From contig NZ_JACIJH010000001.1 in assembly GCF_014199295.1 (NCBI RefSeq), positions 620,001 to 684,000 of the forward strand: DNA of 64,000 nt, written 5' to 3'. This document shows, piece after piece, positions 1 through 64,000 of the stretch. The translations under genes were made by a program, and so were the position numbers. The notes under the pieces are model-generated. The model did not search any database, had not been told where the DNA came from, and was given only the letters and a program-made list of their open reading frames with translations. Every line of letters begins with the position of its first letter. Positions within the stretch are counted from its first letter, which is position 1. Source of the DNA: Sphingopyxis panaciterrulae (lineage in GTDB: Bacteria > Pseudomonadota > Alphaproteobacteria > Sphingomonadales > Sphingomonadaceae).

Positions 1-1
1 G

Positions 2-229
2 CGTCTGCCCAAGGCGCTCGGGCTGGAAGAAGGCACCGAAATGATCGTGCGCGAAGAGCGCGGTGAGTTCCGTTTCGAGCCCGCAGACAAGCCCAAGGCG
101 AAGATCGACGTCAGCGGTTTCTGGGGCAAGGCGCCGTGGTTGAAGATTCCTCCGCGCGAAGATTTCGAGGAGCGGCCGAGCACGGTCGCAGCGCGCAAGG
201 CCGCCGAGGAAGCGGCAAAGAAGGGGTGA
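2..229 (+). CDS. vapB: VapB-type antitoxin, C-terminal part (5' end outside window)
   Basis: The frame is open from the window edge and encodes about 75 residues beginning RLPKALGLEEGTEMIV. This is the end of an AbrB/SpoVT-like swapped-hairpin DNA-binding domain, followed by a charged tail ending in AARKAAEEAAKKG. Antitoxins of this family bind and neutralise the cognate PIN-domain toxin and repress their own operon. The stop overlaps the GTG start of the PIN-domain gene (GTGA), so the two are translationally coupled. The N-terminus lies outside the window. Confidence rests mainly on the toxin neighbour. Confidence 0.75.
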   Translation, partial: RLPKALGLEEGTEMIVREERGEFRFEPADKPKAKIDVSGFWGKAPWLKIPPREDFEERPSTVAARKAAEEAAKKG

Positions 230-603
230 TCCGCTACCTCATCGATGCCGATTGCGCGATTTATGCGATGACGGCGCGCTACGAACCGCTGCGCACGCGG
301 CTCACTGCATGCGCGCCGGGCGACGTCGCCATTTCGGCGATCAGCTTCGCCGAGATCGCCTTGGGGAGCGAGCAGGGGAGACCGCCGCTACCTGAGGTTC
401 TAGAGGCTTTTCTCGCGGCCATCCCCCTCGTTCCTTTCGATGAGTCCGCGGCGCGGGCCTATTCGAAACTCCCCTTCCGACGCGCGCGCTTCGACCGCTT
501 GCTGGCGGCCCATGCGCTGAGCCTGGATGTCGTGGTTATCACCAACAACGAAGGCGATTTCGCCGATGTGCCAGGGCTCCGCATCGAGAATTGGACGCGG
601 TAA
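226..603 (+). CDS. vapC: VapC-type PIN-domain ribonuclease toxin
   Basis: About 125 residues with PIN-domain hallmarks: an N-terminal YLIDAD with the first metal-binding aspartate, a middle ISFAEIALG supplying the conserved glutamate, and a C-terminal RFDRLLAAHAL and ITNNEGDF with the remaining acidic residues. PIN toxins are Mg-dependent RNases, often cutting tRNA, that are held inactive by VapB. I chose the GTG at 226 because it overlaps the antitoxin stop and gives the usual PIN start; the earlier ATG at 136 would lie inside vapB. Together with vapB this is a complete type II module apart from the window cut. Confidence 0.85.
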   Translation: MIRYLIDADCAIYAMTARYEPLRTRLTACAPGDVAISAISFAEIALGSEQGRPPLPEVLEAFLAAIPLVPFDESAARAYSKLPFRRARFDRLLAAHALSLDVVVITNNEGDFADVPGLRIENWTR

Positions 604-624
604 TCCGGGCTTTGGCTAATTTTC

Positions 625-783
625 TCACACGCCGATGCGCCGGCGGACGTCGGTGTCGGGGGCGTCCCGGCGGCGGCGCAGCCGCGCGATCGCACCAGCG
701 ATCTGCGCGAAGCCGCGGTCGAGGTCGGCGCTGAAGCGGCCGTGATTTTCGGCCCAGCCGCGCATCCACATTTCGTCGATCAT
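625..783 (-). CDS. Small hypothetical protein (52 aa)
   Basis: A 52-residue frame beginning MIDEMWMRGWAENHGRF and ending in the basic tail DVRRRIGV. The ATG at 783 has a strong Shine-Dalgarno (AGGAGA, six bases upstream), which supports real translation; the longer frame from 846 has no such site. It is divergent from the LysR gene and shares the upstream region that carries the LysR-like box, so it may be a target of that regulator. I do not recognise a family. No signal peptide or membrane segment is visible. Confidence 0.5.
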   Translation of the reverse strand: MIDEMWMRGWAENHGRFSADLDRGFAQIAGAIARLRRRRDAPDTDVRRRIGV

Positions 784-863
784 CGATTGTCTCCTGCCGG
801 GGTGCGTGCCGCTCAAATGCGCCCTGCGGAGCGGATCGGCCAACAAAAGCTTTGCGGCACGAC

Positions 864-878
864 ATAAGGCTGCCTTAT
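864..878. promoter_or_regulatory. Candidate LysR box (T-N11-A palindrome)
   Basis: The sequence ATAAGG-CTG-CCTTAT is a perfect inverted repeat and fits the T-N11-A rule of LysR-type operators. It lies nine bases before the LysR start codon and between this gene and the divergent 52-aa gene. Binding here would suit autoregulation. The assignment is inferred from symmetry and position. Confidence 0.5.
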
Positions 879-887
879 AGATCTTCC

Positions 888-1805
888 ATGTCCAGACTGC
901 CGCCCCTTGCCGCGATCCGTGCCTTCGAATCGGCCGGAAGGCTGGAAAACTTCTCGCGTGCCGCTGAAGAGTTAGGGATGACGCAGGCCGCGGTCAGCTA
1001 TCAGATCCGCCAATTGGAGGATCGACTCGGTCGCGCGCTGTTCGTGCGCGAGAAGGGGCGGGTGCGGCTGTCGGAGACGGGGCAGCGGCTGCTTCCCGCG
1101 ATCCGCGCCGCCTTCGCCTCGATGGGCGACGCCTTCGCGGCGCTCGGCGATGACGAGGCGGAGGTGCTGACGATCAACGCCGCGGTGACCTTCGGCGGCA
1201 CCTGGCTCAGCGCGCGCATCGGGCGCTTCCAGCTTCGCTACCCCGACCTCGCGGTGCGGCTCTCGATGTCGAACGACTATGTCGATTTCGACGCGTCGAA
1301 CGTCGACGTCGCGATCCGTATCGGCCGCGGCGGCTGGCCGGGGCTGCGCGCCGATTTCCTGTTCCGCAGCCATGTGACGCCGATCTGCTCGCCCGCCTTT
1401 CGCGACGCCAACCGGATCGCGGCGCCCGCCGACCTGCTCCGCGTCGAGCGTCTCGCGCCGAACGACGGCTGGTGGGCCGGCTGGCTCGCCGAGGCCGGGG
1501 TCGACGTCGCGCCGCCGCCGCGTCGCGGGGTCGTGCTCGACAGCCAGCTTCAGGAGGCGAGCGCGGTGCAGGGCGGCTATGGCATCGCCTTGATGACCCC
1601 GCTGCTGTGGCGCGCCGAGCTCGACAGCGGGCGGATGGTCCAGCCTTTCGACACGCTCTACCAGCCCGGCGGCGCCAACTGGCTCGTCTATCGCGAGGGC
1701 CGCAGCCGCGTGCGCAAGATCGAACGCTTCCGCGAATGGCTGCACGAGGAGATGGAAAAGGATCGTCCCCTGCTCCCCGAGGCGCTATGGCGGCCGCTGC
1801 CATGA
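888..1805 (+). CDS. LysR family transcriptional regulator (GcvA-like)
   Basis: 305 residues. The N-terminal winged helix (about residues 1-60) contains [29 protein letters not shown] in pieces typical of the GcvA subgroup, followed by a periplasmic-binding-like effector domain. The start at 888 is chosen because [14 protein letters not shown] is the family's standard N-terminus; the frame extends upstream to 852 without support. Its stop overlaps the trmD start (ATGA), an odd coupling because trmD normally follows rimM. Target and ligand are unknown; the palindrome at 864-878 suggests autoregulation. Confidence 0.85.
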
Positions 1806-2548
1806 GCTTCACCGCCGTCCCCCTGACCCTTTATCCCGACATGTTTCCCGGTCCGCTGGGGCACAGCATGGCGGGGCGTGCGCTCGAAAGCGGCCTGTGG
1901 TCGTGCGCGCCGGTGCAGATCCGCGACTTCGCGACCGACCGGCACCGCACCGTCGACGACACGCCCGCGGGCGGCGGCGCGGGGATGGTGCTCAAGGCCG
2001 ACGTGCTGGGCCGCGCGATCGACCATGCGGCGGCCGCGCATCCGGGGCTTCCCCTGCTCGCGATGACGCCGCGCGGCGCGCCGATCACCCAGGCCCGCGT
2101 GCGCGCGCTCGCGACGGGTCCCGGGGCGATCATCCTGTGCGGCCGTTTCGAGGGATTCGACGAGCGCATCTTCGACGCGCGCCCCATCGAACAGCTCTCG
2201 ATGGGCGACATCATCCTGTCGGGCGGGGAGATGGCGGCGCTATTGCTGCTCGACGCTTGCATTCGGCTGCTTCCCGGCGTAATGGGCGCGGCTTCTAGCG
2301 GAGACGACGAATCGTTCGAACACGGTCTGATCGAATATCCGCATTATACCCGACCTGTGACATGGGAAGGGCGCACGATCCCCGAAGTGCTGCGATCGGG
2401 GGATCATGCGAAGATCGCCGCCTGGCGGAAACAAAGGGCGGAAGAGGACACACGGTTACGCAGGCCGGACCTTTGGGAGCGCCATGAGGGCGCTCGGGAC
2501 CGACCTGCCTCTGGCGCGCGGCAACAGAAGAAGGACAAGAGGCCATGA
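1802..2548 (+). CDS. trmD: tRNA (guanine-N1-)-methyltransferase
   Basis: 248 residues. TrmD methylates G37 of tRNAs reading CNN codons using S-adenosylmethionine and prevents +1 frameshifting. The SPOUT trefoil-knot motif is visible as [12 protein letters not shown] followed by a leucine-rich helix, and the substrate-binding motif as YPHYTRP. The first ATG gives [17 protein letters not shown], the usual TrmD N-terminus. It overlaps the LysR gene upstream and rplS downstream by ATGA junctions. The common partners rpsP and rimM are not upstream here. Confidence 0.96.
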
Positions 2549-2922
2549 ACCTCATCCAGACGATCGAAGCCGAAGAAATCGCCAAGGCCGGCAAAGAGAT
2601 TCCGACGTTCCGTCCCGGCGACACGCTGCGCGTCGGCGTGCGCGTCGTCGAAGGCGAGCGCACCCGCGTCCAGAATTTCGAGGGCGTGTGCATCGCCCGC
2701 TCGAACAAGGGCATGGGCTCGAACTTCACCGTGCGCAAATTGTCGTTCGGCGAAGGCGTCGAGCGCGTCTTCCCGCTCTATTCGCCGAACATCGACAGCA
2801 TTACCGTCGTCCGCAAGGGCGCCGTCCGTCGTGCGAAGCTCTATTATCTGCGGGGCCGCACCGGTAAATCGGCGCGTATTGCGGAGCGCCGCGAATACCG
2901 GTCGGAAGCCGGCGAAGGCTAA
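2545..2922 (+). CDS. rplS: 50S ribosomal protein L19
   Basis: 125 residues, normal length for L19, which sits at the 30S-50S interface. Recognised by [35 protein letters not shown] (in parts) and the C-terminal [15 protein letters not shown]. The start overlaps the trmD stop (ATGA) and is preceded by AAGAGG. A rho-independent terminator follows within 80 bases and closes the trmD-rplS transcription unit. Confidence 0.97.
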
Positions 2923-2959
2923 GGAGAGCTTCTCCACACCAAAGCCGAAACAGCTTTCC

Positions 2960-3001
2960 AAAACGACCGGTTCCGCCAACAGGCAGAGCCGGTCGTTTTT
3001 C
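2960..3001 (+). terminator. Rho-independent terminator after rplS
   Basis: The stem AAACGACCGG / CCGGTCGTTT with an 18-base loop is followed directly by a run of T. It lies 38 bases after the rplS stop and before asd. Confidence 0.85.
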
Positions 3002-3032
3002 GTTTCAGACACCAGCATCAAAGGACAAATTC

Positions 3033-4058
3033 ATGGGTTACCGGATCGTCGTCGCGGGTGCGACGGGCAATGTCGGACGCGAAGTCCTCGCCATCCTCGC
3101 CGAGCGCGAATTCCCGATCGCCGAACTCGCGGCGGTCGCCTCGTCGCGCAGCCAGGGCGAAGAGATCGAGATCGGCGACACCGGCCGCACCGTGAAATGC
3201 CAGAATATCGAGAATTTCGACTGGGCTGGCTGGGACATGGCAATCTTCGCCATCGGCAGCGACGCGACCGCGATCCACGCGCCCAGGGCCGCGGCGGCGG
3301 GCTGCACCGTGATCGACAATTCGTCGCTCTATCGGATGGACCCCGACGTGCCGCTGATCGTGCCCGAGGTGAACCCCGACGCGATCGACGGCTATACGGC
3401 GAAGAACATCATCGCCAACCCGAACTGCTCGACCGCGCAGATGGTCGTCGCGCTGAAGCCGCTGCACGATGCGGCGGGCGTCAAGCGCGTCATCGTCTCG
3501 ACCTATCAGTCGGTGTCGGGCGCCGGCAAGGCGGGTATGGACGAGCTGTGGAACCAGACGCGCCAGATCTTCGTCGGCGACGAAAAGGACGTGCAGAAGT
3601 TCACCAAGCAGATCGCCTTCAACGTCATCCCGCACATCGACAAGTTCCTCGACGACGGTTCGACCAAGGAGGAATGGAAGATGGTGGTCGAGACCAAGAA
3701 GATTCTCGATCCTAAGGTCAAGGTCACCGCGACCTGCGTCCGTGTCCCGGTCTTCGTCGGCCACTCGGAATCGGTGAACGTCGAGTTCGATAAGGAATTG
3801 TCGGCCGAGCAGGCGCAGGACATCCTGCGCGAGGCGCCCGGCGTGATGCTCGTCGACAAGCGCGAGGACGGCGGTTACGTCACCCCGGTCGAATGCGTCG
3901 GCGACTATGCGACCTTCGTGTCGCGCGTCCGCGACGACAGCACGGTCGATAACGGCCTCGCCTTCTGGTGTGTGTCCGACAACCTCCGCAAGGGCGCGGC
4001 GCTCAACGCGGTGCAGATCGCCGAACTGCTCGGCCGCCGGCACCTGAAGAAGGGCTGA
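3033..4058 (+). CDS. asd: Aspartate-semialdehyde dehydrogenase
   Basis: 341 residues. It reduces L-4-aspartyl phosphate to aspartate semialdehyde with NADPH, the branch point to lysine/diaminopimelate, threonine and methionine. The Rossmann motif GATGNVG is at residues 8-14 and the active-site cysteine is C132 in ANPNCSTAQ. The length fits the bacterial family. The start ATG follows AAAGGA at good spacing after the rplS terminator, so asd probably has its own promoter. Downstream lies a palindromic intergenic repeat rather than an obvious terminator. Confidence 0.96.
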   Translation: MGYRIVVAGATGNVGREVLAILAEREFPIAELAAVASSRSQGEEIEIGDTGRTVKCQNIENFDWAGWDMAIFAIGSDATAIHAPRAAAAGCTVIDNSSLYRMDPDVPLIVPEVNPDAIDGYTAKNIIANPNCSTAQMVVALKPLHDAAGVKRVIVSTYQSVSGAGKAGMDELWNQTRQIFVGDEKDVQKFTKQIAFNVIPHIDKFLDDGSTKEEWKMVVETKKILDPKVKVTATCVRVPVFVGHSESVNVEFDKELSAEQAQDILREAPGVMLVDKREDGGYVTPVECVGDYATFVSRVRDDSTVDNGLAFWCVSDNLRKGAALNAVQIAELLGRRHLKKG

Positions 4059-4066
4059 ATTTTATT

Positions 4067-4188
4067 CACCCCTCCTCTTCAGAGGAGGGGCAGCGAGACT
4101 TGCGTGCTTGCGCGCTAGTCGCAGCGGGGTGGTGTTCCTGCACCGGCGTCCACCACCCCAACCCCCCTTTCTGAAGAGGAGGGGCTTA
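4067..4188. repeat. Composite palindromic intergenic repeat
   Basis: Begins with CCCCTCCTCT-TC-AGAGGAGGGG (4069-4090), contains an inverted pair GGGGTGGTG / CACCACCCC, and ends in CTGAAGAGGAGGGGCTT. The same CCCCTCCTCT palindrome recurs at 57622-57643, and a relative at about 59055. It fills the gap between asd and the next gene and looks like a dispersed REP-type element. Confidence 0.7.
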
Positions 4189-4220
4189 AATGCGCCGATG
4201 GGAACGGTTAGGGGAAGGCC

Positions 4221-4841
4221 ATGCTCGCCGCCATCCCCCGCCCCCAGCGCCTTCTTCTCGGCCTACTCCTCGCGCTGCTGCTGCTTGCGCAGATCGACCA
4301 GCCCTATCCCGCCATCGCGCCGCTCCAGCATATCCCGACCGCGCTGCTGCTGCTTCTATCGCCGTGGCTGCTGCGCCGCTGGCCGCTCTCGACCCCGGCG
4401 CTGTTCTGCATCGTCCTGTTCCTCGCGCTGCACACGCTCGGCGGGCGCTATACCTACAGCAACGTCCCCTATGACGATTGGGCGCGCACGCTGACGGGAG
4501 CGAGCCTGTCCGACATCTTCGGCTGGACGCGCAACCATTACGACCGTCTCGTCCATTTCGCCTTCGGCCTGCTGTCGGTCGTGCCGGTGGCAGAGATCGC
4601 GCGGCGCCACGGCGGGCTGTCGCGGCGCGGCGCGATGCTCGCGGTCGTCGGCTGGGTGCTGTCGGTCTCCTGCCTCTACGAGATTTTCGAGTGGCTGCTC
4701 GCCATCGTCGCGGGCGGCGAGACGGCCGAGCGCTACAACGGGCAGCAGGGCGACCCATGGGACGCGCAAAAGGACATGGCGCTTGCAGCGCTGGGCGCGC
4801 TTGTCGTCATCGCGCTGCCGCGCGGACGGGCGGATATTTGA
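4221..4841 (+). CDS. DUF2238 (YjdF-like) integral membrane protein
   Basis: 206 residues with about five to six hydrophobic segments (for example LLLGLLLALLLLAQI near the N-terminus, then two central and two C-terminal helices). Family signatures are HTLGGRYTYSNVP, DRLVHFAFG and YNGQQGDPWDAQKDM, which I associate with DUF2238/YjdF. The biochemical role is unknown. The start ATG is preceded by GGGGAAGG. It lies next to a DUF4336 gene with 33 bases between, so the two may be co-transcribed. Confidence 0.8.
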   Translation: MLAAIPRPQRLLLGLLLALLLLAQIDQPYPAIAPLQHIPTALLLLLSPWLLRRWPLSTPALFCIVLFLALHTLGGRYTYSNVPYDDWARTLTGASLSDIFGWTRNHYDRLVHFAFGLLSVVPVAEIARRHGGLSRRGAMLAVVGWVLSVSCLYEIFEWLLAIVAGGETAERYNGQQGDPWDAQKDMALAALGALVVIALPRGRADI

Positions 4842-4874
4842 ACCGTCGCCCGCTTTGCTGATAGGCTGAACGCC

Positions 4875-5609
4875 ATGTCCAGCTTCGTCCCCTATGCGCC
4901 GCTCGATGTTCCCAAACCGTTCGGCGAGCGGCTCTGGATCGTCGATGGGCCGGAAATCCGCATGGATTACGGCCCGGCGTCGATCCCCTTTCCGACGCGG
5001 ATGACGGTGGCGCGACTGGACGACGGGCGGCTGTGGCTGCATTCGCCGATCGCGCCCGACGCGGCGTTGTTCGACGCCATCGATGCGCTCGGCGAGGTCG
5101 CGTGGCTCGTCGCGCCGAACAGCCTCCATTACTGGTATGTCGCCGACTGGCAGCACCGCTATCCCGGCGCCCGGACGCTCGCGGTCCCCGGCCTCGCCGC
5201 CAAGGCGAAGCGCGCGTTCCGGATCGACGCGACCGTCGGCGAAGACGAGGCCGCGCTTCCGGGCGGCATCGCGGCGGTGCTGGTGCCGGGGACCGCCGTG
5301 ACCGAGGCGGTGTTTCATCACCGCGCGTCGCGCACCGTGATCCTGACCGACCTGATCGAGAATTTCGAGCCGGCGCGCATCCGCAGCCGATTGCTGCGCT
5401 GGCTCGTCCGCCTGTCGGGCGCGGCGCATCCGCACGGCAAGGCGCCGATCGACTTGCGCCTGACCTTTCGCCCGGCGCGGCGGCGCGTCCGCGCGGCGGT
5501 CGCGGAAATACTGGCCTGGGATTGCGAGCGCGTCGTCATGGCGCACGGCCTGCCCTATGCGGAGGGCGGCGCCGCCGAACTGCGCCGCGCCTTCGCCTGG
5601 GCGACGTAG
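4875..5609 (+). CDS. DUF4336 domain protein
   Basis: 244 residues. The pattern PFGERLWIVDGPEI, PFPTRMTVARLDDGRLWLHSP and VAPNSLHYWYVADW is typical of DUF4336, a degenerate metallo-beta-lactamase-like fold. The canonical HxHxDH metal site is not evident, so hydrolase activity cannot be claimed. No signal peptide is seen, so it is likely cytoplasmic. It sits between the DUF2238 membrane protein and a GFA protein on the same strand. Confidence 0.75.
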   Translation: MSSFVPYAPLDVPKPFGERLWIVDGPEIRMDYGPASIPFPTRMTVARLDDGRLWLHSPIAPDAALFDAIDALGEVAWLVAPNSLHYWYVADWQHRYPGARTLAVPGLAAKAKRAFRIDATVGEDEAALPGGIAAVLVPGTAVTEAVFHHRASRTVILTDLIENFEPARIRSRLLRWLVRLSGAAHPHGKAPIDLRLTFRPARRRVRAAVAEILAWDCERVVMAHGLPYAEGGAAELRRAFAWAT

Positions 5610-5673
5610 CGCGCGGCCGCCCGACGCAATCGGTCGCTGGGCTTGCCCGGCCGGGGGTGATAGGATTCATCCC

Positions 5674-6099
5674 ATGGAACGGGACGCCTCCTGCCATTGC
5701 GGCAAGCTGATCCTTCGGTGCCGGGGCGAGCCCGCCAAGGTTTCGCTTTGCCATTGCATGGACTGCCAGCGGCGAACCGGGTCGCTGTTCAGCGTCGCGG
5801 CCTTCTTTCCGCGGTCGGACGTGGCTCTGGTGGCGGGCGCGGCGGAATGCTTTCGCCGTCCTTCGGCGAGCGGTTTCGACGTCGCCTTTCATTTCTGCCC
5901 CACATGCGGATCGTCGCTGTGGTGGGAGCCCGACCGCCTGCCGCATTTGGTCGGGGTCGCGGCGGGCGCCTTTGCCGATCCCGGCTTCCCGATGCCCGAG
6001 CAGGCGGTGTGGTGCGACGACCGGCACCCGTGGCTCGAACTGCCGGCCGCGATCGCCGCTCACGCCCGAAACCCGGCGCAGACCGCGCTGTCCGAGTGA
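5674..6099 (+). CDS. GFA family (DUF636) zinc-binding protein
   Basis: 141 residues. Cysteine motifs of the GFA fold are present in order: ASCHCGK, SLCHCMDCQRRTGS and FCPTCGSSLWW, expected to bind two zinc ions. The family is named after glutathione-dependent formaldehyde-activating enzyme, but most members have no proven activity. The start is set at MERDASCHC, just before the first zinc motif; the longer upstream frame has biased composition. It is convergent with emrB, 35 bases away. Confidence 0.88.
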   Translation: MERDASCHCGKLILRCRGEPAKVSLCHCMDCQRRTGSLFSVAAFFPRSDVALVAGAAECFRRPSASGFDVAFHFCPTCGSSLWWEPDRLPHLVGVAAGAFADPGFPMPEQAVWCDDRHPWLELPAAIAAHARNPAQTALSE

Positions 6100-6134
6100 G
6101 TTCCTTCGCCCTGTCCCGCTGATGCGAGAAGCGG

Positions 6135-7727
6135 TCAGTGTCCCATGTCGGCGGCGGAGGCCGTGGGGCCGCCGGGCGCGGGCGGGCGCAGCAGGATGAC
6201 GAGGGGAACGGAGATCAGCGTCACCCACATCATCGCCCAGAAATCGTCGATATAGGCGACCATCGCCGCCTGCCGGTTCACCTCGGCATTGAGCATCGCC
6301 ATCGCGGCCCCGCCGAGCGATCCGAGGCGGTCTGAGGTGGATGGATCGATCAGCGCGATCGAACTGCTGGTGATATGCGCGACCAGATCCTCATGGCTTC
6401 GCTGGGTGTTCGAGCCGAGCAGCGTCGTCACCACCGAGATGCCGACCGACGCGCCGACGCTGCGCACCAGGTTGAGCAGACTCGCCCCGTCGGTCCGGTA
6501 GGTGGGGCCGAGCGTCGCAAAGGCCATGGTGTTGAGCGGGATGAAGATCAGCCCCATCCCGAGCCCCTGCACCAGCCCGCTGACGATCACCGGCCAGGTG
6601 CCCATCATCAGCGACCAGTGGCTCATCTGCCACAGCGAATAGGCGGCGATAATCAGGCCGCTGCCGACCAGCCAGCGCGCGTCGATCCTGCCGATCAACT
6701 GCCCCGCGATCCACATGCTCATAAAGATTCCGACCCCGCGCACGGCGAGCACCCAGCCGGTGTCGATCACCGGCCAGTCGAACAGCCGCTGGAGCATCGG
6801 GGGCAGCAGCGCCATCGACGAGAACATGACGATGCCGATCACGACCATGAAGCCGAGCGAGGTCAGAAGGTTGCGGTCGGCGAGCATCTTGCGGTCGAAC
6901 AGCGTGTTGCGCCCCGTCAGCAGATGGATGAGGAACATCCACAGGCACGCGACGGCGACGCCGGTTTCGATCCAGATCTCCATGCTGTGGAACCAGTCCT
7001 GCTGGGCGCCACGGTCGAGCATCAACTGGAGCGAGGCAAGGCCGAGCGCGAGCATCGAGAAACCGAACAGGTCGAACTTGCGGTCGCGGCGCCCGGTCGC
7101 GGGCAGCAACGCCCACATCAGCGCCAATGTCGCAAGCCCGACCGGCAGGTTGACATAGAAGACCCAGCGCCAGTTGACCGACTCGGTCAGCCAGCCGCCC
7201 AGGATCGGCCCCAGGATCGGCCCGACCATGATCCCCATCCCCCAGATCGACATCGCGCGCGCGTGCCGCTCGGGCGGGTTGATGTCGAGCATCACCGATT
7301 GCGACAGCGGCCCGATGAAGGCGGCGCTGATCCCCTGGATGAAGCGGAAGGCGACCATTTCCTCCAGATTCTGGGCCGCGCCGCATGCCATCGAGGCGAT
7401 GATGAAACCGATCACCGCGCTCAGGAACAGCCTGCGGCGGCCGATGCGGTCGGCGAGCCAGCCGGTGATCGGCATCGCGACCGCCGAGGCGATGATATAG
7501 CTGGTGAGCACCCAGTTCACCGTCTCGCTCGTCGCGCCCAGGCTCGACTGCATGTGCGGGATCGCGACGTTGGCGATCGTCGTGTCGAGGATCTGCATCA
7601 CCGACGCGCCCATGACCGCGACGGTCAGCAGGCCGCGATAGCGCACCTGCTCGTGAAGCGGTAGGTCGTCGCTGACGACCGTCGCTGCGGGCGCGGCGCG
7701 GCGGCGGGGAAAGGCGCGACTCGCCAT
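6135..7727 (-). CDS. emrB: DHA2 (14-TMS) MFS multidrug efflux permease, EmrB/QacA type
   Basis: 530 residues with about 14 membrane helices. Motif A is visible as GWLADRIGRRRLF and motif C as GPILGPILGGWL, both typical of proton-driven DHA2 exporters; LDTTIANVAIP in helix 1 is the EmrB hallmark. It pumps lipophilic compounds out of the cytoplasm, in EmrAB systems through the EmrA adaptor and an outer-membrane channel. It is the last gene of a marR-emrA-emrB operon. The 77-base gap to emrA holds a small GC-rich palindrome. The substrate is unknown. Confidence 0.92.
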   Translation of the reverse strand: MASRAFPRRRAAPAATVVSDDLPLHEQVRYRGLLTVAVMGASVMQILDTTIANVAIPHMQSSLGATSETVNWVLTSYIIASAVAMPITGWLADRIGRRRLFLSAVIGFIIASMACGAAQNLEEMVAFRFIQGISAAFIGPLSQSVMLDINPPERHARAMSIWGMGIMVGPILGPILGGWLTESVNWRWVFYVNLPVGLATLALMWALLPATGRRDRKFDLFGFSMLALGLASLQLMLDRGAQQDWFHSMEIWIETGVAVACLWMFLIHLLTGRNTLFDRKMLADRNLLTSLGFMVVIGIVMFSSMALLPPMLQRLFDWPVIDTGWVLAVRGVGIFMSMWIAGQLIGRIDARWLVGSGLIIAAYSLWQMSHWSLMMGTWPVIVSGLVQGLGMGLIFIPLNTMAFATLGPTYRTDGASLLNLVRSVGASVGISVVTTLLGSNTQRSHEDLVAHITSSSIALIDPSTSDRLGSLGGAAMAMLNAEVNRQAAMVAYIDDFWAMMWVTLISVPLVILLRPPAPGGPTASAADMGH

Positions 7728-7737
7728 CAGGACTCTC

Positions 7738-7771
7738 GGCCCTCTACCCTGAAGGGGAGAGGGCGAGGGTG
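7738..7771. repeat. Palindrome in the emrA-emrB gap
   Basis: GGCCCTCTACCCT and a facing GGGGAGAGGGC form an imperfect hairpin between emrA and emrB. It may tune relative expression or be a dispersed repeat; no second copy was found in the window. Confidence 0.4.
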
Positions 7772-7804
7772 GCTAGGTGTTAGACGCATCACGCGCACCG
7801 GCCC

Positions 7805-8941
7805 TTATTTGCACCCGCCCGACGTGATGACCTTCACCTCGGTCGACAGCCCCGCGATCATGTCGCGTTTCGCCACCTCGTCGAAGGCGATGCGGACCGG
7901 CACGCGCTGTGTGACCTTGACCCAGTTGCCCGTCGCATTCTGCGCCGGCAGCACTGAAAACTCGCTGCCGGTGCCGGCGCCGATGGTCTCGACATGGCCG
8001 CGCACCTTCAGTCCCGGATAGGCGTCGAAGCGCATCTCGGCGGGTTGGCCGACGCACATGTCGGCAAGGTCGGTTTCCTTGAAATTGGCCTCGACCCACG
8101 GATGCGCCGTGTCGACCAGCGTCACCGCCGGCAGGCCCGCGACCATCATCTGGCCGCGCTGCAGCCGGTCGGATTCGGCCACGCGGCCCGCGCTCGGCGC
8201 GCGCACCTCGGTACGGCCCAGGTCGACCTCCGCCTGCGCGCGCTGGACGCGCGCCGCCGCGATCTGCGGATTGGTGCTGCCGCCGCCGGTCGCCAGCTTC
8301 GCGCGTGCCTCCGCGGCGTCGGCCTGCGCCTGGGCCAGGCTGGCCCGCGCCTGCTCGACGGCATGGCGCGACGCGTCATAGGCGGCCCGCGTCGTGAAGC
8401 CCTTTTCCATCAGCGCCGCCTGGCGCTGGAAATTGACCTCGGCAAAGGTAATGTCCTCTTTGGCCTTGGCGATGTCGACATGGGTCGTCGCGAGGCTCGC
8501 CGACAGATTGCCGACATCGACCCGCGCCGAATCGATCGCCGCATTCGCCTGGGCAACCGTCAGCGCATAGGGTTTGGGGTCGATGCGGAACAGCAACTGC
8601 CCTTTCGCCACCTCCTGTCCCTCGCGCACGGCAACCTCGGTGATCAGCCCGCCGACTTCCGCCGCGACCGACACCTTGTCCATCTGGACATAGGCGTTGT
8701 CGGTCGACACCGATCCGCCGCTCAGCAGCCAATAGCCGACGCCGCCGGCCAACAGCAGCAGCGGCAGACCGAACATCAGCAGGCGGGTGCGCCAGCCTGG
8801 CTTCGCATCGGCGTCGGTTTCCGGCGCCGGCGCGGCCGGGACCGGATCGGGCTTGGGCGCCGCCTTGGCGGGGCGGACCTCTTCGGCACGCGGCGCACGC
8901 TTGCCGGTTTCGGGTCGGGTGGGGGAAAGCTGATCCGTCAT
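7805..8941 (-). CDS. emrA: EmrA/HlyD family membrane-fusion protein
   Basis: 378 residues. A proline/alanine-rich cytoplasmic N-terminus is followed by one membrane anchor (LLMFGLPLLLLAGGVGYWLL, about residues 52-71) and the HlyD motif STDNAYVQMDKVSVAAEVGG. A long alpha-hairpin region and beta-barrel follow. It bridges EmrB to an outer-membrane channel. The start is set at 8941, where ATG overlaps the marR stop (ATGA); the frame upstream lies inside marR. No outer-membrane factor gene is adjacent. Confidence 0.92.
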   Translation of the reverse strand: MTDQLSPTRPETGKRAPRAEEVRPAKAAPKPDPVPAAPAPETDADAKPGWRTRLLMFGLPLLLLAGGVGYWLLSGGSVSTDNAYVQMDKVSVAAEVGGLITEVAVREGQEVAKGQLLFRIDPKPYALTVAQANAAIDSARVDVGNLSASLATTHVDIAKAKEDITFAEVNFQRQAALMEKGFTTRAAYDASRHAVEQARASLAQAQADAAEARAKLATGGGSTNPQIAAARVQRAQAEVDLGRTEVRAPSAGRVAESDRLQRGQMMVAGLPAVTLVDTAHPWVEANFKETDLADMCVGQPAEMRFDAYPGLKVRGHVETIGAGTGSEFSVLPAQNATGNWVKVTQRVPVRIAFDEVAKRDMIAGLSTEVKVITSGGCK

Positions 8942-9390
8942 ACGTTCTCTGTTTGGCTTTCTTTTGTCGTGTCGCGGCGCGACAGGTTGCAACGGACACG
9001 CCCGACCAGCGCGATCAGCTGGTCGCGCTCGGCCGCGCTCAATCCCTCGGTCGCCTCCTCGCTCACCTTGTCGGTCGTCCGCCGCATCTCGCCCAGCAAC
9101 GTGCGGGCGCGCGGCGTCAGGTAAAGCTGCCAGGCGCGGCGGTCGGTCGGGTCGGCGTGGCGCTCGACCAGCCCGGCTTCGGCCAGCCGGTCGACCATGC
9201 GCGACAGGGTGATCGGCTCGACCTCGATCAGCTCGGCAAGCGGGCCTTGCCTGACACCTTCGTGACGCTTGAGATAACTTATCAGCCGCCATTGCAGGGC
9301 CGTGATCCCGCTGCCCTTCATGCGCGCGTTGAATGCGCGGCGGAAAAGGCGCGCCGTATCGTTCAGCAGAAAGCCGATCGTCTCGTTCAT
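8938..9390 (-). CDS. MarR family regulator of the emrAB operon
   Basis: 150 residues with a winged-helix domain: ALQWRLISYLKRHEGVRQGPLAELIEV is the entry, ITLSRMVDRLAEAGLVERHADPTDRRAW the recognition helix and wing. MarR repressors leave DNA on binding phenolic or lipophilic ligands. The start at 9390 (MNETIGFLL) suits the family length; the upstream frame crosses the promoter. It is first in the operon with emrA and emrB, and a palindrome lies 14 bases upstream, so autorepression with substrate induction is likely. Confidence 0.88.
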   Translation of the reverse strand: MNETIGFLLNDTARLFRRAFNARMKGSGITALQWRLISYLKRHEGVRQGPLAELIEVEPITLSRMVDRLAEAGLVERHADPTDRRAWQLYLTPRARTLLGEMRRTTDKVSEEATEGLSAAERDQLIALVGRVRCNLSRRDTTKESQTENV

Positions 9391-9403
9391 GGCAGCGCAT
9401 ATA

Positions 9404-9417
9404 ATAGCAACTGCTAT
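9404..9417. promoter_or_regulatory. Predicted MarR operator
   Basis: ATAGCA-AC-TGCTAT is a perfect inverted repeat 13 bases upstream of the marR start codon, in an AT-rich promoter region. MarR-type operators commonly have this form. It probably controls marR-emrA-emrB. Confidence 0.65.
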
Positions 9418-9520
9418 ATAATCAACCACACGCTGCGCGGCCCATTCTATAACTTCCATTCTGGTGTAAACCATTCCGACAATGCTTGCGCCGCGCCGCA
9501 TTTTCGGCAGGATATGGGGC

Positions 9521-10168
9521 ATGAGTCTCTCCGCCGACCTCTTCTGGTCCTTTCGCTCGCCCTATTCCTATCTCGCGATCGGCCGCTATCGCGCTTTGGC
9601 GGCGAGCCACGACCTCATCGTCAACCTGCGCCCGGTCTATCCGCTCGCGGTTCGCCAGCCCGATTTCTTCGAGCGCAACCACCCGAACTGGCTCAGCTAT
9701 ACGATGCGCGACATGATCCGCGTCGCGCAGTTCCACGGCATCCCCTTCGGCCCGCCGCGCCCCGACCCGATCGTCCAGAATGTCGCGACGCGCGAGATCG
9801 CGGCGGAGCAACCCTATATCCATCGCCTGACGCGCCTCGGCCAGGCGGCGTCGCGGCGCGGCAAGGGCCTCGCCTTCTGCGACGAGGTGGCCCAACTCAT
9901 CTGGGGCGGGGCGAAGGACTGGCACCTCGGCGACCATCTTGCCGGTGCCGCGCGGCGCGCCGGCCTCGACCTGGCCGAGCTCGATGCCGAGGCGGAGCGC
10001 GACGCCGAGGAACTCGACACCGAAATCGCGGCCAATCAGGTCGCGCTCGAGATCGCCGGCCATTGGGGCGTGCCGACGCTCGTCTTCGATGGTGAGCCCT
10101 TCTTCGGCCAGGACCGGATCGAGATGGCGAAGTGGCGGATGGAGCAGAAGGGGCTGCAACCGCGATGA
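9521..10168 (+). CDS. DsbA-family 2-hydroxychromene-2-carboxylate isomerase-like protein
   Basis: 215 residues. The N-terminus DLFWSFRSPYSYLAIGRY is typical of the HCCA isomerase/kappa-GST branch of the thioredoxin fold, where a serine rather than a CxxC motif acts with glutathione. The C-terminal GVPTLVFDGEPFFGQDRIEMAKW is the conserved cis-proline region. The true substrate is unclear, since such genes occur outside naphthalene pathways. The start is at MSLSADLFW because the residues before it are not conserved in character. It overlaps the next gene by ATGA. Confidence 0.82.
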   Translation: MSLSADLFWSFRSPYSYLAIGRYRALAASHDLIVNLRPVYPLAVRQPDFFERNHPNWLSYTMRDMIRVAQFHGIPFGPPRPDPIVQNVATREIAAEQPYIHRLTRLGQAASRRGKGLAFCDEVAQLIWGGAKDWHLGDHLAGAARRAGLDLAELDAEAERDAEELDTEIAANQVALEIAGHWGVPTLVFDGEPFFGQDRIEMAKWRMEQKGLQPR

Positions 10169-10617
10169 GTGCGGCGGCTGTGCCGATGGCGGGCGGTTGC
10201 CAGTGCGGAGCGGTCCGCTTCGCGAGCGCCCACGACGGACGCGACGCCTATTGGTGCCATTGCCGCATGTGCCAGCGCGCGCTCGGCAATGTCGGGGCCG
10301 CCTTCTGGAACGTGCCGAAGGAAAGTGTGACCTGGACCGGCGCCGAGCGTGCGATCCACATGTCCTCGCCCTTCGGCGCGCGCGGTTTCTGCCGCGATTG
10401 CGGGACGCCGCTCAGCTTCCACTACGTCGACGGCCCGAACATCGACCTGGCCGTCGGCGCGCTCGACGATCCGGGCGCGGTGCGACTGACCAGCCATTTC
10501 GGGGTCGAGAGCCGCCTCCACGGCTGGACCGGCGGCCAGGGGCTGCCCGAAATGCGCAGCGAGGATCACAAGCCCTTGCAGGAGCGCTGGGCGAAGGTCC
10601 ACAAGCCCGACGCATGA
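10165..10617 (+). CDS. GFA family (DUF636) zinc-binding protein
   Basis: 150 residues, a second GFA protein not closely similar to the one at 5.7 kb. Zinc ligands are in GGCQCGAVRF, YWCHCRMCQRA and FCRDCGTPLSFHY. It is the middle gene of a three-gene operon with ATGA overlaps at both ends. Being next to a glutathione-S-transferase-like isomerase suggests thiol-adduct chemistry, but this is inference. Confidence 0.88.
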   Translation: MSAAAVPMAGGCQCGAVRFASAHDGRDAYWCHCRMCQRALGNVGAAFWNVPKESVTWTGAERAIHMSSPFGARGFCRDCGTPLSFHYVDGPNIDLAVGALDDPGAVRLTSHFGVESRLHGWTGGQGLPEMRSEDHKPLQERWAKVHKPDA

Positions 10618-11369
10618 GCATAGAACCCCAATTTTTCGACGCGCGCGACGGCGTGCGGCTGGCGTGGCGCGAGATGGGCGAAGGCCCCTCGGTCGTGCTG
10701 CTCCACGGTCTGTTTTCGAGCGCCGAGGTCAACTGGATCAAGTTCGGCACCGCGGCGCGCATCGCCGCGGACGGCTATCGCGTCATCATGCCCGACCTGC
10801 GCGTCCATGGGTCGAGCGAGGCGCCGCATGAGGCGGGGCATTATCCGCCCGATGTGCTCGTCGACGACCTCGAGGATCTGGTCGCGCACCTCGGCCTCGT
10901 CGATTTCGACCTCGGGGGCTTCTCGCTCGGTGCCCGCACCAGCGTCCGCGCCGTGGTCGCGGGGATGCGGCCGAAGCGGCTGATCCTCGGCGGCATGGGG
11001 CTCGCGGGGCTCGCCGGCTGGCAGCGGCGCGGGCAATTCTTCAAGCGCGTGATCGCCGACTATGAAACCGCGAAGCGCGGCGACGACACCTGGCTGTCGA
11101 TCCAGTTCATGAAGACGATGAAGGTCGATCGCATCGCCGCCGGCCACCTGCTCGACAGCTTCACCGACACCGCGCCCGACGCGCTCGCGGCGCTGACGAT
11201 GCCGGTTCTGGTGGTGTGCGGCGACAAGGATCAGGACAATGGCTCGGCCGAGGAACTGGTCGCGGCGCTGCCCGACGCGCGGCTCGCGACGATCCCCGGC
11301 ACCCATATGTCGAGCGTGACCGAGCCCGAACTCGGCGAGGCGATCGCGGCCTTCCTGACCACCGCTTGA
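10614..11369 (+). CDS. Alpha/beta hydrolase
   Basis: 251 residues. The alpha/beta hydrolase fold is shown by the oxyanion motif VVLLHGLFSS, the nucleophile elbow GGFSLGART with the catalytic serine, the acid in VVCGDKDQDNG and the histidine in IPGTHMSSV. The substrate is unknown. It is the last gene of the isomerase-GFA-hydrolase operon; ATG overlaps the upstream stop. No signal peptide is visible, so it is cytoplasmic. Confidence 0.88.
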   Translation: MSIEPQFFDARDGVRLAWREMGEGPSVVLLHGLFSSAEVNWIKFGTAARIAADGYRVIMPDLRVHGSSEAPHEAGHYPPDVLVDDLEDLVAHLGLVDFDLGGFSLGARTSVRAVVAGMRPKRLILGGMGLAGLAGWQRRGQFFKRVIADYETAKRGDDTWLSIQFMKTMKVDRIAAGHLLDSFTDTAPDALAALTMPVLVVCGDKDQDNGSAEELVAALPDARLATIPGTHMSSVTEPELGEAIAAFLTTA

Positions 11370-11443
11370 CCCGGTTGGCGGTGCGGTCCAGATTGCCGGC
11401 CATCGCGCCAGAGAGCGCCACCATCATCCAGAGGACGCACCCC

Positions 11444-13297
11444 ATGAAAGCCATGATTTCGACCCTGTCGCTTGCGATGTCGCTCACGCTCGCCGCGAGC
11501 CCGGCCATCGCGCAGGACGCCGCGCCCGCCGCGGCCGAGGCGGCGCCCGCCGCCGCTCCCACCGCCGCCGACGCTGACGCCTTCATCACCGCCGCCGAAA
11601 AGGATCTGTTCGACTATTCGGTCGAGGCGAGCCAGGTGAACTGGGTCAATTATAATTTCATCACCGAGGATACCGATGCGATGGCGGCGCGGATCAACGC
11701 CGTCGGCACCGAAAAGTCGGTCCACTATGCGCTCGAAGCCGCCAAATATATGAACGTGCCGGGGCTGAGCGCCGACACGAAGCGCAAGCTCAATATCCTG
11801 CGCACCGGCCTCGTCCTCCCCGCGCCGACGACCGAGGGCGCCGCGACCGAGCTCAACCGGATCGCGACCGACCTGTCGTCGCAGTACGGCAAGGGCAAGG
11901 GGACGCTCGACGGCAAGCCGATCTCGGGCTCCGACATCGAGGCCGAGATGGGCAATCTCGACCATACGCCCGCCGAATATGCCGAGATGTGGACGAGCTG
12001 GCACGACAATGTCGGCGCGCCGATGAAGGACGATTATGCCAAGATGGTCGGCATCGCCAACGAAGGCGCGAAGGAACTGGGCTTCAGCGACACCGGCGCG
12101 ATGTGGCGGTCGGGCTACGACATGTCGCCCGAGGAGTTCGCGAAGACGACTGAGCGGCTGTGGCAGGAGGTCAAGCCGCTCTACATGGCGCTTCACACCT
12201 ATGTCCGCTGGAAACTCAACGAGAAATATGGCGACGCGGTGCAGCCCAAGACCGGCCCGATCCGTGCCGACCTGCTCGGCAATATGTGGGCGCAGGAATG
12301 GGGCAATATCTATCCGCTCGTCGCGCCTCCGGGCTCGGGCGACCTCGGCTACGACATCGGGGACCTGCTGCAGGCCAAGGGCAAGACGCCGCTCGACATG
12401 GTCAAGGCGGGAGAGAATTTCTATTCCTCGCTCGGCTTCGCGCCGCTTCCCGAGACATTCTGGAAGCGCAGCCTGTTCGTGAAGCCCGCCGACCGCGAAG
12501 TCATCTGCCACGCTTCGGCGTGGGACATCGACAACAAGGACGATGTCCGCATCAAGATGTGCACCAAGGTGAATGCCGACGATTTCATCACCATCCACCA
12601 CGAACTCGGCCACAATTATTATCAGCGCGCCTACAACAAACAGCCCTATCTCTACCTCAACGGCGCCAATGACGGTTTCCACGAGGCGATCGGCGATTTC
12701 ATCGCGCTGTCGATCACGCCGCAATATCTGGTCGATATCGGCCTGCTCGACAAGGCACAGGTGCCCGGCGCCGACAAGGATATCGGCCTGTTGTTGCGGC
12801 AGGCGATGGACAAGGTCGCCTTCCTGCCCTTTGGCCTGCTCGTCGACCGCTGGCGCTGGGGCGTGTTCGACGGAACGATCCAGCCCGCCGACTACAACAA
12901 GGCCTGGACCGACCTGCGCCGGCAGTATCAGGGCATCACGCCTCCGGGCGAACGGCCGGCGAACGCCTTCGACCCCGGCGCCAAATATCATATCCCCGGC
13001 AATACCCCCTATTCGCGCTATTTCCTCGCGCGCATCCTGCAGTTCCAATTCTATCAGGCGGCGTGCAAGCAGGCGGGGTGGAAGGGGCCGCTCCACCGCT
13101 GTTCCTTCTATGGCAACAAGGCGGTCGGCACGAAGCTGAACGCGATGCTCGAAATGGGCGCGTCGAAGCCCTGGCCCGACGCGCTTCAGGCGTTCACCGG
13201 CACCCGCGAAATGTCGGGCAAGGCGATGGCGGACTATTTCGCGCCGCTGAAGGCGTGGCTCGACGAGCAGAACAAGGGCAAGCCGTCGGGGTGGTAA
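11444..13297 (+). CDS. M2 family peptidyl-dipeptidase (ACE-like), secreted
   Basis: 617 residues, the length of single-domain bacterial angiotensin-converting-enzyme homologues. A signal peptide (MKAMISTLSLAMSLTLAASPAIAQ) is followed by an Ala/Pro-rich linker. The zinc motif is H386-E-L-G-H390, with the third ligand E414 in FHEAIGD, the gluzincin pattern. M2 enzymes remove C-terminal dipeptides, here presumably in the periplasm. The start is chosen for the signal peptide; the frame runs upstream into the hydrolase gene. A terminator follows. Confidence 0.93.
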   Translation: MKAMISTLSLAMSLTLAASPAIAQDAAPAAAEAAPAAAPTAADADAFITAAEKDLFDYSVEASQVNWVNYNFITEDTDAMAARINAVGTEKSVHYALEAAKYMNVPGLSADTKRKLNILRTGLVLPAPTTEGAATELNRIATDLSSQYGKGKGTLDGKPISGSDIEAEMGNLDHTPAEYAEMWTSWHDNVGAPMKDDYAKMVGIANEGAKELGFSDTGAMWRSGYDMSPEEFAKTTERLWQEVKPLYMALHTYVRWKLNEKYGDAVQPKTGPIRADLLGNMWAQEWGNIYPLVAPPGSGDLGYDIGDLLQAKGKTPLDMVKAGENFYSSLGFAPLPETFWKRSLFVKPADREVICHASAWDIDNKDDVRIKMCTKVNADDFITIHHELGHNYYQRAYNKQPYLYLNGANDGFHEAIGDFIALSITPQYLVDIGLLDKAQVPGADKDIGLLLRQAMDKVAFLPFGLLVDRWRWGVFDGTIQPADYNKAWTDLRRQYQGITPPGERPANAFDPGAKYHIPGNTPYSRYFLARILQFQFYQAACKQAGWKGPLHRCSFYGNKAVGTKLNAMLEMGASKPWPDALQAFTGTREMSGKAMADYFAPLKAWLDEQNKGKPSGW

Positions 13298-13320
13298 TCG
13301 TCGCCGCTGCGACGGGAAGA

Positions 13321-13350
13321 GGGCCGGAGAGGCGACTCCCCGGCCCTTTT
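13321..13350 (+). terminator. Rho-independent terminator after the M2 peptidase gene
   Basis: GGGCCGG and CCGGCCC form a stem with a 12-base loop and are followed by six T. It begins 23 bases after the stop codon. Confidence 0.88.
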
Positions 13351-13409
13351 TTGTTTCTGCGCGGGAGCGTCCATGTCGGCTTCGGGGCGGAGAGTTGACA
13401 TCCCCACCT

Positions 13410-13447
13410 TTGTCATTCCCGCTTTCCCAGGCACACCTTTGTTATAA
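13410..13447. repeat. 38-bp inverted relative of the serine-recombinase end sequence (copy A)
   Basis: Contains GTCATTCCCGC and GGCACACCTTT then TTATAA. Compared by eye with the reverse complement of 53871-53908 it matches at 32 of 38 positions. It lies at the left edge of the nsrR-ncg-nirK block, so it may be an old attachment or element end. A widespread genomic repeat is the alternative. Confidence 0.6.
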
Positions 13448-13510
13448 TTTTATAATGGTAGCGATCTGATGCATCCGACTTGTCCATTCCTGGGCCACGT
13501 TGCAAACTTG

Positions 13511-13546
13511 TCCCTCACTTCCATCAGCAAATGGATGCATCAGGGA
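13511..13546 (-). terminator. Imperfect stem-loop downstream of nsrR
   Basis: TCCCT/AGGGA and TCCAT/ATGGA can pair around the loop CAGCAA, 29 bases after the nsrR stop on the minus strand. No T-run follows, so it is only a possible terminator or mRNA end. An 11-base inverted pair CTGATGCATCC (13466) / GGATGCATCAG (13533) lies in the same gap. Confidence 0.35.
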
Positions 13547-13574
13547 TAGAACGACGATCGACATTCGACATGTC

Positions 13575-14030
13575 TTATTGGCGTTCTTCGCCGAGACCGA
13601 TTCTCAACAGGGGCTGCTGGGTCATTAGGCGTCGCATCGCATCACGGTCGGTCAGTAGATCCGCAACGCTGTAGGTGTCGAAGACATTCATCATAGCCTG
13701 CATGCCCTTTGCCAGAACGCCCGTTAGGCCGCAGGCAGGCGACAGGGAGCAACCAGAACATTCGGCTAATTCGAAACCTTCTTCGGTTCGTCGCACGACT
13801 TCGCCGACACTGATTCGATCAGCCGGGCGTGCCAGACGCATACCTCCTGAACGCCCCCGCACCGTCTCGATGAAGCCGTCATGAGCCAGCGCGTTTGCGA
13901 CCTTCATCAGGTGATTATGAGACACGCCGTAGGTGCGCGAAATTTCACCGATCTTACACAGGCGTTCATCGTGAAGCGCGAGATGGATCAAGACCCGAAG
14001 CGAATAATCCGTATAGCGGGTGAACCGCAC
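13575..14030 (-). CDS. nsrR: NsrR-type Rrf2 family nitric-oxide-sensing repressor
   Basis: 151 residues. The N-terminal winged helix (MRFTRYTDYSLRVLIHLAL, then ISRTYGVSHNHLMKVANAL) matches Rrf2/NsrR. Three cysteines C91, C94 and C100 in ECSGCSLSPACGL can hold an Fe-S cluster; Escherichia coli NsrR uses C91, C96 and C102. NO damages the cluster and releases DNA. It is divergent from ncgA, and an NsrR-like palindrome sits just before ncgA. IscR or another Rrf2 protein is less likely given the neighbours. The start ATG gives the standard N-terminus. Confidence 0.87.
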   Translation of the reverse strand: MRFTRYTDYSLRVLIHLALHDERLCKIGEISRTYGVSHNHLMKVANALAHDGFIETVRGRSGGMRLARPADRISVGEVVRRTEEGFELAECSGCSLSPACGLTGVLAKGMQAMMNVFDTYSVADLLTDRDAMRRLMTQQPLLRIGLGEERQ

Positions 14031-14345
14031 ATACTTCTCCTGAACGGGATTATCCCGACGGTCGTCAATAGACGAATGCGTCCGACCGGTCCAGTCGGCG
14101 CATCGCCATCGGCGCCCGCGAGCAGGATTCGAACGTCGAGCTGCCGATCTCTTTGATCATCGGATCTCGAAACCAGGCATGAATCAATCGGGAAGCAGCA
14201 ATGCGGCGAGGCCGTATTCTGCGCTTGCCGCGCGTCCCGGCAACATTCCGATACATAAATTTGGATCGGCGGAATCTTATTTGCTGGACAGGCAGATTTG
14301 GCGGCCATATAAAATATGTATCTTAAATACATCTTATAAGGATGC
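14031..14345. other. Divergent intergenic region nsrR / ncgA
   Basis: 315 bases without a convincing gene. It becomes AT-rich towards ncgA (from about 14250) and contains the NsrR-like operator. Short frames on the minus strand (for example 14065-14256) match nothing I know. GGATTCGAAC at 14125-14134 resembles a tRNA T-loop by chance only, with no cloverleaf around it. Confidence 0.6.
14313..14335 (+). promoter_or_regulatory. Predicted NsrR operator upstream of ncgA
   Basis: The 17-base core ATGTATCTTAAATACAT (14316-14332) has perfect 6-base arms and, with AAT before and CTT after it, closely follows the known NsrR consensus of two ATGCAT-like half sites around TTTAA. It ends 10 bases before the first ncgA ATG and would block transcription of ncgABC-nirK until NO appears. 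Confidence 0.75.
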
Positions 14346-15446
14346 ATGATGACGCATATCACGCGACGCGATGCCGTTTTCAAAGGGTTGGGGGCGGCCG
14401 TTGCGGTTCCGGCATTGACTGCCGTGGCATCCGATGCCGCTGGAAAAGACAGAGGCGCCGCTGCTGGAAAGCCGCGCGGACAGGCGGCGCAGCACAAGTT
14501 CGAAATGAACATCGAGGAAACCCGAATCACGCTGGTCGGGCAGCAGACGTTCCAGACTTTTGCCTATGCCGGCCAGGTTCCCGCACCGCTGTTTCACGTC
14601 CGCGAGGGGGATCATGTCGAGGTCGTCCTCAACAATCTGACAACCCTTCCCCATACGATCCACTGGCACGGCCTGTTGCAGCGCGGGAGTTGGGAGATGG
14701 ACGGCGTTCCCGACATGACCCAACTTGGCATTCAGCCCGGCGACAGCTTCACCTACAAGTTTGTTGCCGAACCGGCGGGGACGATGTGGTATCATTGCCA
14801 CGTCAATGTGAACGAGCATGTCGCGACGCGCGGCATGTGGGGGCCGTTCATTATCGATCCCGTCAAACCCGCGCCGATCGAGCGCGACGTCACGGGTGAC
14901 TATATCCTGATGTTTTCGGAGTGGGCGTCGTCATGGGCCGACAAGCTCGGCCAAGGTGGCATGCCGGGCGACGTGTTCGACTATTTCACGATCAACGGTA
15001 AATCCTTCCCCGAAACGCAGCCCATCCGCGTCAAGGAGGGCGACGTCATTCGTCTGCGCATGTTCGGCGCCGGCGGCGGTTTCCATTCGATCCACATCCA
15101 TGGACATGTGTTCCAGATCGTCTTCAAGGACGGCCATCAGCTTCCCGCGCCGATCAACGCCGATACCGTGCTTGTCGGCCCCGGAGAGCGATACGACATC
15201 ATCCTGCGGTGCGACAATCCGGGCCGCTGGATGATCCACGACCATATCGACAGCCATACAATGAACGGCCACACGCCACATGGCGGGGTAATGACGCTCA
15301 TCGAATATGACGGCATCCCGCGCGACCAATCCTATTACCACTGGGCGCACAAGGAGTTCGTGCCGGACTTCTATTACGAGGAGAGCCTTCGCAAACCCCA
15401 CGGCATCCATACGAACCCCAATTTCAAAGGCACCCCGGTCGCTTGA
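14346..15446 (+). CDS. ncgA: Two-domain multicopper oxidase NcgA (blue copper oxidase, type C), TAT-exported
   Basis: 366 residues. A twin-arginine signal (TRRDAVFKGLGAAVA) directs folded export. Domain 1 has LPHTIHWHG (H103, H106, H108) and WYHCHVNVNEHVATRGM with type 1 copper ligands H103, C151, H158 and M164. Domain 2 has FHSIHIHGH and WMIHDHIDSH, which supply trinuclear-cluster histidines but no type 1 cysteine. Type 1 copper in domain 1 only defines type C two-domain oxidases such as Nitrosomonas europaea blue copper oxidase, the ncgA product. ATG 14349, one codon later, has better spacing to AAGGA. Confidence 0.88.
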   Translation: MMTHITRRDAVFKGLGAAVAVPALTAVASDAAGKDRGAAAGKPRGQAAQHKFEMNIEETRITLVGQQTFQTFAYAGQVPAPLFHVREGDHVEVVLNNLTTLPHTIHWHGLLQRGSWEMDGVPDMTQLGIQPGDSFTYKFVAEPAGTMWYHCHVNVNEHVATRGMWGPFIIDPVKPAPIERDVTGDYILMFSEWASSWADKLGQGGMPGDVFDYFTINGKSFPETQPIRVKEGDVIRLRMFGAGGGFHSIHIHGHVFQIVFKDGHQLPAPINADTVLVGPGERYDIILRCDNPGRWMIHDHIDSHTMNGHTPHGGVMTLIEYDGIPRDQSYYHWAHKEFVPDFYYEESLRKPHGIHTNPNFKGTPVA

Positions 15447-15457
15447 GGAGACGCACG

Positions 15458-16159
15458 ATGAAAGGTTCATTGATCTTGGCGGCGAGTGCGGGGGTCGTTC
15501 TCCTGGCGTTTGCCATCCGCCCGACCGCCGTGGATGCCCAGGCAGCGGGGTCCGAACTGGCCAGCCAATGCGCATCGTGCCACGCTTTGACGAAGCCGGC
15601 CGAGGTTACGGTGGACCGCCTGTGGACGCGGAAGGGCCCCGACCTCTGGTATGCGGGCGACAAGTTCAACAAGGAATGGCTCGTCGCGTGGCTGCAAAAG
15701 CCGACCGTCATCCGCCCCGGCGGCGTGCTGTGGTTCAAACACGCCAAACCCGGCGAGCCCCGCGACACGATCGACACGGCCGCTGTCGAGAAGCATCCCG
15801 CTGTGGATGCGGAAACCGCGACGAAACTGGCTGACCAGCTGATGCTCTTGAAGAGCGGCGGACTCGTTACAGAAGGGGCGTTCAAGCCTGAATCCGCCAA
15901 TGCGGCGATGGGCAAGCTAGCCTTTTCCAAGCTGCGCGGCTGCATCGCTTGCCATCAGAGCGCAGCGGGCACAGGCGGGCTTTCCGGGCCGGAGCTTTAT
16001 GACGCGGGCCAGCGTCTGCGGGCCGATTATGTCATCGCCTATATGAAGGACCCGCAGCAGTTCGATCCCCATATCTGGATGCCGACGCTGACGCTGTCCG
16101 AGCCCGATCTTCAACGCATCACGGGCTATGTCATGTCTCTTGGAAAGGAGGACAAGTGA
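15458..16159 (+). CDS. ncgB: Diheme cytochrome c (NcgB-like)
   Basis: 233 residues with an N-terminal signal/anchor (MKGSLILAASAGVVLLAFAI) and two c-type heme sites, C38-A-S-C-H42 and C162-I-A-C-H166. It should pass electrons in the periplasm to NcgA or NirK. GAGGAG lies seven bases before the ATG, so I prefer 15458 to the frame start at 15443. It begins 11 bases after the ncgA stop. The position, two hemes and gene order match ncgB of the Nitrosomonas ncgABC-nirK cluster. Confidence 0.87.
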   Translation: MKGSLILAASAGVVLLAFAIRPTAVDAQAAGSELASQCASCHALTKPAEVTVDRLWTRKGPDLWYAGDKFNKEWLVAWLQKPTVIRPGGVLWFKHAKPGEPRDTIDTAAVEKHPAVDAETATKLADQLMLLKSGGLVTEGAFKPESANAAMGKLAFSKLRGCIACHQSAAGTGGLSGPELYDAGQRLRADYVIAYMKDPQQFDPHIWMPTLTLSEPDLQRITGYVMSLGKEDK

Positions 16160-16548
16160 TGATCCGTTTCGGGATCGCGATGCTCGGCCTGGTCGCGATG
16201 ACCGGCGCCATCGCCGTTCATCAACCCGCCACCGCAGGAAGCGACAATCCCAGGATCGCGGCGTCGGCGCATCTTTACGACACCTATTGCGCCCAGTGCC
16301 ACGGCGTTCAGCGCAACGGCAAGGGGGTGAACACCGTCGGCCTGTCGGTTCAGCCGCGCGACCATAGCGACACGGCGGGCATGTCCTCTCTGCCGCGCGA
16401 CCAGATGATCAAGGCCATATCGGAAGGCGGTGGGGCGGTGAACAAATCGGCACTGATGCCATCCTGGTCCGCCGTTCTGTCCAAGGAACAGATCGAAGAT
16501 ATGGCCGACTATCTCATCTATGTCTGCAAATGCGACACAGCCCAGTAA
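16159..16548 (+). CDS. ncgC: Monoheme cytochrome c (NcgC-like)
   Basis: 129 residues: a signal peptide (MIRFGIAMLGLVAMTGAIAVHQPATA) and one heme site, C44-A-Q-C-H48, with candidate axial methionines in ALMPSW. The ATG at 16159 overlaps the ncgB stop by one base and follows AAGGAGG at seven bases; the GTG at 16156 is less likely. Likely a small periplasmic electron carrier to NirK. Third gene of the ncgABC-nirK operon. Confidence 0.86.
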   Translation: MIRFGIAMLGLVAMTGAIAVHQPATAGSDNPRIAASAHLYDTYCAQCHGVQRNGKGVNTVGLSVQPRDHSDTAGMSSLPRDQMIKAISEGGGAVNKSALMPSWSAVLSKEQIEDMADYLIYVCKCDTAQ

Positions 16549-16574
16549 ATTGCTTCAAAACAGGGGATATTTTT

Positions 16575-17498
16575 ATGCGTAAATCCATATTGCTCGCCGC
16601 TTCGGCGATCATGGCGATGGCCTGTCAGCCCGCCTTCGCCAAAGAGGTGACCTTGACGTTGAACGCCAAGGAAGTGATGCTTCCCATCGACAACAAGGGG
16701 ACCATGCAGGCGTCGTGGACGTTCGAGGGGCAGGTGCCTGGCCCGCTGCTTCGGGTGACCGAAGGCGATACCGTCACCATCGTCCTGACCAACGACGCCG
16801 CCAACAAGAATTCGCATTCGATTGACCTGCACGCCGCGCGCGTCGACGTGATTCAGGATTTTGAAGCAATCAAGCCGGGCGAGACCAAGACATTCCAGTT
16901 CGTCGCGACGCATCCGGGCGCCTTCTATTATCATTGTGGGTCGGACCCCATGTATCAGCATATCGCCCGCGGCATGTTCGGCGTCATCCTGGTCGACCCG
17001 AAGGATCCGAACGCACTTCCCAAGGCCGACCGCGAATATGTTCTCGTTCAGTCGGAAGTATACGCCAACCCCGACGATCTTCATTCGATCATGAAGTCCG
17101 ATTGGTCGAACGTTGTCTTCAACGGCGTCGCGTTCAAATATGACCCTGTGCACGACCCGGCGGCGACCAAGATGCTGGTCGCAAAGCCAGGTGAACGGGT
17201 GCGCGTCTATTTTATCAACGCCGGACCCAATGAATTTTCCTCGTTCCATCCGATCGCGGGCATTTGGGACGCGGTCTATCCGAGCGGTAATCCCGCGAAC
17301 AAAAAGGTCGGGATGCAGAGCATGGTGGTCGGCCCCGGCGACGGCGCAACCTTCGATCTGATTTCGCCCGTCGAGGGAGCGAACGTGATCGTCGATCACT
17401 CGATGGCCCACGCACATACCGGCGCGATGGCGGTCGTCATGTTCTCGAACGATGCCGATCCGGCCATGGGGCGAGGCGATCTGATCCTGGTTCCCTGA
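16575..17498 (+). CDS. nirK: Copper-containing nitrite reductase
   Basis: 307 residues. It reduces nitrite to nitric oxide in the periplasm. The signal peptide ends AFA at residue 22. Type 1 copper ligands: H81 (HSIDLH), C121 and H129/M134 (YYHCGSDPMYQHIARGM). Type 2 ligands: H86, H120 and H275 (IVDHSMAH). Catalytic residues equivalent to Asp98 and His255 of classical NirK are D84 and H225 (SSFHPIAG). All key residues are present, so it should be active. ATG 16575 follows AGGGGA; the earlier in-frame ATG lies inside ncgC. Expected to be induced through NsrR. Confidence 0.93.
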   Translation: MRKSILLAASAIMAMACQPAFAKEVTLTLNAKEVMLPIDNKGTMQASWTFEGQVPGPLLRVTEGDTVTIVLTNDAANKNSHSIDLHAARVDVIQDFEAIKPGETKTFQFVATHPGAFYYHCGSDPMYQHIARGMFGVILVDPKDPNALPKADREYVLVQSEVYANPDDLHSIMKSDWSNVVFNGVAFKYDPVHDPAATKMLVAKPGERVRVYFINAGPNEFSSFHPIAGIWDAVYPSGNPANKKVGMQSMVVGPGDGATFDLISPVEGANVIVDHSMAHAHTGAMAVVMFSNDADPAMGRGDLILVP

Positions 17499-17529
17499 CC
17501 TCGCTCCAGGAGCGGATGTCCTTTCCCCC

Positions 17530-17576
17530 GTTCCGGCTTTCCAAGCGATCCTTGATCCTCGCCGGAGAGCCGGAAC
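17530..17576 (+). terminator. Stem-loop after nirK
   Basis: GTTCCGGCT (17530-17538) and AGCCGGAAC (17568-17576) are perfect 9-base arms around a 29-base loop. There is no T-run, so it may be a partial terminator or an mRNA-stabilising hairpin between nirK and the TonB receptor. A second hairpin (CGCCGAC... GTCGGCG, 17600-17617) lies just beyond. Confidence 0.45.
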
Positions 17577-17675
17577 ACCCCTCTCGACATCGCCGCGCCC
17601 GCCGACTTCAGTCGGCGGCACGCTGTTCGCGGTGCCCGCTGAACAACGAACGCAGTAGAAGGACCATCAAGGTTC

Positions 17676-19943
17676 ATGCTCCGACTTCCAATCCCAGTCG
17701 GCCTCGTCGCCAGTGCGTTCTGCATCTCCGTTCCGGCCGCCGCTGCCGAAGCCGTCGACGATGACGCCGTTCGCGCTTCGCCGTCCGTCATCATCGTCAC
17801 AGCGCAACTCGAAGATCGCGAGTTACAGGACCTCAGGACGCCCGCGCTCGGCGTCGCCGTCGGCGGTGAGCAGATCGCGGCGATCAACGCGATAAATGCC
17901 GAGGATGTGGTGCGCTACGCGCCCGCGCTGATCGTCCGCAAACGCTATATCGGCGATGCCAACGCAACGCTGTCGTTCCGTAACATGCACACGACCCAGA
18001 CGCCGCGCGCGCTGGTGACGGTAGACGGCTTCACCATCTCCAACTTTCTCGGCGCCGATTTCTTTACCGCGCCCAAATGGGCGGTGCTGGCCCCCGACGA
18101 CATCGCGCGCGCGGAAATCATCTATGGGCCGACGTCGGCGCGCTATTCGGGCCATTCGATGGGCGGGACCATGCTCGTCAAGACCCGCGAGATCACCGAA
18201 ACGGCGGCACACCTGAACGCGCAGATATTCGGCCAGAATTACAAATACTACAAAACCGACGAAGACCTGCTCGGCTGGTCGGTCGACGCCGGGTTCGATT
18301 TCGTTCTGGGCGATCGCGGCGGCATCTCGGTTGGCTACCGCCATTTCGAGAATGAAGGGCAGCCGCAGGAATGGCGGACGGTCAGCGCCTCGTCGCTTTA
18401 TGGCGATCAGGCCATCGTCGACAGCGAACTCTCTTTCCTGCGGATCGGCGCGCAGGATTCGACAGTCGATTCCACCGAGGATCAATTCCGCCTGCGCGCG
18501 CAATATGATCTTGGCGGCGGCTGGGAATTGCGCGGCCTCGCGGCTCTGCTCGTCAATCGGGAAGATATGTTGAACCCCAGGAGCTTCCTGCGCGATGCCA
18601 GCGGCGCGGAAACCTTCGTCGGCATCGGCGGCGTCAATAGGGGAATCGCCGGATCGACCGAATTGCTTGCGGGCATCGGTCTGTCGGGCGAGGCGGCGGG
18701 CTGGAGCCTCGACCTGTCATTCAGCCGGTTCGACGTGCTGAGCAATCGGGAACGCCGCTCCGACAATTTCGACATCGTGACGGGCGAACGCCCGAATAGC
18801 GGGCGGCTGGCGACCAATGACGCCGGGTGGAACAGCTTTGAGGGCACGGCGGAACGCCGCTTCGGCGCGCATGCGCTGGCGCTGGGCCTATCCTATGCGG
18901 GCTATGCCGACGACAACCGCGTGCACGCCACGTCCGACTGGCGGCGCGCCAGCGTGACCAGCCTGCGCGATGCATCGGGCGGCGAGACCCGGCTGCTCGG
19001 CGCGTTCGTCGAGGATGCCATCGCCTTAGCGCCAAGGCTGACGGCGACGCTCGGTCTGCGTTATGAAGGCTGGCGCGCGTCGGGCGGCTTTCTGACGAAC
19101 GGCGGTGCGACCCTTCGCTATGCCAAACGGAGCCGCGATGGCTGGTCGCCCAAGGCGGCGCTGAGCTTCAAGCCCGACCACCATAGCGAAATCGTCGCCT
19201 CGGCCGCGCTCGCCACACGTTTCCCCACGGTGCGCGAGCTCTATCAGGCCGGGTTGGTCGCGTATGGCCCCAATGTCGGGGACCTCGACCTCAACGGTTT
19301 CAACCCGGACCTTGAACCTGAACGCGCGATCGACTTGCAACTGACGGCGGCGCGCCGGATCGGTAAGGTCAAGGTCACGCTCTCGGGCTACCGGCAGGAC
19401 GTCAAGGACACGATCTTCTCGCAGAGCATCGCCATCCCCGATGCGGTGATGGGCGATCTGACGCAAGCCACGCTGATGACCAACATCGGCAAGGTCCGCA
19501 CCTGGGGGGCGGAAGCGATCCTGTCGGCCGACAACATCCTGATCGACGGGCTATCGTTCGATGCGAACGCTTCGTGGATCGATGCGGAGGTGACGCGCAA
19601 CCCGCTCAATCCCGCGCTGGTCGGCAACAAATTCCCGCGTGTGCCCAAATGGCGGGCGAACGCCAGCGTCCGCTACAGCCCCCGCGCCGACTGGACGTTC
19701 GCCGCGAATTTCCGCCACCAGAGCACGCCGGATCGCAATATCGAGAACAACGGCACGTCGCGGTGCGACACTTTCTATTGCGTCTCGACCTTCGCCTTCG
19801 TCGACCTGAAGGCGATCAAGCGGTTCGGGAGCTTCGAGCTGTCGGCGGGCGTCGACAACCTCCTCGATGAAAAAGCGTTCGTCTATCACCCCTATCCGGG
19901 GCGGACCATCGTGCTCGGCCTCAAGTGGAACACCGGGCTATGA
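17676..19943 (+). CDS. TonB-dependent outer-membrane receptor linked to the nirK cluster
   Basis: 755 residues. A signal peptide (ending PAAAAEA) is followed by a TonB-box-like VIIVTAQ, a plug domain (about 45-165, with RNMHTTQTPRALVTVDGF and the plug end YGPTSARYSGHSMGGTMLVKT), then a beta-barrel ending in LGLKWNTGL. These receptors import metal chelates or other ligands using TonB energy. Position after nirK and before a PepSY protein suggests copper or a metallophore, but the ligand is not shown by sequence. It overlaps the PepSY gene by ATGA. Confidence 0.9.
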   Translation: MLRLPIPVGLVASAFCISVPAAAAEAVDDDAVRASPSVIIVTAQLEDRELQDLRTPALGVAVGGEQIAAINAINAEDVVRYAPALIVRKRYIGDANATLSFRNMHTTQTPRALVTVDGFTISNFLGADFFTAPKWAVLAPDDIARAEIIYGPTSARYSGHSMGGTMLVKTREITETAAHLNAQIFGQNYKYYKTDEDLLGWSVDAGFDFVLGDRGGISVGYRHFENEGQPQEWRTVSASSLYGDQAIVDSELSFLRIGAQDSTVDSTEDQFRLRAQYDLGGGWELRGLAALLVNREDMLNPRSFLRDASGAETFVGIGGVNRGIAGSTELLAGIGLSGEAAGWSLDLSFSRFDVLSNRERRSDNFDIVTGERPNSGRLATNDAGWNSFEGTAERRFGAHALALGLSYAGYADDNRVHATSDWRRASVTSLRDASGGETRLLGAFVEDAIALAPRLTATLGLRYEGWRASGGFLTNGGATLRYAKRSRDGWSPKAALSFKPDHHSEIVASAALATRFPTVRELYQAGLVAYGPNVGDLDLNGFNPDLEPERAIDLQLTAARRIGKVKVTLSGYRQDVKDTIFSQSIAIPDAVMGDLTQATLMTNIGKVRTWGAEAILSADNILIDGLSFDANASWIDAEVTRNPLNPALVGNKFPRVPKWRANASVRYSPRADWTFAANFRHQSTPDRNIENNGTSRCDTFYCVSTFAFVDLKAIKRFGSFELSAGVDNLLDEKAFVYHPYPGRTIVLGLKWNTGL

Positions 19944-21334
19944 GCGCGCGAGATCCGCGGCAGCCGCTCTACGCCACGATTTGGCGCTGGCATTTTTACG
20001 CCGGGCTGCTCGTCGTCCCCTTCGTCCTGCTGCTGGCCATGACCGGCGCAGCCTATCTGTTCAAGCCGCAGGTGGAACGATGGGAGGAACGCGCCTTCCA
20101 GGGCCTGCCGACCACGCACGCTGTCACGGCGCAGGCGCAGGTGGCGGCCGCGCTGACGGCGTTCCCTGGCGCCCGCTTCGCCAGCTATCGCCTGCCCGAA
20201 CGACATGGCGACGCGGCGATGATCCATCTCGACCAGCGCGACGGCCGCACGCCGCGCGACGTGTTCGTATCTCCTCAGGGCGCGGTGCTCGGCAGCATCG
20301 CGCCCGGCGCGCGCCTGATGGAATGGGCCAAGCGCATCCACGGGCAATTATTGCTCGGCAAGCGCGGAAGCTGGATCGTCGAACTGGCGGCGAGCTGGGC
20401 GCTGGTGCTCCTATTGTCGGGGCTTTACCTCTGGTGGCCGCGCGGCCGCGGGCTTGCCGGAGTGGTGTGGCCGCGCTTCGGCGGCGGGCGGCGTCTGTTC
20501 TGGCGCGACCTGCACGCGGTCACGGGATTCTGGGTGTCCGGCCTGGCGCTGGTCCTGCTCGTCACGGCGCTGCCCTGGGCGGGAGTCTGGGGCAGCGCCT
20601 TCAAGGCGGCGCGGACCGAAATGGGCTGGGTCAAGGGGCCGCAGGACTGGACGCTGGGGGGCGAAGCCCCGGCGCCGGGCGGCGATGCACACGCCGGGCA
20701 CGCCGCGCATGGTGGCGCCGCGATGGCGCGCAGCATGTCGATGACCGCCACCGGCGCCCCGCAGGCCGGTCTGGATATGATCGTCGCGAAAGCCGAGGCC
20801 GAGCATCTCGCCTTTCCCGTGATCGTCACGCCGCCCGGCGCACCCGGCTCGCTCGGAGCGACGGGCGTCATGACGTGGACGGTCCGCTCGGACGCGCAGA
20901 ACAGGCCGCTGCGAACGAGCATCACCTATGACCCGGCGACGGGCCGAGAAATCGGCCGCGACGGCTTTGCCGACGATCATGTGATCGACCGCGTCGTGGG
21001 ATATGGCATCGCGTGGCACGAGGGGCAGCTGTTCGGATGGATGAACCAGCTCATCGGCGTGCTGACCGCGATCGGCCTCATCGTCATGGCGGTCAGCGGT
21101 TTCGTCCTCTGGCGTCGGCGCAGGCCCGCGGGGATGCTGGGGGCGCCCCCGCCCGCCCGCGCCCCCGCGCGCATTGGTGGGGTCGTCGCGATCCTGCTGC
21201 TGCTGGCCGCCATGCTGCCGCTGCTGGCGATTTCGCTGATGGCGCTCTGTCTGTTTGAGTGGCTGGTGCTCCCGCATTTACCGCAGGCGGCGCAATGGCT
21301 GGGAGCGCCATCGCGCAACGCCGCCGTAGGGTAG
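19940..21334 (+). CDS. PepSY-associated membrane protein (reductase-like)
   Basis: 464 residues with about five membrane helices: YAGLLVVPFVLLLAMTG at the N-terminus, two after residue 145, and two at the C-terminus. The order PepSY_TM helix, HGQLLLGKRG, WDLHAVTGFW-like LFWRDLHAVTGFW matches the PepSY-TM family often paired with siderophore receptors, where it is thought to reduce ferric chelates. A loop rich in His and Met (DAHAGHAAHGG, MARSMSMT) could bind copper. Starts on the TonB receptor stop, so co-translated. Confidence 0.85.
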   Translation: MSARDPRQPLYATIWRWHFYAGLLVVPFVLLLAMTGAAYLFKPQVERWEERAFQGLPTTHAVTAQAQVAAALTAFPGARFASYRLPERHGDAAMIHLDQRDGRTPRDVFVSPQGAVLGSIAPGARLMEWAKRIHGQLLLGKRGSWIVELAASWALVLLLSGLYLWWPRGRGLAGVVWPRFGGGRRLFWRDLHAVTGFWVSGLALVLLVTALPWAGVWGSAFKAARTEMGWVKGPQDWTLGGEAPAPGGDAHAGHAAHGGAAMARSMSMTATGAPQAGLDMIVAKAEAEHLAFPVIVTPPGAPGSLGATGVMTWTVRSDAQNRPLRTSITYDPATGREIGRDGFADDHVIDRVVGYGIAWHEGQLFGWMNQLIGVLTAIGLIVMAVSGFVLWRRRRPAGMLGAPPPARAPARIGGVVAILLLLAAMLPLLAISLMALCLFEWLVLPHLPQAAQWLGAPSRNAAVG

Positions 21335-21356
21335 GATCTGAGGAGCCGCAGCCCAT

Positions 21357-21659
21357 ATGTGCAACGATTCGAGAGGTTTGGCGAAACAGCCGATGGACGA
21401 CGAGCTTTACATATTGAGCAGGATCGATTTGCCCGCAGCGCTTGATACGCTCGATGATCGCATCATAGGCGCACTGTCGATCCGCAGGCGTGAAGGTGTG
21501 GCGGCGCGTCGGCTTACGGCGCTCGTGGCTTTTGTTTCGCTTGGTATTGGTATCGTCGCCGGAAGCGCGACTCCTCAGTCGGTGGTCGCGGCGAGTCCGC
21601 TTAGCCCCTTCGGTCCCCCGAGCGCACTGACCCCTTCCGTCTTGCTGGATGTGCAGTAA
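21357..21659 (+). CDS. Small single-pass membrane protein, unknown function
   Basis: 100 residues. An acidic N-terminal part (MDDELYILSRIDLPAALDTLDDRI) and a basic stretch precede one membrane helix (LTALVAFVSLGIGIVAGSA) and a short proline-rich tail. The topology resembles small proteins that precede CnrX-type periplasmic metal sensors, but I recall this only loosely. AGGAG lies 11 bases before the ATG; an internal ATG at 21393 is possible. It is 22 bases after the PepSY gene, probably the same transcript. Confidence 0.55.
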   Translation: MCNDSRGLAKQPMDDELYILSRIDLPAALDTLDDRIIGALSIRRREGVAARRLTALVAFVSLGIGIVAGSATPQSVVAASPLSPFGPPSALTPSVLLDVQ

Positions 21660-21667
21660 GGAGACCC

Positions 21668-21853
21668 TTGCGCCGTCTTCTTCTCGGCAGCGATATGCTC
21701 GAACGCATACGCCGTCATTGCTATGCGCCCTTCAACTCATTCCTCCATTGCCTTCACGCGCGCCGCTATGCGTTCATGAAGACCTGCGTGACCCGGCTGG
21801 AGGTGATCCGTCGTTCTGACAGGGGGCGTAGAGGTGACTTTGCGTTCGCTTGA
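21668..21853 (+). pseudogene. Possible truncated gene start at the mobile-element boundary
   Basis: AAGGAGA is followed by TTG and the codons MRRLLLGS, which looks like the beginning of a signal peptide, but from about 21692 the frame (DMLERIRRHCYAPFNSF...) loses any recognisable character and ends at 21853, 13 bases from the DUF6118 gene. A gene of the preceding operon may have been cut here by the conjugative segment. This is weak; it could also be non-coding. Confidence 0.25.
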
Positions 21854-21866
21854 CGCGCCACTTGGG

Positions 21867-22571
21867 TCAAGGTCGCCGGTTCCTCACCCTGATCATGCAA
21901 CGCACTGGCTGCTTGGCCTTGGCGGCCCGCTGTAAGCAAGCGTCGATGGCCTCTCGGTTCGCCTGTCGCATGTCGGCGGCGTCAACGATAGCCTGCCAGC
22001 CTTCTGGGTTCCCGGCCTGCATCAGCCGGGTTCCCGCTTCCCATAGCGTCGACGCGCGAACGGTGCGCGCCGCGATGCGCTCGGGTAGATGCCAGCTTGT
22101 CGGCAGGATGCGCGCAACGAAGCCGGGAAGCGCGGACCACAGGAGGCACCCGGCGAGCAAGCCGCCGCCGACATACCACCAGCGGAGTCGCTTTTGCTCG
22201 TAGATGGTGTTGGCCGTGCCGATGATCGCCCGCAGATCGCGGATGGCCTCGCCACGCTCCCGCTTCGCAGCCCCAATCAAGACCTCGTCGTCGCGCCGCG
22301 CTCGCGCCGCCGCCGCCGTCATCCGCGCCTCGAAGTCCTCCGGAGTCATCTGCATGGCGGGCTGGCGCTCGATGGAGACAAGCCGGTTCGCCATCTCGCC
22401 GAGCGTCTTGCTGTAATCGGGAATGTCGATTTCGGCCTTCTCGGTTGCCAGATGCTCAACCGCGCGGCGCATCATCGCCATTTCGCCTTCGAGGCGAGTG
22501 AACGCCCGCGTCGCCGGATCGGGGTCTGGCTCATCATAGGGCAATCGGGGTAGCTGTCTGTCGTCGGTCAT
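21867..22571 (-). CDS. DUF6118 family protein (relaxase-associated)
   Basis: 234 residues. An acidic N-terminus (MTDDRQLPRLPYDEPDPDP) leads into a coiled-coil-rich region (about 25-115), one membrane helix (WWYVGGGLLAGCLLWSALPGFVA) and a basic C-terminus with RAAKAKQPVRCMIRV. I associate this organisation with DUF6118 proteins encoded next to Ti-type traA genes in alphaproteobacterial plasmids and islands; the role is unknown. It starts nine bases after the traA stop and is presumably co-transcribed. Confidence 0.75.
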   Translation of the reverse strand: MTDDRQLPRLPYDEPDPDPATRAFTRLEGEMAMMRRAVEHLATEKAEIDIPDYSKTLGEMANRLVSIERQPAMQMTPEDFEARMTAAAARARRDDEVLIGAAKRERGEAIRDLRAIIGTANTIYEQKRLRWWYVGGGLLAGCLLWSALPGFVARILPTSWHLPERIAARTVRASTLWEAGTRLMQAGNPEGWQAIVDAADMRQANREAIDACLQRAAKAKQPVRCMIRVRNRRP

Positions 22572-22580
22572 ATCGTCCTC

Positions 22581-25520
22581 CTATCGGCTCATGCCAAGGT
22601 TGCGTCCGTGATCGAACGGCACCGAGTCCGCGAGATCGCGCGCCACGCTGCGGCCCATCGCCGCATCGATGCCCAATTCCCGAGTGCGTCCGCGCAGCAG
22701 CGATTCGACCTGCGCGTCGCGTTCGAGGCTTTTCGCCATGCCCGCCATTTCCTGCCCGACGCGCTTCGCGCCCCGGAAATCGCCGTCGCGGCGCAAGTCG
22801 TCGTGCGCCTGCCGGAGCTGCTTCCAGCCCTCGACAAAGCGGTCGGCGCGCTGGAACGGATCGGCACGCAATTCCGCTTCCTTGTTCATCGCCTGCACCG
22901 CGGCCTGGCTACGCCCCGCCGCGGCCTCGCGAATAAGCTCCGGCTGGCGCTGGAGGGCGTTCTGCAAGTCGGTGGATGCGTGAGGCCGGATCGCGTCCAA
23001 TGCCTCTCCTGCCCTGTTCAGGGCGTCGTGCTGGTGAGGCAGCACCGGCAAGCCCTGATCGCGCATCCGCGCGATGTCATCGACAGCACGGGCATAGCGT
23101 TCGACGGCGCGGCGCTGGCCGGTGGCATGGGAGGGCTGGGTCTGCGCCTGTTCGCGCGTCCGTTCTGGCGGACGGAAGCCCGCGAACATACCCTGCTCAC
23201 GCGGCTGACCGGGCAGCGAGAGGCGCAAGCCGTCGAAGATCCCGCGCGCCTTCTCTGCACCCGCGCGGGCGATGTCCGCGATGCGTTCGCCAATGCCGCG
23301 CCGCTCGGCGAACTCCTTGGCCGGATCGACGCGGGCATAATCGCTCGCCATGTCTTTCGCGCGCTCGCGGGACAGGGTGCGGGCAAGCTGGGCATCGTCC
23401 TTGAAGTCGTCGCGGCCATAGTGAAGGGCCAAGCCGTCGCGGTGGCGGGTCATGCCGACATAGCTGCTATGACGGTCCATGCCGGGTGTCGCCAGCACAT
23501 GGCCACGGTCCACCGTCATGCCCTGCGCCTTGTGGATCGTGGCGGCATAGCCGTGATCGAAGTCGCGATAATCCTTCGTGTCGAAAGCGACGCTGCGGCC
23601 GTCATCGGTGCGGACGGTCATGCCCTGCTGATTGACCTGTTCGACGGTGCCCAGCGTGCCGTTCTTCACTTCAAGGCCGCGCTCATTACGCAGGAACATG
23701 ATGCGGTCGCCCGATGCAAAATCCCGTTCGCCGCGCTCGACCTTCATGCGAACATCGTCGCCCAGTTCGCCCGCCGCGCGCATCCGGTCGCGGGCGGTGT
23801 CGTTGAGTTCGCGCACCTCGTCATTGGTATGGGTGAGAATGATCCGGCTGGCGTCTGGGTTCGCTTGCCGGTCGCGATCCCACCGCTCGACAAGCTCGGT
23901 GCGTGCCTGTTCGCGCGTCTCGGCGGTGTGAACCATGCCGCGCTCGGCGTAGGCGTTGATCGCCTCGCCGGTTCGGCCGGTAGCAAGATGCCGGGTAGCG
24001 TCCTGCTGCCAGCCTTCATGCTGGCGGCGGACCTCCGTGATCTCGACGCCGCCATGCCGTTCGTGGATCGCCCGGAACGCCGCGCCCGCCTCAATCGCTT
24101 GCAACTGCTGCGGGTCGCCGACGAGCACGACCTTGGCGCCGGCGTCGGCGGCATGGGACAGAACGCGTTCCATCTGGCGCGTGCCGACCATGCCAGCTTC
24201 GTCGATGACGAGAACATCGCGGGCGGTAAGCATATCGCGCCCCTGCGACCAGCCATGCTCCATGCTGGCGATGGTCCGCGACGCTATGCCGGAGCCATTC
24301 TCCAGCCCTTCGGCAGCGATGCCCGACAGCGCGACGCCGCGCACATTGAACCCGGCCTCTTCCCATGCCTCCCGCGCCACGCCCAGCATTGCGCTCTTGC
24401 CGGTCCCGGCATAACCGACGACGACGCTCAAATCCCTGCCCTCGGTCACATGGTCGAACGCCGCGCGCTGCTCGCCCGATAGGTCCAATCCGTGCGCCGC
24501 CGCCGCGCGAAGCGCGCCCTCCCGGTCGCTCTCGCGGACGCGATGACGTTCCCGCTCGGCCATCAATTCCGAAGCGCGCTGCAACCGCTGTTCGGTGTCG
24601 ATCATATCGCGGCAGGTGAAGCGATCTTCGCCGCGCCCGTCCTTGCCGAGTTCGATCAAGTCGGGCGAACCGCGAACAGCGCTCATCGCCCGGTCGTATT
24701 GATCCTTCCCGTCGGTGTGGCTATGCACGAACATCGCAAGGTCGCGATTGGTGAACGTCGCCTGATGGTGGGTGATTGCGTCGAGCGCGACACGCGGCTC
24801 CGCGATGATGCGTTCGCCGTTGCGCTGCGCGACGGCGCGATGATCCTCGATGCGCTCGGACTCAAGACCGCGCTCGCCCATGCGCGCCGCTGCGGGGCCG
24901 ATCTTGTCTTGCGGCTCAAGGTCGATGCCCTGCGCTTCCAGCGATCGGTGATCTATGCGGGCGTCAATGTCGAGTTCGGCAAGGCGGGCGTTGACATGAT
25001 CGGCCCAACGCTCGCGCCATTGCTCGACAAGTTCGGTGCGGTTCCAGTCGCGGACCTTTTGCGCGAACCCGCCCTCGCTGACTTCGCGCATGGTGAGCAT
25101 GACATGGGCGTGCGGCTTCGCCATGCCGTCCGCGCCGATGTCCCAATGCACATTCAAATCCGCAATCATGCCGCGTTCGACAAACTCGGACTGGACGAAA
25201 TCGCGGGCAAGCTCGATGCCATCGGCCTTGGCCATCTCGCGCGGAATGGAAAACTCTATCTCGCGGGCAAGCTGCGCGTCCTTGCGCTTCTCGGTCGCCT
25301 CGACGTCATTCCAGAGGCGTTCGCGGTCGCGCCACTGTTCGGGCGCACCTTCTGGCAGCATGATCTCGCTATGCTCGACGCCCGACTTGGCGCGGAAATC
25401 ATGGTCGCGATCCAGCCGCTCGTCGTGCAGGCGTTCGCCAGCCCGATAGGCGGCTGCGGCAACGGCGCTGCGCCCGGCAGCGCGTCCGATGACTTTCGCG
25501 GAGAAGTGAAAGATCGCCAT
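22581..25520 (-). CDS. traA: Ti-type conjugative relaxase/helicase TraA (MobA/MobL family)
   Basis: 979 residues. The relaxase domain (1 to about 220) opens MAIFHFSAKVIGRAAGRSAVA and has the catalytic tyrosine region AAAAYRAGERL (Y25) and the metal-binding HAH at 137-139 (KPHAHVMLTMR). The helicase part has Walker A GYAGTGKS (369-376) and Walker B VLVIDEAG (to 443). It nicks oriT and unwinds DNA for transfer. The start is at 25520, the family N-terminus; 13 upstream codons are not conserved. Divergent from traC across an oriT-like sequence. It appears intact, but mating-pair and coupling genes are absent here. Confidence 0.93.
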   Translation of the reverse strand: MAIFHFSAKVIGRAAGRSAVAAAAYRAGERLHDERLDRDHDFRAKSGVEHSEIMLPEGAPEQWRDRERLWNDVEATEKRKDAQLAREIEFSIPREMAKADGIELARDFVQSEFVERGMIADLNVHWDIGADGMAKPHAHVMLTMREVSEGGFAQKVRDWNRTELVEQWRERWADHVNARLAELDIDARIDHRSLEAQGIDLEPQDKIGPAAARMGERGLESERIEDHRAVAQRNGERIIAEPRVALDAITHHQATFTNRDLAMFVHSHTDGKDQYDRAMSAVRGSPDLIELGKDGRGEDRFTCRDMIDTEQRLQRASELMAERERHRVRESDREGALRAAAAHGLDLSGEQRAAFDHVTEGRDLSVVVGYAGTGKSAMLGVAREAWEEAGFNVRGVALSGIAAEGLENGSGIASRTIASMEHGWSQGRDMLTARDVLVIDEAGMVGTRQMERVLSHAADAGAKVVLVGDPQQLQAIEAGAAFRAIHERHGGVEITEVRRQHEGWQQDATRHLATGRTGEAINAYAERGMVHTAETREQARTELVERWDRDRQANPDASRIILTHTNDEVRELNDTARDRMRAAGELGDDVRMKVERGERDFASGDRIMFLRNERGLEVKNGTLGTVEQVNQQGMTVRTDDGRSVAFDTKDYRDFDHGYAATIHKAQGMTVDRGHVLATPGMDRHSSYVGMTRHRDGLALHYGRDDFKDDAQLARTLSRERAKDMASDYARVDPAKEFAERRGIGERIADIARAGAEKARGIFDGLRLSLPGQPREQGMFAGFRPPERTREQAQTQPSHATGQRRAVERYARAVDDIARMRDQGLPVLPHQHDALNRAGEALDAIRPHASTDLQNALQRQPELIREAAAGRSQAAVQAMNKEAELRADPFQRADRFVEGWKQLRQAHDDLRRDGDFRGAKRVGQEMAGMAKSLERDAQVESLLRGRTRELGIDAAMGRSVARDLADSVPFDHGRNLGMSR

Positions 25521-25540
25521 GACGGCAATCCATCTACGCC

Positions 25541-25585
25541 ACCAAGCGCACGTCGGCACGACGTATAAGCGCGCCCTTCTCGAAT
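25541..25585. other. oriT: Predicted origin of transfer (oriT) of the Ti/RSF1010 type
   Basis: ACGTATAAGCGCGCCCTT at 25561-25578 closely matches the nick region of Ti-plasmid and RSF1010-type origins (ACGTATAATTGCGCCCTT and TAAGTGCGCCCT). Immediately upstream is an inverted repeat CGTCG-GCA-CGACG (25551-25563). The position between divergent traA and traC is where Ti plasmids carry oriT. The nick is expected in or beside the GCGCCC motif. Confidence 0.75.
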
Positions 25586-25693
25586 AAATTCCGAGCAGGG
25601 ACTAGGCGGTGTCAGGCTGTCCCGGCGACTCTACTGCATCACGGGTGCTGCTCTTCTATCATGGCTGCATCGACACTCAATGGAGACTTGGTC

Positions 25694-25999
25694 ATGCGTA
25701 AACCCCGCGACATCGATTCGGAACTGAAGGCGCTCGAAGCGAAGGCGAAGACCCTCAAGGAACGCCGCGTTCGCCAACTTGGCGAACTCGTTATTGCCAC
25801 CGGCGCCGAAGCGCTCGACCCTGATCTGTTGGCCGGCGCGTTGCTCGCTGCCGCCACGACGAAAGATGCCGGCGTGAAGGAAGGTTGGCGCAAGGCGGGC
25901 GCGGCGTTCTTTCGCGGCAACGAGCGCAAGCCTGCGCCGCGATCTGAACGCGGGCCGGAGGGCACTCTCCCGTTCGATCGCGGCGCGGCATCGGCTTGA
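25694..25999 (+). CDS. traC: Conjugal transfer protein TraC (Ti type)
   Basis: 101 residues. A basic start (MRKPRDIDSELKALEAKAKTLKERRVRQLGEL) forms a helical coiled-coil-like segment, followed by the acidic helix ALDPDLLAGALLAAATTKDAGVKEGWRKAGAAFF and a basic tail. Ti-plasmid TraC is a small accessory of relaxosome function encoded divergently from traA. The ATG at 25694 follows GGAG by nine bases; the ATG at 25661 lacks a site. The next gene starts four bases after the stop. Confidence 0.72.
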   Translation: MRKPRDIDSELKALEAKAKTLKERRVRQLGELVIATGAEALDPDLLAGALLAAATTKDAGVKEGWRKAGAAFFRGNERKPAPRSERGPEGTLPFDRGAASA

Positions 26000-26003
26000 A
26001 GCG

Positions 26004-27008
26004 GTGAAAACGCGAAGCGACATGCGCGGGTGGCAGATCAAGCGGCGCGAACGCACGCGCCAGCTCATCGAGCTCGGCGGTCTTGTCGTCAAAGCCGAGC
26101 TAGTCGAGCTCACCGATGACGATCGCGCGCTGCTTTACGGCGCCTTCCTGTGGATGGCCGACAAGCTGCGGAGCGACCAGGGCGATCACGCCGCTGCTCT
26201 GTGGAAGCGACGCGGGAAGCGTGCGTTCGAGGCAGAGGCGTTGCCCGACTCCGGCCCGTCTGCCATATTCGTCGCCGCGGGCGCCGGGATGCTTGGCGGC
26301 GCGATGAACGCGCTCGCCGGCGGCGGAACGTTCGCCACGCTGCCCGCGCTGATCGCGCTTGGATTGCCGGCGAATATCGCCAATGCCACATCGAATGTCG
26401 CCCTGCTCCCCGGTGCCGGAACGAGCGCCTGGGCGTATCGGAACGAACTCGGGCCGGTCGCCGGCATATCGGTTCGCCCGCTCGCGGCGCTGACCTTCGT
26501 CTTCGGGTTGGTCGGAAGCCTGCTTCTCGTCCTGACGCCGACCGAGACGTTCGACATTCTCATCCCCTGGCTGCTGCTTTTTGCTTTCGCTGTGACGGCG
26601 TTCGGCAAACGCGCCGCCGACTGGCTGCACGCGCGCGTTACCATCGGCCGACCGACGCTGCTGGCAGCGCAGGTGCTGCTCGGCATTTACGGGGGCTATT
26701 TTGGCGGTGGTGTCGGCCTGATCACCACCGCGCTTTACGGCCTGCTCGCGAATATCCGCCCGCGCGAACTGTTCGCGATCCGCACCACGATGCTGGCGGT
26801 CGCCAACCTCGCCGCGGCGTTCATATTCATCGGCTTTGCGATGGTGTGGTGGTGGGCGTGCGTGCCGATGCTGCTGGGCTCGATCGCCGGCGGCTGGTTC
26901 GGTGCGCTGATCGGCAAGCGGCTTTCACATCGCGCCGTGCGCGTGTGGACGCTGCTGCTCACCGGCTTCACGACGATCATTTTCTTCGTGCGAGCCTACG
27001 GCGCGTAA
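26004..27008 (+). CDS. Chimera: TraD-like N-terminus fused to a TauE/SafE permease
   Basis: 334 residues from a GTG start. Residues 1 to about 79 (WQIKRRERTRQLIELGGLVVKA... WKRRGKRAFEAEA) are a near-complete Ti-type TraD. From LPDSGPSAIFVAAGAGMLGGAMNALAGGGTF onward it is a TauE/SafE permease with seven to eight helices and the repeated GGG motif (YGGYFGGGVGL). TauE/SafE proteins move sulfite, organosulfonates or other anions across the inner membrane. The fusion has no linker and joins two unrelated families, so it marks a recombination joint near 26240. Internal starts such as 26289 might yield permease alone. Confidence 0.85.
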   Translation: MKTRSDMRGWQIKRRERTRQLIELGGLVVKAELVELTDDDRALLYGAFLWMADKLRSDQGDHAAALWKRRGKRAFEAEALPDSGPSAIFVAAGAGMLGGAMNALAGGGTFATLPALIALGLPANIANATSNVALLPGAGTSAWAYRNELGPVAGISVRPLAALTFVFGLVGSLLLVLTPTETFDILIPWLLLFAFAVTAFGKRAADWLHARVTIGRPTLLAAQVLLGIYGGYFGGGVGLITTALYGLLANIRPRELFAIRTTMLAVANLAAAFIFIGFAMVWWWACVPMLLGSIAGGWFGALIGKRLSHRAVRVWTLLLTGFTTIIFFVRAYGA

Positions 27009-27082
27009 AGATGGCCCAGACACGATGATGCATGGGAAAGTCCAGCCAGTGAGGCACTCAAGTCACCGATGTCTTGATCACG

Positions 27083-27541
27083 CTACAAGAAATATTGGCT
27101 CAACCATTCAGCCATCAGGGCGGGTTTTGCCTCTCCCTCGATTTCAACCGAAAATTCGAGAGTCTGTTGCCACTGACCCGGCCGTTTTTCTTCGAGCTCG
27201 AGCAGCTTGAAATGGCCGCGCACGCGTTTACCTGAACGGACGGGCGTCAAGAAACGAAGCTTGTTACAGCCATAGTTGACGCCCATCTTCACACCTTCGG
27301 GGCGCGGACAATCCGATTTTTCGATCATGTCGGGATAGAGCGAAAGGGTCAGAAAGCCGTGGGCGATGGTGCCGCCGAACGGAGTCGATTTCGACCTTTC
27401 AGGATCGACATGGATGAATTGGTGATCGCCGGTCGCATCGGCGAACTTGTCGATCATGGCCTGATCGATCCGAATCCATTCGGAGGTACCAATCCGACCG
27501 CCAATCAGTTCCTTCATCTTTTCGGATGGAAGTGATGCCAT
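27083..27541 (-). CDS. MaoC-like acyl-CoA hydratase/dehydratase
   Basis: 152 residues, a single hot-dog fold. The R-hydratase motif is visible as FADATGDHQFIHVDPERSKSTPFGGTIAHGFLTL in parts, with the catalytic Asp (ATGD) and His (QFIH). These enzymes hydrate trans-2-enoyl-CoA. It is the last gene of the leftward catabolic operon, 43 bases after the flavoprotein gene. The ATG follows AAGGA at seven bases. The substrate is unknown. Confidence 0.88.
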   Translation of the reverse strand: MASLPSEKMKELIGGRIGTSEWIRIDQAMIDKFADATGDHQFIHVDPERSKSTPFGGTIAHGFLTLSLYPDMIEKSDCPRPEGVKMGVNYGCNKLRFLTPVRSGKRVRGHFKLLELEEKRPGQWQQTLEFSVEIEGEAKPALMAEWLSQYFL

Positions 27542-27584
27542 TTCTCATTCCTTTAGTTGCTGTTCCCATATAGTCATGCTGACC

Positions 27585-28571
27585 CTACGCCGCCGTGCGT
27601 ATGATGCGGTCGGCGGCGGAGGTCATGATTTTGCTGGCTTGCGACACGATTGTATCGACGAGGCTGTTACAGTCGGGGATATCCTGAATTAGTCCCTGGC
27701 TCTGCCCAACCGCCCAAGCGCCGCCATCGACATTCCCCCCGGCAATGACCTCCGCGCGGGCGCGGGCGCCGGAGACAAGGTCTCGAACGGCATCGATGCC
27801 CAGGTCACGGTTCCGCTGAATCTCGACGACCTTCTGCGAGACCGCATTGCGCGCGACACGTGACGTGTTGTGCAAGGTCCGGTTGATCAACATCGTATCC
27901 CTCTCAGTGCTGGACACGATATGCCGCTTGATGTTCTCGTGGATTCCCGATTCTTTCGTCGCCATGAAGCGGGTCCCCATATTCACCCCTTCGGCCCCCA
28001 GCGCGAGGGCAGCCGCCAGGCTGCGGCCATCCGCCATTCCCCCCGACGCGATCACCGGCACGCGCACAGCGTCGACCGTCGCCGGAAGGAGGACAATCAG
28101 GCCAACGTCATCCTCGCCGGGGTGTCCGGCACATTCGAAACCGTCAATCGAGACAACGTCCACTCCCAGCTTTTCCGCTGTGACCGCGTGACGAACGCTC
28201 GTGCATTTGTGGATGACCTTGACGCCATTGGCCTTGAGGAAGGGGAGGTAATCTGCCGGACTACGGCCTGCGGTCTCGACAATCCTCACACCGCAATCCA
28301 CGATAGCGCGGCAATATTCGTCGTAAGGGATTGGATCGAACGACGGCAACAGCGTCAGGTTTACGCCGAACGGCCGGTCAGTAATCGCCCGGCATCGTCC
28401 GATTTCGTCGGCGAGATCATCGGCCGTTCGCGAATGATGCGCGGTAATGAAACCAAGCCCGCCTGCGTTCGCCACGGCCGCCACCAGCGGGGCGTATCCC
28501 ACGCCCGTCATGCCGCCCATGACAATCGGGGCTTCGATTCCGAACATATCGGTAATGGCGGTCCTAATCAT
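27585..28571 (-). CDS. Nitronate monooxygenase-like FMN protein
   Basis: 328 residues with a TIM-barrel FMN fold: TDMFGIEAPIVMGGMTGVGYAPLVAAV at the N-terminus, IDGFECAGHPGED in the middle and the FMN phosphate region IASGGMADGRSLAAALALGAEGVNMGTRFMAT. Family members oxidise nitronates, but relatives in CoA-ester catabolic operons act as flavin oxidoreductases on acyl-CoA substrates, for example IpdC of steroid ring degradation. Context favours the latter. The ATG at 28571 follows GGAGGAG; the longer frame is unsupported. Confidence 0.82.
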   Translation of the reverse strand: MIRTAITDMFGIEAPIVMGGMTGVGYAPLVAAVANAGGLGFITAHHSRTADDLADEIGRCRAITDRPFGVNLTLLPSFDPIPYDEYCRAIVDCGVRIVETAGRSPADYLPFLKANGVKVIHKCTSVRHAVTAEKLGVDVVSIDGFECAGHPGEDDVGLIVLLPATVDAVRVPVIASGGMADGRSLAAALALGAEGVNMGTRFMATKESGIHENIKRHIVSSTERDTMLINRTLHNTSRVARNAVSQKVVEIQRNRDLGIDAVRDLVSGARARAEVIAGGNVDGGAWAVGQSQGLIQDIPDCNSLVDTIVSQASKIMTSAADRIIRTAA

Positions 28572-28657
28572 TTCACACTCCTCCCGAATTTTTCGCGCCA
28601 CGCCCCCTCTCCGCCCGCATGACGAGGTTGCGGGTGAAGTCGACGTCTCTGAACCAC

Positions 28658-29719
28658 CTAGCTTTGAACGACCGTCTTTTGAGCGAAAGCCCAAGCGCTT
28701 TCGGCAATCAGCGGAACACGTGATCCCGTCACGTCGGCCGTTGCGCCGGATGCGTTCCCATCGAGGAACCGCCGCCTGATGCCCTGGGTAATTCCAAGTT
28801 GGCGAAAACGGCAGAAGGCGAAGTACCAGTTGAGGTCGGCCATATCGCGCTGCGCGCCGACCATTTGTCCGTATCGGGCCACCATCTGTTCGAGGGTCGG
28901 AATACCCGTTCCGGGACCACTGATGCCAGCTAGGCCCGCATGACCGTCAACTGGTGTGACCCAGTTGATCAGGAAATAGCTCAGATCGGCCAGCGGGTCG
29001 CCGATCGTTGACAACTCCCAATCGAGAACGGCCTCAATACGTCTGCCGTCATGCGAAAACATAAGGTTGTCGATGCGATAGTCGCCATGCACGATTGTGG
29101 TTCGTTGCTGCCTCGGCATCGTGCGTGGCAGCCAGTCGATCAGCTTTTCCACATCCGGCAAATCCTCAGTCTGTGAAAGGCGATACTGCCTTGTCCAGAG
29201 CTGAACCTGTCGCTCCAGATAATTCCCGGCCTTGCCGAAACCAGCCAGCCCCGAACGTTCGTAGTCGATGTCATGAAGTTCGGCGAGGCGATCGACGATC
29301 TCGAAATAAATCGCCGTGCGCTGTTCGATGTCGCAGCCGGGTAACGCCCCATCCCAGAAGGTCGCTCCGTCGACCATCTCCATCACATAGAAGACCGAGC
29401 CCACAACCGACTCATCTTCGCAAAGCGCAAAGGGTTTGGCGACGGGATAGCCCGTGGGATGCAACGCGGCCAAAAGCGTATATTCCCGTTCGATGGCATG
29501 CGCCGACGGCAGCAATTTCCCAAAAGGCTTTCGGCGAAGGACGTAGCATCCACTCCGGGCAGCGATCCTGTATGTCGGATTGGACTGCCCAATCGCAAAT
29601 TTCGTATAGGTCAGGGGTCCCACAAAACCGGGGATATTGTCAGCGAGCCAGGCCTCAAGTCTCGTGATCTCCAGGTCCTGAATATCCTGGACAGCCGCCG
29701 TCCCTTCATTCCCCGACAT
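28658..29719 (-). CDS. APH-family kinase (ACAD10/11 N-terminal-domain-like, LvaA-like)
   Basis: 353 residues. The kinase-like fold shows the nucleotide lysine in YVLRRKPFG (K64), the Brenner loop HGDYRIDN (211-218) and the metal-binding DWELSTIGDP (233-242). This subfamily corresponds to the N-terminal domain of ACAD10/11 and to LvaA of Pseudomonas putida, which phosphorylates 4-hydroxyacyl-CoA before elimination. An ACAD10/11-like dehydrogenase lies one gene away in the same operon. TGATG joins it to the quinone oxidoreductase gene. The specific substrate is inferred. Confidence 0.8.
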   Translation of the reverse strand: MSGNEGTAAVQDIQDLEITRLEAWLADNIPGFVGPLTYTKFAIGQSNPTYRIAARSGCYVLRRKPFGKLLPSAHAIEREYTLLAALHPTGYPVAKPFALCEDESVVGSVFYVMEMVDGATFWDGALPGCDIEQRTAIYFEIVDRLAELHDIDYERSGLAGFGKAGNYLERQVQLWTRQYRLSQTEDLPDVEKLIDWLPRTMPRQQRTTIVHGDYRIDNLMFSHDGRRIEAVLDWELSTIGDPLADLSYFLINWVTPVDGHAGLAGISGPGTGIPTLEQMVARYGQMVGAQRDMADLNWYFAFCRFRQLGITQGIRRRFLDGNASGATADVTGSRVPLIAESAWAFAQKTVVQS

Positions 29720-30714
29720 CAGGGCGCAACGACGAGTTTGCCGACGGCGCTGCGGTCGCCGAGCTTGGCAATGGCCTGGCCGCCGTCGGCGAGCGCGTAG
29801 GTGCCGGTGACGCGCGGCTTGATCTTGCCCTGCTCCCAAAGCTGGAACAGCCGCGCGATATTGGCGCGGTTGCGGTCGGGCTCGCGCGCGACGAAAGCGC
29901 CCCAGAACACACCCGCGACGTCGCAGCTCTTGAGCAGGGTCAGGTTGAGCGGCAGCCGCGGGATGCCCGCAGGGAAGCCGACCACCAGATAGCGCCCCTC
30001 CCACGCGATCGAACGCAGCGCGGGTTCGGCATAGTCGCCGCCTACCGCATCATAGATGACGTTGGCGCCGTTCGGGCCAACCGCTTCCTTGAACCGGTTC
30101 GCAAGCTCCTTCGACTGATCCTTGTCGAACGGCTGGCGGCCATAGACGACGACTTCGTCGGCGCCCGCCTCGCGCGCGATCGCCGCTTTCTCCTCGCTCG
30201 ACACCCCGGCGACGACGCGCGCGCCGAATGCCTTGCCGAGCTCGACCGCCGCGATCCCGACCCCGCCCGACGCGCCGAGCACGAGCAAAGTGTCGCCCTC
30301 GCCGATATGCCCGCGATCGACAAGCGCGTGGATGCTGGTGCCATAGGTCATCAGTAGCGAGGCGCCCTCGGCGAAATCATATCCCTCGGGCAGGTGATAG
30401 ACATTGTGGACACCGACCGCGACCGCTTCGGCCATGCCGCCGTTGCCGCAGCCCGCGATCACCCGGTCGCCGACCTTGAACCCGGTCACGCCCTCGCCGA
30501 TCTCGGCGACCAGTCCCGCGACCTCGCCGCCTGGCGCGAACGGGCGCTCGGGGCGGAACTGATATTTATCCTCGATGATCAGCACGTCGGGAAAGTTCAC
30601 CGCGCAGGCCTTCACGTCGATCACGATCTGGCCCTTGCCCGCGGTGGGGCGCGGCAGCTCGCCAAGGGTCAGCGTTTCAGGACCGCCGGTCGCGGTCGAC
30701 AAGAGAGCCTTCAT
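29719..30714 (-). CDS. NADPH:quinone oxidoreductase family (zinc-free MDR) protein
   Basis: 331 residues. MDR fold: a GroES-like N-terminal domain (PFAPGGEVAGLVAEIGEGVTGFKVGDRV) and a Rossmann domain with LVLGASGGVGIAAVELGKAFGARV. Zinc-binding cysteines of alcohol dehydrogenases are absent, placing it with quinone oxidoreductases and enoyl reductases. In this operon it may reduce an enone or enoyl intermediate. The ATG at 30714 follows AAGGAGAAGGAAG; the frame beyond it crosses the intergenic gap. Confidence 0.85.
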   Translation of the reverse strand: MKALLSTATGGPETLTLGELPRPTAGKGQIVIDVKACAVNFPDVLIIEDKYQFRPERPFAPGGEVAGLVAEIGEGVTGFKVGDRVIAGCGNGGMAEAVAVGVHNVYHLPEGYDFAEGASLLMTYGTSIHALVDRGHIGEGDTLLVLGASGGVGIAAVELGKAFGARVVAGVSSEEKAAIAREAGADEVVVYGRQPFDKDQSKELANRFKEAVGPNGANVIYDAVGGDYAEPALRSIAWEGRYLVVGFPAGIPRLPLNLTLLKSCDVAGVFWGAFVAREPDRNRANIARLFQLWEQGKIKPRVTGTYALADGGQAIAKLGDRSAVGKLVVAP

Positions 30715-30776
30715 CTTCCTTCTCCTTTTTATGCTGTGCTCGTGCCGCCGTGGGCCCGACAAGATGCGTTTCCGCT

Positions 30777-32027
30777 TCAATCCTGATATCGCGCCAATTC
30801 GGCCCGGCCGATGACCATGTAATGCACCTCGTCGGGGCCGTCGGCGAAGCGCAGATGGCGCACGTCGGTGTAGAGCCCTGCAAGCGGGGTCCATTGCGAG
30901 ATGCCGGTCGCACCATGGATCTGGATCGCCTGATCGATGATCTGGCAGACGCGCTCGGGAATCATCGCCTTCGCCATGCTCACCCAGACGCGCGCCTCAC
31001 GGTTGCCGAGCAGATCCATTGCCTTCGCGGCCTTGAGCACGATCAGGCGAAGCGCCTCGATGTCGCAGCGCGCCCGTGCGATGACTTCCAGATTCTTGCC
31101 GAGTTGGGACAGCGGACGTCCGAACGCGCTGCGCGAATTACCCCGCTTCACCATCAGGTCGAGCGCAACCTCGGCCTTGCCGATCGTGCGCATACAGTGG
31201 TGGATGCGGCCCGGGCCGAGGCGCATCTGCGAAATATCCATCCCGCGTCCTTCACCGAGCAGGATGTTGTCCTTCGGAACCCGGACATTGTCGAAACGCA
31301 TGTGCATATGGCCGAACGGCGCATGATCTTCTCCAAAGACATGCATCGGGCCAAGGATTTGCACACCCGGCGTATCCATCGGGACGAGAATCTGCGAATG
31401 ACGCCGCTTCCCGCTTGCCTCCGGATTGGTGCGCACCATCACGATCAACAGCTTGCAGCGCGGATCGCCTGCACTGCTGATGAAATATTTCTCGCCGTTG
31501 ATGACCCAGTCGTCACCATCGAGCACGGCGCTGGTTTCGATATTTCCGGCATCCGACGAAGCGACGTGGGGTTCGGTCATCGCATAGGCCGAGCGAATTT
31601 CCCCGTTCAGGAGCGGCTTCAGCCAGCGTTCCTTCTGTTCGGGCGTGCCGACCATTTCGAGAACCTCCATATTGCCGGTGTCGGGTGCGGAGCAATTGAG
31701 CGATTCCGATGCGAGCAACGACTTGCCGAGTTCGGCGGCAATATAGGCGTAGTCTAGATTGCTGAGCGGCGTGCCCGTGTCGCCGTGCGGCAGAAAGAAA
31801 TTCCACAGGCCCGCCGCCTTTGCTTTCGCCTTCGCCCCGTCGAGTAGTTCGAGTTGCCCCGGTGCCCAACTCCAGCGATCGGCACGCCCTTCGCCCAGCC
31901 GGAAAAATTCTTCGGTGATCGGGTCAACATTTTCGGCGATATGGCGTTTCACCGCTTCGAAGAGCGGCTGCGCCTCCTTCGACATCCGCAAGTCGTTGAG
32001 TTCGGCTTCAAGCTCGATTTCAGTCAT
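30777..32027 (-). CDS. ACAD10/11-like acyl-CoA dehydrogenase (LvaC-like)
   Basis: 416 residues. ACAD fold with FAD/substrate motifs YAMTEPHVASSDAGNIE and WVINGEKYFISSAGDP. The stretches FGEDHAPFGHMHMRFDNVRVP, RLGPGRIHHCMRTIG and the C-terminal RFADGPDEVHYMVIGR are typical of the ACAD10/11 branch. Members pair with an APH kinase and remove phosphate from 4-phosphoacyl-CoA to make an enoyl-CoA; LvaC is the bacterial example. Here the kinase is a separate gene two positions downstream. No signal peptide; cytoplasmic. Confidence 0.85.
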   Translation of the reverse strand: MTEIELEAELNDLRMSKEAQPLFEAVKRHIAENVDPITEEFFRLGEGRADRWSWAPGQLELLDGAKAKAKAAGLWNFFLPHGDTGTPLSNLDYAYIAAELGKSLLASESLNCSAPDTGNMEVLEMVGTPEQKERWLKPLLNGEIRSAYAMTEPHVASSDAGNIETSAVLDGDDWVINGEKYFISSAGDPRCKLLIVMVRTNPEASGKRRHSQILVPMDTPGVQILGPMHVFGEDHAPFGHMHMRFDNVRVPKDNILLGEGRGMDISQMRLGPGRIHHCMRTIGKAEVALDLMVKRGNSRSAFGRPLSQLGKNLEVIARARCDIEALRLIVLKAAKAMDLLGNREARVWVSMAKAMIPERVCQIIDQAIQIHGATGISQWTPLAGLYTDVRHLRFADGPDEVHYMVIGRAELARYQD

Positions 32028-32094
32028 AATTTACTCCATGAAATGCGTACCGGCGCTCCTGCGAGGACGGCAATGGACGGTATGATCCCGTTCG

Positions 32095-34479
32095 CTATCG
32101 CGATGGCGACTGTGCGGGAATCGCGCTGAAGGGGAGGTTCTTGTCGGCGCGCATGTCCGGCGGCATTCCCAGCACATGTTCGGCAAGAATATTGCGCAGG
32201 ATCTGATCGGACCCTCCCTCGATCCGAGTGGCGGGCGCACGGAGCAACATGCCCTGAAACCGGCCACCGAACGCGCATTCGTCTGTTCCGGTCAATATCC
32301 CCGCTTCGCCCTGAAGCTCGATCGCGAACCCTGCAATGTCCTGCATCATCTTGCCCGCGACCAACTTGATGATCGAGTTTTCGGGGCCAGGCAGCTCCCC
32401 CTTCGCAAAGCGCGAGAGAGAGCCGAGCATGAAATTCTCCAGCCCCGCCGCCTGACATTCGAACCTCGCCAGCCGGGATATGACATGTCTATCCGCGACC
32501 GCCGATCCAGTTTCGAGTTCCAGTGCTCCACAGTAGTCGAGAAGATCGTCGAAGCCCGTCGGCATTTCGAGTCCGATCGCCAACCGCTCGTGCGAGAGCG
32601 TCGTCAGCGCGACGTTCCATCCATCGCCGATGCCGCCGAGCCGCTGTGTGTCGGGAATGCGCAAATCGTGAAAGAAGACCTCGGCAAAACCGCTGTGATC
32701 GTTCATCTGGCGGATTGGCCGCACCTCCACACCCGGCGCGCGCATGTCTATGAAAAAGGCAGTCAATCCCTTGTGCTTGGCGACATCGAAATCAGACCGG
32801 GCAATCAGCAAGCCCCAGTCGGCATATTGACCACCGCTCGTCCATATCTTCTGGCCGTTTATTACCCACCCGTCACCATCGCGGTCGGCGCGGGTGCGGA
32901 GTCCCGCAAGGTCGGAGCCTGCCGCCGGTTCGGAAAACAGCTGGCACCACACATCCTGACCCGACGATATTCTGGGCAGGAGTTCAGCCTTCTGCTCGTC
33001 GCTCGCGAAGTCCATGAGCGTCGGGGCGCACATGCCCTGTCCGTTGTGGAAGAGGTTCGACAGACGAGCGAAACAGCCTTCCTCCTGATGCCAGATGATC
33101 CGCTCCATCGGCGTCGCGCCGCGTCCGCCATAAGTGGTAGGCCAGCCGAGACAGGCCCAACCGGCATCGTGTTTCCGCTGCTGCCACGCCTTCTGCGCCG
33201 CCAACGCATCGGGTCCGAGGTCGAGCGCGCCGACCGGCGAGCGTTCAATCGCCTCGCGCAAATGCCAGGGCGCATTGGCTGCAACCCATGCACGTGCAGA
33301 GGCACGAAATTCGCTCTCGGCGGCATTTTCTTCATTGACGCTGACCGCCTCGCTGCCGCCAGCCCCCGACCGGCGGCCTTCGATCAGAATTCTTTCCCAG
33401 CGCCGCGTACCGCCCAGCGACTGCCCCAGCGCCTCTGCCCGGCGATAGAAAAGATGCGGATCGCTATCCCACATGAACCCCGTCCCGCCGTGGACCTGTA
33501 TCGTGTCGGCGGCGACGTGGCCGAAAGCTGCCGAGGCGCTCAGATGGGCTCTGGCCGCGGCCCATTCTGCCTCACCCGCCATATCTGCAAGTGCCCAGAT
33601 CGCGCGCAACGCGTTAGCCCGCGCTATCGCAAGCGACACATGCATGTCGGCGAGCAATATCTTGACTGCCTGGAACGACCCGATCGGTCGCCCGAACGCG
33701 AAGCGTTGCCGGGCGTAATCGCAGGCTGAGACGAGCGCCTGTTCGGCGCCGCCGATCTGCTCGAAGGAGACGAACACGGCGGCGCGCGCCATGGCTTCAC
33801 TTATGATCGCGGAGCCATTCCCTGCAGCGCCGATAGGCGATGTCGCAGCGCCATCGAACTCGATCCGCGCGTGACCGCGCGTCGGATCGATCGTCGATAA
33901 CGGTCGCCGGACGACGCCATCCTGATGCAAATCAACGAGGAAAAGCGATTCATCGCGCTCACCTTCCCGCGCCACGACAATAGCATGGTCGGCGATCATG
34001 CCATCGGGAACGAGATGTTTTCTGCCGTATAGTTTCCCGGCGCGGACCTCGCTGGCCGTCGGCACCTTCCGGCCCTTGGGGTCCATCTCGATGGCCGCCA
34101 GCGTACCGATCGCCTGCCCACGCGCAATGTCCGGCAGCAACAGCGCCTTCTGCTCGTCATTCCCCACAGCTTTCACTATCTCGGCGAAGAGGTAGATGGT
34201 CGATAGTGACGGGATCGGAGCAAGCACGCGTCCGAGTTCTTCGGCAATGACGCAAATTTCGACGGGACCGAGTCCAGATCCGCCATATTGCTCTGGAATT
34301 GCCGCGCCTATGCATCCCATTTGCGCGAGCCCGGACCATAGCGCAGCACCAAAAGCCTGCCGGCCTTCCAGTGTTTCACGCACCAGCGAAGACGGGCAGG
34401 CATCAGCGAGAAAGCGCCGCAGGCTTTCGCGCAATAGGTCCTGTTCTTCGGAAAACTCAAAGCCGAAGAAACCGCTCAT
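32095..34479 (-). CDS. Fused tandem acyl-CoA dehydrogenase (two ACAD domains)
   Basis: 794 residues, twice normal length. ACAD 1 covers about 1-368 (FSEEQDLLRESLRRFLADACP, then RQRFAFGRPIGSFQAVK and DTIQVHGGTGFMWD). A Gly/Ser-rich linker (369-388) leads to ACAD 2 (389-794; AGWACLGWPTTYGGRGATP, LFSEPAAGSDLAGLRTRADRDG, IEGGSDQILRNILAEHVLG). Paired ACAD subunits form the heterotetrameric dehydrogenases of steroid side-chain degradation, and mycobacterial FadE34 is a fused example. A bulky substrate is likely. The stop-side neighbour is ACAD10/11-like; the start overlaps the hydratase gene by four bases. Confidence 0.88.
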   Translation of the reverse strand: MSGFFGFEFSEEQDLLRESLRRFLADACPSSLVRETLEGRQAFGAALWSGLAQMGCIGAAIPEQYGGSGLGPVEICVIAEELGRVLAPIPSLSTIYLFAEIVKAVGNDEQKALLLPDIARGQAIGTLAAIEMDPKGRKVPTASEVRAGKLYGRKHLVPDGMIADHAIVVAREGERDESLFLVDLHQDGVVRRPLSTIDPTRGHARIEFDGAATSPIGAAGNGSAIISEAMARAAVFVSFEQIGGAEQALVSACDYARQRFAFGRPIGSFQAVKILLADMHVSLAIARANALRAIWALADMAGEAEWAAARAHLSASAAFGHVAADTIQVHGGTGFMWDSDPHLFYRRAEALGQSLGGTRRWERILIEGRRSGAGGSEAVSVNEENAAESEFRASARAWVAANAPWHLREAIERSPVGALDLGPDALAAQKAWQQRKHDAGWACLGWPTTYGGRGATPMERIIWHQEEGCFARLSNLFHNGQGMCAPTLMDFASDEQKAELLPRISSGQDVWCQLFSEPAAGSDLAGLRTRADRDGDGWVINGQKIWTSGGQYADWGLLIARSDFDVAKHKGLTAFFIDMRAPGVEVRPIRQMNDHSGFAEVFFHDLRIPDTQRLGGIGDGWNVALTTLSHERLAIGLEMPTGFDDLLDYCGALELETGSAVADRHVISRLARFECQAAGLENFMLGSLSRFAKGELPGPENSIIKLVAGKMMQDIAGFAIELQGEAGILTGTDECAFGGRFQGMLLRAPATRIEGGSDQILRNILAEHVLGMPPDMRADKNLPFSAIPAQSPSR

Positions 34480-35219
34480 GTTTCGCGCCGCGTAAAACGC
34501 GCGAGCCGTTCATAGGCGTCGGGGCCACCGCCTTCGGTGCGAAAACTCTCGTGCGCGATTCCGGCTCCGATCGGCAGGCCGTCGGTTTCGAGCAGCAACC
34601 GCTTGTTCGCACGATGGCTGAACCACGAGTGGTCGAGAATTTCGGCGACGATTTCTCCCAGCCGATCGTCAAAGCAGTCGTCGGCGACATGCTCGTTGGC
34701 GAGGCCGATCGCGGCCGCCTCTTCGCCCGAATAGGTGCGGCAGGTGAACATCATTTCCTTTGCCTTGGTCAGGCCGACCCGGCGCGGCAGTCGCTGCGTC
34801 AGACCCCACACAGGGGTCAGCGCCCATTTAGCATGGGTATCGGCGAAGCGAGCGTTGGCCGACGCGACGATCAGGTCGCCTGCCAGCGCAAGTTCAAGAC
34901 CGCCGGTATAACAATAGCCGTGAACAGCCGTGATCACTGGTTGCGGCAGGTTGGCGAGACGCTCGATCGTCTCCGACTGGAAGTTGGGTGTCGGCGGCTC
35001 CTCTCCCTGCTCGATATCGGCGAGGTCGTGGCCGGCCGAAAAGCAACGGCCGGCACCGCGCAGCACGACGACCCCGATGCTGGTGTCGCCCGCGATATCA
35101 TCGATGTGTCGCCGCAGTTCCTTGAACATCGCGACGGTCAGCGCGTTGAGCTTTTCGGGCCGGTTGAGCGTCAGCATGGCGCATCCCGCAGCGTCGGTCC
35201 GGATGATCTGGTCGGTCAA
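34476..35219 (-). CDS. Enoyl-CoA hydratase/isomerase family protein
   Basis: 247 residues. Crotonase fold: LTLNRPEKLNALTVAMFKEL, the oxyanion segment RCFSAGHDLADI and GYCYTGGLELALAGDLIVAS. The second oxyanion glycine region is CYTGGLEL. One usual catalytic glutamate position (in THAKWALTPVWG) is replaced, so it may be an isomerase or hydrolase rather than a hydratase. It overlaps the fused ACAD gene by four bases and lies 11 bases downstream of the SDR gene, within the operon. Confidence 0.84.
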   Translation of the reverse strand: MTDQIIRTDAAGCAMLTLNRPEKLNALTVAMFKELRRHIDDIAGDTSIGVVVLRGAGRCFSAGHDLADIEQGEEPPTPNFQSETIERLANLPQPVITAVHGYCYTGGLELALAGDLIVASANARFADTHAKWALTPVWGLTQRLPRRVGLTKAKEMMFTCRTYSGEEAAAIGLANEHVADDCFDDRLGEIVAEILDHSWFSHRANKRLLLETDGLPIGAGIAHESFRTEGGGPDAYERLARFTRRET

Positions 35220-35230
35220 CGATAATCTCC

Positions 35231-36007
35231 TCAGCGCGAGCCCTGCCCGTCGTCGACCTTGATGATCGTGCCGGTGACGAAGTCGGAGGACGGGGAAACG
35301 AGAAACATCAGCGCGCCATCAAGCTGTTCGGGGCGCCCGATACGTTTGCGCGGAAAGGCCGACACCATCTGGTCGCTCATCCGCGCGAACATTCCGTCGG
35401 TCATTTCGGAAGCGAAAACACCGGGCGCGATGCCGTTCACGTTGATGCCGAATTTCGCCCACTCGACTGCAAGCGTCTCGGTCATGCGAACGAGCGCACT
35501 TTTCGTCACCGAATAGAGCGCTGCGGCGCCGCCCGAATATTCGAATGCGGCCATCGACGCGATGTTGACGATCCGGCCCGGAGTCTTCGCCGCGATCAGT
35601 CGCCGAGCGACCTCGGTTGACAGAATGAAGGCGCCGCGCATGTTGGTGTCGATCACCTGATCGATCTTTTCAAGCGTCAGCGCGGTCGCGTGCTGGGCGT
35701 CGGGAACACCCGCATTGTTGACGAGGATCGAAACCGGACCAAGCCGCCGCTCGATCTCGTCGACCACCGCGGCGATGCCGCCGACCGCCGCGACATCGAG
35801 CGCGAACGGTTCGGCGACACCCCCCTCCGCGCGGATTTCGGCAGTCAACTGGTCGAGCCGCTGGGCGCGCCGCGCCGCAATCGCCACCTTGGCGCCGCAT
35901 GCGGCCAATATCCTGGCGAAACGCCAGCCGAGGCCAGACGACGCTCCGGTCACCAAGGCCGTCTGTCCGGAGAGGTCGAATGAAAATTCAGGAGCGGAAG
36001 CAGTCAA
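35231..36007 (-). CDS. Short-chain dehydrogenase/reductase
   Basis: 258 residues, classical SDR. NAD(P) motif TGASSGLG near the N-terminus, NNAG in the middle, catalytic serine in NIASMAAF and the YSVTK pair. AARRAQRL after beta-strand 2 suggests NADP preference. It probably oxidises a hydroxyacyl-CoA or secondary alcohol in the pathway. It is the second gene of the operon after the TonB receptor, 62 bases downstream. Confidence 0.88.
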   Translation of the reverse strand: MTASAPEFSFDLSGQTALVTGASSGLGWRFARILAACGAKVAIAARRAQRLDQLTAEIRAEGGVAEPFALDVAAVGGIAAVVDEIERRLGPVSILVNNAGVPDAQHATALTLEKIDQVIDTNMRGAFILSTEVARRLIAAKTPGRIVNIASMAAFEYSGGAAALYSVTKSALVRMTETLAVEWAKFGINVNGIAPGVFASEMTDGMFARMSDQMVSAFPRKRIGRPEQLDGALMFLVSPSSDFVTGTIIKVDDGQGSR

Positions 36008-36069
36008 AGAAAATATCCTGAGGAGGAAGCGGCGCCGGCAGCAAGGAACCGGTGCCGCCGAGAGGAGAG

Positions 36070-38430
36070 TCAGGGCTGGAAATTATAGGTGAAGGTCAGA
36101 CCAAAGGTCCGTGGCGCCCCCGTCATGCGGTTGAACACGTCGATGCTGCGCGTCGCCGAGGTGTAGTAATATTTGTCCCCGACATTGTTCATCCACGCCA
36201 TCAGGCGCCATTTCTTGTCGCTATCGGCAAGGCCCACGCGCAGATTGACCAGCGCATAATCCTCGACGACCAACTCGGGCAGCCGGCCGAGCTCCGAATT
36301 GGTGGTAGAACGATAGCTGGCGCTCGCACCGAAGATCGCGTTCAGCCTGTCTGAAACAGGCACCTCGTAATTCACATCCCCCGAAAGCTGCCATTTCGGC
36401 GAATTGGGAAAGGCCTGGCCGTTGAAGTCGGCTGTGACGCCGTTGGGGTCTTCGGCGACGAATGGCGCCGTGATCTTCGAGTCGACATAGGATGCGTTGC
36501 CCGTGATATCGAGCCCGCGGACCGGCGACCAGGCGAGTTGCAGTTCGGCACCGTTGATCCGCGACTTGGGCACATTAAGCAGCCGCAGCAGACGCCCGAA
36601 GGAGGGGTCGGCCACGATGCCCAGCAGCTGCTTGTCGCGATAATCATAATGATAGATCGCCGCGTTGAGCTGGAAATCCCGCGAGAAGGCCGCTTTCAGC
36701 CCGGCTTCATAGGCGGTCAGCGATTCCTGCAGCGTCGGATCATATTGCGCGGTCGAGGTCGCGGCGAGCGACGGATACCCCCCCGCCTTGTAGCCACGGC
36801 TGACGTTGGCATAGACTTTGACGTCGTCGGCGATTTCGTAATCGGCGCCGAAACGCCACGACACATTGTCTTCCTTCAGCCGGCTCGTGACGAGTTGCGG
36901 AACCTGCAACGCATCCGCGGTGATACAGCCGCCCGCCGGAATCGGTGCCAGCGCGGGCAGGCCGAGAACGACAGTGCGGACGAAATCATGGAAGCCCGAG
37001 AAGACCTGGCTCGTGACGCCGTCGATGTCGCGCGTGCAGCCGACGAAGCGGTTGTTCGAATTGGTGTAGCGTACCCCCGCCTGCAGGGTCAGCGCGTCGG
37101 TGAGCTTGAATTCCGCATTACCGAAAAGCGCATAGGTCGTGATGTCCTGATCGTGGCGGAGCCCGAACGAGTAGAAGGGCGGCAGGCCAAGGCCGACGAA
37201 GGCGTAGGCCTGGGTGCTTTCGCTGAGATCACCGCTCACGCGCTCGCGCGTCTTGTCGTCGGCATAGTTGGCGCCGATAACGACATAGAGCTGGTCGGTC
37301 AGATCGCCGGCGATCCGCAATTCCTGCGCAAAGGATTCGATGTCCCCCATCGTGCGCTGGGTGAGCCCGATCAGCGGCGTTCCATCGAGGTCCTGAAGCT
37401 GGTTCTGGTTATATTTGCTGTAGGACGACAGCGACGTCAGTGTCAGCTGGTCGTTGAGATCGTAGTCGATCCGCAGATTCGCCTGAAGGAAATCATTGTC
37501 GCGCGCATAATCGCCGGGATTGAAATCGGTCGCGCGATTGTTTCGCGGCGGCACCACGAGCGTCGCAAGGCCGGGGATATTGGCCGCCGCCGTCGGATCG
37601 CTCGGCCGGGCAAGAAGATATTGCGGCGACTGGTTATCCGACCGGTCCAGAAAACCATTGAGGTTGAGATTGACCCTCAGCGCTTCGGCGGGCGTCCATT
37701 CGAGCAGGAAGCGCCCGCTGATCAGATTCTTCTTGCCGTTGGTGTCGCCGGTCGTGGTGCTGTACTGCCAACCGTCGGCCTGTTCCGATTTCACCGCCAG
37801 GCGGAATTTCAGCGTGTCCGAGATCGGGCCGCTGACGAAGCCGCCGAGCGTCACTTCGTTGAATCGGCCATATCCGGCGGTCAGCGATCCCTTGAAAACG
37901 TCAGTGGGCTTGGCCGCGATCAGGTTGATCGCACCGCCGGTCGCATTCTGGCCGAACAGCGTCCCCTGCGGCCCTGCCAGAACCTCGACGCGCTCGAGAT
38001 CAAGGAAGCCGCCGCGCGTCTCGACCGTGAATGGGATCGGCGCCTCGTCCTGATAGACGCTGACCGTCGGCCGTCCGCCGAGCGCGATGTCGTTGAAGCC
38101 GACCCCGCGCAATGTGTAGATCGGCGTTCCGATGCGCGATTCGGTATAGGTGAAGCCCGGGACGCTGTTCGCAAGATCGACGGTGCTGTCTATTCCGCGG
38201 CTGGCGAGTTGTTCCGCCCCAAAGGCCGTCACCGACAGCGGAACATCGTTCAGCGCCTGTTCGCGCTTCTGCGCGGTCACGACGATCGTGCGGTCGGCGT
38301 CGTCGGACGGCGCGGCCTCCTGGGCCGCGGCCGCGCCGCCAGCGGCCAGGGCCCAGGTGATGGCAAGCGCGCAGGCGCCGAGCGCAATCGGACGGCACCC
38401 TGCTGTCAATGATATAGAATGATCGTTCAT
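36070..38430 (-). CDS. TonB-dependent receptor of the catabolic operon
   Basis: 786 residues. A signal peptide (MNDHSISLTAGCRPIALGACALAITWALAAGGAAAAQ) precedes a TonB box-like TIVVTAQKREQALNDVPLSV, a plug domain and a barrel ending in FGLTFTYNFQP with terminal aromatic residues. The VTAQKR...VPLSVTAF form is the sphingomonad type often linked to uptake of sterols, aromatics or glycans. The ATG at 38430 follows GGGAG; upstream codons are unsupported. First gene of a nine-gene leftward operon, so it likely imports that pathway's substrate. Confidence 0.9.
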   Translation of the reverse strand: MNDHSISLTAGCRPIALGACALAITWALAAGGAAAAQEAAPSDDADRTIVVTAQKREQALNDVPLSVTAFGAEQLASRGIDSTVDLANSVPGFTYTESRIGTPIYTLRGVGFNDIALGGRPTVSVYQDEAPIPFTVETRGGFLDLERVEVLAGPQGTLFGQNATGGAINLIAAKPTDVFKGSLTAGYGRFNEVTLGGFVSGPISDTLKFRLAVKSEQADGWQYSTTTGDTNGKKNLISGRFLLEWTPAEALRVNLNLNGFLDRSDNQSPQYLLARPSDPTAAANIPGLATLVVPPRNNRATDFNPGDYARDNDFLQANLRIDYDLNDQLTLTSLSSYSKYNQNQLQDLDGTPLIGLTQRTMGDIESFAQELRIAGDLTDQLYVVIGANYADDKTRERVSGDLSESTQAYAFVGLGLPPFYSFGLRHDQDITTYALFGNAEFKLTDALTLQAGVRYTNSNNRFVGCTRDIDGVTSQVFSGFHDFVRTVVLGLPALAPIPAGGCITADALQVPQLVTSRLKEDNVSWRFGADYEIADDVKVYANVSRGYKAGGYPSLAATSTAQYDPTLQESLTAYEAGLKAAFSRDFQLNAAIYHYDYRDKQLLGIVADPSFGRLLRLLNVPKSRINGAELQLAWSPVRGLDITGNASYVDSKITAPFVAEDPNGVTADFNGQAFPNSPKWQLSGDVNYEVPVSDRLNAIFGASASYRSTTNSELGRLPELVVEDYALVNLRVGLADSDKKWRLMAWMNNVGDKYYYTSATRSIDVFNRMTGAPRTFGLTFTYNFQP

Positions 38431-38544
38431 CTCGACTCTCCCGAAGCCCCGGCACGCGATCGCCTTTCCCCGCATTTTTCCTACATCCGCGGATGTTGCC
38501 CTTCATACATGCCGACTTCTGCTTGTCAATCTTTTTTCAACACT

Positions 38545-38570
38545 AACGTATGTATATATATTTCTACGTT
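38545..38570. promoter_or_regulatory. Candidate TetR-type operator in the divergent promoter
   Basis: AACGTA and TACGTT are perfect 6-base arms around a 14-base AT-rich spacer, in the AT-rich gap between the divergent TonB receptor operon and the esterase operon. A regulator bound here could control both; the tandem TetR at 41.3 kb is the closest candidate. Confidence 0.5.
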
Positions 38571-38653
38571 GATTTAATTAACGACCCGCGATAAACCGCT
38601 CTTCGGGCCCCGCCGTTCGGACGGAGGCATCACGCCGTCATGGGAGAAGGCGC

Positions 38654-39799
38654 TTGGAACAGCCAATCGAAGGATATGTCGCGCCGCAATTCGCCGCCGT
38701 GCGCGACGCATTTGCAGCCAATTTCGCACGCGAAGACGCCTATCGCGAACTCGGGGCGTCGCTGGCCGTCTATGTGAAGGGCGAGTTGGTCGTCGACCTT
38801 CACGGCGGATGGCGCGACGCGGAGCGTACGACGCGCTGGACCCCCGACACACTTGTCAACATCTGGTCGGCCACGAAGGGCCTGACCGCAATCGAGGTTG
38901 CAATGCTCGTCGAGGCCGGAAAGCTCGATTATGCGGCGCCGGTCACCGATTATTGGCCCGAATATGGCGCCAACGGCAAAGGGGCGACCACCGTGGGGCA
39001 TATCATGTCGCATCAGGCGGGCCTTCCGGGACTAGAAGAGCCAACCTCGCTGGAGGATTTCTACGACTGGGACGTCGTGGCCGATCGCCTCGCTCGCCAG
39101 GCCCCGTTGTGGGAACCCGGCACGCAGAATTCCTATCATGCGATGACCTACGGCTTTCTGGCGGGCGAACTGGTCCGCCGCGCGTCGGGGCTCACCCCGG
39201 GCCGTTTCCTGGCCGAGCGCATCGCAGCGCCGCTGGCGGCGGACGTGTTCATCGGCCTGCCCGAAAGCGAGGAGCCTCGCGTGGCGCCGCTCGTCCCTTC
39301 GCCGCTCCAGCGCGAATTCACCCTGACCGGCGTGCCGCGCGCGGCAGTCATGGCAGTGACCAACCCCCTGATGGTGGCAACTCACCCGAACGAGCGGGCC
39401 TGGCGGGCGGCTGAAATTCCCGCAGGCAACGGCCATGCGACCGCGCGCGGCCTCGCGCGGGTCTATGGCGCGCTCGCCAACGGAGGCACGCTAGATGGCA
39501 TCCGGATGATGCATCCAGAGACGATAGCGAAGCTCGGCGAATTGCAGACCGACCGCGTCGACATCCTCCTCGGACATCCCGCTTACTGGCGCCAGGGTCT
39601 CGCGGGGAACATCGACCGCATGTACGGGCCCCACGCCGACACAACGATCGGGCATTCTGGCTGGGGCGGATCGTTCGGTTGCTTCGACCCCGTCCATCAG
39701 GTCGGCATCGGCTATGTGCTCAATCAGATGGGCGACAAGACCGTCGGCGATCCACGCTGCACGCTGCTTTGCGGGGAGATATTCGAATGTCTGCGTTGA
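38654..39799 (+). CDS. Serine hydrolase of the class C beta-lactamase/esterase VIII family
   Basis: 381 residues. The SxxK nucleophile motif is IWSATKGLTAIE, the tyrosine element is NSYHAMTYGF, and the C-terminal HSGWGG replaces the KTG box, typical of family VIII esterases. There is no signal peptide, so it is cytoplasmic. In this island it may hydrolyse the ester or lactone made by the Baeyer-Villiger monooxygenase. The start is TTG at 38654, seven bases after GGGAG. It overlaps the CoA ligase gene by 13 bases. Confidence 0.87.
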   Translation: MEQPIEGYVAPQFAAVRDAFAANFAREDAYRELGASLAVYVKGELVVDLHGGWRDAERTTRWTPDTLVNIWSATKGLTAIEVAMLVEAGKLDYAAPVTDYWPEYGANGKGATTVGHIMSHQAGLPGLEEPTSLEDFYDWDVVADRLARQAPLWEPGTQNSYHAMTYGFLAGELVRRASGLTPGRFLAERIAAPLAADVFIGLPESEEPRVAPLVPSPLQREFTLTGVPRAAVMAVTNPLMVATHPNERAWRAAEIPAGNGHATARGLARVYGALANGGTLDGIRMMHPETIAKLGELQTDRVDILLGHPAYWRQGLAGNIDRMYGPHADTTIGHSGWGGSFGCFDPVHQVGIGYVLNQMGDKTVGDPRCTLLCGEIFECLR

Positions 39800-41250
39800 T
39801 GGACACGCTACCGCTTGCTTCGCTGCTTGCCCATCATGCGGCACTCAAGCCGTCGACGGTGGCGCTTTCCGACGAAAGCACCGAGCTTACTTGGGCGGAA
39901 CTGGAAAGCCGTACCAATCGGGTCGCGCGCGCGCTCCTTGCGCATGGCGTCCAGACCGATGACCTGATCTCGATCGCATTGCCTAATGAAAATGCGTTCC
40001 TCGAGGCCTGCTTCGCCTGCTGGAAAGCGGGCGCGACGCCGCAACCCTTGTCCTCGCGCCTGCCGCGGGCCGAGATGGAGGCTATCATTGCGCTCGCGAA
40101 GCCCTCGATCATCATCGCACGGCCCGACCTCGAAATCGGCCATCCCACTATCACTTACTCCGATTTGCTTGCGGCAGAAAGCGACGATACTCCATTGCCG
40201 CTCGTAATCGCCAGCTGCTTCAAGGCGCCGACCTCGGGCGGCTCGTCGGGGCGGCCAAAGCTGATCCTGTCGGGCGAGCCCGCGACGATCGACGTGTCGA
40301 TCGCCTCGGCGTGGCGCCTCGGCAGCGAGGATGTCGCGCTGATCCCGGGGCCGCTCTATCACACCGGCCCTTTCACAACGGCGATCAACGCTATGGCGGC
40401 GGGCACCAAGCTTGTCGTCCAGCCGCGCTTCGATGCCGAAGCCGTTCTGGAAGCGATCGACCGGCACAAGGCAAGCTGGCTTTGCCTGGTACCGACGATG
40501 ATGAACCGCATCTGGAAACTGGACGATGCGGTGAAGGCGAAGTACGACATCACGTCGCTGAAGACGATGTGGCATATCGCCGCCCCCTGTCCGGCGTGGC
40601 TGAAACAGGTCTGGATCGACTGGATCGGCGCCGGCGCGGTCTGGGAGCTTTATGGCGCGACCGAAAGCATCGCCGGCACTGTCATCGACGGCACCGAATG
40701 GCTCGCGCATCGCGGATCGGTTGGCCGGGTTTTCTCGGGCCAGATCAAGATATTCGGCGACGACGGTCGGGAACTGCCGCCCGGCGAAACCGGCGAAGTC
40801 TTCATGCGCGCGGCCGAGGAGGGACAGGTGACCTATCGCTACGTCGGCGCCGAAGCCAACACGCGCGGCGAATGGCATTCGCTGGGCGACATGGGCTATT
40901 TCGACGCCGAGGGTTATCTCTACCTCGGCGATCGCCGCGGCGACATGATTCTTGTCGGCGGTTCGAACGTCTATCCCGCCGAAGTCGAGGCCGCGATAGA
41001 GGAACATCCCGACGTCCAGTCATGCGCGGTCATCGGACTGCCCGACGACGATCTGGGCGCACGCGTCCACGCGATCGTTCAGCCGCGTCCCGGGCTGCCC
41101 AGTCTCGCACTGCAGGAGTTCGTCGCCGAAAGGTTGGTCCGCTACAAGCAGCCGCGCAGCTATGAGTTTACTGACGCCCCTTTACGCGATGCCGCCGGAA
41201 AGGTACGCCGGTCGCGGTTGCGGAGCGAACGGATCGCCGCCGGGGAGTAA
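39787..41250 (+). CDS. Acyl-CoA synthetase (AMP-forming)
   Basis: 487 residues, an ANL-superfamily ligase. The phosphate-binding loop is a variant, TSGGSSGRPK; the adenylate motif is YGATESIAG; the hinge region is YLGDRRGDMILVGGSNVYPAEVE, and the C-terminal lysine lies in DAAGKVRRSRL. It should activate a carboxylic acid freed by the upstream esterase. The ATG at 39787 has GGGGAG eight bases upstream; the ATG at 39799 (TGATG with the esterase stop) is an alternative. Confidence 0.9.
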   Translation: MSALMDTLPLASLLAHHAALKPSTVALSDESTELTWAELESRTNRVARALLAHGVQTDDLISIALPNENAFLEACFACWKAGATPQPLSSRLPRAEMEAIIALAKPSIIIARPDLEIGHPTITYSDLLAAESDDTPLPLVIASCFKAPTSGGSSGRPKLILSGEPATIDVSIASAWRLGSEDVALIPGPLYHTGPFTTAINAMAAGTKLVVQPRFDAEAVLEAIDRHKASWLCLVPTMMNRIWKLDDAVKAKYDITSLKTMWHIAAPCPAWLKQVWIDWIGAGAVWELYGATESIAGTVIDGTEWLAHRGSVGRVFSGQIKIFGDDGRELPPGETGEVFMRAAEEGQVTYRYVGAEANTRGEWHSLGDMGYFDAEGYLYLGDRRGDMILVGGSNVYPAEVEAAIEEHPDVQSCAVIGLPDDDLGARVHAIVQPRPGLPSLALQEFVAERLVRYKQPRSYEFTDAPLRDAAGKVRRSRLRSERIAAGE

Positions 41251-41259
41251 CGGTTTATA

Positions 41260-42594
41260 GTGAATATCACGGGCGTCTCTCGACCGAAACCGACGAAAAC
41301 CGCCGCGCCGAATTCCACGTCACCGGCGGATGGGCGCGGCGCGCCCAGAAAGCCGCGCGGGCGCCCATCGACCAAAGCACGCAAGCGCGAGGAACTGATC
41401 GACGGAGCCACCGCGCTGTTCAACGCGCGGGGAATTTCGGCGACGAGCCTGACTGACGTCGCCGACGTGCTCGATCTCTCGCGCGCCACGGTCTACTATT
41501 ATGTCAGCGACCGCACCGAACTGGTGTTCCAATGCTATATGCGCGCATGCGAGCTGGCAGCCGAGGATCTGGCGCAAGCGAGCCTCGCCGCCAACGGCTT
41601 CGCCCGGGTAGCGACCTATATACGGCGCGCGCTCACTCCCGACCGGCCCCCCGTCGCCGTGATGACTGAAATCAATTCGCTCACCCCCGACATCGCAAGC
41701 CTGATCCGCAAGGCCAACGACCGCAACGTCACGGCTCTTGTAGGTTTCATCGCGCAAGGGATCGACGACGGCAGCATTCGCCGCTGCGATCCGATCGTGG
41801 TCGCACAGGCGATCATCGGAATGCTCGCCTGGTCGCAATTGCTGCCGCAATGGTCCGATCAGGGAAGCGGGCCGAAGTTGCGGCACCGCGCGATGGAGAG
41901 CATGATCGACCTGCTGACTTCGGGCCTCGCGGCCGATCGGGCGATGCAGTTCGAATGCCCCGTGTCGGCGGAGCAATTCCAGCCGAAGATCGAGAATATC
42001 TTCGATCGAAAGGAATCGGCGAACTTCAAGGTCGCGCAGTTGCTCGCGACCGCATCTGCGCTGTTCAACCGCAACGGGATCGAAGCGACCTCGCTCGACG
42101 AGATTGCCGCGGCGATGGGTCTGACCAAGGGCGCGGTCTATCATTATCTCGACGACAAGGCGGATCTGGTCGAACATTGTTACGAGCGTTCATTCGAGCT
42201 GTATGACCGGTTCGTCGATGCGGCGCACGCGCATGGCGGCAACGGCCTCGAAGCCGCAATGATCAACGCGCATCTCAACATCCAGGCGCAGGCGGGAACG
42301 CTGTCGCCACTCATGCCACAACCGGGGTTCGAGGGAATGCCCAAGACCATTCGCGACCGGCTGCATCGACGCGCGAGCAGCCAGAACAGCGCCGTCGCGC
42401 GTGCGCTGGCGATGGGTGCGGCGGAAGGGGTGGCGCGCGAATGCGATGCGCCACTCGTCACCCACATGTGCGCCGGCGCCTTCGGCTGGCTGCCTAAATG
42501 GCTGCCGGTGGTCGGCGGTCCCGACCCCTTCGATATCGCTGACGCGATTTGCGATCTGCTGTTGCGCGGACTGACGCCCGAACCCGCCGATTAG
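41260..42594 (+). CDS. Tandem TetR regulator with two DNA-binding domains
   Basis: 444 residues, about twice a normal TetR. HTH 1 (about 43-90) contains SLTDVADVLDLSRATVYYYVSDRTEL and HTH 2 (about 257-305) contains SLDEIAAAMGLTKGAVYHYLDDKADL. Each is followed by its own helical ligand/dimer region, so the chain could act as a covalent dimer. The basic N-terminus (GAPRKPRGRPSTKARKREE) is usual for TetR. GTG start, nine bases after the ligase stop, so co-transcribed with esterase and ligase. Likely the local regulator of the island. Confidence 0.88.
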   Translation: MNITGVSRPKPTKTAAPNSTSPADGRGAPRKPRGRPSTKARKREELIDGATALFNARGISATSLTDVADVLDLSRATVYYYVSDRTELVFQCYMRACELAAEDLAQASLAANGFARVATYIRRALTPDRPPVAVMTEINSLTPDIASLIRKANDRNVTALVGFIAQGIDDGSIRRCDPIVVAQAIIGMLAWSQLLPQWSDQGSGPKLRHRAMESMIDLLTSGLAADRAMQFECPVSAEQFQPKIENIFDRKESANFKVAQLLATASALFNRNGIEATSLDEIAAAMGLTKGAVYHYLDDKADLVEHCYERSFELYDRFVDAAHAHGGNGLEAAMINAHLNIQAQAGTLSPLMPQPGFEGMPKTIRDRLHRRASSQNSAVARALAMGAAEGVARECDAPLVTHMCAGAFGWLPKWLPVVGGPDPFDIADAICDLLLRGLTPEPAD

Positions 42595-43163
42595 ATCGGG
42601 TCTACAAGATCGGGATCGAAGTGAGCGCCCTCGTCGATCTGGATGCCGAGCGCGTTCACTATTCGCCCGACCTGCGCATAATGTCCCGACGTCAGCACGA
42701 TATCGACCATCTCCTTGGGGGAAAAATGCCGCGCCATCTCCTCCCAGGTCGCGTCGCTGATGAAATCATCCGCCATCAGTTCGTCGCACGCGGCGATCAG
42801 CACCGCATCGGCCCGGTTCCAGCAATGATCGGGCCGCCGGTCCTTGAGCGCCAGGAGTTCGCCGTCTGTCAGCCCGGTTTCGCGGCCGATGCGATGGTGA
42901 TGTGACCATTCATAGGCGGCCTTGCCACGATAGGCGGTGCGCAGGATGACGATTTCCTTGAAGCGCCCCTGAAGGTCGTTCTTCCGGCCCTGGATATAAC
43001 GTCCCCAGGCGGTCAGCCCCTTCATCGCCTCCGGAAAGCGCAGCATCGTGCGAAACAGATTCGCATTCCGGGCCAGCGGGTGGACCGAATCGAGAATGTC
43101 TCGCTGCTCGGCGTTCAGTTCGGTGTCGGGTAGCGGTGGAATCCGCGGAGTCCGAAGGCGCAT
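42591..43163 (-). CDS. Carboxymuconolactone decarboxylase/AhpD-like protein
   Basis: 190 residues. The CMD fold is shown by LFRTMLRFPEAMKGLTAWGRYI, FKEIVILRTAYRGKAAYEWSHHHRIG and the C-terminal helix. The AhpD CxxC redox pair is absent; an E-W-S-H-H-H cluster takes its place, as in many catabolic relatives. The reaction is unknown. It overlaps the tandem TetR gene tail to tail by four bases and lies 20 bases after the second hydratase gene, likely one operon. Confidence 0.85.
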   Translation of the reverse strand: MRLRTPRIPPLPDTELNAEQRDILDSVHPLARNANLFRTMLRFPEAMKGLTAWGRYIQGRKNDLQGRFKEIVILRTAYRGKAAYEWSHHHRIGRETGLTDGELLALKDRRPDHCWNRADAVLIAACDELMADDFISDATWEEMARHFSPKEMVDIVLTSGHYAQVGRIVNALGIQIDEGAHFDPDLVDPI

Positions 43164-43183
43164 ATCAGTCTCTCCTACGTTGA

Positions 43184-44065
43184 TCAGTAAAACGACGGGA
43201 CACTGCGGCCCGGATACATGTCAGGCAGTCCGTCCGAAACGCGATCGGGATAGGTCGGCGCGCGTTTCTCGAGGAACGCGGTCACGCCTTCCTTGACATC
43301 GGCGGAGAGCCCGCGCGCCTGGATCGCCCGGCTGTCGGCGCGGTGCGCGTCCATCGGGTGCGCCGCGCCCAGCATGTCCCACATCAGCCGCCGCGTGACG
43401 GCGACCGAAACCGGCGCGCAATTGTCCACGATCTCGCGCGCGATCGCCTGCGCCGCCGCCATCAGTTCGTCCGGCGCGTGCAGCGATTGCACCAGCCCGC
43501 GCGCCAGTGCTTCCTCCGCGGGCAGCACCCGCCCACTGCAGGTCCAGGCGAGCGCGGTGCCAATGCCGACGATACGCGGCAGGAACCACGATGCGGCGGC
43601 GTCGGGCGCGATTCCCCGGCGCGCGAAGACGAAGCCGAACCGCGCGCTGGTCGATGCGATCCGGATATCCATCGCCAGTTGCATCGACGCCCCGACCCCC
43701 GCCGATGCACCGTTGACCGCGGCGATCACCGGCTTGAGGCTGTCGAATATCCGCAGCGTGACGAGCCCACCGATGTCGCGGTAGACGCCGTTCGCCTGCG
43801 GCAACGCCTCGGCGCCGTCATAGCTGTTATAATCGAAGGTGTTGCCGCCCGCCCCCAGATCGGCCCCGGCGCAAAAGGCACGCTCGCCAGCGCCGGTGAC
43901 GATCACTGCCTTCACGGCGTCTTCGGCGTCGGTGATGTCGAAGGCGGCGATCAGGTCGGTCGCCATCTGCGGCGTGAACGCATTCATCCGATCAGGCCGA
44001 TTCAGCGTGATCGTCGCAACGCCATCCTCGACCGCGAACAGCAGGGTTTCGAAATCCTTGGTCAC
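43184..44065 (-). CDS. Enoyl-CoA hydratase/isomerase family protein (second copy)
   Basis: 293 residues. Crotonase motifs ITLNRPDRMNAFTPQM, AFCAGADLGAGG and NGASAGVGASMQLAMDIRIAS. The second catalytic region FARRGIAPDAAASWFLPRIVG carries no clear Glu, so hydratase activity is uncertain. It differs clearly from the hydratase at 34.5 kb. Divergent from the ACAD gene at 44.2 kb with an AT-rich, palindrome-bearing gap, and followed by the CMD gene. Confidence 0.85.
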   Translation of the reverse strand: MTKDFETLLFAVEDGVATITLNRPDRMNAFTPQMATDLIAAFDITDAEDAVKAVIVTGAGERAFCAGADLGAGGNTFDYNSYDGAEALPQANGVYRDIGGLVTLRIFDSLKPVIAAVNGASAGVGASMQLAMDIRIASTSARFGFVFARRGIAPDAAASWFLPRIVGIGTALAWTCSGRVLPAEEALARGLVQSLHAPDELMAAAQAIAREIVDNCAPVSVAVTRRLMWDMLGAAHPMDAHRADSRAIQARGLSADVKEGVTAFLEKRAPTYPDRVSDGLPDMYPGRSVPSFY

Positions 44066-44126
44066 GCACTTCTCCCGACCGGACCGACCTTCTGGCGGTT
44101 CCTTCGCAAATTTATATATCTGACGA

Positions 44127-44141
44127 TAATGATATTATCCA
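44127..44141. promoter_or_regulatory. Palindrome in the divergent hydratase/ACAD promoter
   Basis: GATAAT-GAT-ATTATC is a perfect inverted repeat in an AT-rich 149-base gap between two divergent catabolic genes. It is a candidate operator for one of the island's TetR proteins. Confidence 0.45.
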
Positions 44142-44214
44142 TACTTTATTGTATTAATAAATAGGCTATCGCTTAGCCCGGACGGCGCCGGCCGATCGAA
44201 GGGAGAAGACGACC

Positions 44215-45357
44215 ATGCTGCAAACCCACAACCGCACCGCCTTCACCGAAAGCCACGCGCTGTTTCGGGACGAGGTACGCAAATTCTTCGCAAAGCACCT
44301 TCATCCCAATCTCGACCGCTGGGAGCGCGACGGCATCGTCGATCGGGATTTCTGGCGCGCCTGTGGTGCCGCGGGGTTGCTCTGCCCCACCATGCCCTCC
44401 GAATATGGCGGACTGGGCGCCGATTTCGGCTACAACATCATCATCGATGAGGAGATGACATACGCCGGGTGCTCGGCGGGCCTCGGCCTGCAGTCGGACA
44501 TCGCCGGCGATTATATCCTTTCCTACGGCTCCGAAGATCAGAAGCGGACATGGCTGCCGCGGATGATTTCGGGCGAGGCGATCGCGGCGATCGCGATGAC
44601 CGAACCGTCGACCGGGTCGGACCTGCAGGGAGTCCGCACGACCGCGATCCGCGACGGGGACGATTATGTGATCAACGGGTCAAAGACCTATATCACCAAC
44701 GGCCAGAACGCCGATATCGTGATCACCGTAGCCAAGACCGATCCGGCACAGGGCGCCAAAGGCATATCGTTGATCCTCGTCGAAGCGGAGCGCTCCGGCT
44801 TTACGCGCGGGCGCAACCTGGACAAGATCGGCCAGCATTGCGCAGACACGTCCGAACTCTTCTTCACCGACGTGCGCGTTCCCGTTGCCAACCGGATGGG
44901 TGCCGAGGGGGCGGGCTTCGGTTATCTGATGTCGCAACTGCCGCAGGAGCGGCTCAGCATCGCCGCTGCTGCGCAAGCCGGGGCGCAGCGGGCCTTCGAC
45001 GAGGCTGTGCGGTTCACCAAGGAACGCCGAGCCTTCGGTCAGCCGGTCTTCGATTTTCAGAATACGCGCTTCACGCTCGCGGATCTGGCCGCCGAACTGC
45101 AGGTCGGCTGGGCGCATCTCGACTGGTGCATCGCACGCCATATCGCCGGCGACCTTACCGCCGTAGAGGGGTCGGCGGCGAAGCTCTGGCACAGCGAGCT
45201 GCAATGGAAATGCTGCGATGCCGCGCTGCAACTCCACGGCGGAGCGGGCTATATGAACGAATACCCGATTGCACGCCTGTGGCGCGACGCGCGCGTGCAG
45301 CGCATCTATGGCGGCACGTCGGAAATCATGAAGGAAGTGATCGGCCGGTCGCTCTGA
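44215..45357 (+). CDS. Acyl-CoA dehydrogenase (long-chain/isovaleryl branch)
   Basis: 380 residues. Motifs IAMTEPSTGSDLQGVRTTAIRDGDDYVINGSKTYITNGQNAD and YGGTSEIMKEVIGRSL at the C-terminus. Where medium-chain enzymes have the catalytic Glu in YEGTS, this protein has Gly; the base is more likely the Glu of AFDEAVRF, as in long-chain and isovaleryl enzymes. It stands alone on the plus strand with its own promoter opposite the hydratase gene. Confidence 0.9.
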   Translation: MLQTHNRTAFTESHALFRDEVRKFFAKHLHPNLDRWERDGIVDRDFWRACGAAGLLCPTMPSEYGGLGADFGYNIIIDEEMTYAGCSAGLGLQSDIAGDYILSYGSEDQKRTWLPRMISGEAIAAIAMTEPSTGSDLQGVRTTAIRDGDDYVINGSKTYITNGQNADIVITVAKTDPAQGAKGISLILVEAERSGFTRGRNLDKIGQHCADTSELFFTDVRVPVANRMGAEGAGFGYLMSQLPQERLSIAAAAQAGAQRAFDEAVRFTKERRAFGQPVFDFQNTRFTLADLAAELQVGWAHLDWCIARHIAGDLTAVEGSAAKLWHSELQWKCCDAALQLHGGAGYMNEYPIARLWRDARVQRIYGGTSEIMKEVIGRSL

Positions 45358-45365
45358 CCGGCCGT

Positions 45366-46229
45366 TCACCCCTGTCCGAGGAACATCTCGCCGACCATCG
45401 CCTGCATCTTCCGGCCATCTGGATCGACATCGGTCTTAAGGCGGCAAAGCTCCTCGCCCCAGGGTGATGTGCGCATACGGACCGGCGGCGTCTCGGATCG
45501 GGCGCATGACAGAACGACCGCCGCCACATCCTCGGCGCTCTGATAGGGGCTGTTCGCCCACTCGCGGCCCTGGACCGTTCCCATATATTGCTCGAGGACG
45601 GGACGATATTCGTCGTCGAGGATGCCGCCGGTCGCCGCAAGCTGGGCCAGCGTGCTGTTCGCGAATTCCGACTGGATGCCGCCCGGCTCAAGAATCGTGA
45701 AATGGATGTTGAACACCGGCCCGACATAGCAAGCGAGGGCTTCCATATAACCTTCGAGCGCAAATTTGGTCGCGCAATAAATCTCGTTGAAGGGCTGGCC
45801 GACCAGCCCGCCCACCGACGATATCGTCAGCACGCGCCCCGATCGCTGACGCCGCATATGAGGGAGTACCGCCTTGGTGCAGCGAATGACTCCCATCTGA
45901 TTGACGTCGATAACGGCGGCGATCTCGGCCTCGGACGCCTGTTCGGTCGATCGGACGAAGCCGACGCCAGCGTTATTGACAAGCACATCGATCCGGCCGT
46001 CGATCGCGATGATCTCCTCCCCAACCGCCGCGATGCTTGCGCTGTCGCGAACGTCAAGCCGGCGAATCTCGATCGCGACCCCCGCCTCGGCAGCGCGGGT
46101 CGCGAGGCCGTCCCGTTTCGCAAGGCCACGCATCGTGGCATAGACCTTGTACCCTTCGCGCGCCGCAGCCACGGCGAGCGCTTGCCCCAATCCCGTCGAG
46201 CATCCCGTGATCAGCATCGTTTCCGACAT
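45366..46229 (-). CDS. Short-chain dehydrogenase/reductase
   Basis: 287 residues. TGCSTGLGQALA (cofactor loop), NNAGVGF, serine in TISSVGG and YCATK as the active pair; the C-terminal half resembles 17-beta-hydroxysteroid and retinol-type SDRs. YATMRGLAKRDGL suggests NADPH. The start at 46229 (MSETMLITG) follows GAGAGG; six upstream codons are left out. It is convergent with the ACAD gene (nine-base gap) and divergent from the TetR gene. Confidence 0.86.
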   Translation of the reverse strand: MSETMLITGCSTGLGQALAVAAAREGYKVYATMRGLAKRDGLATRAAEAGVAIEIRRLDVRDSASIAAVGEEIIAIDGRIDVLVNNAGVGFVRSTEQASEAEIAAVIDVNQMGVIRCTKAVLPHMRRQRSGRVLTISSVGGLVGQPFNEIYCATKFALEGYMEALACYVGPVFNIHFTILEPGGIQSEFANSTLAQLAATGGILDDEYRPVLEQYMGTVQGREWANSPYQSAEDVAAVVLSCARSETPPVRMRTSPWGEELCRLKTDVDPDGRKMQAMVGEMFLGQG

Positions 46230-46310
46230 GCGTCCTCTCCACCTCATCCCAATGCCCTGTTCTCAGGTGCCCCCGCTCCCATCAGTTTGTCAACTATTCG
46301 ATACATTATA

Positions 46311-46324
46311 ATTTTATTTAAAAT
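46311..46324. promoter_or_regulatory. Palindrome between SDR and TetR genes
   Basis: ATTTTATTTAAAAT is a perfect inverted repeat in the AT-rich divergent gap 46230-46410. TATTCGATA at 46295-46303 is also found before the BVMO gene. Both are candidate TetR contacts. Confidence 0.4.
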
Positions 46325-46410
46325 CTCGCGCGCTGTCGACGGCTGATGCAATAGGCTCTAGATGTCGTCGTGGTACGCAGACAGAAACGAGCCGCGCCGG
46401 ACGGACACCC

Positions 46411-47037
46411 ATGCAATCAGAATCATCGCTTTCCACCGCCACCCGCTCCAAGCGCGCACCCAAGCAGGCGCAGCTTGGGCGCACGACGCGGGCGATCCTC
46501 GACGCAGCGGCGGCCTTGCTGGCCGAATCGGGTTATCGCGCCCTGACAATCGAACAGATTTCTCAACGCAGCGGCGTTGCAAGATCGAGCATCTATCGCC
46601 GCTGGCGCAACACGGCGGAGCTCGCCATCGATGCCTTCGACACCGCGCTGGGACCCAATCCGCCCATCCCCGACGAAGGCGATATCCGGTCGGATCTGGT
46701 CCTGCTTTACAAGCGCTTCACGCGGATTCTCGAACGTCCGATCTGGCGCTCGGTCTTCCCCTCGATCATCGAAGCGTCGCAGACCGACAGCCGCTTCGAC
46801 GGGCTGCTGAGCGCCTTGGTGGGCGCGCGCCGGGAAAGCGAGCGCAGCATTTTCCGGCGCGCAATCGAACGCGGCGAGATACGCGCCGATGCGCCAGTCG
46901 AATGGGCGCTCGACGCGATGACTGGCGCCTATTACCATCGTTTGCTGATGACAGGCGCGGACCTTGGCGAAGAAGGAATGACCGAATGGCTGGTCGATAG
47001 CATCCTGACCCGGATGCGCGTGCCACCCGAATCCTGA
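46411..47037 (+). CDS. TetR/AcrR family regulator
   Basis: 208 residues. A basic leader precedes the HTH (about 25-70): GRTTRAILDAAAALLAESGYRALTIEQISQRSGVARSSIYRRW in pieces. The ligand domain is C-terminal. It lies between the SDR gene (divergent) and the BVMO gene (convergent, eight bases apart), so these are its likely targets. The ATG at 46411 gives the usual leader length. The ligand is unknown. Confidence 0.88.
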   Translation: MQSESSLSTATRSKRAPKQAQLGRTTRAILDAAAALLAESGYRALTIEQISQRSGVARSSIYRRWRNTAELAIDAFDTALGPNPPIPDEGDIRSDLVLLYKRFTRILERPIWRSVFPSIIEASQTDSRFDGLLSALVGARRESERSIFRRAIERGEIRADAPVEWALDAMTGAYYHRLLMTGADLGEEGMTEWLVDSILTRMRVPPES

Positions 47038-47044
47038 TGGCGGA

Positions 47045-48961
47045 TCATTCGAACCGGAACTCGTCGAAATCGGGCGTCCTGATCAGCGCATACCATTGTT
47101 CAAGCGTCCACGGCAGGCTGACGCCTGGACGGCCGAAGCTGTTAATATAATATCCGCCCCCGCCTCCCTCTTCCTCCAGCAGCATCGCCTTCAGTGCGAC
47201 GTCCATCCGGTCGTTGTAGGATTGATACGCCTCGTGCCGGACCTCGAAACTCCTGGCATCGCCTTCGATCGTATGGGTGATGAGGCCGCAGATATAGCGT
47301 GAAAGCACCTCTATCCACGAATGAAAGCTGCCGGTGACGATGCCCGCGTTGGGGCCGTACATGATCGCGAAATTCGGGAATCCCGGCAACGTCATCGTCA
47401 GGTGCGCGCGCGCACCGTCCTTTTCCCACAAATCCTTGAGCGTCACACCCTCGCGGCCAATATATTCGACCGGCCACAAATAGCGCTCGACGTCGAAGCC
47501 GGCCGACAGGACGACGAGATCATAATCCTCCAGCGTGCCGTCGTTGGCGATAATCCCTGTTTCGGTGAAGCGGGCGATGCCGTTCGTCTGCAATGTCACA
47601 TTGTCGCGCAACAGCGTGTCGTACCAGTCATTGTCGACGACCAATCGGCGCGATAGCGGTGCATAATCAGGGATCAGCTTGGCGTAGAGTTCGTCGTCGT
47701 CGCCGACCTTGCTGCGAACATAGGCTTGCAGGTCCTCGCGCAGCCGGTCGTTCTTCTCATTGATAAGGCCGCCGCTCGCGCGCCATTCGGGGTCGAGCAT
47801 CTGAAGATCCTCGACCTGTAGTTGCGAAGTGAAATGATGGTAGGAATACCAGGCTGCATAGCCAGGCATATTGTCGAGGAGCCAGCGCAATTCGGTCGAT
47901 ACGGGATTGCGATAGCCGGGGGTAGGATTCACCCAGTTCGGGGTGCGCTGATAGATGGTCAGCGACCCCGCGGTTTCGGCCACTCCGCGGACGAGCTGCG
48001 CACCCGTCGAACCTGTGCCAATGACCGCGACGCGCTTGCCCGCATAATCATAGCCATGGTCCCATGCGGTCGTGTGGAACATCTTGCCGCCGAAGGTCTC
48101 AATCCCCGGAATGTCGGGGAGTCTGGGCGTGCTGAACAGCCCGCTCGCACTGATGACAAAATCGCTGTCGGTCGTTTCGACGCGGCCGTCGGGATGGCGG
48201 ACCCGCAAGGTCCATTTCGCCTTTTCCGCGTCCCAGCGCGCATCCTGCAACGCGGTGCTCAGATGGATCCGGTCGCGCAGTCGATATTTGTCGACGATAT
48301 GCGCGAGATAATCCTGTAGCTCGGCCTGGGTCGCATAATGGCTCTTCCAAGGATAGTCCTTCTCGAACTTGAATTGGTAGATGAAGGAGGTGATATCGAC
48401 CCGTGCCTCGGGATAGTCGTTGAGATACCATGTGCCGCCTATGCCTGCCTGGCGCTCGATGATCCGGTACGGAATACCCAGAAGATCGAGCTGAATGCCC
48501 GCGAGCAATCCGCTGAACCCCGCCCCGACGATGGTGACGTGATATTGGCCAAGGATTTCGGCGGCCGGCTTCTTCTCCCAGCACGCACGACGCGCGAAAC
48601 CCTCGAAGCTCAGATCCTCCCAGCCGAATTCCAGATGTTCGACCGACAGCGTCTTACCAAGGAACATCTCCATCATCACCGCCGCCTCGGCTCGCGTCGG
48701 TGGCGGCGCAGCGCGCGGAGCATTGAGCAAATAGGCCAGTGCCTTCTCCTGAATCCGATCATAATGCTCGCGCCGGACCCTGGTGAAGAGAAAGGGGCTG
48801 CCATCGCGGCCTTCGGTCACGACCTCCATCGCGGCAAGTTCGGGGTCTCGCGTCTGCTGGTACAGCGCAAGCCGCAGCACGTTCATATTCGCCTGCTTCA
48901 GCATCCGGCGAATGAAGGCTTCGTCCTGACCAGCTACTGCCAACGCATGGACCGACGCCAT
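47045..48961 (-). CDS. Baeyer-Villiger monooxygenase, HAPMO-like
   Basis: 638 residues. A helical N-terminal extension of about 140 residues precedes the FAD motif GAGFSG (146-151); the BVMO fingerprint F290-GGKMF-H296-TTA-W300-D301 and NADPH motif GTGSTG (315-320) follow. The extension and length match 4-hydroxyacetophenone monooxygenase types. BVMOs insert oxygen beside a ketone to give an ester or lactone. Starts at MASVHAL, after GGGAGGG; the frame further up crosses the promoter. The MFS gene lies upstream on the same strand. Confidence 0.92.
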   Translation of the reverse strand: MASVHALAVAGQDEAFIRRMLKQANMNVLRLALYQQTRDPELAAMEVVTEGRDGSPFLFTRVRREHYDRIQEKALAYLLNAPRAAPPPTRAEAAVMMEMFLGKTLSVEHLEFGWEDLSFEGFARRACWEKKPAAEILGQYHVTIVGAGFSGLLAGIQLDLLGIPYRIIERQAGIGGTWYLNDYPEARVDITSFIYQFKFEKDYPWKSHYATQAELQDYLAHIVDKYRLRDRIHLSTALQDARWDAEKAKWTLRVRHPDGRVETTDSDFVISASGLFSTPRLPDIPGIETFGGKMFHTTAWDHGYDYAGKRVAVIGTGSTGAQLVRGVAETAGSLTIYQRTPNWVNPTPGYRNPVSTELRWLLDNMPGYAAWYSYHHFTSQLQVEDLQMLDPEWRASGGLINEKNDRLREDLQAYVRSKVGDDDELYAKLIPDYAPLSRRLVVDNDWYDTLLRDNVTLQTNGIARFTETGIIANDGTLEDYDLVVLSAGFDVERYLWPVEYIGREGVTLKDLWEKDGARAHLTMTLPGFPNFAIMYGPNAGIVTGSFHSWIEVLSRYICGLITHTIEGDARSFEVRHEAYQSYNDRMDVALKAMLLEEEGGGGGYYINSFGRPGVSLPWTLEQWYALIRTPDFDEFRFE

Positions 48962-49000
48962 AATTCCCTCCCGAGCATATCCTGATCGCGACTCGATCTT

Positions 49001-49015
49001 TATTCGATATGAATA
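49001..49015. promoter_or_regulatory. Palindrome upstream of the BVMO gene
   Basis: TATTCGATATGAATA has 5-base inverted arms and lies 40 bases before the BVMO start. Its left half TATTCGATA recurs in the SDR/TetR gap at 46295, which suggests a common regulator, probably the TetR encoded between them. Confidence 0.5.
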
Positions 49016-49118
49016 TGTTTCGTTTAATGTGCAACGCCGATTATCCATCACCCCCGCGGCTGAGGCGCGAGCGAGTTTCGAAACGAGAAGAAATCGCGGA
49101 CGCCAGGGAAGGCTTCTA

Positions 49119-50570
49119 TCACTGGCCCTGAGCGGCCGCGCCGGACGCTCGCTTGTCGAGCTCTTCGATCACGAAGGCGTGACGTGTCCGAGTGACGGGA
49201 TAGCGGAGGAGCAGAGGCAGCGACGAGAACAGCAGCAGCGATGGCAGTGCGCCCCACAGCAGACCGAGGTGGTTGATCGCTTCCACCCCAGGAAACGGCG
49301 GCTGGCCCGCCGCGTTCGCTGGCCCTTGGGCCGAAAAGCCGATGAACTGGAGCCCGACACCCGCCACGAAACCGCCGATCCCCGTCGCCGCCTTGATCCC
49401 CAGCATCAGCGCGGCAGCGTAAAGCGCCTCCCGCCGGACGCCGAACAGATAGTCGTGTTCATCGACCGCGTCCGCCATCATCGAAAACAGGCAAATGACG
49501 AAGAGGGTGGAGGCCGCGCCGAGTATGATCGCATTCGCCACGAGCAGCGCCAGGCTGAGATTTGTGCCGATGGGCAACGCGCCGGCCAGCGCCAGCAGCG
49601 TGATCGCGACCGTATAGCCCGCAGTGCCGATCACCGCGCAGACGATACCGCTGCGTTTTTCCACGACGCGCAGCAGCAGTCCGGCCACCGGCAACCCCAG
49701 CGCCTGCCCCACCACAAGCACCATCAACGGTAATTGGAGTTGGTCCGCAGACACATGCCAAAAGTAACGGAAGGCATGGATATTGAGAGCTAGCGTGATG
49801 CCCTGTCCGACCAGAACCAGAACAGCGGCAGCGAACAGACGCACGAAAGCGGCATTGCGGACCAGATTCGCAAGCTCGGTAACGAAGCGCGGCGACGTCT
49901 CCTCAACCGGCGGGGTCGGGAGCGCCAGAACGGTCCTGCGGATTCCTGCCAGGCAGGCCGTGCCGAAGAGCAGGATCAGCAAGGCAAGCCAGGCGCCGAA
50001 AAGACGGTAAGCATCGGGGGATTGGAGCTTGTCGCCCGACAGGATGACCGCCGAGCCGGGTATCAGGCACGCGAGCGTGCCGAGGAAGATGAACAGGGCG
50101 CGAAACCCCGAAATCGCCGATCGCTCGCCGTAATCGTCGCTGAGTTCCGCCGTCAGCGCGGCATAAGGCAGCGCGAATATCGAGAGCGCGAGGCGTAGCG
50201 CGACGTTGAACAGCAGCACATAAAGGAACAGACCGGCCTCGCCGAGCCCCTCGGGGATCGAGAAGATCGCAAAGGCCGACCCCGCCATCGGCACCAGAGC
50301 TGCGGCCATGAAAGGGAGCCTGCGTCCCCAGCGCGACCGGTACCGGTCCGATGTGCGGCCGATCAGCGGATCCAGCAAGGCGTCGAGCGTCAGCGACAGA
50401 AAGAAAACGAGCCCGGCCGCAGAACCCGAGAAACCGCAAACCGCCGTTAGATAATAGAGAAGGAAGGTGTTCAATCCGACCTGGGTCGCCGCATCGACTC
50501 CCTGCCCGCTACCGTACAGGATTTTCACCGAAAGCGGCGGCTTGCCAGCACTGGCACCTATATGAAACAT
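49119..50570 (-). CDS. MFS permease of the GPH (glycoside-pentoside-hexuronide) type
   Basis: 483 residues with 12 predicted membrane helices. LTLDALLDPLIGRTSDRYRSRWGRRLPFM contains the GPH/MelB motif D-P-x-x-G followed by the GRRxP loop. GPH carriers symport sugars or, in sphingomonads, often unknown catabolic substrates. It lies 157 bases upstream of the BVMO gene on the same strand, so it probably imports the BVMO substrate or a related compound. The ATG at 50570 follows GGGAGA. Confidence 0.88.
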   Translation of the reverse strand: MFHIGASAGKPPLSVKILYGSGQGVDAATQVGLNTFLLYYLTAVCGFSGSAAGLVFFLSLTLDALLDPLIGRTSDRYRSRWGRRLPFMAAALVPMAGSAFAIFSIPEGLGEAGLFLYVLLFNVALRLALSIFALPYAALTAELSDDYGERSAISGFRALFIFLGTLACLIPGSAVILSGDKLQSPDAYRLFGAWLALLILLFGTACLAGIRRTVLALPTPPVEETSPRFVTELANLVRNAAFVRLFAAAVLVLVGQGITLALNIHAFRYFWHVSADQLQLPLMVLVVGQALGLPVAGLLLRVVEKRSGIVCAVIGTAGYTVAITLLALAGALPIGTNLSLALLVANAIILGAASTLFVICLFSMMADAVDEHDYLFGVRREALYAAALMLGIKAATGIGGFVAGVGLQFIGFSAQGPANAAGQPPFPGVEAINHLGLLWGALPSLLLFSSLPLLLRYPVTRTRHAFVIEELDKRASGAAAQGQ

Positions 50571-51174
50571 CAACGTCTCCCTTTATCTGGGGCCGCCTCT
50601 AGCGTTGCCAGATCATCTGCACAATGCTCGGAAAGCGAGGGCGTAGGTCGCGCGGATCGACACGGTGACCCAGGGATGCAGGTGCCCCGGGGCTTGCGCC
50701 GTCGCGAGCCCCTTCGTCATCATATGGGTCATCGGACCGATTCGCTCGATATTGATCCCCCGCGCTGCCAGCGAGTGGGCCGATCAATGCCCCAATAGCG
50801 AATGCAGCCCCGCGCTTATCGCACGCTCATCCGTCCGAACGACTAACGACTGCTTTTATGGCCAGCCGAGCTAGAGTTGAACGGCTTGGATCGGGCGCCA
50901 AGCCGACACGCTCCCTTAAATGGGAATGAAAACGACTAACTTAGCGGGCGTACCACCGGCTGAAAGTCGGCGGTCGACTGCATTCATTGGGACGGCATGG
51001 GAAAAATTTTATCCGACGCAATCGAACGCTGCTCGACGCAACGGGACGCAGGCGGACGCCAGCACTAGCGAGCGTGGGCGGCACGGCCGTGCCCATGCCC
51101 TTGCAAAACATGGCCGAATCGAAAATCCTGTATCCAGGGGAGCCCAATCGCCGTCAGCCGATGGAGTATATCCC
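50571..51174. other. 600-base junction region without a convincing gene
   Basis: Holds the possible gene remnant (50613-50783), then a stretch of mixed composition with GGCACGGCCGTGCC, a perfect 14-base palindrome at 51080-51093, and repeated GGACGC-like units (51035-51060). No intact coding frame with a ribosome site is seen. The left end of the recombinase element is probably here, but its exact base is not evident. Confidence 0.5.
50613..50783 (-). pseudogene. Possible 3' remnant of an unrecognised gene upstream of the MFS gene
   Basis: The minus-strand frame ending at TGA 50613-50615 reads ARGINIERIGPMTHMMTKG and HPWVTVSIRATYALAFRAL, which has the look of natural protein but begins right after a stop at about 50784 and has no start or ribosome site. 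It may be the C-terminus of a gene cut when the recombinase element arrived. I cannot name a family, and chance is possible. Confidence 0.3.
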
Positions 51175-51411
51175 ATGCCTGCCCCCGAGAAGATCATCCG
51201 CCTCAACACCGTCCTCACCCGCACCGGATTGTCCCGTTCGACCCTCTACCGCAAGATTGCTGAAGGCACTTTTCCTGCGCAATTGAAGATCAGCATTCAC
51301 GGCGCTGGTTGGCATGAGTCCGCTATCGATCGCTGGATCGCCGATCCTGCTCGCTATCGCGCGGACAATGATGACGAAGCGCGTGCCGGAGCTGATCATG
51401 CCAAAGGATGA
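51175..51411 (+). CDS. AlpA family phage-type transcriptional regulator
   Basis: 78 residues, a short MerR-like winged helix. RLNTVLTRTGLSRSTLYRKIAEGTFPAQLKIS and WHESAIDRWIADPARYR are the AlpA signature. AlpA-type activators control integrase or excision genes of islands and satellite phages. The ATG at 51175 follows GGAG by nine bases; the longer frame from 50920 has no family support. It leads the gene block of the serine-recombinase element. Confidence 0.85.
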   Translation: MPAPEKIIRLNTVLTRTGLSRSTLYRKIAEGTFPAQLKISIHGAGWHESAIDRWIADPARYRADNDDEARAGADHAKG

Positions 51412-51586
51412 TGCGCGATCGGACCAGCCGGTTGCCGCCGCCAACGACAATGCACCCGTGCTGCGCGCGGCGGAGGTCGATGCCGCGTTGACGCGGATCG
51501 CCGAGGCGATCGGACGCCATATCGCACGCGCGCATATTCGTGCGCTGCGGGCCGCGAACGACAATGATCCCGTCGACGAGGATTGA
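51398..51586 (+). CDS. Small hypothetical protein of the recombinase element
   Basis: 62 residues from ATG 51398, which follows CCGGAG; ATGs at 51368 and 51371 are alternatives. It contains two AANDN blocks (AAANDNAPV and RAANDNDPV) around a helix DAALTRIAEAIGRHIARAHIRAL. Such AANDN-bearing small proteins accompany recombinases in sphingomonad islands as far as I recall; the function is unknown. It overlaps the alpA end by 14 bases. Confidence 0.55.
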   Translation: MPKDDARSDQPVAAANDNAPVLRAAEVDAALTRIAEAIGRHIARAHIRALRAANDNDPVDED

Positions 51587-51630
51587 TGGAGTCATTGACA
51601 ACAAGGCTAGTCGTTGGTAGAAAATCCAAC

Positions 51631-51915
51631 ATGAAGGCGGAGCCGCTTCTTCACGAACGCCATCAGCTCGGCGCCGAGGCGTTCGTGGAATTGCGGATAT
51701 GGCGCGTGCCCCGGCGGGTGCCGGGGTCAAACCATGATCTCAAATATGCCCTCGCTTATGTCGTCGGCGGCATCTGTGTGCTGCGTTATGACAACGAGGC
51801 CGGCAAAGGCGACCATCGCCACGTCGGCAAGAGCGAAATGGCCTATACCTTCACCACTCCGGCGGCTCTGCTGGCGGACTTCTGGAAGGATGTCGATCAA
51901 TGGAAACCCGAATGA
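51631..51915 (+). CDS. TumE-type toxin (DUF6516)
   Basis: 94 residues. Conserved run: WRVPRRVPGSNHDLKYALAY, CVLRYDNEAGKGDHRHVG and the C-terminal YTFTTPAALLADFWKDV, which match the DUF6516/TumE toxin family. The biochemical target is not known to me. The gene overlaps the HTH antitoxin gene downstream, the toxin-first order usual for this pair. It would stabilise the mobile element. The ATG at 51631 starts the conserved part. Confidence 0.75.
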   Translation: MKAEPLLHERHQLGAEAFVELRIWRVPRRVPGSNHDLKYALAYVVGGICVLRYDNEAGKGDHRHVGKSEMAYTFTTPAALLADFWKDVDQWKPE

Positions 51916-52253
51916 ACATCGTGACCCTCTCCGTCGCTTCGCGCGAAGCGGTCGATGCCCGTGCGCTGGCGGCGTTCGAGGGAAAGGCGCAGGGCGCGCA
52001 TTACTCCTTCGGGTCGCCCGACCTGCTTTGGCAGACGCTGACCCGCAAGCGCTGGGAACTGCTCCAGGCCATGACCGGGCAAGGTGCGATGTCGATCCGC
52101 GAAGCCGCGCGGCGCGTCGGGCGCGACGTCAAGGCGGTGCATGGCGATGTCCAGGCGCTACTCGCTGCCGGGGTGATCGATCGTTCGGGGCGCGGCATCG
52201 TCTTTCCCTATGATGCGGTCCATGTCGATTTCATGCTGACCAAAGCCGCGTGA
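51900..52253 (+). CDS. TumA-type HTH antitoxin
   Basis: 117 residues. C-terminal winged helix: LTRKRWELLQAMTGQGAMSIREAARRVGRDVKAVHGDVQALLAAGVIDR, then FPYDAVHVDFML. It is the expected partner of the TumE toxin and probably also represses the pair. ATG 51912, which overlaps the toxin stop as ATGA, is an equally good start. The recombinase gene begins 17 bases after its stop. Confidence 0.78.
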   Translation: METRMNIVTLSVASREAVDARALAAFEGKAQGAHYSFGSPDLLWQTLTRKRWELLQAMTGQGAMSIREAARRVGRDVKAVHGDVQALLAAGVIDRSGRGIVFPYDAVHVDFMLTKAA

Positions 52254-52270
52254 CAGAAAGGGGAAACGTC

Positions 52271-53905
52271 ATGATCCGCGCCGCGCTCTATGCCCGCTAT
52301 TCCTCCGACCAGCAGAATGCCGCGTCGATCGCCGACCAGCAGCGCCTCTGCCGCGAGCGCGCGGTGCGCGAAGGCTGGCAGGTCGAGGGCGTCTATGAGG
52401 ACGCCGCCATCTCGGGATCGAGCATGATCCTGCGTCCCGGCGTCCAGAGGCTGCTTGCCGATGCACAGGCGGGCAAATTCGATATCGTGCTTGCCGAAGC
52501 CCTCGACCGCGTGTCGCGCGATCAGGCCGATGTCGCAACGCTCTACAAGCACCTCCAGTTCGCTCGGGTGCCGCTCATCACCCTCGCCGAAGGTGAAATC
52601 TCCGAACTGCATGTCGGGCTCAAGGGCACGATGAATGCGCTGTTTCTCAAGGATCTTGCCAAGAAGACGCATCGCGGCCTGCGCGGCCGTGTCGAGAAGG
52701 GCTATTCGGCGGGCGCTGTCGGCTATGGCTATCGGATGGTCCGGCGCCTTTCGAGCGAAGGCGAGTTGGTGCGCGGCGAGCGCGAAGTCGATCCGGCGCA
52801 GGCGCTGATCGTCGAACGCATCTTCCGCGAGTTTTCTGCTGGCAAAAGTCCGATCGCCATCGCGCGCGACCTCAACGCAGAGGGCATAGTGGGACCGTCT
52901 GGAAAGCCTTGGCGCGATACGAGCATCCGGGGCACGCCGCGCCGCGGCCTCGGCATCCTCAACAACGAGCTTTATGTCGGGGTCCGCGTCTGGAACCACA
53001 AACATTATGTGAAGGACCCGACTACCGGCAAGGATGTCACCCGGCTCAACCCCGAATCCGAATGGGTGCGCAAGGCCGTGCCCGACCTGCGGATTATCAG
53101 CGACGACCTATGGGACGCAGCCAAGCGCCAGCAGAACATGCTCGCCGCGCGCAACACGGGCCGCAAGGAAGCAGCTCAAGCGAGAAGCGTCAACGGGCTG
53201 CGGCGGGCGGCCTATCTTCTGTCGGGTCTGCTCGAATGCGGCGAATGCGGCGGCAACTTTGCGATCGTCACGACCGATCGCTACGGCTGCATCGGTCATC
53301 ACCGTAGCCGCAACTGCACCAACAGCCGGACCATCCGGCGTGATGACCTCGAACGCCGGGCGCTCGCCGGTATCGCTGAGCGGCTGGTGTCGGCCGACAA
53401 GATCGACGCGGCCGTTGCCGCTTATGCGGCGCATATCAACCGCGAGAACCGCGAGCGGCGCATTCAGGCCGATGCCGATACCCGTGCGCTGGCGAAGATC
53501 GACAAGGCCGTCGCAGGTATCATGGCCGCGATCGAGGACGGGCTGTATCAGCCGAGCATGAAGGCGCGCATGGCTGAACTCGAATGCGAGAAAGCGGAGA
53601 TCACGGCGCGGCTCGCCGAAGCACCTGCCGGTATTCCCGATATCCATCCCGGCATTGCCGAAATCTACAAGCGTAAGGTCGCACAGCTCACGGAAACGCT
53701 CAAAGACCCGGAGACGCGGCTTGATGCGTCAGCCGACATCCGCTCACTCGTCGGCAAGATCGTGCTGCATTCTGGTGAGAAGCGCGGCGAGGTTCATGCC
53801 ACGCTGCACGGCTCGCTCATGGGTATTCTCGACTTCGTCAACGACAACCCGCAACCCGACGCCGACCGAGTTATAATAAAGGTGTGCCCGGGTTCGCGGG
53901 AATGA
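52271..53905 (+). CDS. Large serine recombinase (site-specific integrase)
   Basis: 544 residues. Resolvase catalytic domain (1 to about 150): ALYARYSSDQQNAASIADQ with nucleophile S11, then LAEALDRVSRDQAD. The recombinase domain (about 155-270: GYGYRMVRRL, IFREFSAGKSPIAIARDLNAEGI) is followed by a zinc ribbon (LECGECGGNF ... CIGHHRSRNC) and a coiled-coil. These enzymes integrate and excise DNA between attP and attB. The ATG at 52271 follows AGGGGA. The last dozen codons overlap the 38-bp repeat B, so an att site may lie at its 3' end. Confidence 0.94.
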   Translation: MIRAALYARYSSDQQNAASIADQQRLCRERAVREGWQVEGVYEDAAISGSSMILRPGVQRLLADAQAGKFDIVLAEALDRVSRDQADVATLYKHLQFARVPLITLAEGEISELHVGLKGTMNALFLKDLAKKTHRGLRGRVEKGYSAGAVGYGYRMVRRLSSEGELVRGEREVDPAQALIVERIFREFSAGKSPIAIARDLNAEGIVGPSGKPWRDTSIRGTPRRGLGILNNELYVGVRVWNHKHYVKDPTTGKDVTRLNPESEWVRKAVPDLRIISDDLWDAAKRQQNMLAARNTGRKEAAQARSVNGLRRAAYLLSGLLECGECGGNFAIVTTDRYGCIGHHRSRNCTNSRTIRRDDLERRALAGIAERLVSADKIDAAVAAYAAHINRENRERRIQADADTRALAKIDKAVAGIMAAIEDGLYQPSMKARMAELECEKAEITARLAEAPAGIPDIHPGIAEIYKRKVAQLTETLKDPETRLDASADIRSLVGKIVLHSGEKRGEVHATLHGSLMGILDFVNDNPQPDADRVIIKVCPGSRE

Positions 53906-53908
53906 CGA
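53871..53908. repeat. 38-bp sequence at the recombinase gene end (copy B, possible att)
   Basis: It begins TTATAATAAAGGTGTGCC and ends GCGGGAATGACGA, covering the recombinase stop codon. Its reverse complement matches 13410-13447 at 32 of 38 positions. Large serine integrases often lie next to their att site, so this may be attL or attR of the element. Confidence 0.55.
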
Positions 53909-53949
53909 AGATTTGAGAACGCCGCCCGTGGCCGTTTTCAGTCCCCGCG

Positions 53950-54276
53950 TCACCCCGCCTCCATCGTCTGCTTGAACCGCGCCAGCCGGGCGGTGGCCGC
54001 GGCGGCGTGGGGGCCGATCCAGCGGTCGTGGATGTCGTGGATCGGCATCGCGTTGAGGTGATTCCACCGCTCGCGGCCGCGGCGTTCGGCGATGATCAGT
54101 CCTGCTTCTTCCAGAACTTTCAGATGCTGCATGACCGTGCAGCGGTCGATGTTGGCGAAGTTGCCGCACAGTGTGCCCGTTGTGAGCGGCTGATCCCGCA
54201 GGTCGTCGAGGATCTGGCGCCGGACATGATGGGACAAAGCCTTGAAAACCTTGTCATAGTCTTTGTGGATTGACAT
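53950..54276 (-). CDS. ArsR family transcriptional regulator
   Basis: 108 residues. Winged helix: KVFKALSHHVRRQILDDLRDQPLTTGTLC, then RCTVMQHLKVLEEAGLIIAERRGRERWNHLN. There is no metal-binding Cys pair in the recognition helix, so it is not a classical arsenic sensor. It is divergent from an SRPBCC gene, a frequent pairing in which the ArsR protein represses both. A 20-bp palindrome overlaps its start codon. Confidence 0.9.
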   Translation of the reverse strand: MSIHKDYDKVFKALSHHVRRQILDDLRDQPLTTGTLCGNFANIDRCTVMQHLKVLEEAGLIIAERRGRERWNHLNAMPIHDIHDRWIGPHAAAATARLARFKQTMEAG

Positions 54277-54294
54277 GTTGTAAATTTATAACAT
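54275..54294. promoter_or_regulatory. Predicted ArsR operator between arsR-type and SRPBCC genes
   Basis: ATGTTGTAAATTTATAACAT is a palindrome with a single mismatched pair. It covers the regulator's start codon and lies 30 bases before the SRPBCC start. Binding would repress both genes. Confidence 0.65.
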
Positions 54295-54323
54295 AATGGG
54301 AAGAAATCAAGCGGAGAGTGTCG

Positions 54324-54806
54324 ATGGACCTGAAGTTCCGAGTCGCGGCGCGGATCGCGAAGCCGATACACGAGGTTTTCGAGGCGGTTGCCGACCCCGC
54401 GACGCTGTCGCACTATTTCACGACCGGCGGCGCGAAGGGCCGGCTGGAGACCGGCGCAACGGTGGAGTGGGATTTCCACGATTTTCCGGGCGCCTTTCCG
54501 GTTTACGTGATCGAGGTCGTTCCCGACGAAAAGATCATCCTCGAATGGCAGGCGAACGAAGGCGAGGCGCCGAATGTCGAGGGGGGCGAACTCAAGGATG
54601 CCGACTATCGCACCCGCGTCACCATGACGTTCAAAGGTCTCGACGACGGCCGCACCCTGGTCGAGATCGCCGAAGAAGGCTGGCGCGAGAATCAGGGCGC
54701 GCTCGGCGCCTCCTACGGCAACTGCCAGGGCTGGTCGCAGATGCTCTGCACGCTCAAGGCGTGGCTGGAGCACGGCATCAATCTGCGCGACGGAATGTAT
54801 GTGTGA
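54324..54806 (+). CDS. SRPBCC (AHSA1-like) domain protein
   Basis: 160 residues, START/Bet v1-like fold: FRVAARIAKPIHEVFEAVADPATLSHYFTTGGAKG at the N-terminus and GWSQMLCTLKAWLEHGINLRD at the C-terminus. It binds hydrophobic ligands; the role is unknown. The ATG at 54324 follows GGAGAG by six bases; a GTG two codons earlier is the alternative. Regulated with the divergent ArsR gene. Confidence 0.88.
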   Translation: MDLKFRVAARIAKPIHEVFEAVADPATLSHYFTTGGAKGRLETGATVEWDFHDFPGAFPVYVIEVVPDEKIILEWQANEGEAPNVEGGELKDADYRTRVTMTFKGLDDGRTLVEIAEEGWRENQGALGASYGNCQGWSQMLCTLKAWLEHGINLRDGMYV

Positions 54807-54815
54807 GGGCGGGAC

Positions 54816-55592
54816 CTAGGCGTTCCGCGCCGTCAGGCCGCCGTCGACCGGGATCACCGCGCCGGTGATGTAACTGGCGGCGGGGAGGAGGACGAGGCTG
54901 AGCGTCATGTGCGCGACCTCCTCGGGCTCGCCATAGCGGCGAAGTGCGGTACGGCGGCGCGCGAACACCGCCTTGTCCGCCTCGGGCACCGCGTCGGTCA
55001 TGCCGGTGCGGATCGGGCCGGGGCAGATGCAATTGACCGTGATCCCCTCCTTGCCGAGATCGACCGCCAGCCCGCGCGTCAGGCCGGTGACGCCGGTCTT
55101 GGCCGCGACATAGGGCGTGTCGCCCGGCGTCGCGCCCAGTCCCTCGGTCGAGGCGATGTTGACGATGCGCGCGGCGTCGCTTTGGCGCAGCCAGGGCAGG
55201 GCGGCGCGCACCATCCGCTGGTGCGCGGTCAGCATCACCGCGATCGCGCGGTGCCAGATCGCCTCATACTCCTCGCCGTCGAGCGGGCAGAAGCTCGATA
55301 CGCCGGCATTGTTGACGAGGATGTCGATGCCGCCGAACTGCGCGGCGATCTCGCCGACGACGCGCGGGATCGCCGCGGGGTCGGACACGTCGAGCGCAAA
55401 GGCCTTCGCATTCGGGCCGGCCTCGGCCACCACCGCTTCGCAGGCGGCGGGATCGAGGTCGGTAACCGCGACCCTGGCGCCTTCGCGTGCCAGCAGCAGC
55501 GCGGTGGCGCGGCCCATGCCGCTCCCGGCGCCGGTGACGATCGCGACGCGCCCGGCGATCGAGCGCGAGAGGGTGGGGACTGGAATCGTCAT
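54816..55592 (-). CDS. Short-chain dehydrogenase/reductase (FabG-like)
   Basis: 258 residues. TGAGSGMGRATALLLAREGARV, NNAGVSSF, serine in NIASTEGLG, YVAAK, and the C-terminal ITGAVIPVDGGLTA typical of FabG-like SDRs. VTDLDP after the second strand points to NAD. The substrate is unknown. AAGGAGG lies seven bases before the ATG. It is convergent with the SRPBCC gene. Confidence 0.88.
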   Translation of the reverse strand: MTIPVPTLSRSIAGRVAIVTGAGSGMGRATALLLAREGARVAVTDLDPAACEAVVAEAGPNAKAFALDVSDPAAIPRVVGEIAAQFGGIDILVNNAGVSSFCPLDGEEYEAIWHRAIAVMLTAHQRMVRAALPWLRQSDAARIVNIASTEGLGATPGDTPYVAAKTGVTGLTRGLAVDLGKEGITVNCICPGPIRTGMTDAVPEADKAVFARRRTALRRYGEPEEVAHMTLSLVLLPAASYITGAVIPVDGGLTARNA

Positions 55593-55893
55593 GGGCTGTC
55601 CTCCTTATTATACGCCGTCGCCCAGCGAAAGCTGGCGCCGCTAGAGCATCGAGCCTTAAATCTGCATCACTCATCCCCGTTCGCCCCCCGCCTTCGCGGG
55701 GGCAGGCTCTGAGCTTGTGGAAGGGCTGTTCTTTCTTTCAGGCGTAGCAAGAAGAAGGGCGGTGCTTCGACAAGCTCAGCACGAACGGAAGAAAGGGTGA
55801 TGCGGATTTAACGCACGCCGCTCTAAAGGTTCCGCTTCCCTGTCCGGCAAGAGCGATAGCGGTCCCTGCTCTCGCGGGGGCGGCGAAGCTTGT
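55593..55893. repeat. Intergenic repeat region (CAAGCTCAGC-type)
   Basis: The 301-base gap holds a hairpin CCCCCCGCC-TTCG-CGGGGG-like element (55685-55705), then GAGCTTGTGGAAGGGCTG and the facing GTGCTTCGACAAGCTCAGCA with CGAACGG. These are typical dispersed sphingomonad repeats. No gene is seen. Confidence 0.65.
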
Positions 55894-57378
55894 TTACCGG
55901 AACGGCGGTTCGTTGAACGCGCGGAGTTTCCGGCTGTGCAGCTTCGCGCCCTCGTCGTGGAGCAGTTCGCAGGCGCGGATGCCGATCTGGAGGTGCGCGG
56001 CGATCGCTTCCTCATAGAAGCGGTTCGCCTGTCCGGGCAGCTTGAGTTCGCCGTGGAGCGGCTTGTCGCTGACGCAGAGGAGGGTGCCATAGGGGACGCG
56101 GAAGCGGTAGCCCTGCGCGGCGATGGTGGCCGATTCCATGTCGATGCCGATCGCGCGCGACTGCGAGAAGCGCAGCGCGGAATCGGTGAAGCGCAATTCC
56201 CAGTTGCGGTCGTCGGTGGTGACGACCGTGCCGGTGCGCATCCGCTTCTTGAGGTCGGCGCCGCTGGTTCCCGACACCGCCTCGGCCGCGCTGGCGAGCG
56301 CCTGCTGCATTTCGGCGATCGGCGGGATCGGGATTTCGGGGGGCAGCACCGAATCGAGGATATGCTCGTCGCGGAGGTAAGCGTGGGCGAGCACATAGTC
56401 GCCGATCCGCTGGCTGGGACGCAGCCCGCCGCAATGGCCGATCATCAGCCACGCTTCGGGCCGCAGCACGGCGAGATGGTCGCAGATCGTCTTGGCGTTC
56501 GACGGGCCGACGCCGATGTTGACCAGGCTGATGCCGCTGCCGCCCGGCGCGATCAGGTGATAGGCGGGCATCTGGTGCCGCCGCCACGCGCTGTCGGCGA
56601 CGAGCGCGGTCGCGTTCACCCCCGCCTTGTCGACATAGAGGCCGCCGGCGCCGGCGAGCGCTGTGTAGCGGCCCTGCCCGACCTGCGCCCCCGCCCAGGC
56701 GACGAATTCGTCGACATAGCGGTGATAGTTGGTGAACAATATGTAGCGCTGGAAATGCTCGGGCGCGGTGCCGGTATAGTGGCGCAGCCGCGCGAGGCTG
56801 AAATCGGTGCGCAGCGCGTCGAACAGCGCGAGCGGCTGCGGCGCGGTCGGATCGAGTCCGAACAGGCCGTCGGCGAGTTCGTCGCCGATATCGGCGAGCT
56901 CGGTGGTCGGGAAATGGCGCGCCAGCTCCAGCGGGGTGACGCGGCCCATGTCCGATCCGTCGCTCGCGTCGAGCACATAGGGAAAGGGGATCTGCTGCCC
57001 GGTGCGCGTCACCGACAGGTCGACGTCGTAATGGCGCGTCAGCAGCATCAACTGCGCGCGCAGATAATCCTCGAACAGGTCGGGACGGGTGACGGTGGTG
57101 ACGAACTCGCCCGCATGCTCGAAGCGCCCGAAGGCGAGATTATGCCCCTGTCCCTCGCGCAGCACGCCGTCGGTGACGAGGCGCAGCGCCGGATAGTCGA
57201 ACAGGCCGGTCGAGGCCGCGTCGGCGGGGGGCAGGGTGCCGTCGTGGACATAAGCGGCGATGGCGGATTTGAGGGCGGAGACCGCGGCGCGGAAGCGGCT
57301 CTGGAGCTCGGCGAGAATGGCCTCGACGCGGGCGGTGGGATCGGCGGTACTGGATGTTTGCGATGAGGATGATGTCAT
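55894..57378 (-). CDS. amn: AMP nucleosidase
   Basis: 494 residues, close to Escherichia coli Amn (484). It splits AMP into adenine and ribose 5-phosphate, lowering the AMP pool. N-terminal domain: SGLFDYPALRLVTDGVL-like and RPDLFEDYLRAQLMLL; C-terminal nucleoside-phosphorylase fold: SLVNIGVGPSNAKTICDHLAVLRPEAWLMIGHCGGLR and IGIDMESATIAAQGYRFRVPYGTLLCVSDKPLHGE. The start at MTSSSSQTSS is a choice; no clear ribosome site is visible and the upstream frame is repeat-derived. The promoter region includes dispersed repeats. Confidence 0.93.
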   Translation of the reverse strand: MTSSSSQTSSTADPTARVEAILAELQSRFRAAVSALKSAIAAYVHDGTLPPADAASTGLFDYPALRLVTDGVLREGQGHNLAFGRFEHAGEFVTTVTRPDLFEDYLRAQLMLLTRHYDVDLSVTRTGQQIPFPYVLDASDGSDMGRVTPLELARHFPTTELADIGDELADGLFGLDPTAPQPLALFDALRTDFSLARLRHYTGTAPEHFQRYILFTNYHRYVDEFVAWAGAQVGQGRYTALAGAGGLYVDKAGVNATALVADSAWRRHQMPAYHLIAPGGSGISLVNIGVGPSNAKTICDHLAVLRPEAWLMIGHCGGLRPSQRIGDYVLAHAYLRDEHILDSVLPPEIPIPPIAEMQQALASAAEAVSGTSGADLKKRMRTGTVVTTDDRNWELRFTDSALRFSQSRAIGIDMESATIAAQGYRFRVPYGTLLCVSDKPLHGELKLPGQANRFYEEAIAAHLQIGIRACELLHDEGAKLHSRKLRAFNEPPFR

Positions 57379-57446
57379 CGCGACGCTGTTGCACGAAATC
57401 GGGGCAAAAGGGAAGGGGGGCGGGGGCAAGCCCCTCCCGCCGGATT

Positions 57447-57550
57447 CGTCATGCTGAACTCGTTTCAGCATCCATGGCCTATTCTCTCGGTCAGCGCTGC
57501 ACTCCATTCGAGGGCAGGCCATGGACCCTGAAACAAGTTCAGGGTGACGA
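57447..57550. repeat. Composite inverted repeat, copy 1
   Basis: Two hairpins, ATGCTGAACTCGTTTCAGCAT and ACCCTGAAACAAGTTCAGGGT (each written here without flanks), face each other around CCATGGCC / GGCCATGG. The mirror image occurs at 58261-58365 on the other side of the peroxiredoxin gene. Confidence 0.75.
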
Positions 57551-57621
57551 TGAAAGAGAGGTAGGCTGTGGGGGGCGCAGTCTGATGCAACATTTGACGC
57601 CCACGCCGCTGCGACTCGGTG

Positions 57622-57643
57622 CCCCTCCTCTGAAGAGGAGGGG
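57622..57643. repeat. CCCCTCCTCT palindrome
   Basis: CCCCTCCTCT-GA-AGAGGAGGGG followed by CTTTT. It is the same palindrome as at 4069-4090. It lies 12 bases after the peroxiredoxin stop (minus strand) and may also end transcripts. Confidence 0.7.
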
Positions 57644-57655
57644 CTTTTCAGTGGC

Positions 57656-58135
57656 TCAAAGCTGTTCGAGCATGTGGTCGGCGCTCGACACCTTGAACTC
57701 GCCGGGCGCCTCGACGTTGAGCTGTTCGACGACGCCGTCGTTGACGATCATCGAATAGCGCTGGCCGCGGGTGCCCATGCCGAACGCCTTGCCGTCCATC
57801 GTCAGCCCGACCGCCTGCGCGAAATCGCCGTTGCCGTCGGCGAGCATGGTGACCTGGTCGGCGCCGCCGGCCTTGCCCCACGCGCCCATGACGAAGGCGT
57901 CGTTGACGGCGGTACAGGCGATTTCGTCGATGCCCCTGGCCTTCAGTTCGGCGGCCTTTTCGACATAGCCCGGCAGATGCTTGGCCGAGCAGGTCGGGGT
58001 GAAGGCGCCGGGCACCGAGAAGAGCGCGACCTTGCGGCCCTTGAAATAATCGGCGGCGTTCACCTGTTCGGGGCCGCCCTCGGTCACCTTCACCAGCGTG
58101 GCCTGGGGCAGCTTGTCTCCGGTCGCAATGGTCAT
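57656..58135 (-). CDS. Peroxiredoxin (Prx5/hybrid type)
   Basis: 159 residues. The peroxidatic site is PGAFTPTCSAKHLPGY, with the catalytic Cys in TPTC. The core reads IDEIACTAVNDAFVMGAWGK and a C-terminal YSMIVNDGVVEQLNVE. Prx5-type enzymes reduce hydroperoxides with thioredoxin or glutaredoxin. No glutaredoxin domain is fused. ATG 58135 starts the conserved part (MTIATGDKLP). The gene is framed by mirror-image repeats. Confidence 0.92.
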   Translation of the reverse strand: MTIATGDKLPQATLVKVTEGGPEQVNAADYFKGRKVALFSVPGAFTPTCSAKHLPGYVEKAAELKARGIDEIACTAVNDAFVMGAWGKAGGADQVTMLADGNGDFAQAVGLTMDGKAFGMGTRGQRYSMIVNDGVVEQLNVEAPGEFKVSSADHMLEQL

Positions 58136-58260
58136 CTCGGCATCCTTTCGTTGAGGGGATATTGGAGGCCGAGAGATTGGGTCGCGGAAGGGCGGAGTCA
58201 AGCGGAGCAGCGGATTTTCGGGAAGTGGCAGCGGGCGACCGGAAGGCGACGTTTCCATCA

Positions 58261-58365
58261 TCGTCACCCTGAACTTGTTTCAGGGTCCATGGCCTGCCGT
58301 TTCCTTCGGCGCAGCGCAGGGTGAGAGGTCCGGCCATGGATGCTGAAACAAGTTCAGCATGACGA
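58261..58365. repeat. Composite inverted repeat, copy 2
   Basis: CACCCTGAACTTGTTTCAGG and CCATGGCC, then about 45 bases, then GGCCATGG and TGCTGAAACAAGTTCAGCA. It is the reverse-order partner of copy 1. The remainder of the 58136-58461 gap shows no gene. Confidence 0.75.
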
Positions 58366-58461
58366 GGCCGCGAGGCAGTTTCCCACCCCAAAGCCGCCGC
58401 TCGTGGGCCTATCCGATCAAAGAGGCTGGACCCACCGCTTGCGCGCGTTCATGATGCGGCG

Positions 58462-59025
58462 ATGGATACGGCGCCCCCCTGGTTCACCGGCCAGTTGCTG
58501 CTCGCGTTGCCGGGCATCGGCGATCCCCGTTTCGAGCATTCGGTGATCGCGATGATCAGCCATGACGAGGACGGCGCGATGGGGATCGGGGTCGCCGATC
58601 CGATCGGCGGCATGACGGTCGGCGCGGTGCTCGACCAGCTCGATATCGCGCACGACGACCCGCTCGACGCGCCGGTGTTTCTGGGCGGGCCGGTCGAGCC
58701 GTCGCGCGGCTTCGTGCTCCACAGCCGCGACTGGAGCGGCGCCGGCGCGGTGCAGGTGTCCGACCGCTGGATGATCTCGAGCTCGCACGACATCTTGCGC
58801 GCGATCGGCGAGGGGCGCGGTCCGGCGCACTGGCTTGTCGCGCTCGGCTATGCCGGCTGGTCGCCGGGGCAGCTCGAGGAGGAAATGGTGCGCCACGGGT
58901 GGCACGTGACCCCCGGCAGCGACGCCCTGCTGTTCGACACCCCGCCGGCCCGCCGCTGGCAGGGCGCTTTCGCCGAAGCGGGGATCGATGCGCGGTTGCT
59001 GACGACCGAGGGCGGCGAGGCCTAG
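58462..59025 (+). CDS. YqgE/AlgH family protein
   Basis: 187 residues. Family marks: FTGQLLLALPGIGDPRFEHSVI, MGIGVADP, VFLGGPVEPSRGFVLHS and the C-terminal LGYAGWSPGQLEEEMVRHGWHV. The molecular role of YqgE is not established. The start follows from MDTAPPWFTGQLLLA, the normal N-terminus. It stands alone on the plus strand, convergent with the TPR gene. Confidence 0.92.
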   Translation: MDTAPPWFTGQLLLALPGIGDPRFEHSVIAMISHDEDGAMGIGVADPIGGMTVGAVLDQLDIAHDDPLDAPVFLGGPVEPSRGFVLHSRDWSGAGAVQVSDRWMISSSHDILRAIGEGRGPAHWLVALGYAGWSPGQLEEEMVRHGWHVTPGSDALLFDTPPARRWQGAFAEAGIDARLLTTEGGEA

Positions 59026-59052
59026 GGCGTCAGGGTCTTAGCGGAAATGCAA

Positions 59053-59077
59053 AACCCCTCCCCGGAATGAGGAGGGG
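59053..59077 (-). terminator. Rho-independent terminator of the small TPR gene
   Basis: On the minus strand GCCCCTCC and GGAGGGG-type arms pair around a nine-base loop and are followed by TTTTG. It lies 11 bases after the TPR gene stop and may also act for YqgE. Confidence 0.65.
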
Positions 59078-59087
59078 CTTGAGAGGA

Positions 59088-59483
59088 TCAGCGCGCCAGG
59101 GCGATCTGCGCGCGTCCCTGGTCGAGTCGGGCGAGCGCGGTGCGGGCGGCCCAGCGCGAATCCATCGTCGTGCCGTCCGCCAGTTCGAGGTCGTAACGGA
59201 TCGGACTCGCCGCCGCGGCCTCATAGGCGGTGCGCGCGTCGGCGCTGCGGCCGAGGCGGGCATAGGCGGTACCGAGGTTGATGAGCCGCGACGGATCGCG
59301 CGCGTCGACATCGCTTGTGGTGAGCTTGGCGACCGCCGCGTCGTTGGCGCCGGCCTGAAGCTCGGCAAAGGCGACCGGCAGCACCCGCGAATCGGGCGAT
59401 TGCGCGGTAACGACGACGATCGACTGGGCGGCGGCGGGGCTCGCGAAGGCGAGCGCGGCAAGGGTCAGCAGGATTTTCTTCAT
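59088..59483 (-). CDS. Exported TPR-like small protein
   Basis: 131 residues. A signal peptide (MKKILLTLAALAFASPAAAQ) is followed by two TPR-like units (VLPVAFAELQAGANDAAVAKL and LINLGTAYARLGRSADARTAYEAAAAS). Probably periplasmic; function unknown. The ATG at 59483 gives the signal peptide; the extra 29 upstream codons do not. A terminator follows. Confidence 0.82.
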   Translation of the reverse strand: MKKILLTLAALAFASPAAAQSIVVVTAQSPDSRVLPVAFAELQAGANDAAVAKLTTSDVDARDPSRLINLGTAYARLGRSADARTAYEAAAASPIRYDLELADGTTMDSRWAARTALARLDQGRAQIALAR

Positions 59484-59911
59484 TCTCTCATCTCCCCGAA
59501 ATTGGGGGCCATTTTCCTGCGAGATGCTAAAAAAGTCAATGTTTCCAGCATCTTGTAACAATATTGTCATAATAGCCGATTAGGCTCATCGCACGGCGCA
59601 TTATAAGTCAGGATTTTCAGAATCTTGGCGATCGTGACGTTCGGCTGCGCGCTGTCGCTCGCGGCTGTCACAATCGCGCCCGCCGAAAATTTTTTTCGCC
59701 GCATCGTCCGATTCCGGTGCCGGTGATTCGCGTCGGCAAGGGCGGAGGGGGCTTCGGTCTGCCGCATCGTCCAGCCGCCCTGGCCTTGCGATATAAAGAA
59801 TCGTTTATATTTGATCGGCGGTGCGCTTTCGGCTAGGGCGCGCAACATAATTGCTCGACCTTTTTGGGGCCGCACCCATGCGTCCGCGCCCGACGACAGG
59901 AGAAAACGACC
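59484..59911. other. Promoter/leader region of ahcY
   Basis: 428 bases without a gene. It includes the TPR gene promoter on the left, a long GC-rich leader on the right and the palindrome at 59792-59811. I see no convincing SAH riboswitch fold by eye. Confidence 0.5.
59792..59811. promoter_or_regulatory. Candidate SahR-like operator upstream of ahcY
   Basis: ATATAAA-GAATCG-TTTATAT has perfect 7-base arms, 100 bases before ahcY. ArsR-family SahR regulators of SAH/methionine genes bind AT-rich palindromes of this kind as far as I recall. The regulator itself is not in the window. Confidence 0.5.
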
Positions 59912-61321
59912 GTGGCCACTCTCGCCGCCGACACCCGTGACTATGTGATCGCCGACATCGGTCTTGCCGATTTCGGACGCAAGGAAATCGCGATCGCCGA
60001 AACCGAAATGCCGGGCCTGATGGCGCTGCGCGAGGAATATGGCGCGGCCCAGCCGCTGAAGGGCGCGCGCATCACCGGATCGCTGCACATGACGATCCAG
60101 ACCGCGGTGCTGATCGAGACGCTGATCGCGCTGGGCGCCGAGGTGCGCTGGGCGACGTGCAACATCTTCTCGACCCAGGACCATGCCGCCGCAGCGATCG
60201 CCGCGGGCGGCACGCCGGTGTTCGCGGTGAAGGGCGAAAGCCTTGCCGATTATTGGGACTATGTCGGCCGCATCTTCGATTGGGGCGACGACCAGACCGC
60301 CAATATGATCCTCGATGACGGCGGCGACGCCACCATGTTCGCGCTGTGGGGCGCGCGCGTCGAGGCCGGCGAGGATCTGTTCGAGCCGACCAACGCCGAG
60401 GAAGTCGAATTCGTCCGCGCGCTGAAGGCCTTCCTCGCCGCCAAGCCCGGCTATCTGACCAAGAGCGTCCGCGCCATCAAGGGCGTGTCCGAAGAGACGA
60501 CCACCGGCGTCCATCGCCTCTATCAGATCGCCAAGGAGGGCAAGCTGCCCTTCCCCGCGATCAACGTCAACGACAGCGTCACCAAGTCGAAGTTCGACAA
60601 TCTCTATGGCTGCAAGGAGTCGCTGGTCGACGCGATCCGCCGCGCCACCGACGTGATGCTGGCGGGCAAGGTCGCGTGCGTCGCGGGCTTCGGCGACGTC
60701 GGCAAGGGCTCGGCCGCGAGCCTTCGCAACGGCGGCGCGCGCGTCCTCGTCACCGAGGTCGACCCGATCTGCGCGCTGCAGGCGGCGATGGAAGGCTATG
60801 AGGTCGTGACGATGGAAGAGGCGGTCGCCCGCGCCGACATCTTCTGCACCGCGACCGGCAACGCCGACGTCATCACCGCCGAGCATATGGCGGCGATGAA
60901 GCCGATGGCGATCGTCTGCAACATCGGCCATTTCGACAGCGAGATCCAGATCGCGGCGCTTGCCAACTACGACTGGACCGAGGTCAAGCCGGGCACCGAC
61001 CTGGTCAAATTCCCCGACGGCAAGGAGATCATCATCCTCGCCAAGGGCCGCCTCGTGAACCTCGGCTGCGCGACGGGCCACCCGTCGTTCGTCATGTCGT
61101 CGAGCTTCACCAACCAGACGCTCGCGCAGATCGAACTGTTCACCAAGGCGGGCGAGTATCAGAACGACGTCTATGTCCTGCCCAAGCATCTCGACGAAAA
61201 GGTCGCGGCGCTGCACCTCGAAAAGCTGGGCGTGAAGCTGTCCAAGCTGTCGCAGAAGCAGGCGGATTATATCGGCGTGCCGGTCGAAGGGCCGTTCAAG
61301 CCCGATCACTACCGCTATTGA
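59912..61321 (+). CDS. ahcY: S-adenosylhomocysteine hydrolase
   Basis: 469 residues. It splits S-adenosylhomocysteine to adenosine and homocysteine with bound NAD, removing the methyltransferase inhibitor. Marks: [41 protein letters not shown], the NAD site [12 protein letters not shown], and the C-terminal FKPDHYRY. The GTG at 59912 follows AGGAGA; the frame upstream to 59864 has no such site. A bidirectional terminator separates it from the sulfotransferase gene. Confidence 0.96.
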
Positions 61322-61350
61322 TCGCGGCTTCGCGGACCGCGAAGGAAAAG

Positions 61351-61378
61351 GGGGCGCCGGTCGATTCCGGCGCCCTTT
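61351..61378 (+). terminator. Terminator between ahcY and the sulfotransferase gene
   Basis: GGGCGCCGG-TCGATT-CCGGCGCCC, a 9-base GC stem followed by TTT on the plus strand and by CCCTTTTCC on the minus strand. It can end transcripts from both convergent genes. Confidence 0.82.
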
Positions 61379-61379
61379 C

Positions 61380-62999
61380 CTATTCCGCCAGCGCCCCGAG
61401 CTTGTCGCGCAGCGGTCCGAGCCATTCGGCATAGGGCCGCCACACCTCCATGCCGTCGCGGTTGAGCGGGCGGCGCACCTGCTCGCTCGACGGGGTGCGG
61501 ACGACGCGGTCGAGCTTGTGGAATTCGAGCACCGCCGGGTCCCAGTCGAGCCCGAGATGCGCCAGCGCGCCGCGCAGATGCGGTTCGGGATCGCCGACCA
61601 TCGCGGCATAGTCGATATGATGGACCAGCCCCGGCGCGACACGGTCGAGATGCGTCATCAGCCGCACATAATCGACATAGCATTGCCCGATATGCTCGAG
61701 CGCGAAGGAGGAGGCGTGGGCGCGCGAGAAGCTCTGGGTGAAGTTCGAAAAGCAGCAGTCCATCGCCGGCCGGCGGATGTCGAGGAACTTGGCCTGCGGT
61801 AAAATCTTTCGCAGGAACAGGATGTTGCTCCAGTTGTGCGGCAGCTTGTCGACGAAATAGCGCTTGTCGGTCTTGCGATGCGCGCGGACGCGGCGAAGAT
61901 AGTCCTGCCCCATCGCCGCCGCCTGATCGGGATGCAGCCCGGCGATGAGCTGCGGCACGGTGACCGGGCCGCGGCGCGTGGCCATTTCCATCGCGCCGCG
62001 CAGGATCGCGGGTGCATAGGGCAGTTCGCCGACCGGCTCGATATCGCCGTGGCTGCCGAGCATCTGTTCGAGCAGCGTCGATCCCGAGCGCGGCAGGCTG
62101 ACGATGAATATCGGCACGCTATCGCCGCCGCCGGCTACCGCCGGTAGCGCGCGGACGAAGTCGGCGGTAACGACACGTTCCAGCTCCGCGATTTCCTCGG
62201 TCAGTTCGCGGGCATTGTAACCCAGGCTTTCGGCGCGCTGGCGATTGGCTTCACGATAATGGTCGAACGCCTCGGCATGAAGCTTGCGGTCGTGATAGGC
62301 GCGCGCGAGCGCGAAATGCAGCGGTACGCTGTTGCGCTCATCGATCGCGATGGCGACGGCGCGCTTCATCTCGTCGATGTCGGCGTCGGTCAGGACCCGG
62401 CTCTTGATTCCGGCGAGGCCCCACCAGGCCTCCCCGCATTCATAGTCGACCGCGACCGCCCGGCGATAGGAGGCGATCGCCGCGTCGACCTCTCCCGACG
62501 AGCGCTGGCTGTGGCCGAGTGCGATCCAGTAATGCGGGCGGTCGGGGTAGCGCTGCGTGAGCCGGTCGTAGATGGCGCGCGCTTCGTCGTGGCGGCCCAG
62601 CTTTTCGCGGATCATCGCACGCAGCGCGGGGACGGCGGGGTCGTCGATTTCGGATTCGAGCGTCGCGAACAGACGGTCCGCCTCCTCGGGCCGCTCCTGC
62701 TGGTTGAGGACCGATGCGAGGTTGCGGCGGACGTCGGCGGAGGCGAGACCGCGGGCGATGGCCTTGCGGAGGAAATGCTCGGCCTGGCCGAGCGCGCCGA
62801 GGTGGGTCGCGATCTCGCCGAGCTTGGCGAGGCCCTGCGGCTCATCGGGATTACGGCGCAGATGGTCGATGACCTGCCGCCCCGCGGCGTCCCAGTCCCC
62901 GGCCGCCGCCAGCTTGTCGGCCCGCGCCAGCGCCGCAAAGGTGGTCACCGCGCCGACCGGACCGCCCGGCATGCTGGTTTCGCGCCTCGTTTCATTCAT
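61380..62999 (-). CDS. TPR-repeat sulfotransferase
   Basis: 539 residues. About 250 N-terminal residues form five or more TPR units (for example LARADKLAAAGDWDAAGRQVI and PHYWIALGHSQRSSGEVDAAIASY). The sulfotransferase domain follows, with the PAPS phosphosulfate loop IVSLPRSGSTLLEQML at about 300 and a second PAPS region KFLDIRRPAMDCC. It transfers sulfate from PAPS, possibly to protein or lipid. It overlaps the upstream sulfotransferase gene by eight bases, so they form one operon. Confidence 0.9.
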   Translation of the reverse strand: MNETRRETSMPGGPVGAVTTFAALARADKLAAAGDWDAAGRQVIDHLRRNPDEPQGLAKLGEIATHLGALGQAEHFLRKAIARGLASADVRRNLASVLNQQERPEEADRLFATLESEIDDPAVPALRAMIREKLGRHDEARAIYDRLTQRYPDRPHYWIALGHSQRSSGEVDAAIASYRRAVAVDYECGEAWWGLAGIKSRVLTDADIDEMKRAVAIAIDERNSVPLHFALARAYHDRKLHAEAFDHYREANRQRAESLGYNARELTEEIAELERVVTADFVRALPAVAGGGDSVPIFIVSLPRSGSTLLEQMLGSHGDIEPVGELPYAPAILRGAMEMATRRGPVTVPQLIAGLHPDQAAAMGQDYLRRVRAHRKTDKRYFVDKLPHNWSNILFLRKILPQAKFLDIRRPAMDCCFSNFTQSFSRAHASSFALEHIGQCYVDYVRLMTHLDRVAPGLVHHIDYAAMVGDPEPHLRGALAHLGLDWDPAVLEFHKLDRVVRTPSSEQVRRPLNRDGMEVWRPYAEWLGPLRDKLGALAE

Positions 63000-63777
63000 A
63001 TCCGAGCAGCTTTCGCAATCCCGGCGCCTGATAGTCGACCAGCGCGCGGTGGCGCGGCCCGAGGCAGTCCGGCAGTTCGATCCCGATGCCGGTCAGATTC
63101 TCGCGCGCGGTGCCGCTCTGCCTGCGATCGGCGCCGATCCGCACGCGGTCGCGCCAGTCGCCCGGGCGCTCGATGCCGCAGGCGTCGAGCAAGGCGCCGA
63201 AGAACTCGTCCGCCTCCGAGGTGCCGGGGTCGCCGACATGGCGGATCAGCGCTTCATAGGTGACGACATGGACCCGCGCGCCGAGCCAGGCGGCGGCGTT
63301 CATTTCATAGATGTCGCGCAGCGACGGCGCCTTGCCGGGCAGGCCGAAGATCATCATCGTCAATAGCTCGTCGGCGGTGAGCGCGCCCGATTTCAGATGA
63401 TCCATATTGCTGGCGAACTGTTCGGAGATGAAGAAGCGCGCCCGCGCGATCACCCAGTCATAGGGATCGCGATAGAGGAGGATGCGGCGCGCGGGCGCGG
63501 TTTCGATCGCCGAGGCGTCGGCAAGGAAGAGATGACCCCAGCTGAGCATCGGGCGCGCGGGATCGAAGGCGACGCGATGCTGTTGCAGATTGGCCCACTG
63601 GATGAAATCGCGGCCATATTGCTGTTCGACCGGCACGAACATGCGGACGATGTTGCGCAGCAGATGGCTGCCGCTTTTCGGAACGCTGTTCAGGAACACC
63701 GGCTGGCGCAGCGGCGCTTGCGCGAAGCGGCGGTTCTCGTCGTCCAGCGTGTCGGGTTTCACGAACACTTCGGGCAT
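62992..63777 (-). CDS. Sulfotransferase family protein
   Basis: 261 residues. The PAPS loop is FLNSVPKSGSHLLRNIV and the 3'-phosphate site RRILLYRDPYDWVIARARF. The C-terminal half is shorter than usual but complete in outline. I set the start at ATG 63777 because the alternative ATG at 63828 lies inside the terminator hairpin that follows the TonB receptor gene. The acceptor is unknown. It forms an operon with the TPR sulfotransferase. Confidence 0.83.
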   Translation of the reverse strand: MPEVFVKPDTLDDENRRFAQAPLRQPVFLNSVPKSGSHLLRNIVRMFVPVEQQYGRDFIQWANLQQHRVAFDPARPMLSWGHLFLADASAIETAPARRILLYRDPYDWVIARARFFISEQFASNMDHLKSGALTADELLTMMIFGLPGKAPSLRDIYEMNAAAWLGARVHVVTYEALIRHVGDPGTSEADEFFGALLDACGIERPGDWRDRVRIGADRRQSGTARENLTGIGIELPDCLGPRHRALVDYQAPGLRKLLGYE

Positions 63778-63810
63778 GATCTCAACGCTTTCCTGATCCG
63801 CAAAAGAAAC

Positions 63811-63836
63811 GGGGCGGCATGTCGCCATGCCGCCCC
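63811..63836 (-). terminator. Terminator after the TonB receptor gene
   Basis: GGGGCGGCATG and CATGCCGCCCC form an 11-base stem with a four-base loop; on the minus strand it is followed by GTTTCTTTTG. It lies 22 bases after the receptor stop. Confidence 0.82.
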
Positions 63837-63858
63837 GCCTTGCAATCTGTCAAATTGA

Positions 63859-64000
63859 TCAGAACTTGCTCTTGATGTTCAGGAACGCCCGGCGCCCGTC
63901 GAACGGGTATTGCGAAGCCACGATGACCGGGCCGAGGGTCGAGATCTGACCGCCGTTGAGCACCGACACGCGCGGCGGGCGGGTGTTGAACAGATTGGCG
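63859..64000 (-). CDS. TonB-dependent receptor, C-terminal end only
   Basis: The last 46 codons of a larger gene that continues beyond the window: ANLFNTRPPRVSVLNGG ... YPFDGRRAFLNIKSKF. NLFNTRP plus an alternating barrel strand and terminal phenylalanine are typical of TonB-dependent receptor C-termini. Two sulfotransferase genes follow on the same strand after a terminator. Confidence 0.8.
   Translation of the reverse strand, partial: ANLFNTRPPRVSVLNGGQISTLGPVIVASQYPFDGRRAFLNIKSKF

Follow-up and report, generated by a model that had tools for sequence, protein, structure and literature searches.

We find that the 64,000-nucleotide stretch of the Sphingopyxis panaciterrulae genome analysed here (the window) carries, with a probability of about 0.85, a mobile ncgABC-nirK operon that is probably repressed by an NsrR-like protein, of the kind known from Nitrosomonas europaea, Nitrobacter and Sphingomonas (Rhizorhabdus) wittichii RW1. 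Such a cluster is already known in a sphingomonad, as that of RW1 (Swit_1789-93) and the induction of its nirK mRNA by nitrite were described in 2014 (PMC4123721); the window is thus a further example, and less novel than a sequence-only reading of this DNA had assumed.

Gene content and predicted operator

Five open frames occupy positions 13575-17498, with an nsrR-like gene on the reverse strand (13575-14030; Rrf2-family regulator, Pfam Rrf2 9e-32, cysteines as C-x2-C-x5-C) diverging from ncgA, ncgB, ncgC and nirK, which are contiguous on the forward strand. ncgA (14346-15446) encodes a two-domain multicopper oxidase (Pfam Cu-oxidase_3, Cu-oxidase_2 and Cu-oxidase) whose best PDB match is 3g5w (E 8e-155; 67.3% identity over 315 aa). 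By eye, its leader is twin-arginine-like and an HCH-type cysteine is present in domain 1 alone, domain 2 having HDH without cysteine, a copper-site pattern that we take to be that of a type C enzyme. ncgB (15458-16159 from its first ATG at 15458, the frame being open from a TTG at 15443) and ncgC (16156-16548 from a GTG, with an ATG at 16159) encode a diheme cytochrome c (Pfam Cytochrom_C) and a monoheme cytochrome c (Cytochrome_CBB3, 4e-11), with two and one CxxCH motifs, respectively; these counts are kept in 22 NcgB homologues, leaving out the L054 frame with its mis-set start, and in 25 NcgC homologues. nirK (16530-17498) encodes a copper nitrite reductase of the N. europaea type (Pfam Cu-oxidase_3 and Cu-oxidase_2) and more likely starts at 16575, as the relatives in loci L008 and L010 align from there. 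NirK best matches 4kns (E 1e-136; 68.4% identity over 282 aa) and is identical to it at His-x2-Asp-x-His, Tyr-His-Cys-Gly, Gln-His-Ile-Ala-Arg-Gly-Met, Asp-His-Ser-Met and a later His, presumably the copper ligands and nitrite-reductase residues. The gene set, divergent layout and motifs claimed in the sequence-only reading therefore agree with the open frames, Pfam domains and solved structures.

The G+C content of the five genes is 57-63%, against 66-67% in the flanks. Successive genes of ncgA-B-C-nirK stand 11, about -1 to -4 and 26 bases apart, which suggests transcription as one unit; ncgA is reported to go up, and ncgB and ncgC down, under oxygen limitation in N. europaea (PMC6967387), so a single transcript is not assured. 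We find no sigma-70-like promoter in the cluster region (0 versus a shuffle mean of 1.3). Just past nirK, 17501-17515 could form a weak terminator, one of 4 such sites in the region against a shuffle mean of 3.5.

A predicted NsrR operator, ATGTATCTTAAATACAT, lies at 14316-14332, 30 bases before the ncgA ATG, with no mismatch to the published consensus core. The 4.43-Mb genome contains no second exact copy and four with one mismatch; none of 100 shuffles of the window yields an exact one. Of the 10 loci that have upstream DNA, 8 carry an operator with 0-1 mismatch between -30 and -35, while such a match within 120 bases occurs in 0 to 17 of 2000 first-order random trials per locus; it is absent in L011 and carries two mismatches in L012. 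The regulator scores 128.7 bits against the NCBIfam NsrR model NF008240 (cut-off 182) and 133.7 bits against the RirA model NF008886 (cut-off 193), and its best PDB match is NsrR 5n07 (E 1e-16). Since it reaches neither equivalog cut-off, we name it NsrR-like, by operator and position. The first spacing of its three cysteines, common to the window, L007, L008, L010 and L044, is shorter than in the compared regulators of L011-L014, L045, L051 and L053, which show C-x6/7-C-x5-C. A 2005 survey reported NsrR in only one alphaproteobacterium (PMC1274295). Thus the perfect operator and the position of the gene speak for a cluster that is probably under an NsrR-like repressor, but the identity of the protein as NsrR proper falls short of the model's threshold.

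Relatives and genomic island

The order ncgA-B-C-nirK recurs in 10 relative loci (L007-L014, L044 and L045), L009 beginning inside ncgB. Both NcgA and NirK fall in a largely alphaproteobacterial clade of sphingomonad, Phenylobacterium-bin and Rhodospirillaceae-bin sequences and one unplaced bin, with support of 96/98 for NirK and 100/99 for NcgA; N. europaea lies outside, in trees of 28 NirK and 16 NcgA rows (L009 contributing no NcgA) that include one ammonia oxidiser and no Nitrobacter, are midpoint-rooted, and were cleared beforehand of matches shorter than 250 or 280 residues or below 40% or 38% identity. NcgA groups with 3g5w at 100/100. The two proteins are about one third diverged from those of N. 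europaea (67-68% identity). Five sphingomonad copies (L007-L010 and L044) reach 87-98% identity, and G067, a more distant one from the same family, 75-80%. These identities and the supported clade argue against a recent acquisition straight from an ammonia oxidiser, which we regard as very improbable even though both best solved matches, 3g5w and 4kns, are from N. europaea and the cluster sits on an island. The earlier proposal of an acquired unit of ammonia-oxidiser type consequently holds for a gene set of the ncgABC-nirK kind on moved DNA, but not for a direct ammonia-oxidiser origin.

The closest studied case is RW1, which belongs to the same family as the host of the window and whose published nirK primers match locus L044 (genome G220) exactly and give the published 742-bp product. 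RW1 has the same genes in the same order, an NsrR-type gene upstream, NirK and NcgA 90% and 87% identical to those of the window, an operator at -30 with one mismatch, a TonB receptor after nirK and, as reported, qNOR genes elsewhere in the genome (PMC4123721). It differs in that its receptor is of another family, no PepSY homologue is found in its locus, and NO dioxygenase genes are reported there (PMC4123721), whereas the genome studied here gives no flavohaemoglobin match over cut-off. The N. europaea cluster (NE0924-27, with NsrR) is alike in gene set, enzyme types and regulator family, but is described in an ammonia oxidiser with norCBQD. By published description, the alphaproteobacterium Nitrobacter winogradskyi also has a copy of the cluster (Nwi2648-53); it is a nitrite oxidiser with no known nor gene (PMC5080386). 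An ncg-nirK arrangement is also reported for Zetaproteobacteria (PMC3603346). Our family f38, in which nirK adjoins ncgB and ncgC and, in L050, L051, L053 and L054, NcgA-like oxidases, shows 46-52% identity to the window proteins and has tandem nirK-like genes in some members; it might, at a guess, be zetaproteobacterial.

The cluster lies at the left end of a genomic island of ~40.6 kb (approximate limits 13351-53955). In 25 of 29 loci from genus relatives (drawn from 37 matching relatives) both flanks are 59-1017 bases apart, four being unresolved, and none of the 29 contains island or module DNA. The island encodes a MobA/MobL relaxase with a helicase domain (22581-25559, reverse strand; PF03389 1.6e-73, AAA_30 1.3e-60), an AlpA-type regulator (50920-51411, forward; PF05930 6e-14) and a large serine recombinase adjoining the right junction (52250-53905, forward; PF00239 9e-25, PF07508 3e-22, PF13408 4e-10), bearing out the earlier placement of the cluster beside conjugation genes; the serine recombinase at one end together with the empty sites in relatives fits an integrative element of that kind. 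No clear att core repeat is seen by eye in the junction sequences. A near-inverted 30-base match of the island ends, also noted by eye (about 13409-13438 and 53880-53909), could belong to a widespread repeat of intergenic DNA; we make no claim of end repeats. An 8.2-kb block (13412-21612) is shared with Sphingopyxis flava, where the 18.9-kb locus L007 gives a single 8216-base match at 92% identity, no match in the remainder, and other neighbours, namely a release-factor-3-like gene (by eye) and a CHAT-domain gene. Searched by tblastn with NirK, PLSDB yields 40 records, none of which reaches 60% identity (36-37% among the matches listed), and hence no close plasmid copy; among viral contigs, 8 pattern matches include none that encodes a relative.

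A receptor and PepSY pair beside nirK

A TonB-dependent receptor gene (17676-19943, forward; Pfam Plug and TonB_dep_Rec_b-barrel) follows nirK after 177 bases and is overlapped by a gene for a PepSY-TM membrane protein (19925-21334, forward; PepSY_TM 1e-64). Homologues of the receptor adjoin ncgABC-nirK at 94% (L007), 34% (L011) and 37% (L045), and those of the PepSY-TM protein stand at 89%, 58% and 51% in the same loci. Ten of 11 loci are testable for this association, L014 (0.2 kb after nirK) being set aside; 8 of the 10 have a TonB receptor next to the cluster, with the frame in L013 cut by the locus end before a PepSY gene could follow, and four have a PepSY membrane protein there, while L008 (2.1 kb after nirK) and L012 show no match to either receptor family. 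The cluster-side receptors belong to two unrelated families, and one is divergent, on the other side. In L045 one NsrR-box region is common to ncgA and to the receptor and PepSY genes; in the window, no NsrR box with under 5 mismatches lies upstream of the receptor gene.

A metal or cofactor is probably what the pair takes up, and with two copper enzymes nearby copper is one candidate. The pair may, at somewhat below even odds, be a passenger that serves iron, haem, siderophore or other cofactor uptake and has nothing to do with NirK. The highest NCBIfam scores for the receptors come from haem and siderophore receptor models, all below cut-off yet above the copper model TIGR01778, which is itself so far below cut-off that we reject membership of that copper-receptor family; the second receptor family has YncD and a pyrroloquinoline quinone transporter as its nearest solved structures (the receptor of the window itself has no PDB match at E 1e-5), and the 177-base gap with its weak terminator-like site separates the pair from nirK. 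A passenger role is harder to reconcile with a receptor in 8 of 10 testable loci, drawn from two unrelated families and once placed divergently at the opposite end. We tentatively raise the possibility, which we hold to be rather doubtful, that the NO-responsive operon of sphingomonads and related bacteria moves as a package with a dedicated outer-membrane receptor, frequently joined by a PepSY inner-membrane protein, which would couple the supply of a metal such as copper to NO sensing, two unrelated receptor families having been recruited for this purpose.

A probable route from nitrite to N2O

A genome-wide search for the COX1 family finds four matches, none inside the window, in line with the earlier statement that the window contains no NO reductase. 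A quinol NO reductase (Pfam NorB_cytochrome_c-like and COX1; match to solved NorB over 743 residues) and NnrS are encoded ~465 kb from the cluster, so that, of the earlier alternatives of NO being released or handled elsewhere, the latter gains an encoded sink. NsrR control of this reductase is not supported, as the best box upstream of its gene has 4 mismatches, with none under 4. Searches of the genome for NosZ (model TIGR04244), NarG (model TIGR01580) and NapA give nothing above cut-off. A second nirK is improbable, the only four matches being NirK itself, NcgA (29%) and two weak ones in one 606-residue frame on contig 12. With an NO reductase encoded and no NosZ-model match over cut-off, N2O is the likely end product of nitrite reduction here.

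In the operon as we picture it, nitrite or NO would damage the iron-sulphur cluster of the repressor and release it from its operator; NirK would then reduce periplasmic nitrite to NO with electrons drawn from the cytochrome c pool via NcgB and NcgC, NcgA may, judging from the published mutants of N. europaea, limit the damage caused by NirK activity, and the quinol NO reductase would convert NO to N2O. The unit might instead mainly remove NO, with NcgA and NirK turned toward NO oxidation or scavenging and little NO made by NirK. Reports on nitrifiers lend this some weight: N. winogradskyi expressing nirK consumed NO, its NO production not being confirmed, and the effect of nirK was negative in ncgABC mutants (PMC5080386); oxidation of NO has been proposed for N. 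europaea NirK (PMC10999283), and ncgABC has been termed putatively NO-scavenging (PMC10781756). We nevertheless consider this unlikely, because RW1 is reported to convert nitrite to N2O (PMC4123721), the nitrite-reductase residues of NirK are conserved, and an NO reductase is encoded. Less likely still is a role as one step of respiratory denitrification supporting anaerobic growth: nirK and qNOR are both encoded, and a cbb3-like oxidase gene (COX1 match C1:174068; subtype by eye) adjoins qNOR, but the missing NarG, NapA and NosZ-model matches and the reported formation of N2O by RW1 in stationary phase (PMC4123721) point the other way.

Islands thus carry a nitrite-to-NO unit that is most familiar from nitrifiers between heterotrophic bacteria, so the number of nirK genes does not tell how many nitrifiers or full denitrifiers there are. 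Cells with an NO reductase but no NosZ-model match over cut-off are likely N2O sources, and the receptor link offers a testable idea on how metal may be supplied to copper enzymes.

A known cluster, rare and probably long in circulation

Family model searches bear out the five genes proposed in the sequence-only reading at 13575-17498: the regulator (13575-14030, - strand) is an Rrf2 protein, and the divergent ncgA, ncgB, ncgC and nirK (+ strand) encode a two-domain multicopper oxidase, a diheme cytochrome c, a monoheme cytochrome c and a copper nitrite reductase, respectively. The best solved relatives are 3g5w for NcgA (67.3% identity over 315 residues) and 4kns for NirK (68.4% over 282 residues), which we take to be both N. 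europaea proteins. The cluster is real, well-formed and of a known kind, with an earlier report from a sphingomonad; new from the present analysis are its island and its link to a receptor.

That report, on S. wittichii RW1, describes ncgABC-nirK preceded by NsrR, likens it to the clusters of Nitrosomonas and Nitrobacter, finds nirK induced by nitrite and N2O formed, and counts the complete cluster in 2 of 51 sphingomonad strains (Cua and Stein 2014, PMC4123721). The published RW1 nirK primers match one of our loci, L044 of genome G220, exactly and give a product of 742 bases as published, which makes G220 either RW1 itself or its near twin. A full-text search of the open-licence literature returned no other paper on S. 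wittichii nirK with NsrR; copies of the cluster are published from Nitrobacter (PMC5080386) and Zetaproteobacteria (PMC3603346).

NirK of this type is rare. At E at most 1e-60 it turns up in 3 of 397 genomes from the family, ours among them; at E at most 1e-80, ours is the only one of 385 from the class to have it; and in the phylum it is present in 14 of 398, where the 13 besides our own all come from one family, f38. Among 396 genomes of the order, only ours has NcgA (E at most 1e-120). Two f38 loci (L050, L051) carry two tandem nirK-like genes and extra NcgA, NcgB and NcgC copies. A pattern search of named genomes yields eight loci, from Sphingopyxis flava, a Sphingopyxis bin, Novosphingobium and Sphingobium on the sphingomonad side, and from two Phenylobacterium bins, a Rhodospirillaceae bin and an unplaced Pseudomonadota bin. 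The trees place S. flava nearest to the window, followed by the Sphingopyxis bin and other sphingomonads, and a more distant copy from the same family (G067; NirK 74.5%, NcgA 80.1% identity to the window) branches near the base. Direct acquisition from an ammonia oxidiser is not upheld, with N. europaea, the one ammonia oxidiser in the trees, falling outside the clade of the window copy; the sequences fit a long circulation of the cluster within a clade that contains the sphingomonads.

A mobile setting

The gene that flanks the cluster on its left, which looks from its sequence like an M2-type peptidase, is present in 38 genomes of the genus out of 40, ours among them. Comparison with the loci of 29 relatives shows DNA from beyond 53955 only 59 to 1017 bases from the peptidase gene end in 25 (the flank does not show it in L060, L063, L064 and L065), and island or module DNA in none of the 29, which together define about 13.35-53.95 kb as an island. 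Its right end encodes AlpA and a large serine recombinase; elsewhere it carries the gene of a MobA/MobL relaxase that includes a helicase, and catabolic genes of acyl-CoA, alcohol and nitronate types; the latter, at 27083-50573, comprise acyl-CoA dehydrogenase, alcohol dehydrogenase and nitronate monooxygenase-like genes, alongside flavin monooxygenase-like, phosphotransferase-family and transporter genes. By eye, the ends (13409-13438 and about 53880-53909) share a near-inverted 30-base match.

The block 13412-21612 (8216 bases) is 92% identical to S. flava (L007), where it lies between a release-factor-3-like gene (by eye) and a CHAT-domain gene, and in the Sphingopyxis bin (L008) the five genes lie between patatin and dnaJ genes; these are three related copies in three different neighbourhoods.

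An NsrR box and an NsrR-like regulator

Using the published palindrome consensus (PMC1274295), we find the NsrR core without mismatch at 14316-14332, with the ncgA start 30 bases downstream. The exact core is absent from 100 shuffles of the window and single-copy in the 4.43-Mb genome, which holds four one-mismatch sites elsewhere and no match to the pattern read backward. A box with 0 or 1 mismatch lies at -30 to -35 in 8 of 10 loci with pre-ncgA DNA (window, L007, L008, L010, L013, L014, L044, L045); L012 has two mismatches, and none was found before ncgA of L011. Among 2000 first-order random sequences per locus, an equally good box arises 0 to 17 times at the eight loci, compared with 30 at L012 and 1103 at L011.

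Three points speak against a plain NsrR label for the regulator: it scores below the cut-offs of both the NsrR and RirA models, its cysteine spacing is C-x2-C-x5-C, shared with L007, L008, L010 and L044, all sphingomonad (other clusters' regulators have a longer first spacing, C-x6/7-C-x5-C), and a 2005 survey reports NsrR from just one alphaproteobacterium (PMC1274295). An 11-base perfect inverted repeat, CTGATGCATCC/GGATGCATCAG (13466-13476 and 13533-13543), lies 3' of the regulator gene and differs by one change in S. flava.

Adjoining receptors and the fate of NO

A TonB receptor, of one of two unrelated families, adjoins ncgABC-nirK in 8 of 10 testable loci. The first family is paired with a PepSY-TM protein in four, 3' of nirK in the window (17676-21334), L007 and L011, and divergent to ncgA in L045 with the NsrR box in between; L009, L010 and L044 have a second-family receptor 3' of nirK instead, and L013 a 35% homologue of it, its frame cut by the locus end. 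Neither family has a match in L008 or L012. Judged by their titles, none of the open-licence papers found links a nirK cluster to a TonB-dependent receptor. One guess is that the pair supplies copper, which would fit two copper enzymes, but first-family scores lean to haem or siderophore models, all below cut-off, and the second has its nearest solved relatives in YncD and a pyrroloquinoline quinone transporter. The PepSY proteins have a His/Met-rich loop of low conservation.

Outside the window, one of four COX1-family proteins in the genome, at about 169470-171719 of contig 1, is a quinol NO reductase, its end overlapped by nnrS. The same locus (L043, 7471-13505) also encodes, close to qNOR and NnrS, an oxidase subunit that looks cbb3-like by eye. 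Sphingopyxis granuli TFA is described as having a quinol NO reductase and as lacking nirK (PMC4741004). The nosZ search called for earlier gave nothing over cut-off with TIGR04244, nor did flavohaemoglobin, NarG and NapA models. The route in this organism is likely nitrite to NO to N2O, for which nitrite would come from outside or through reactions beyond those searched.
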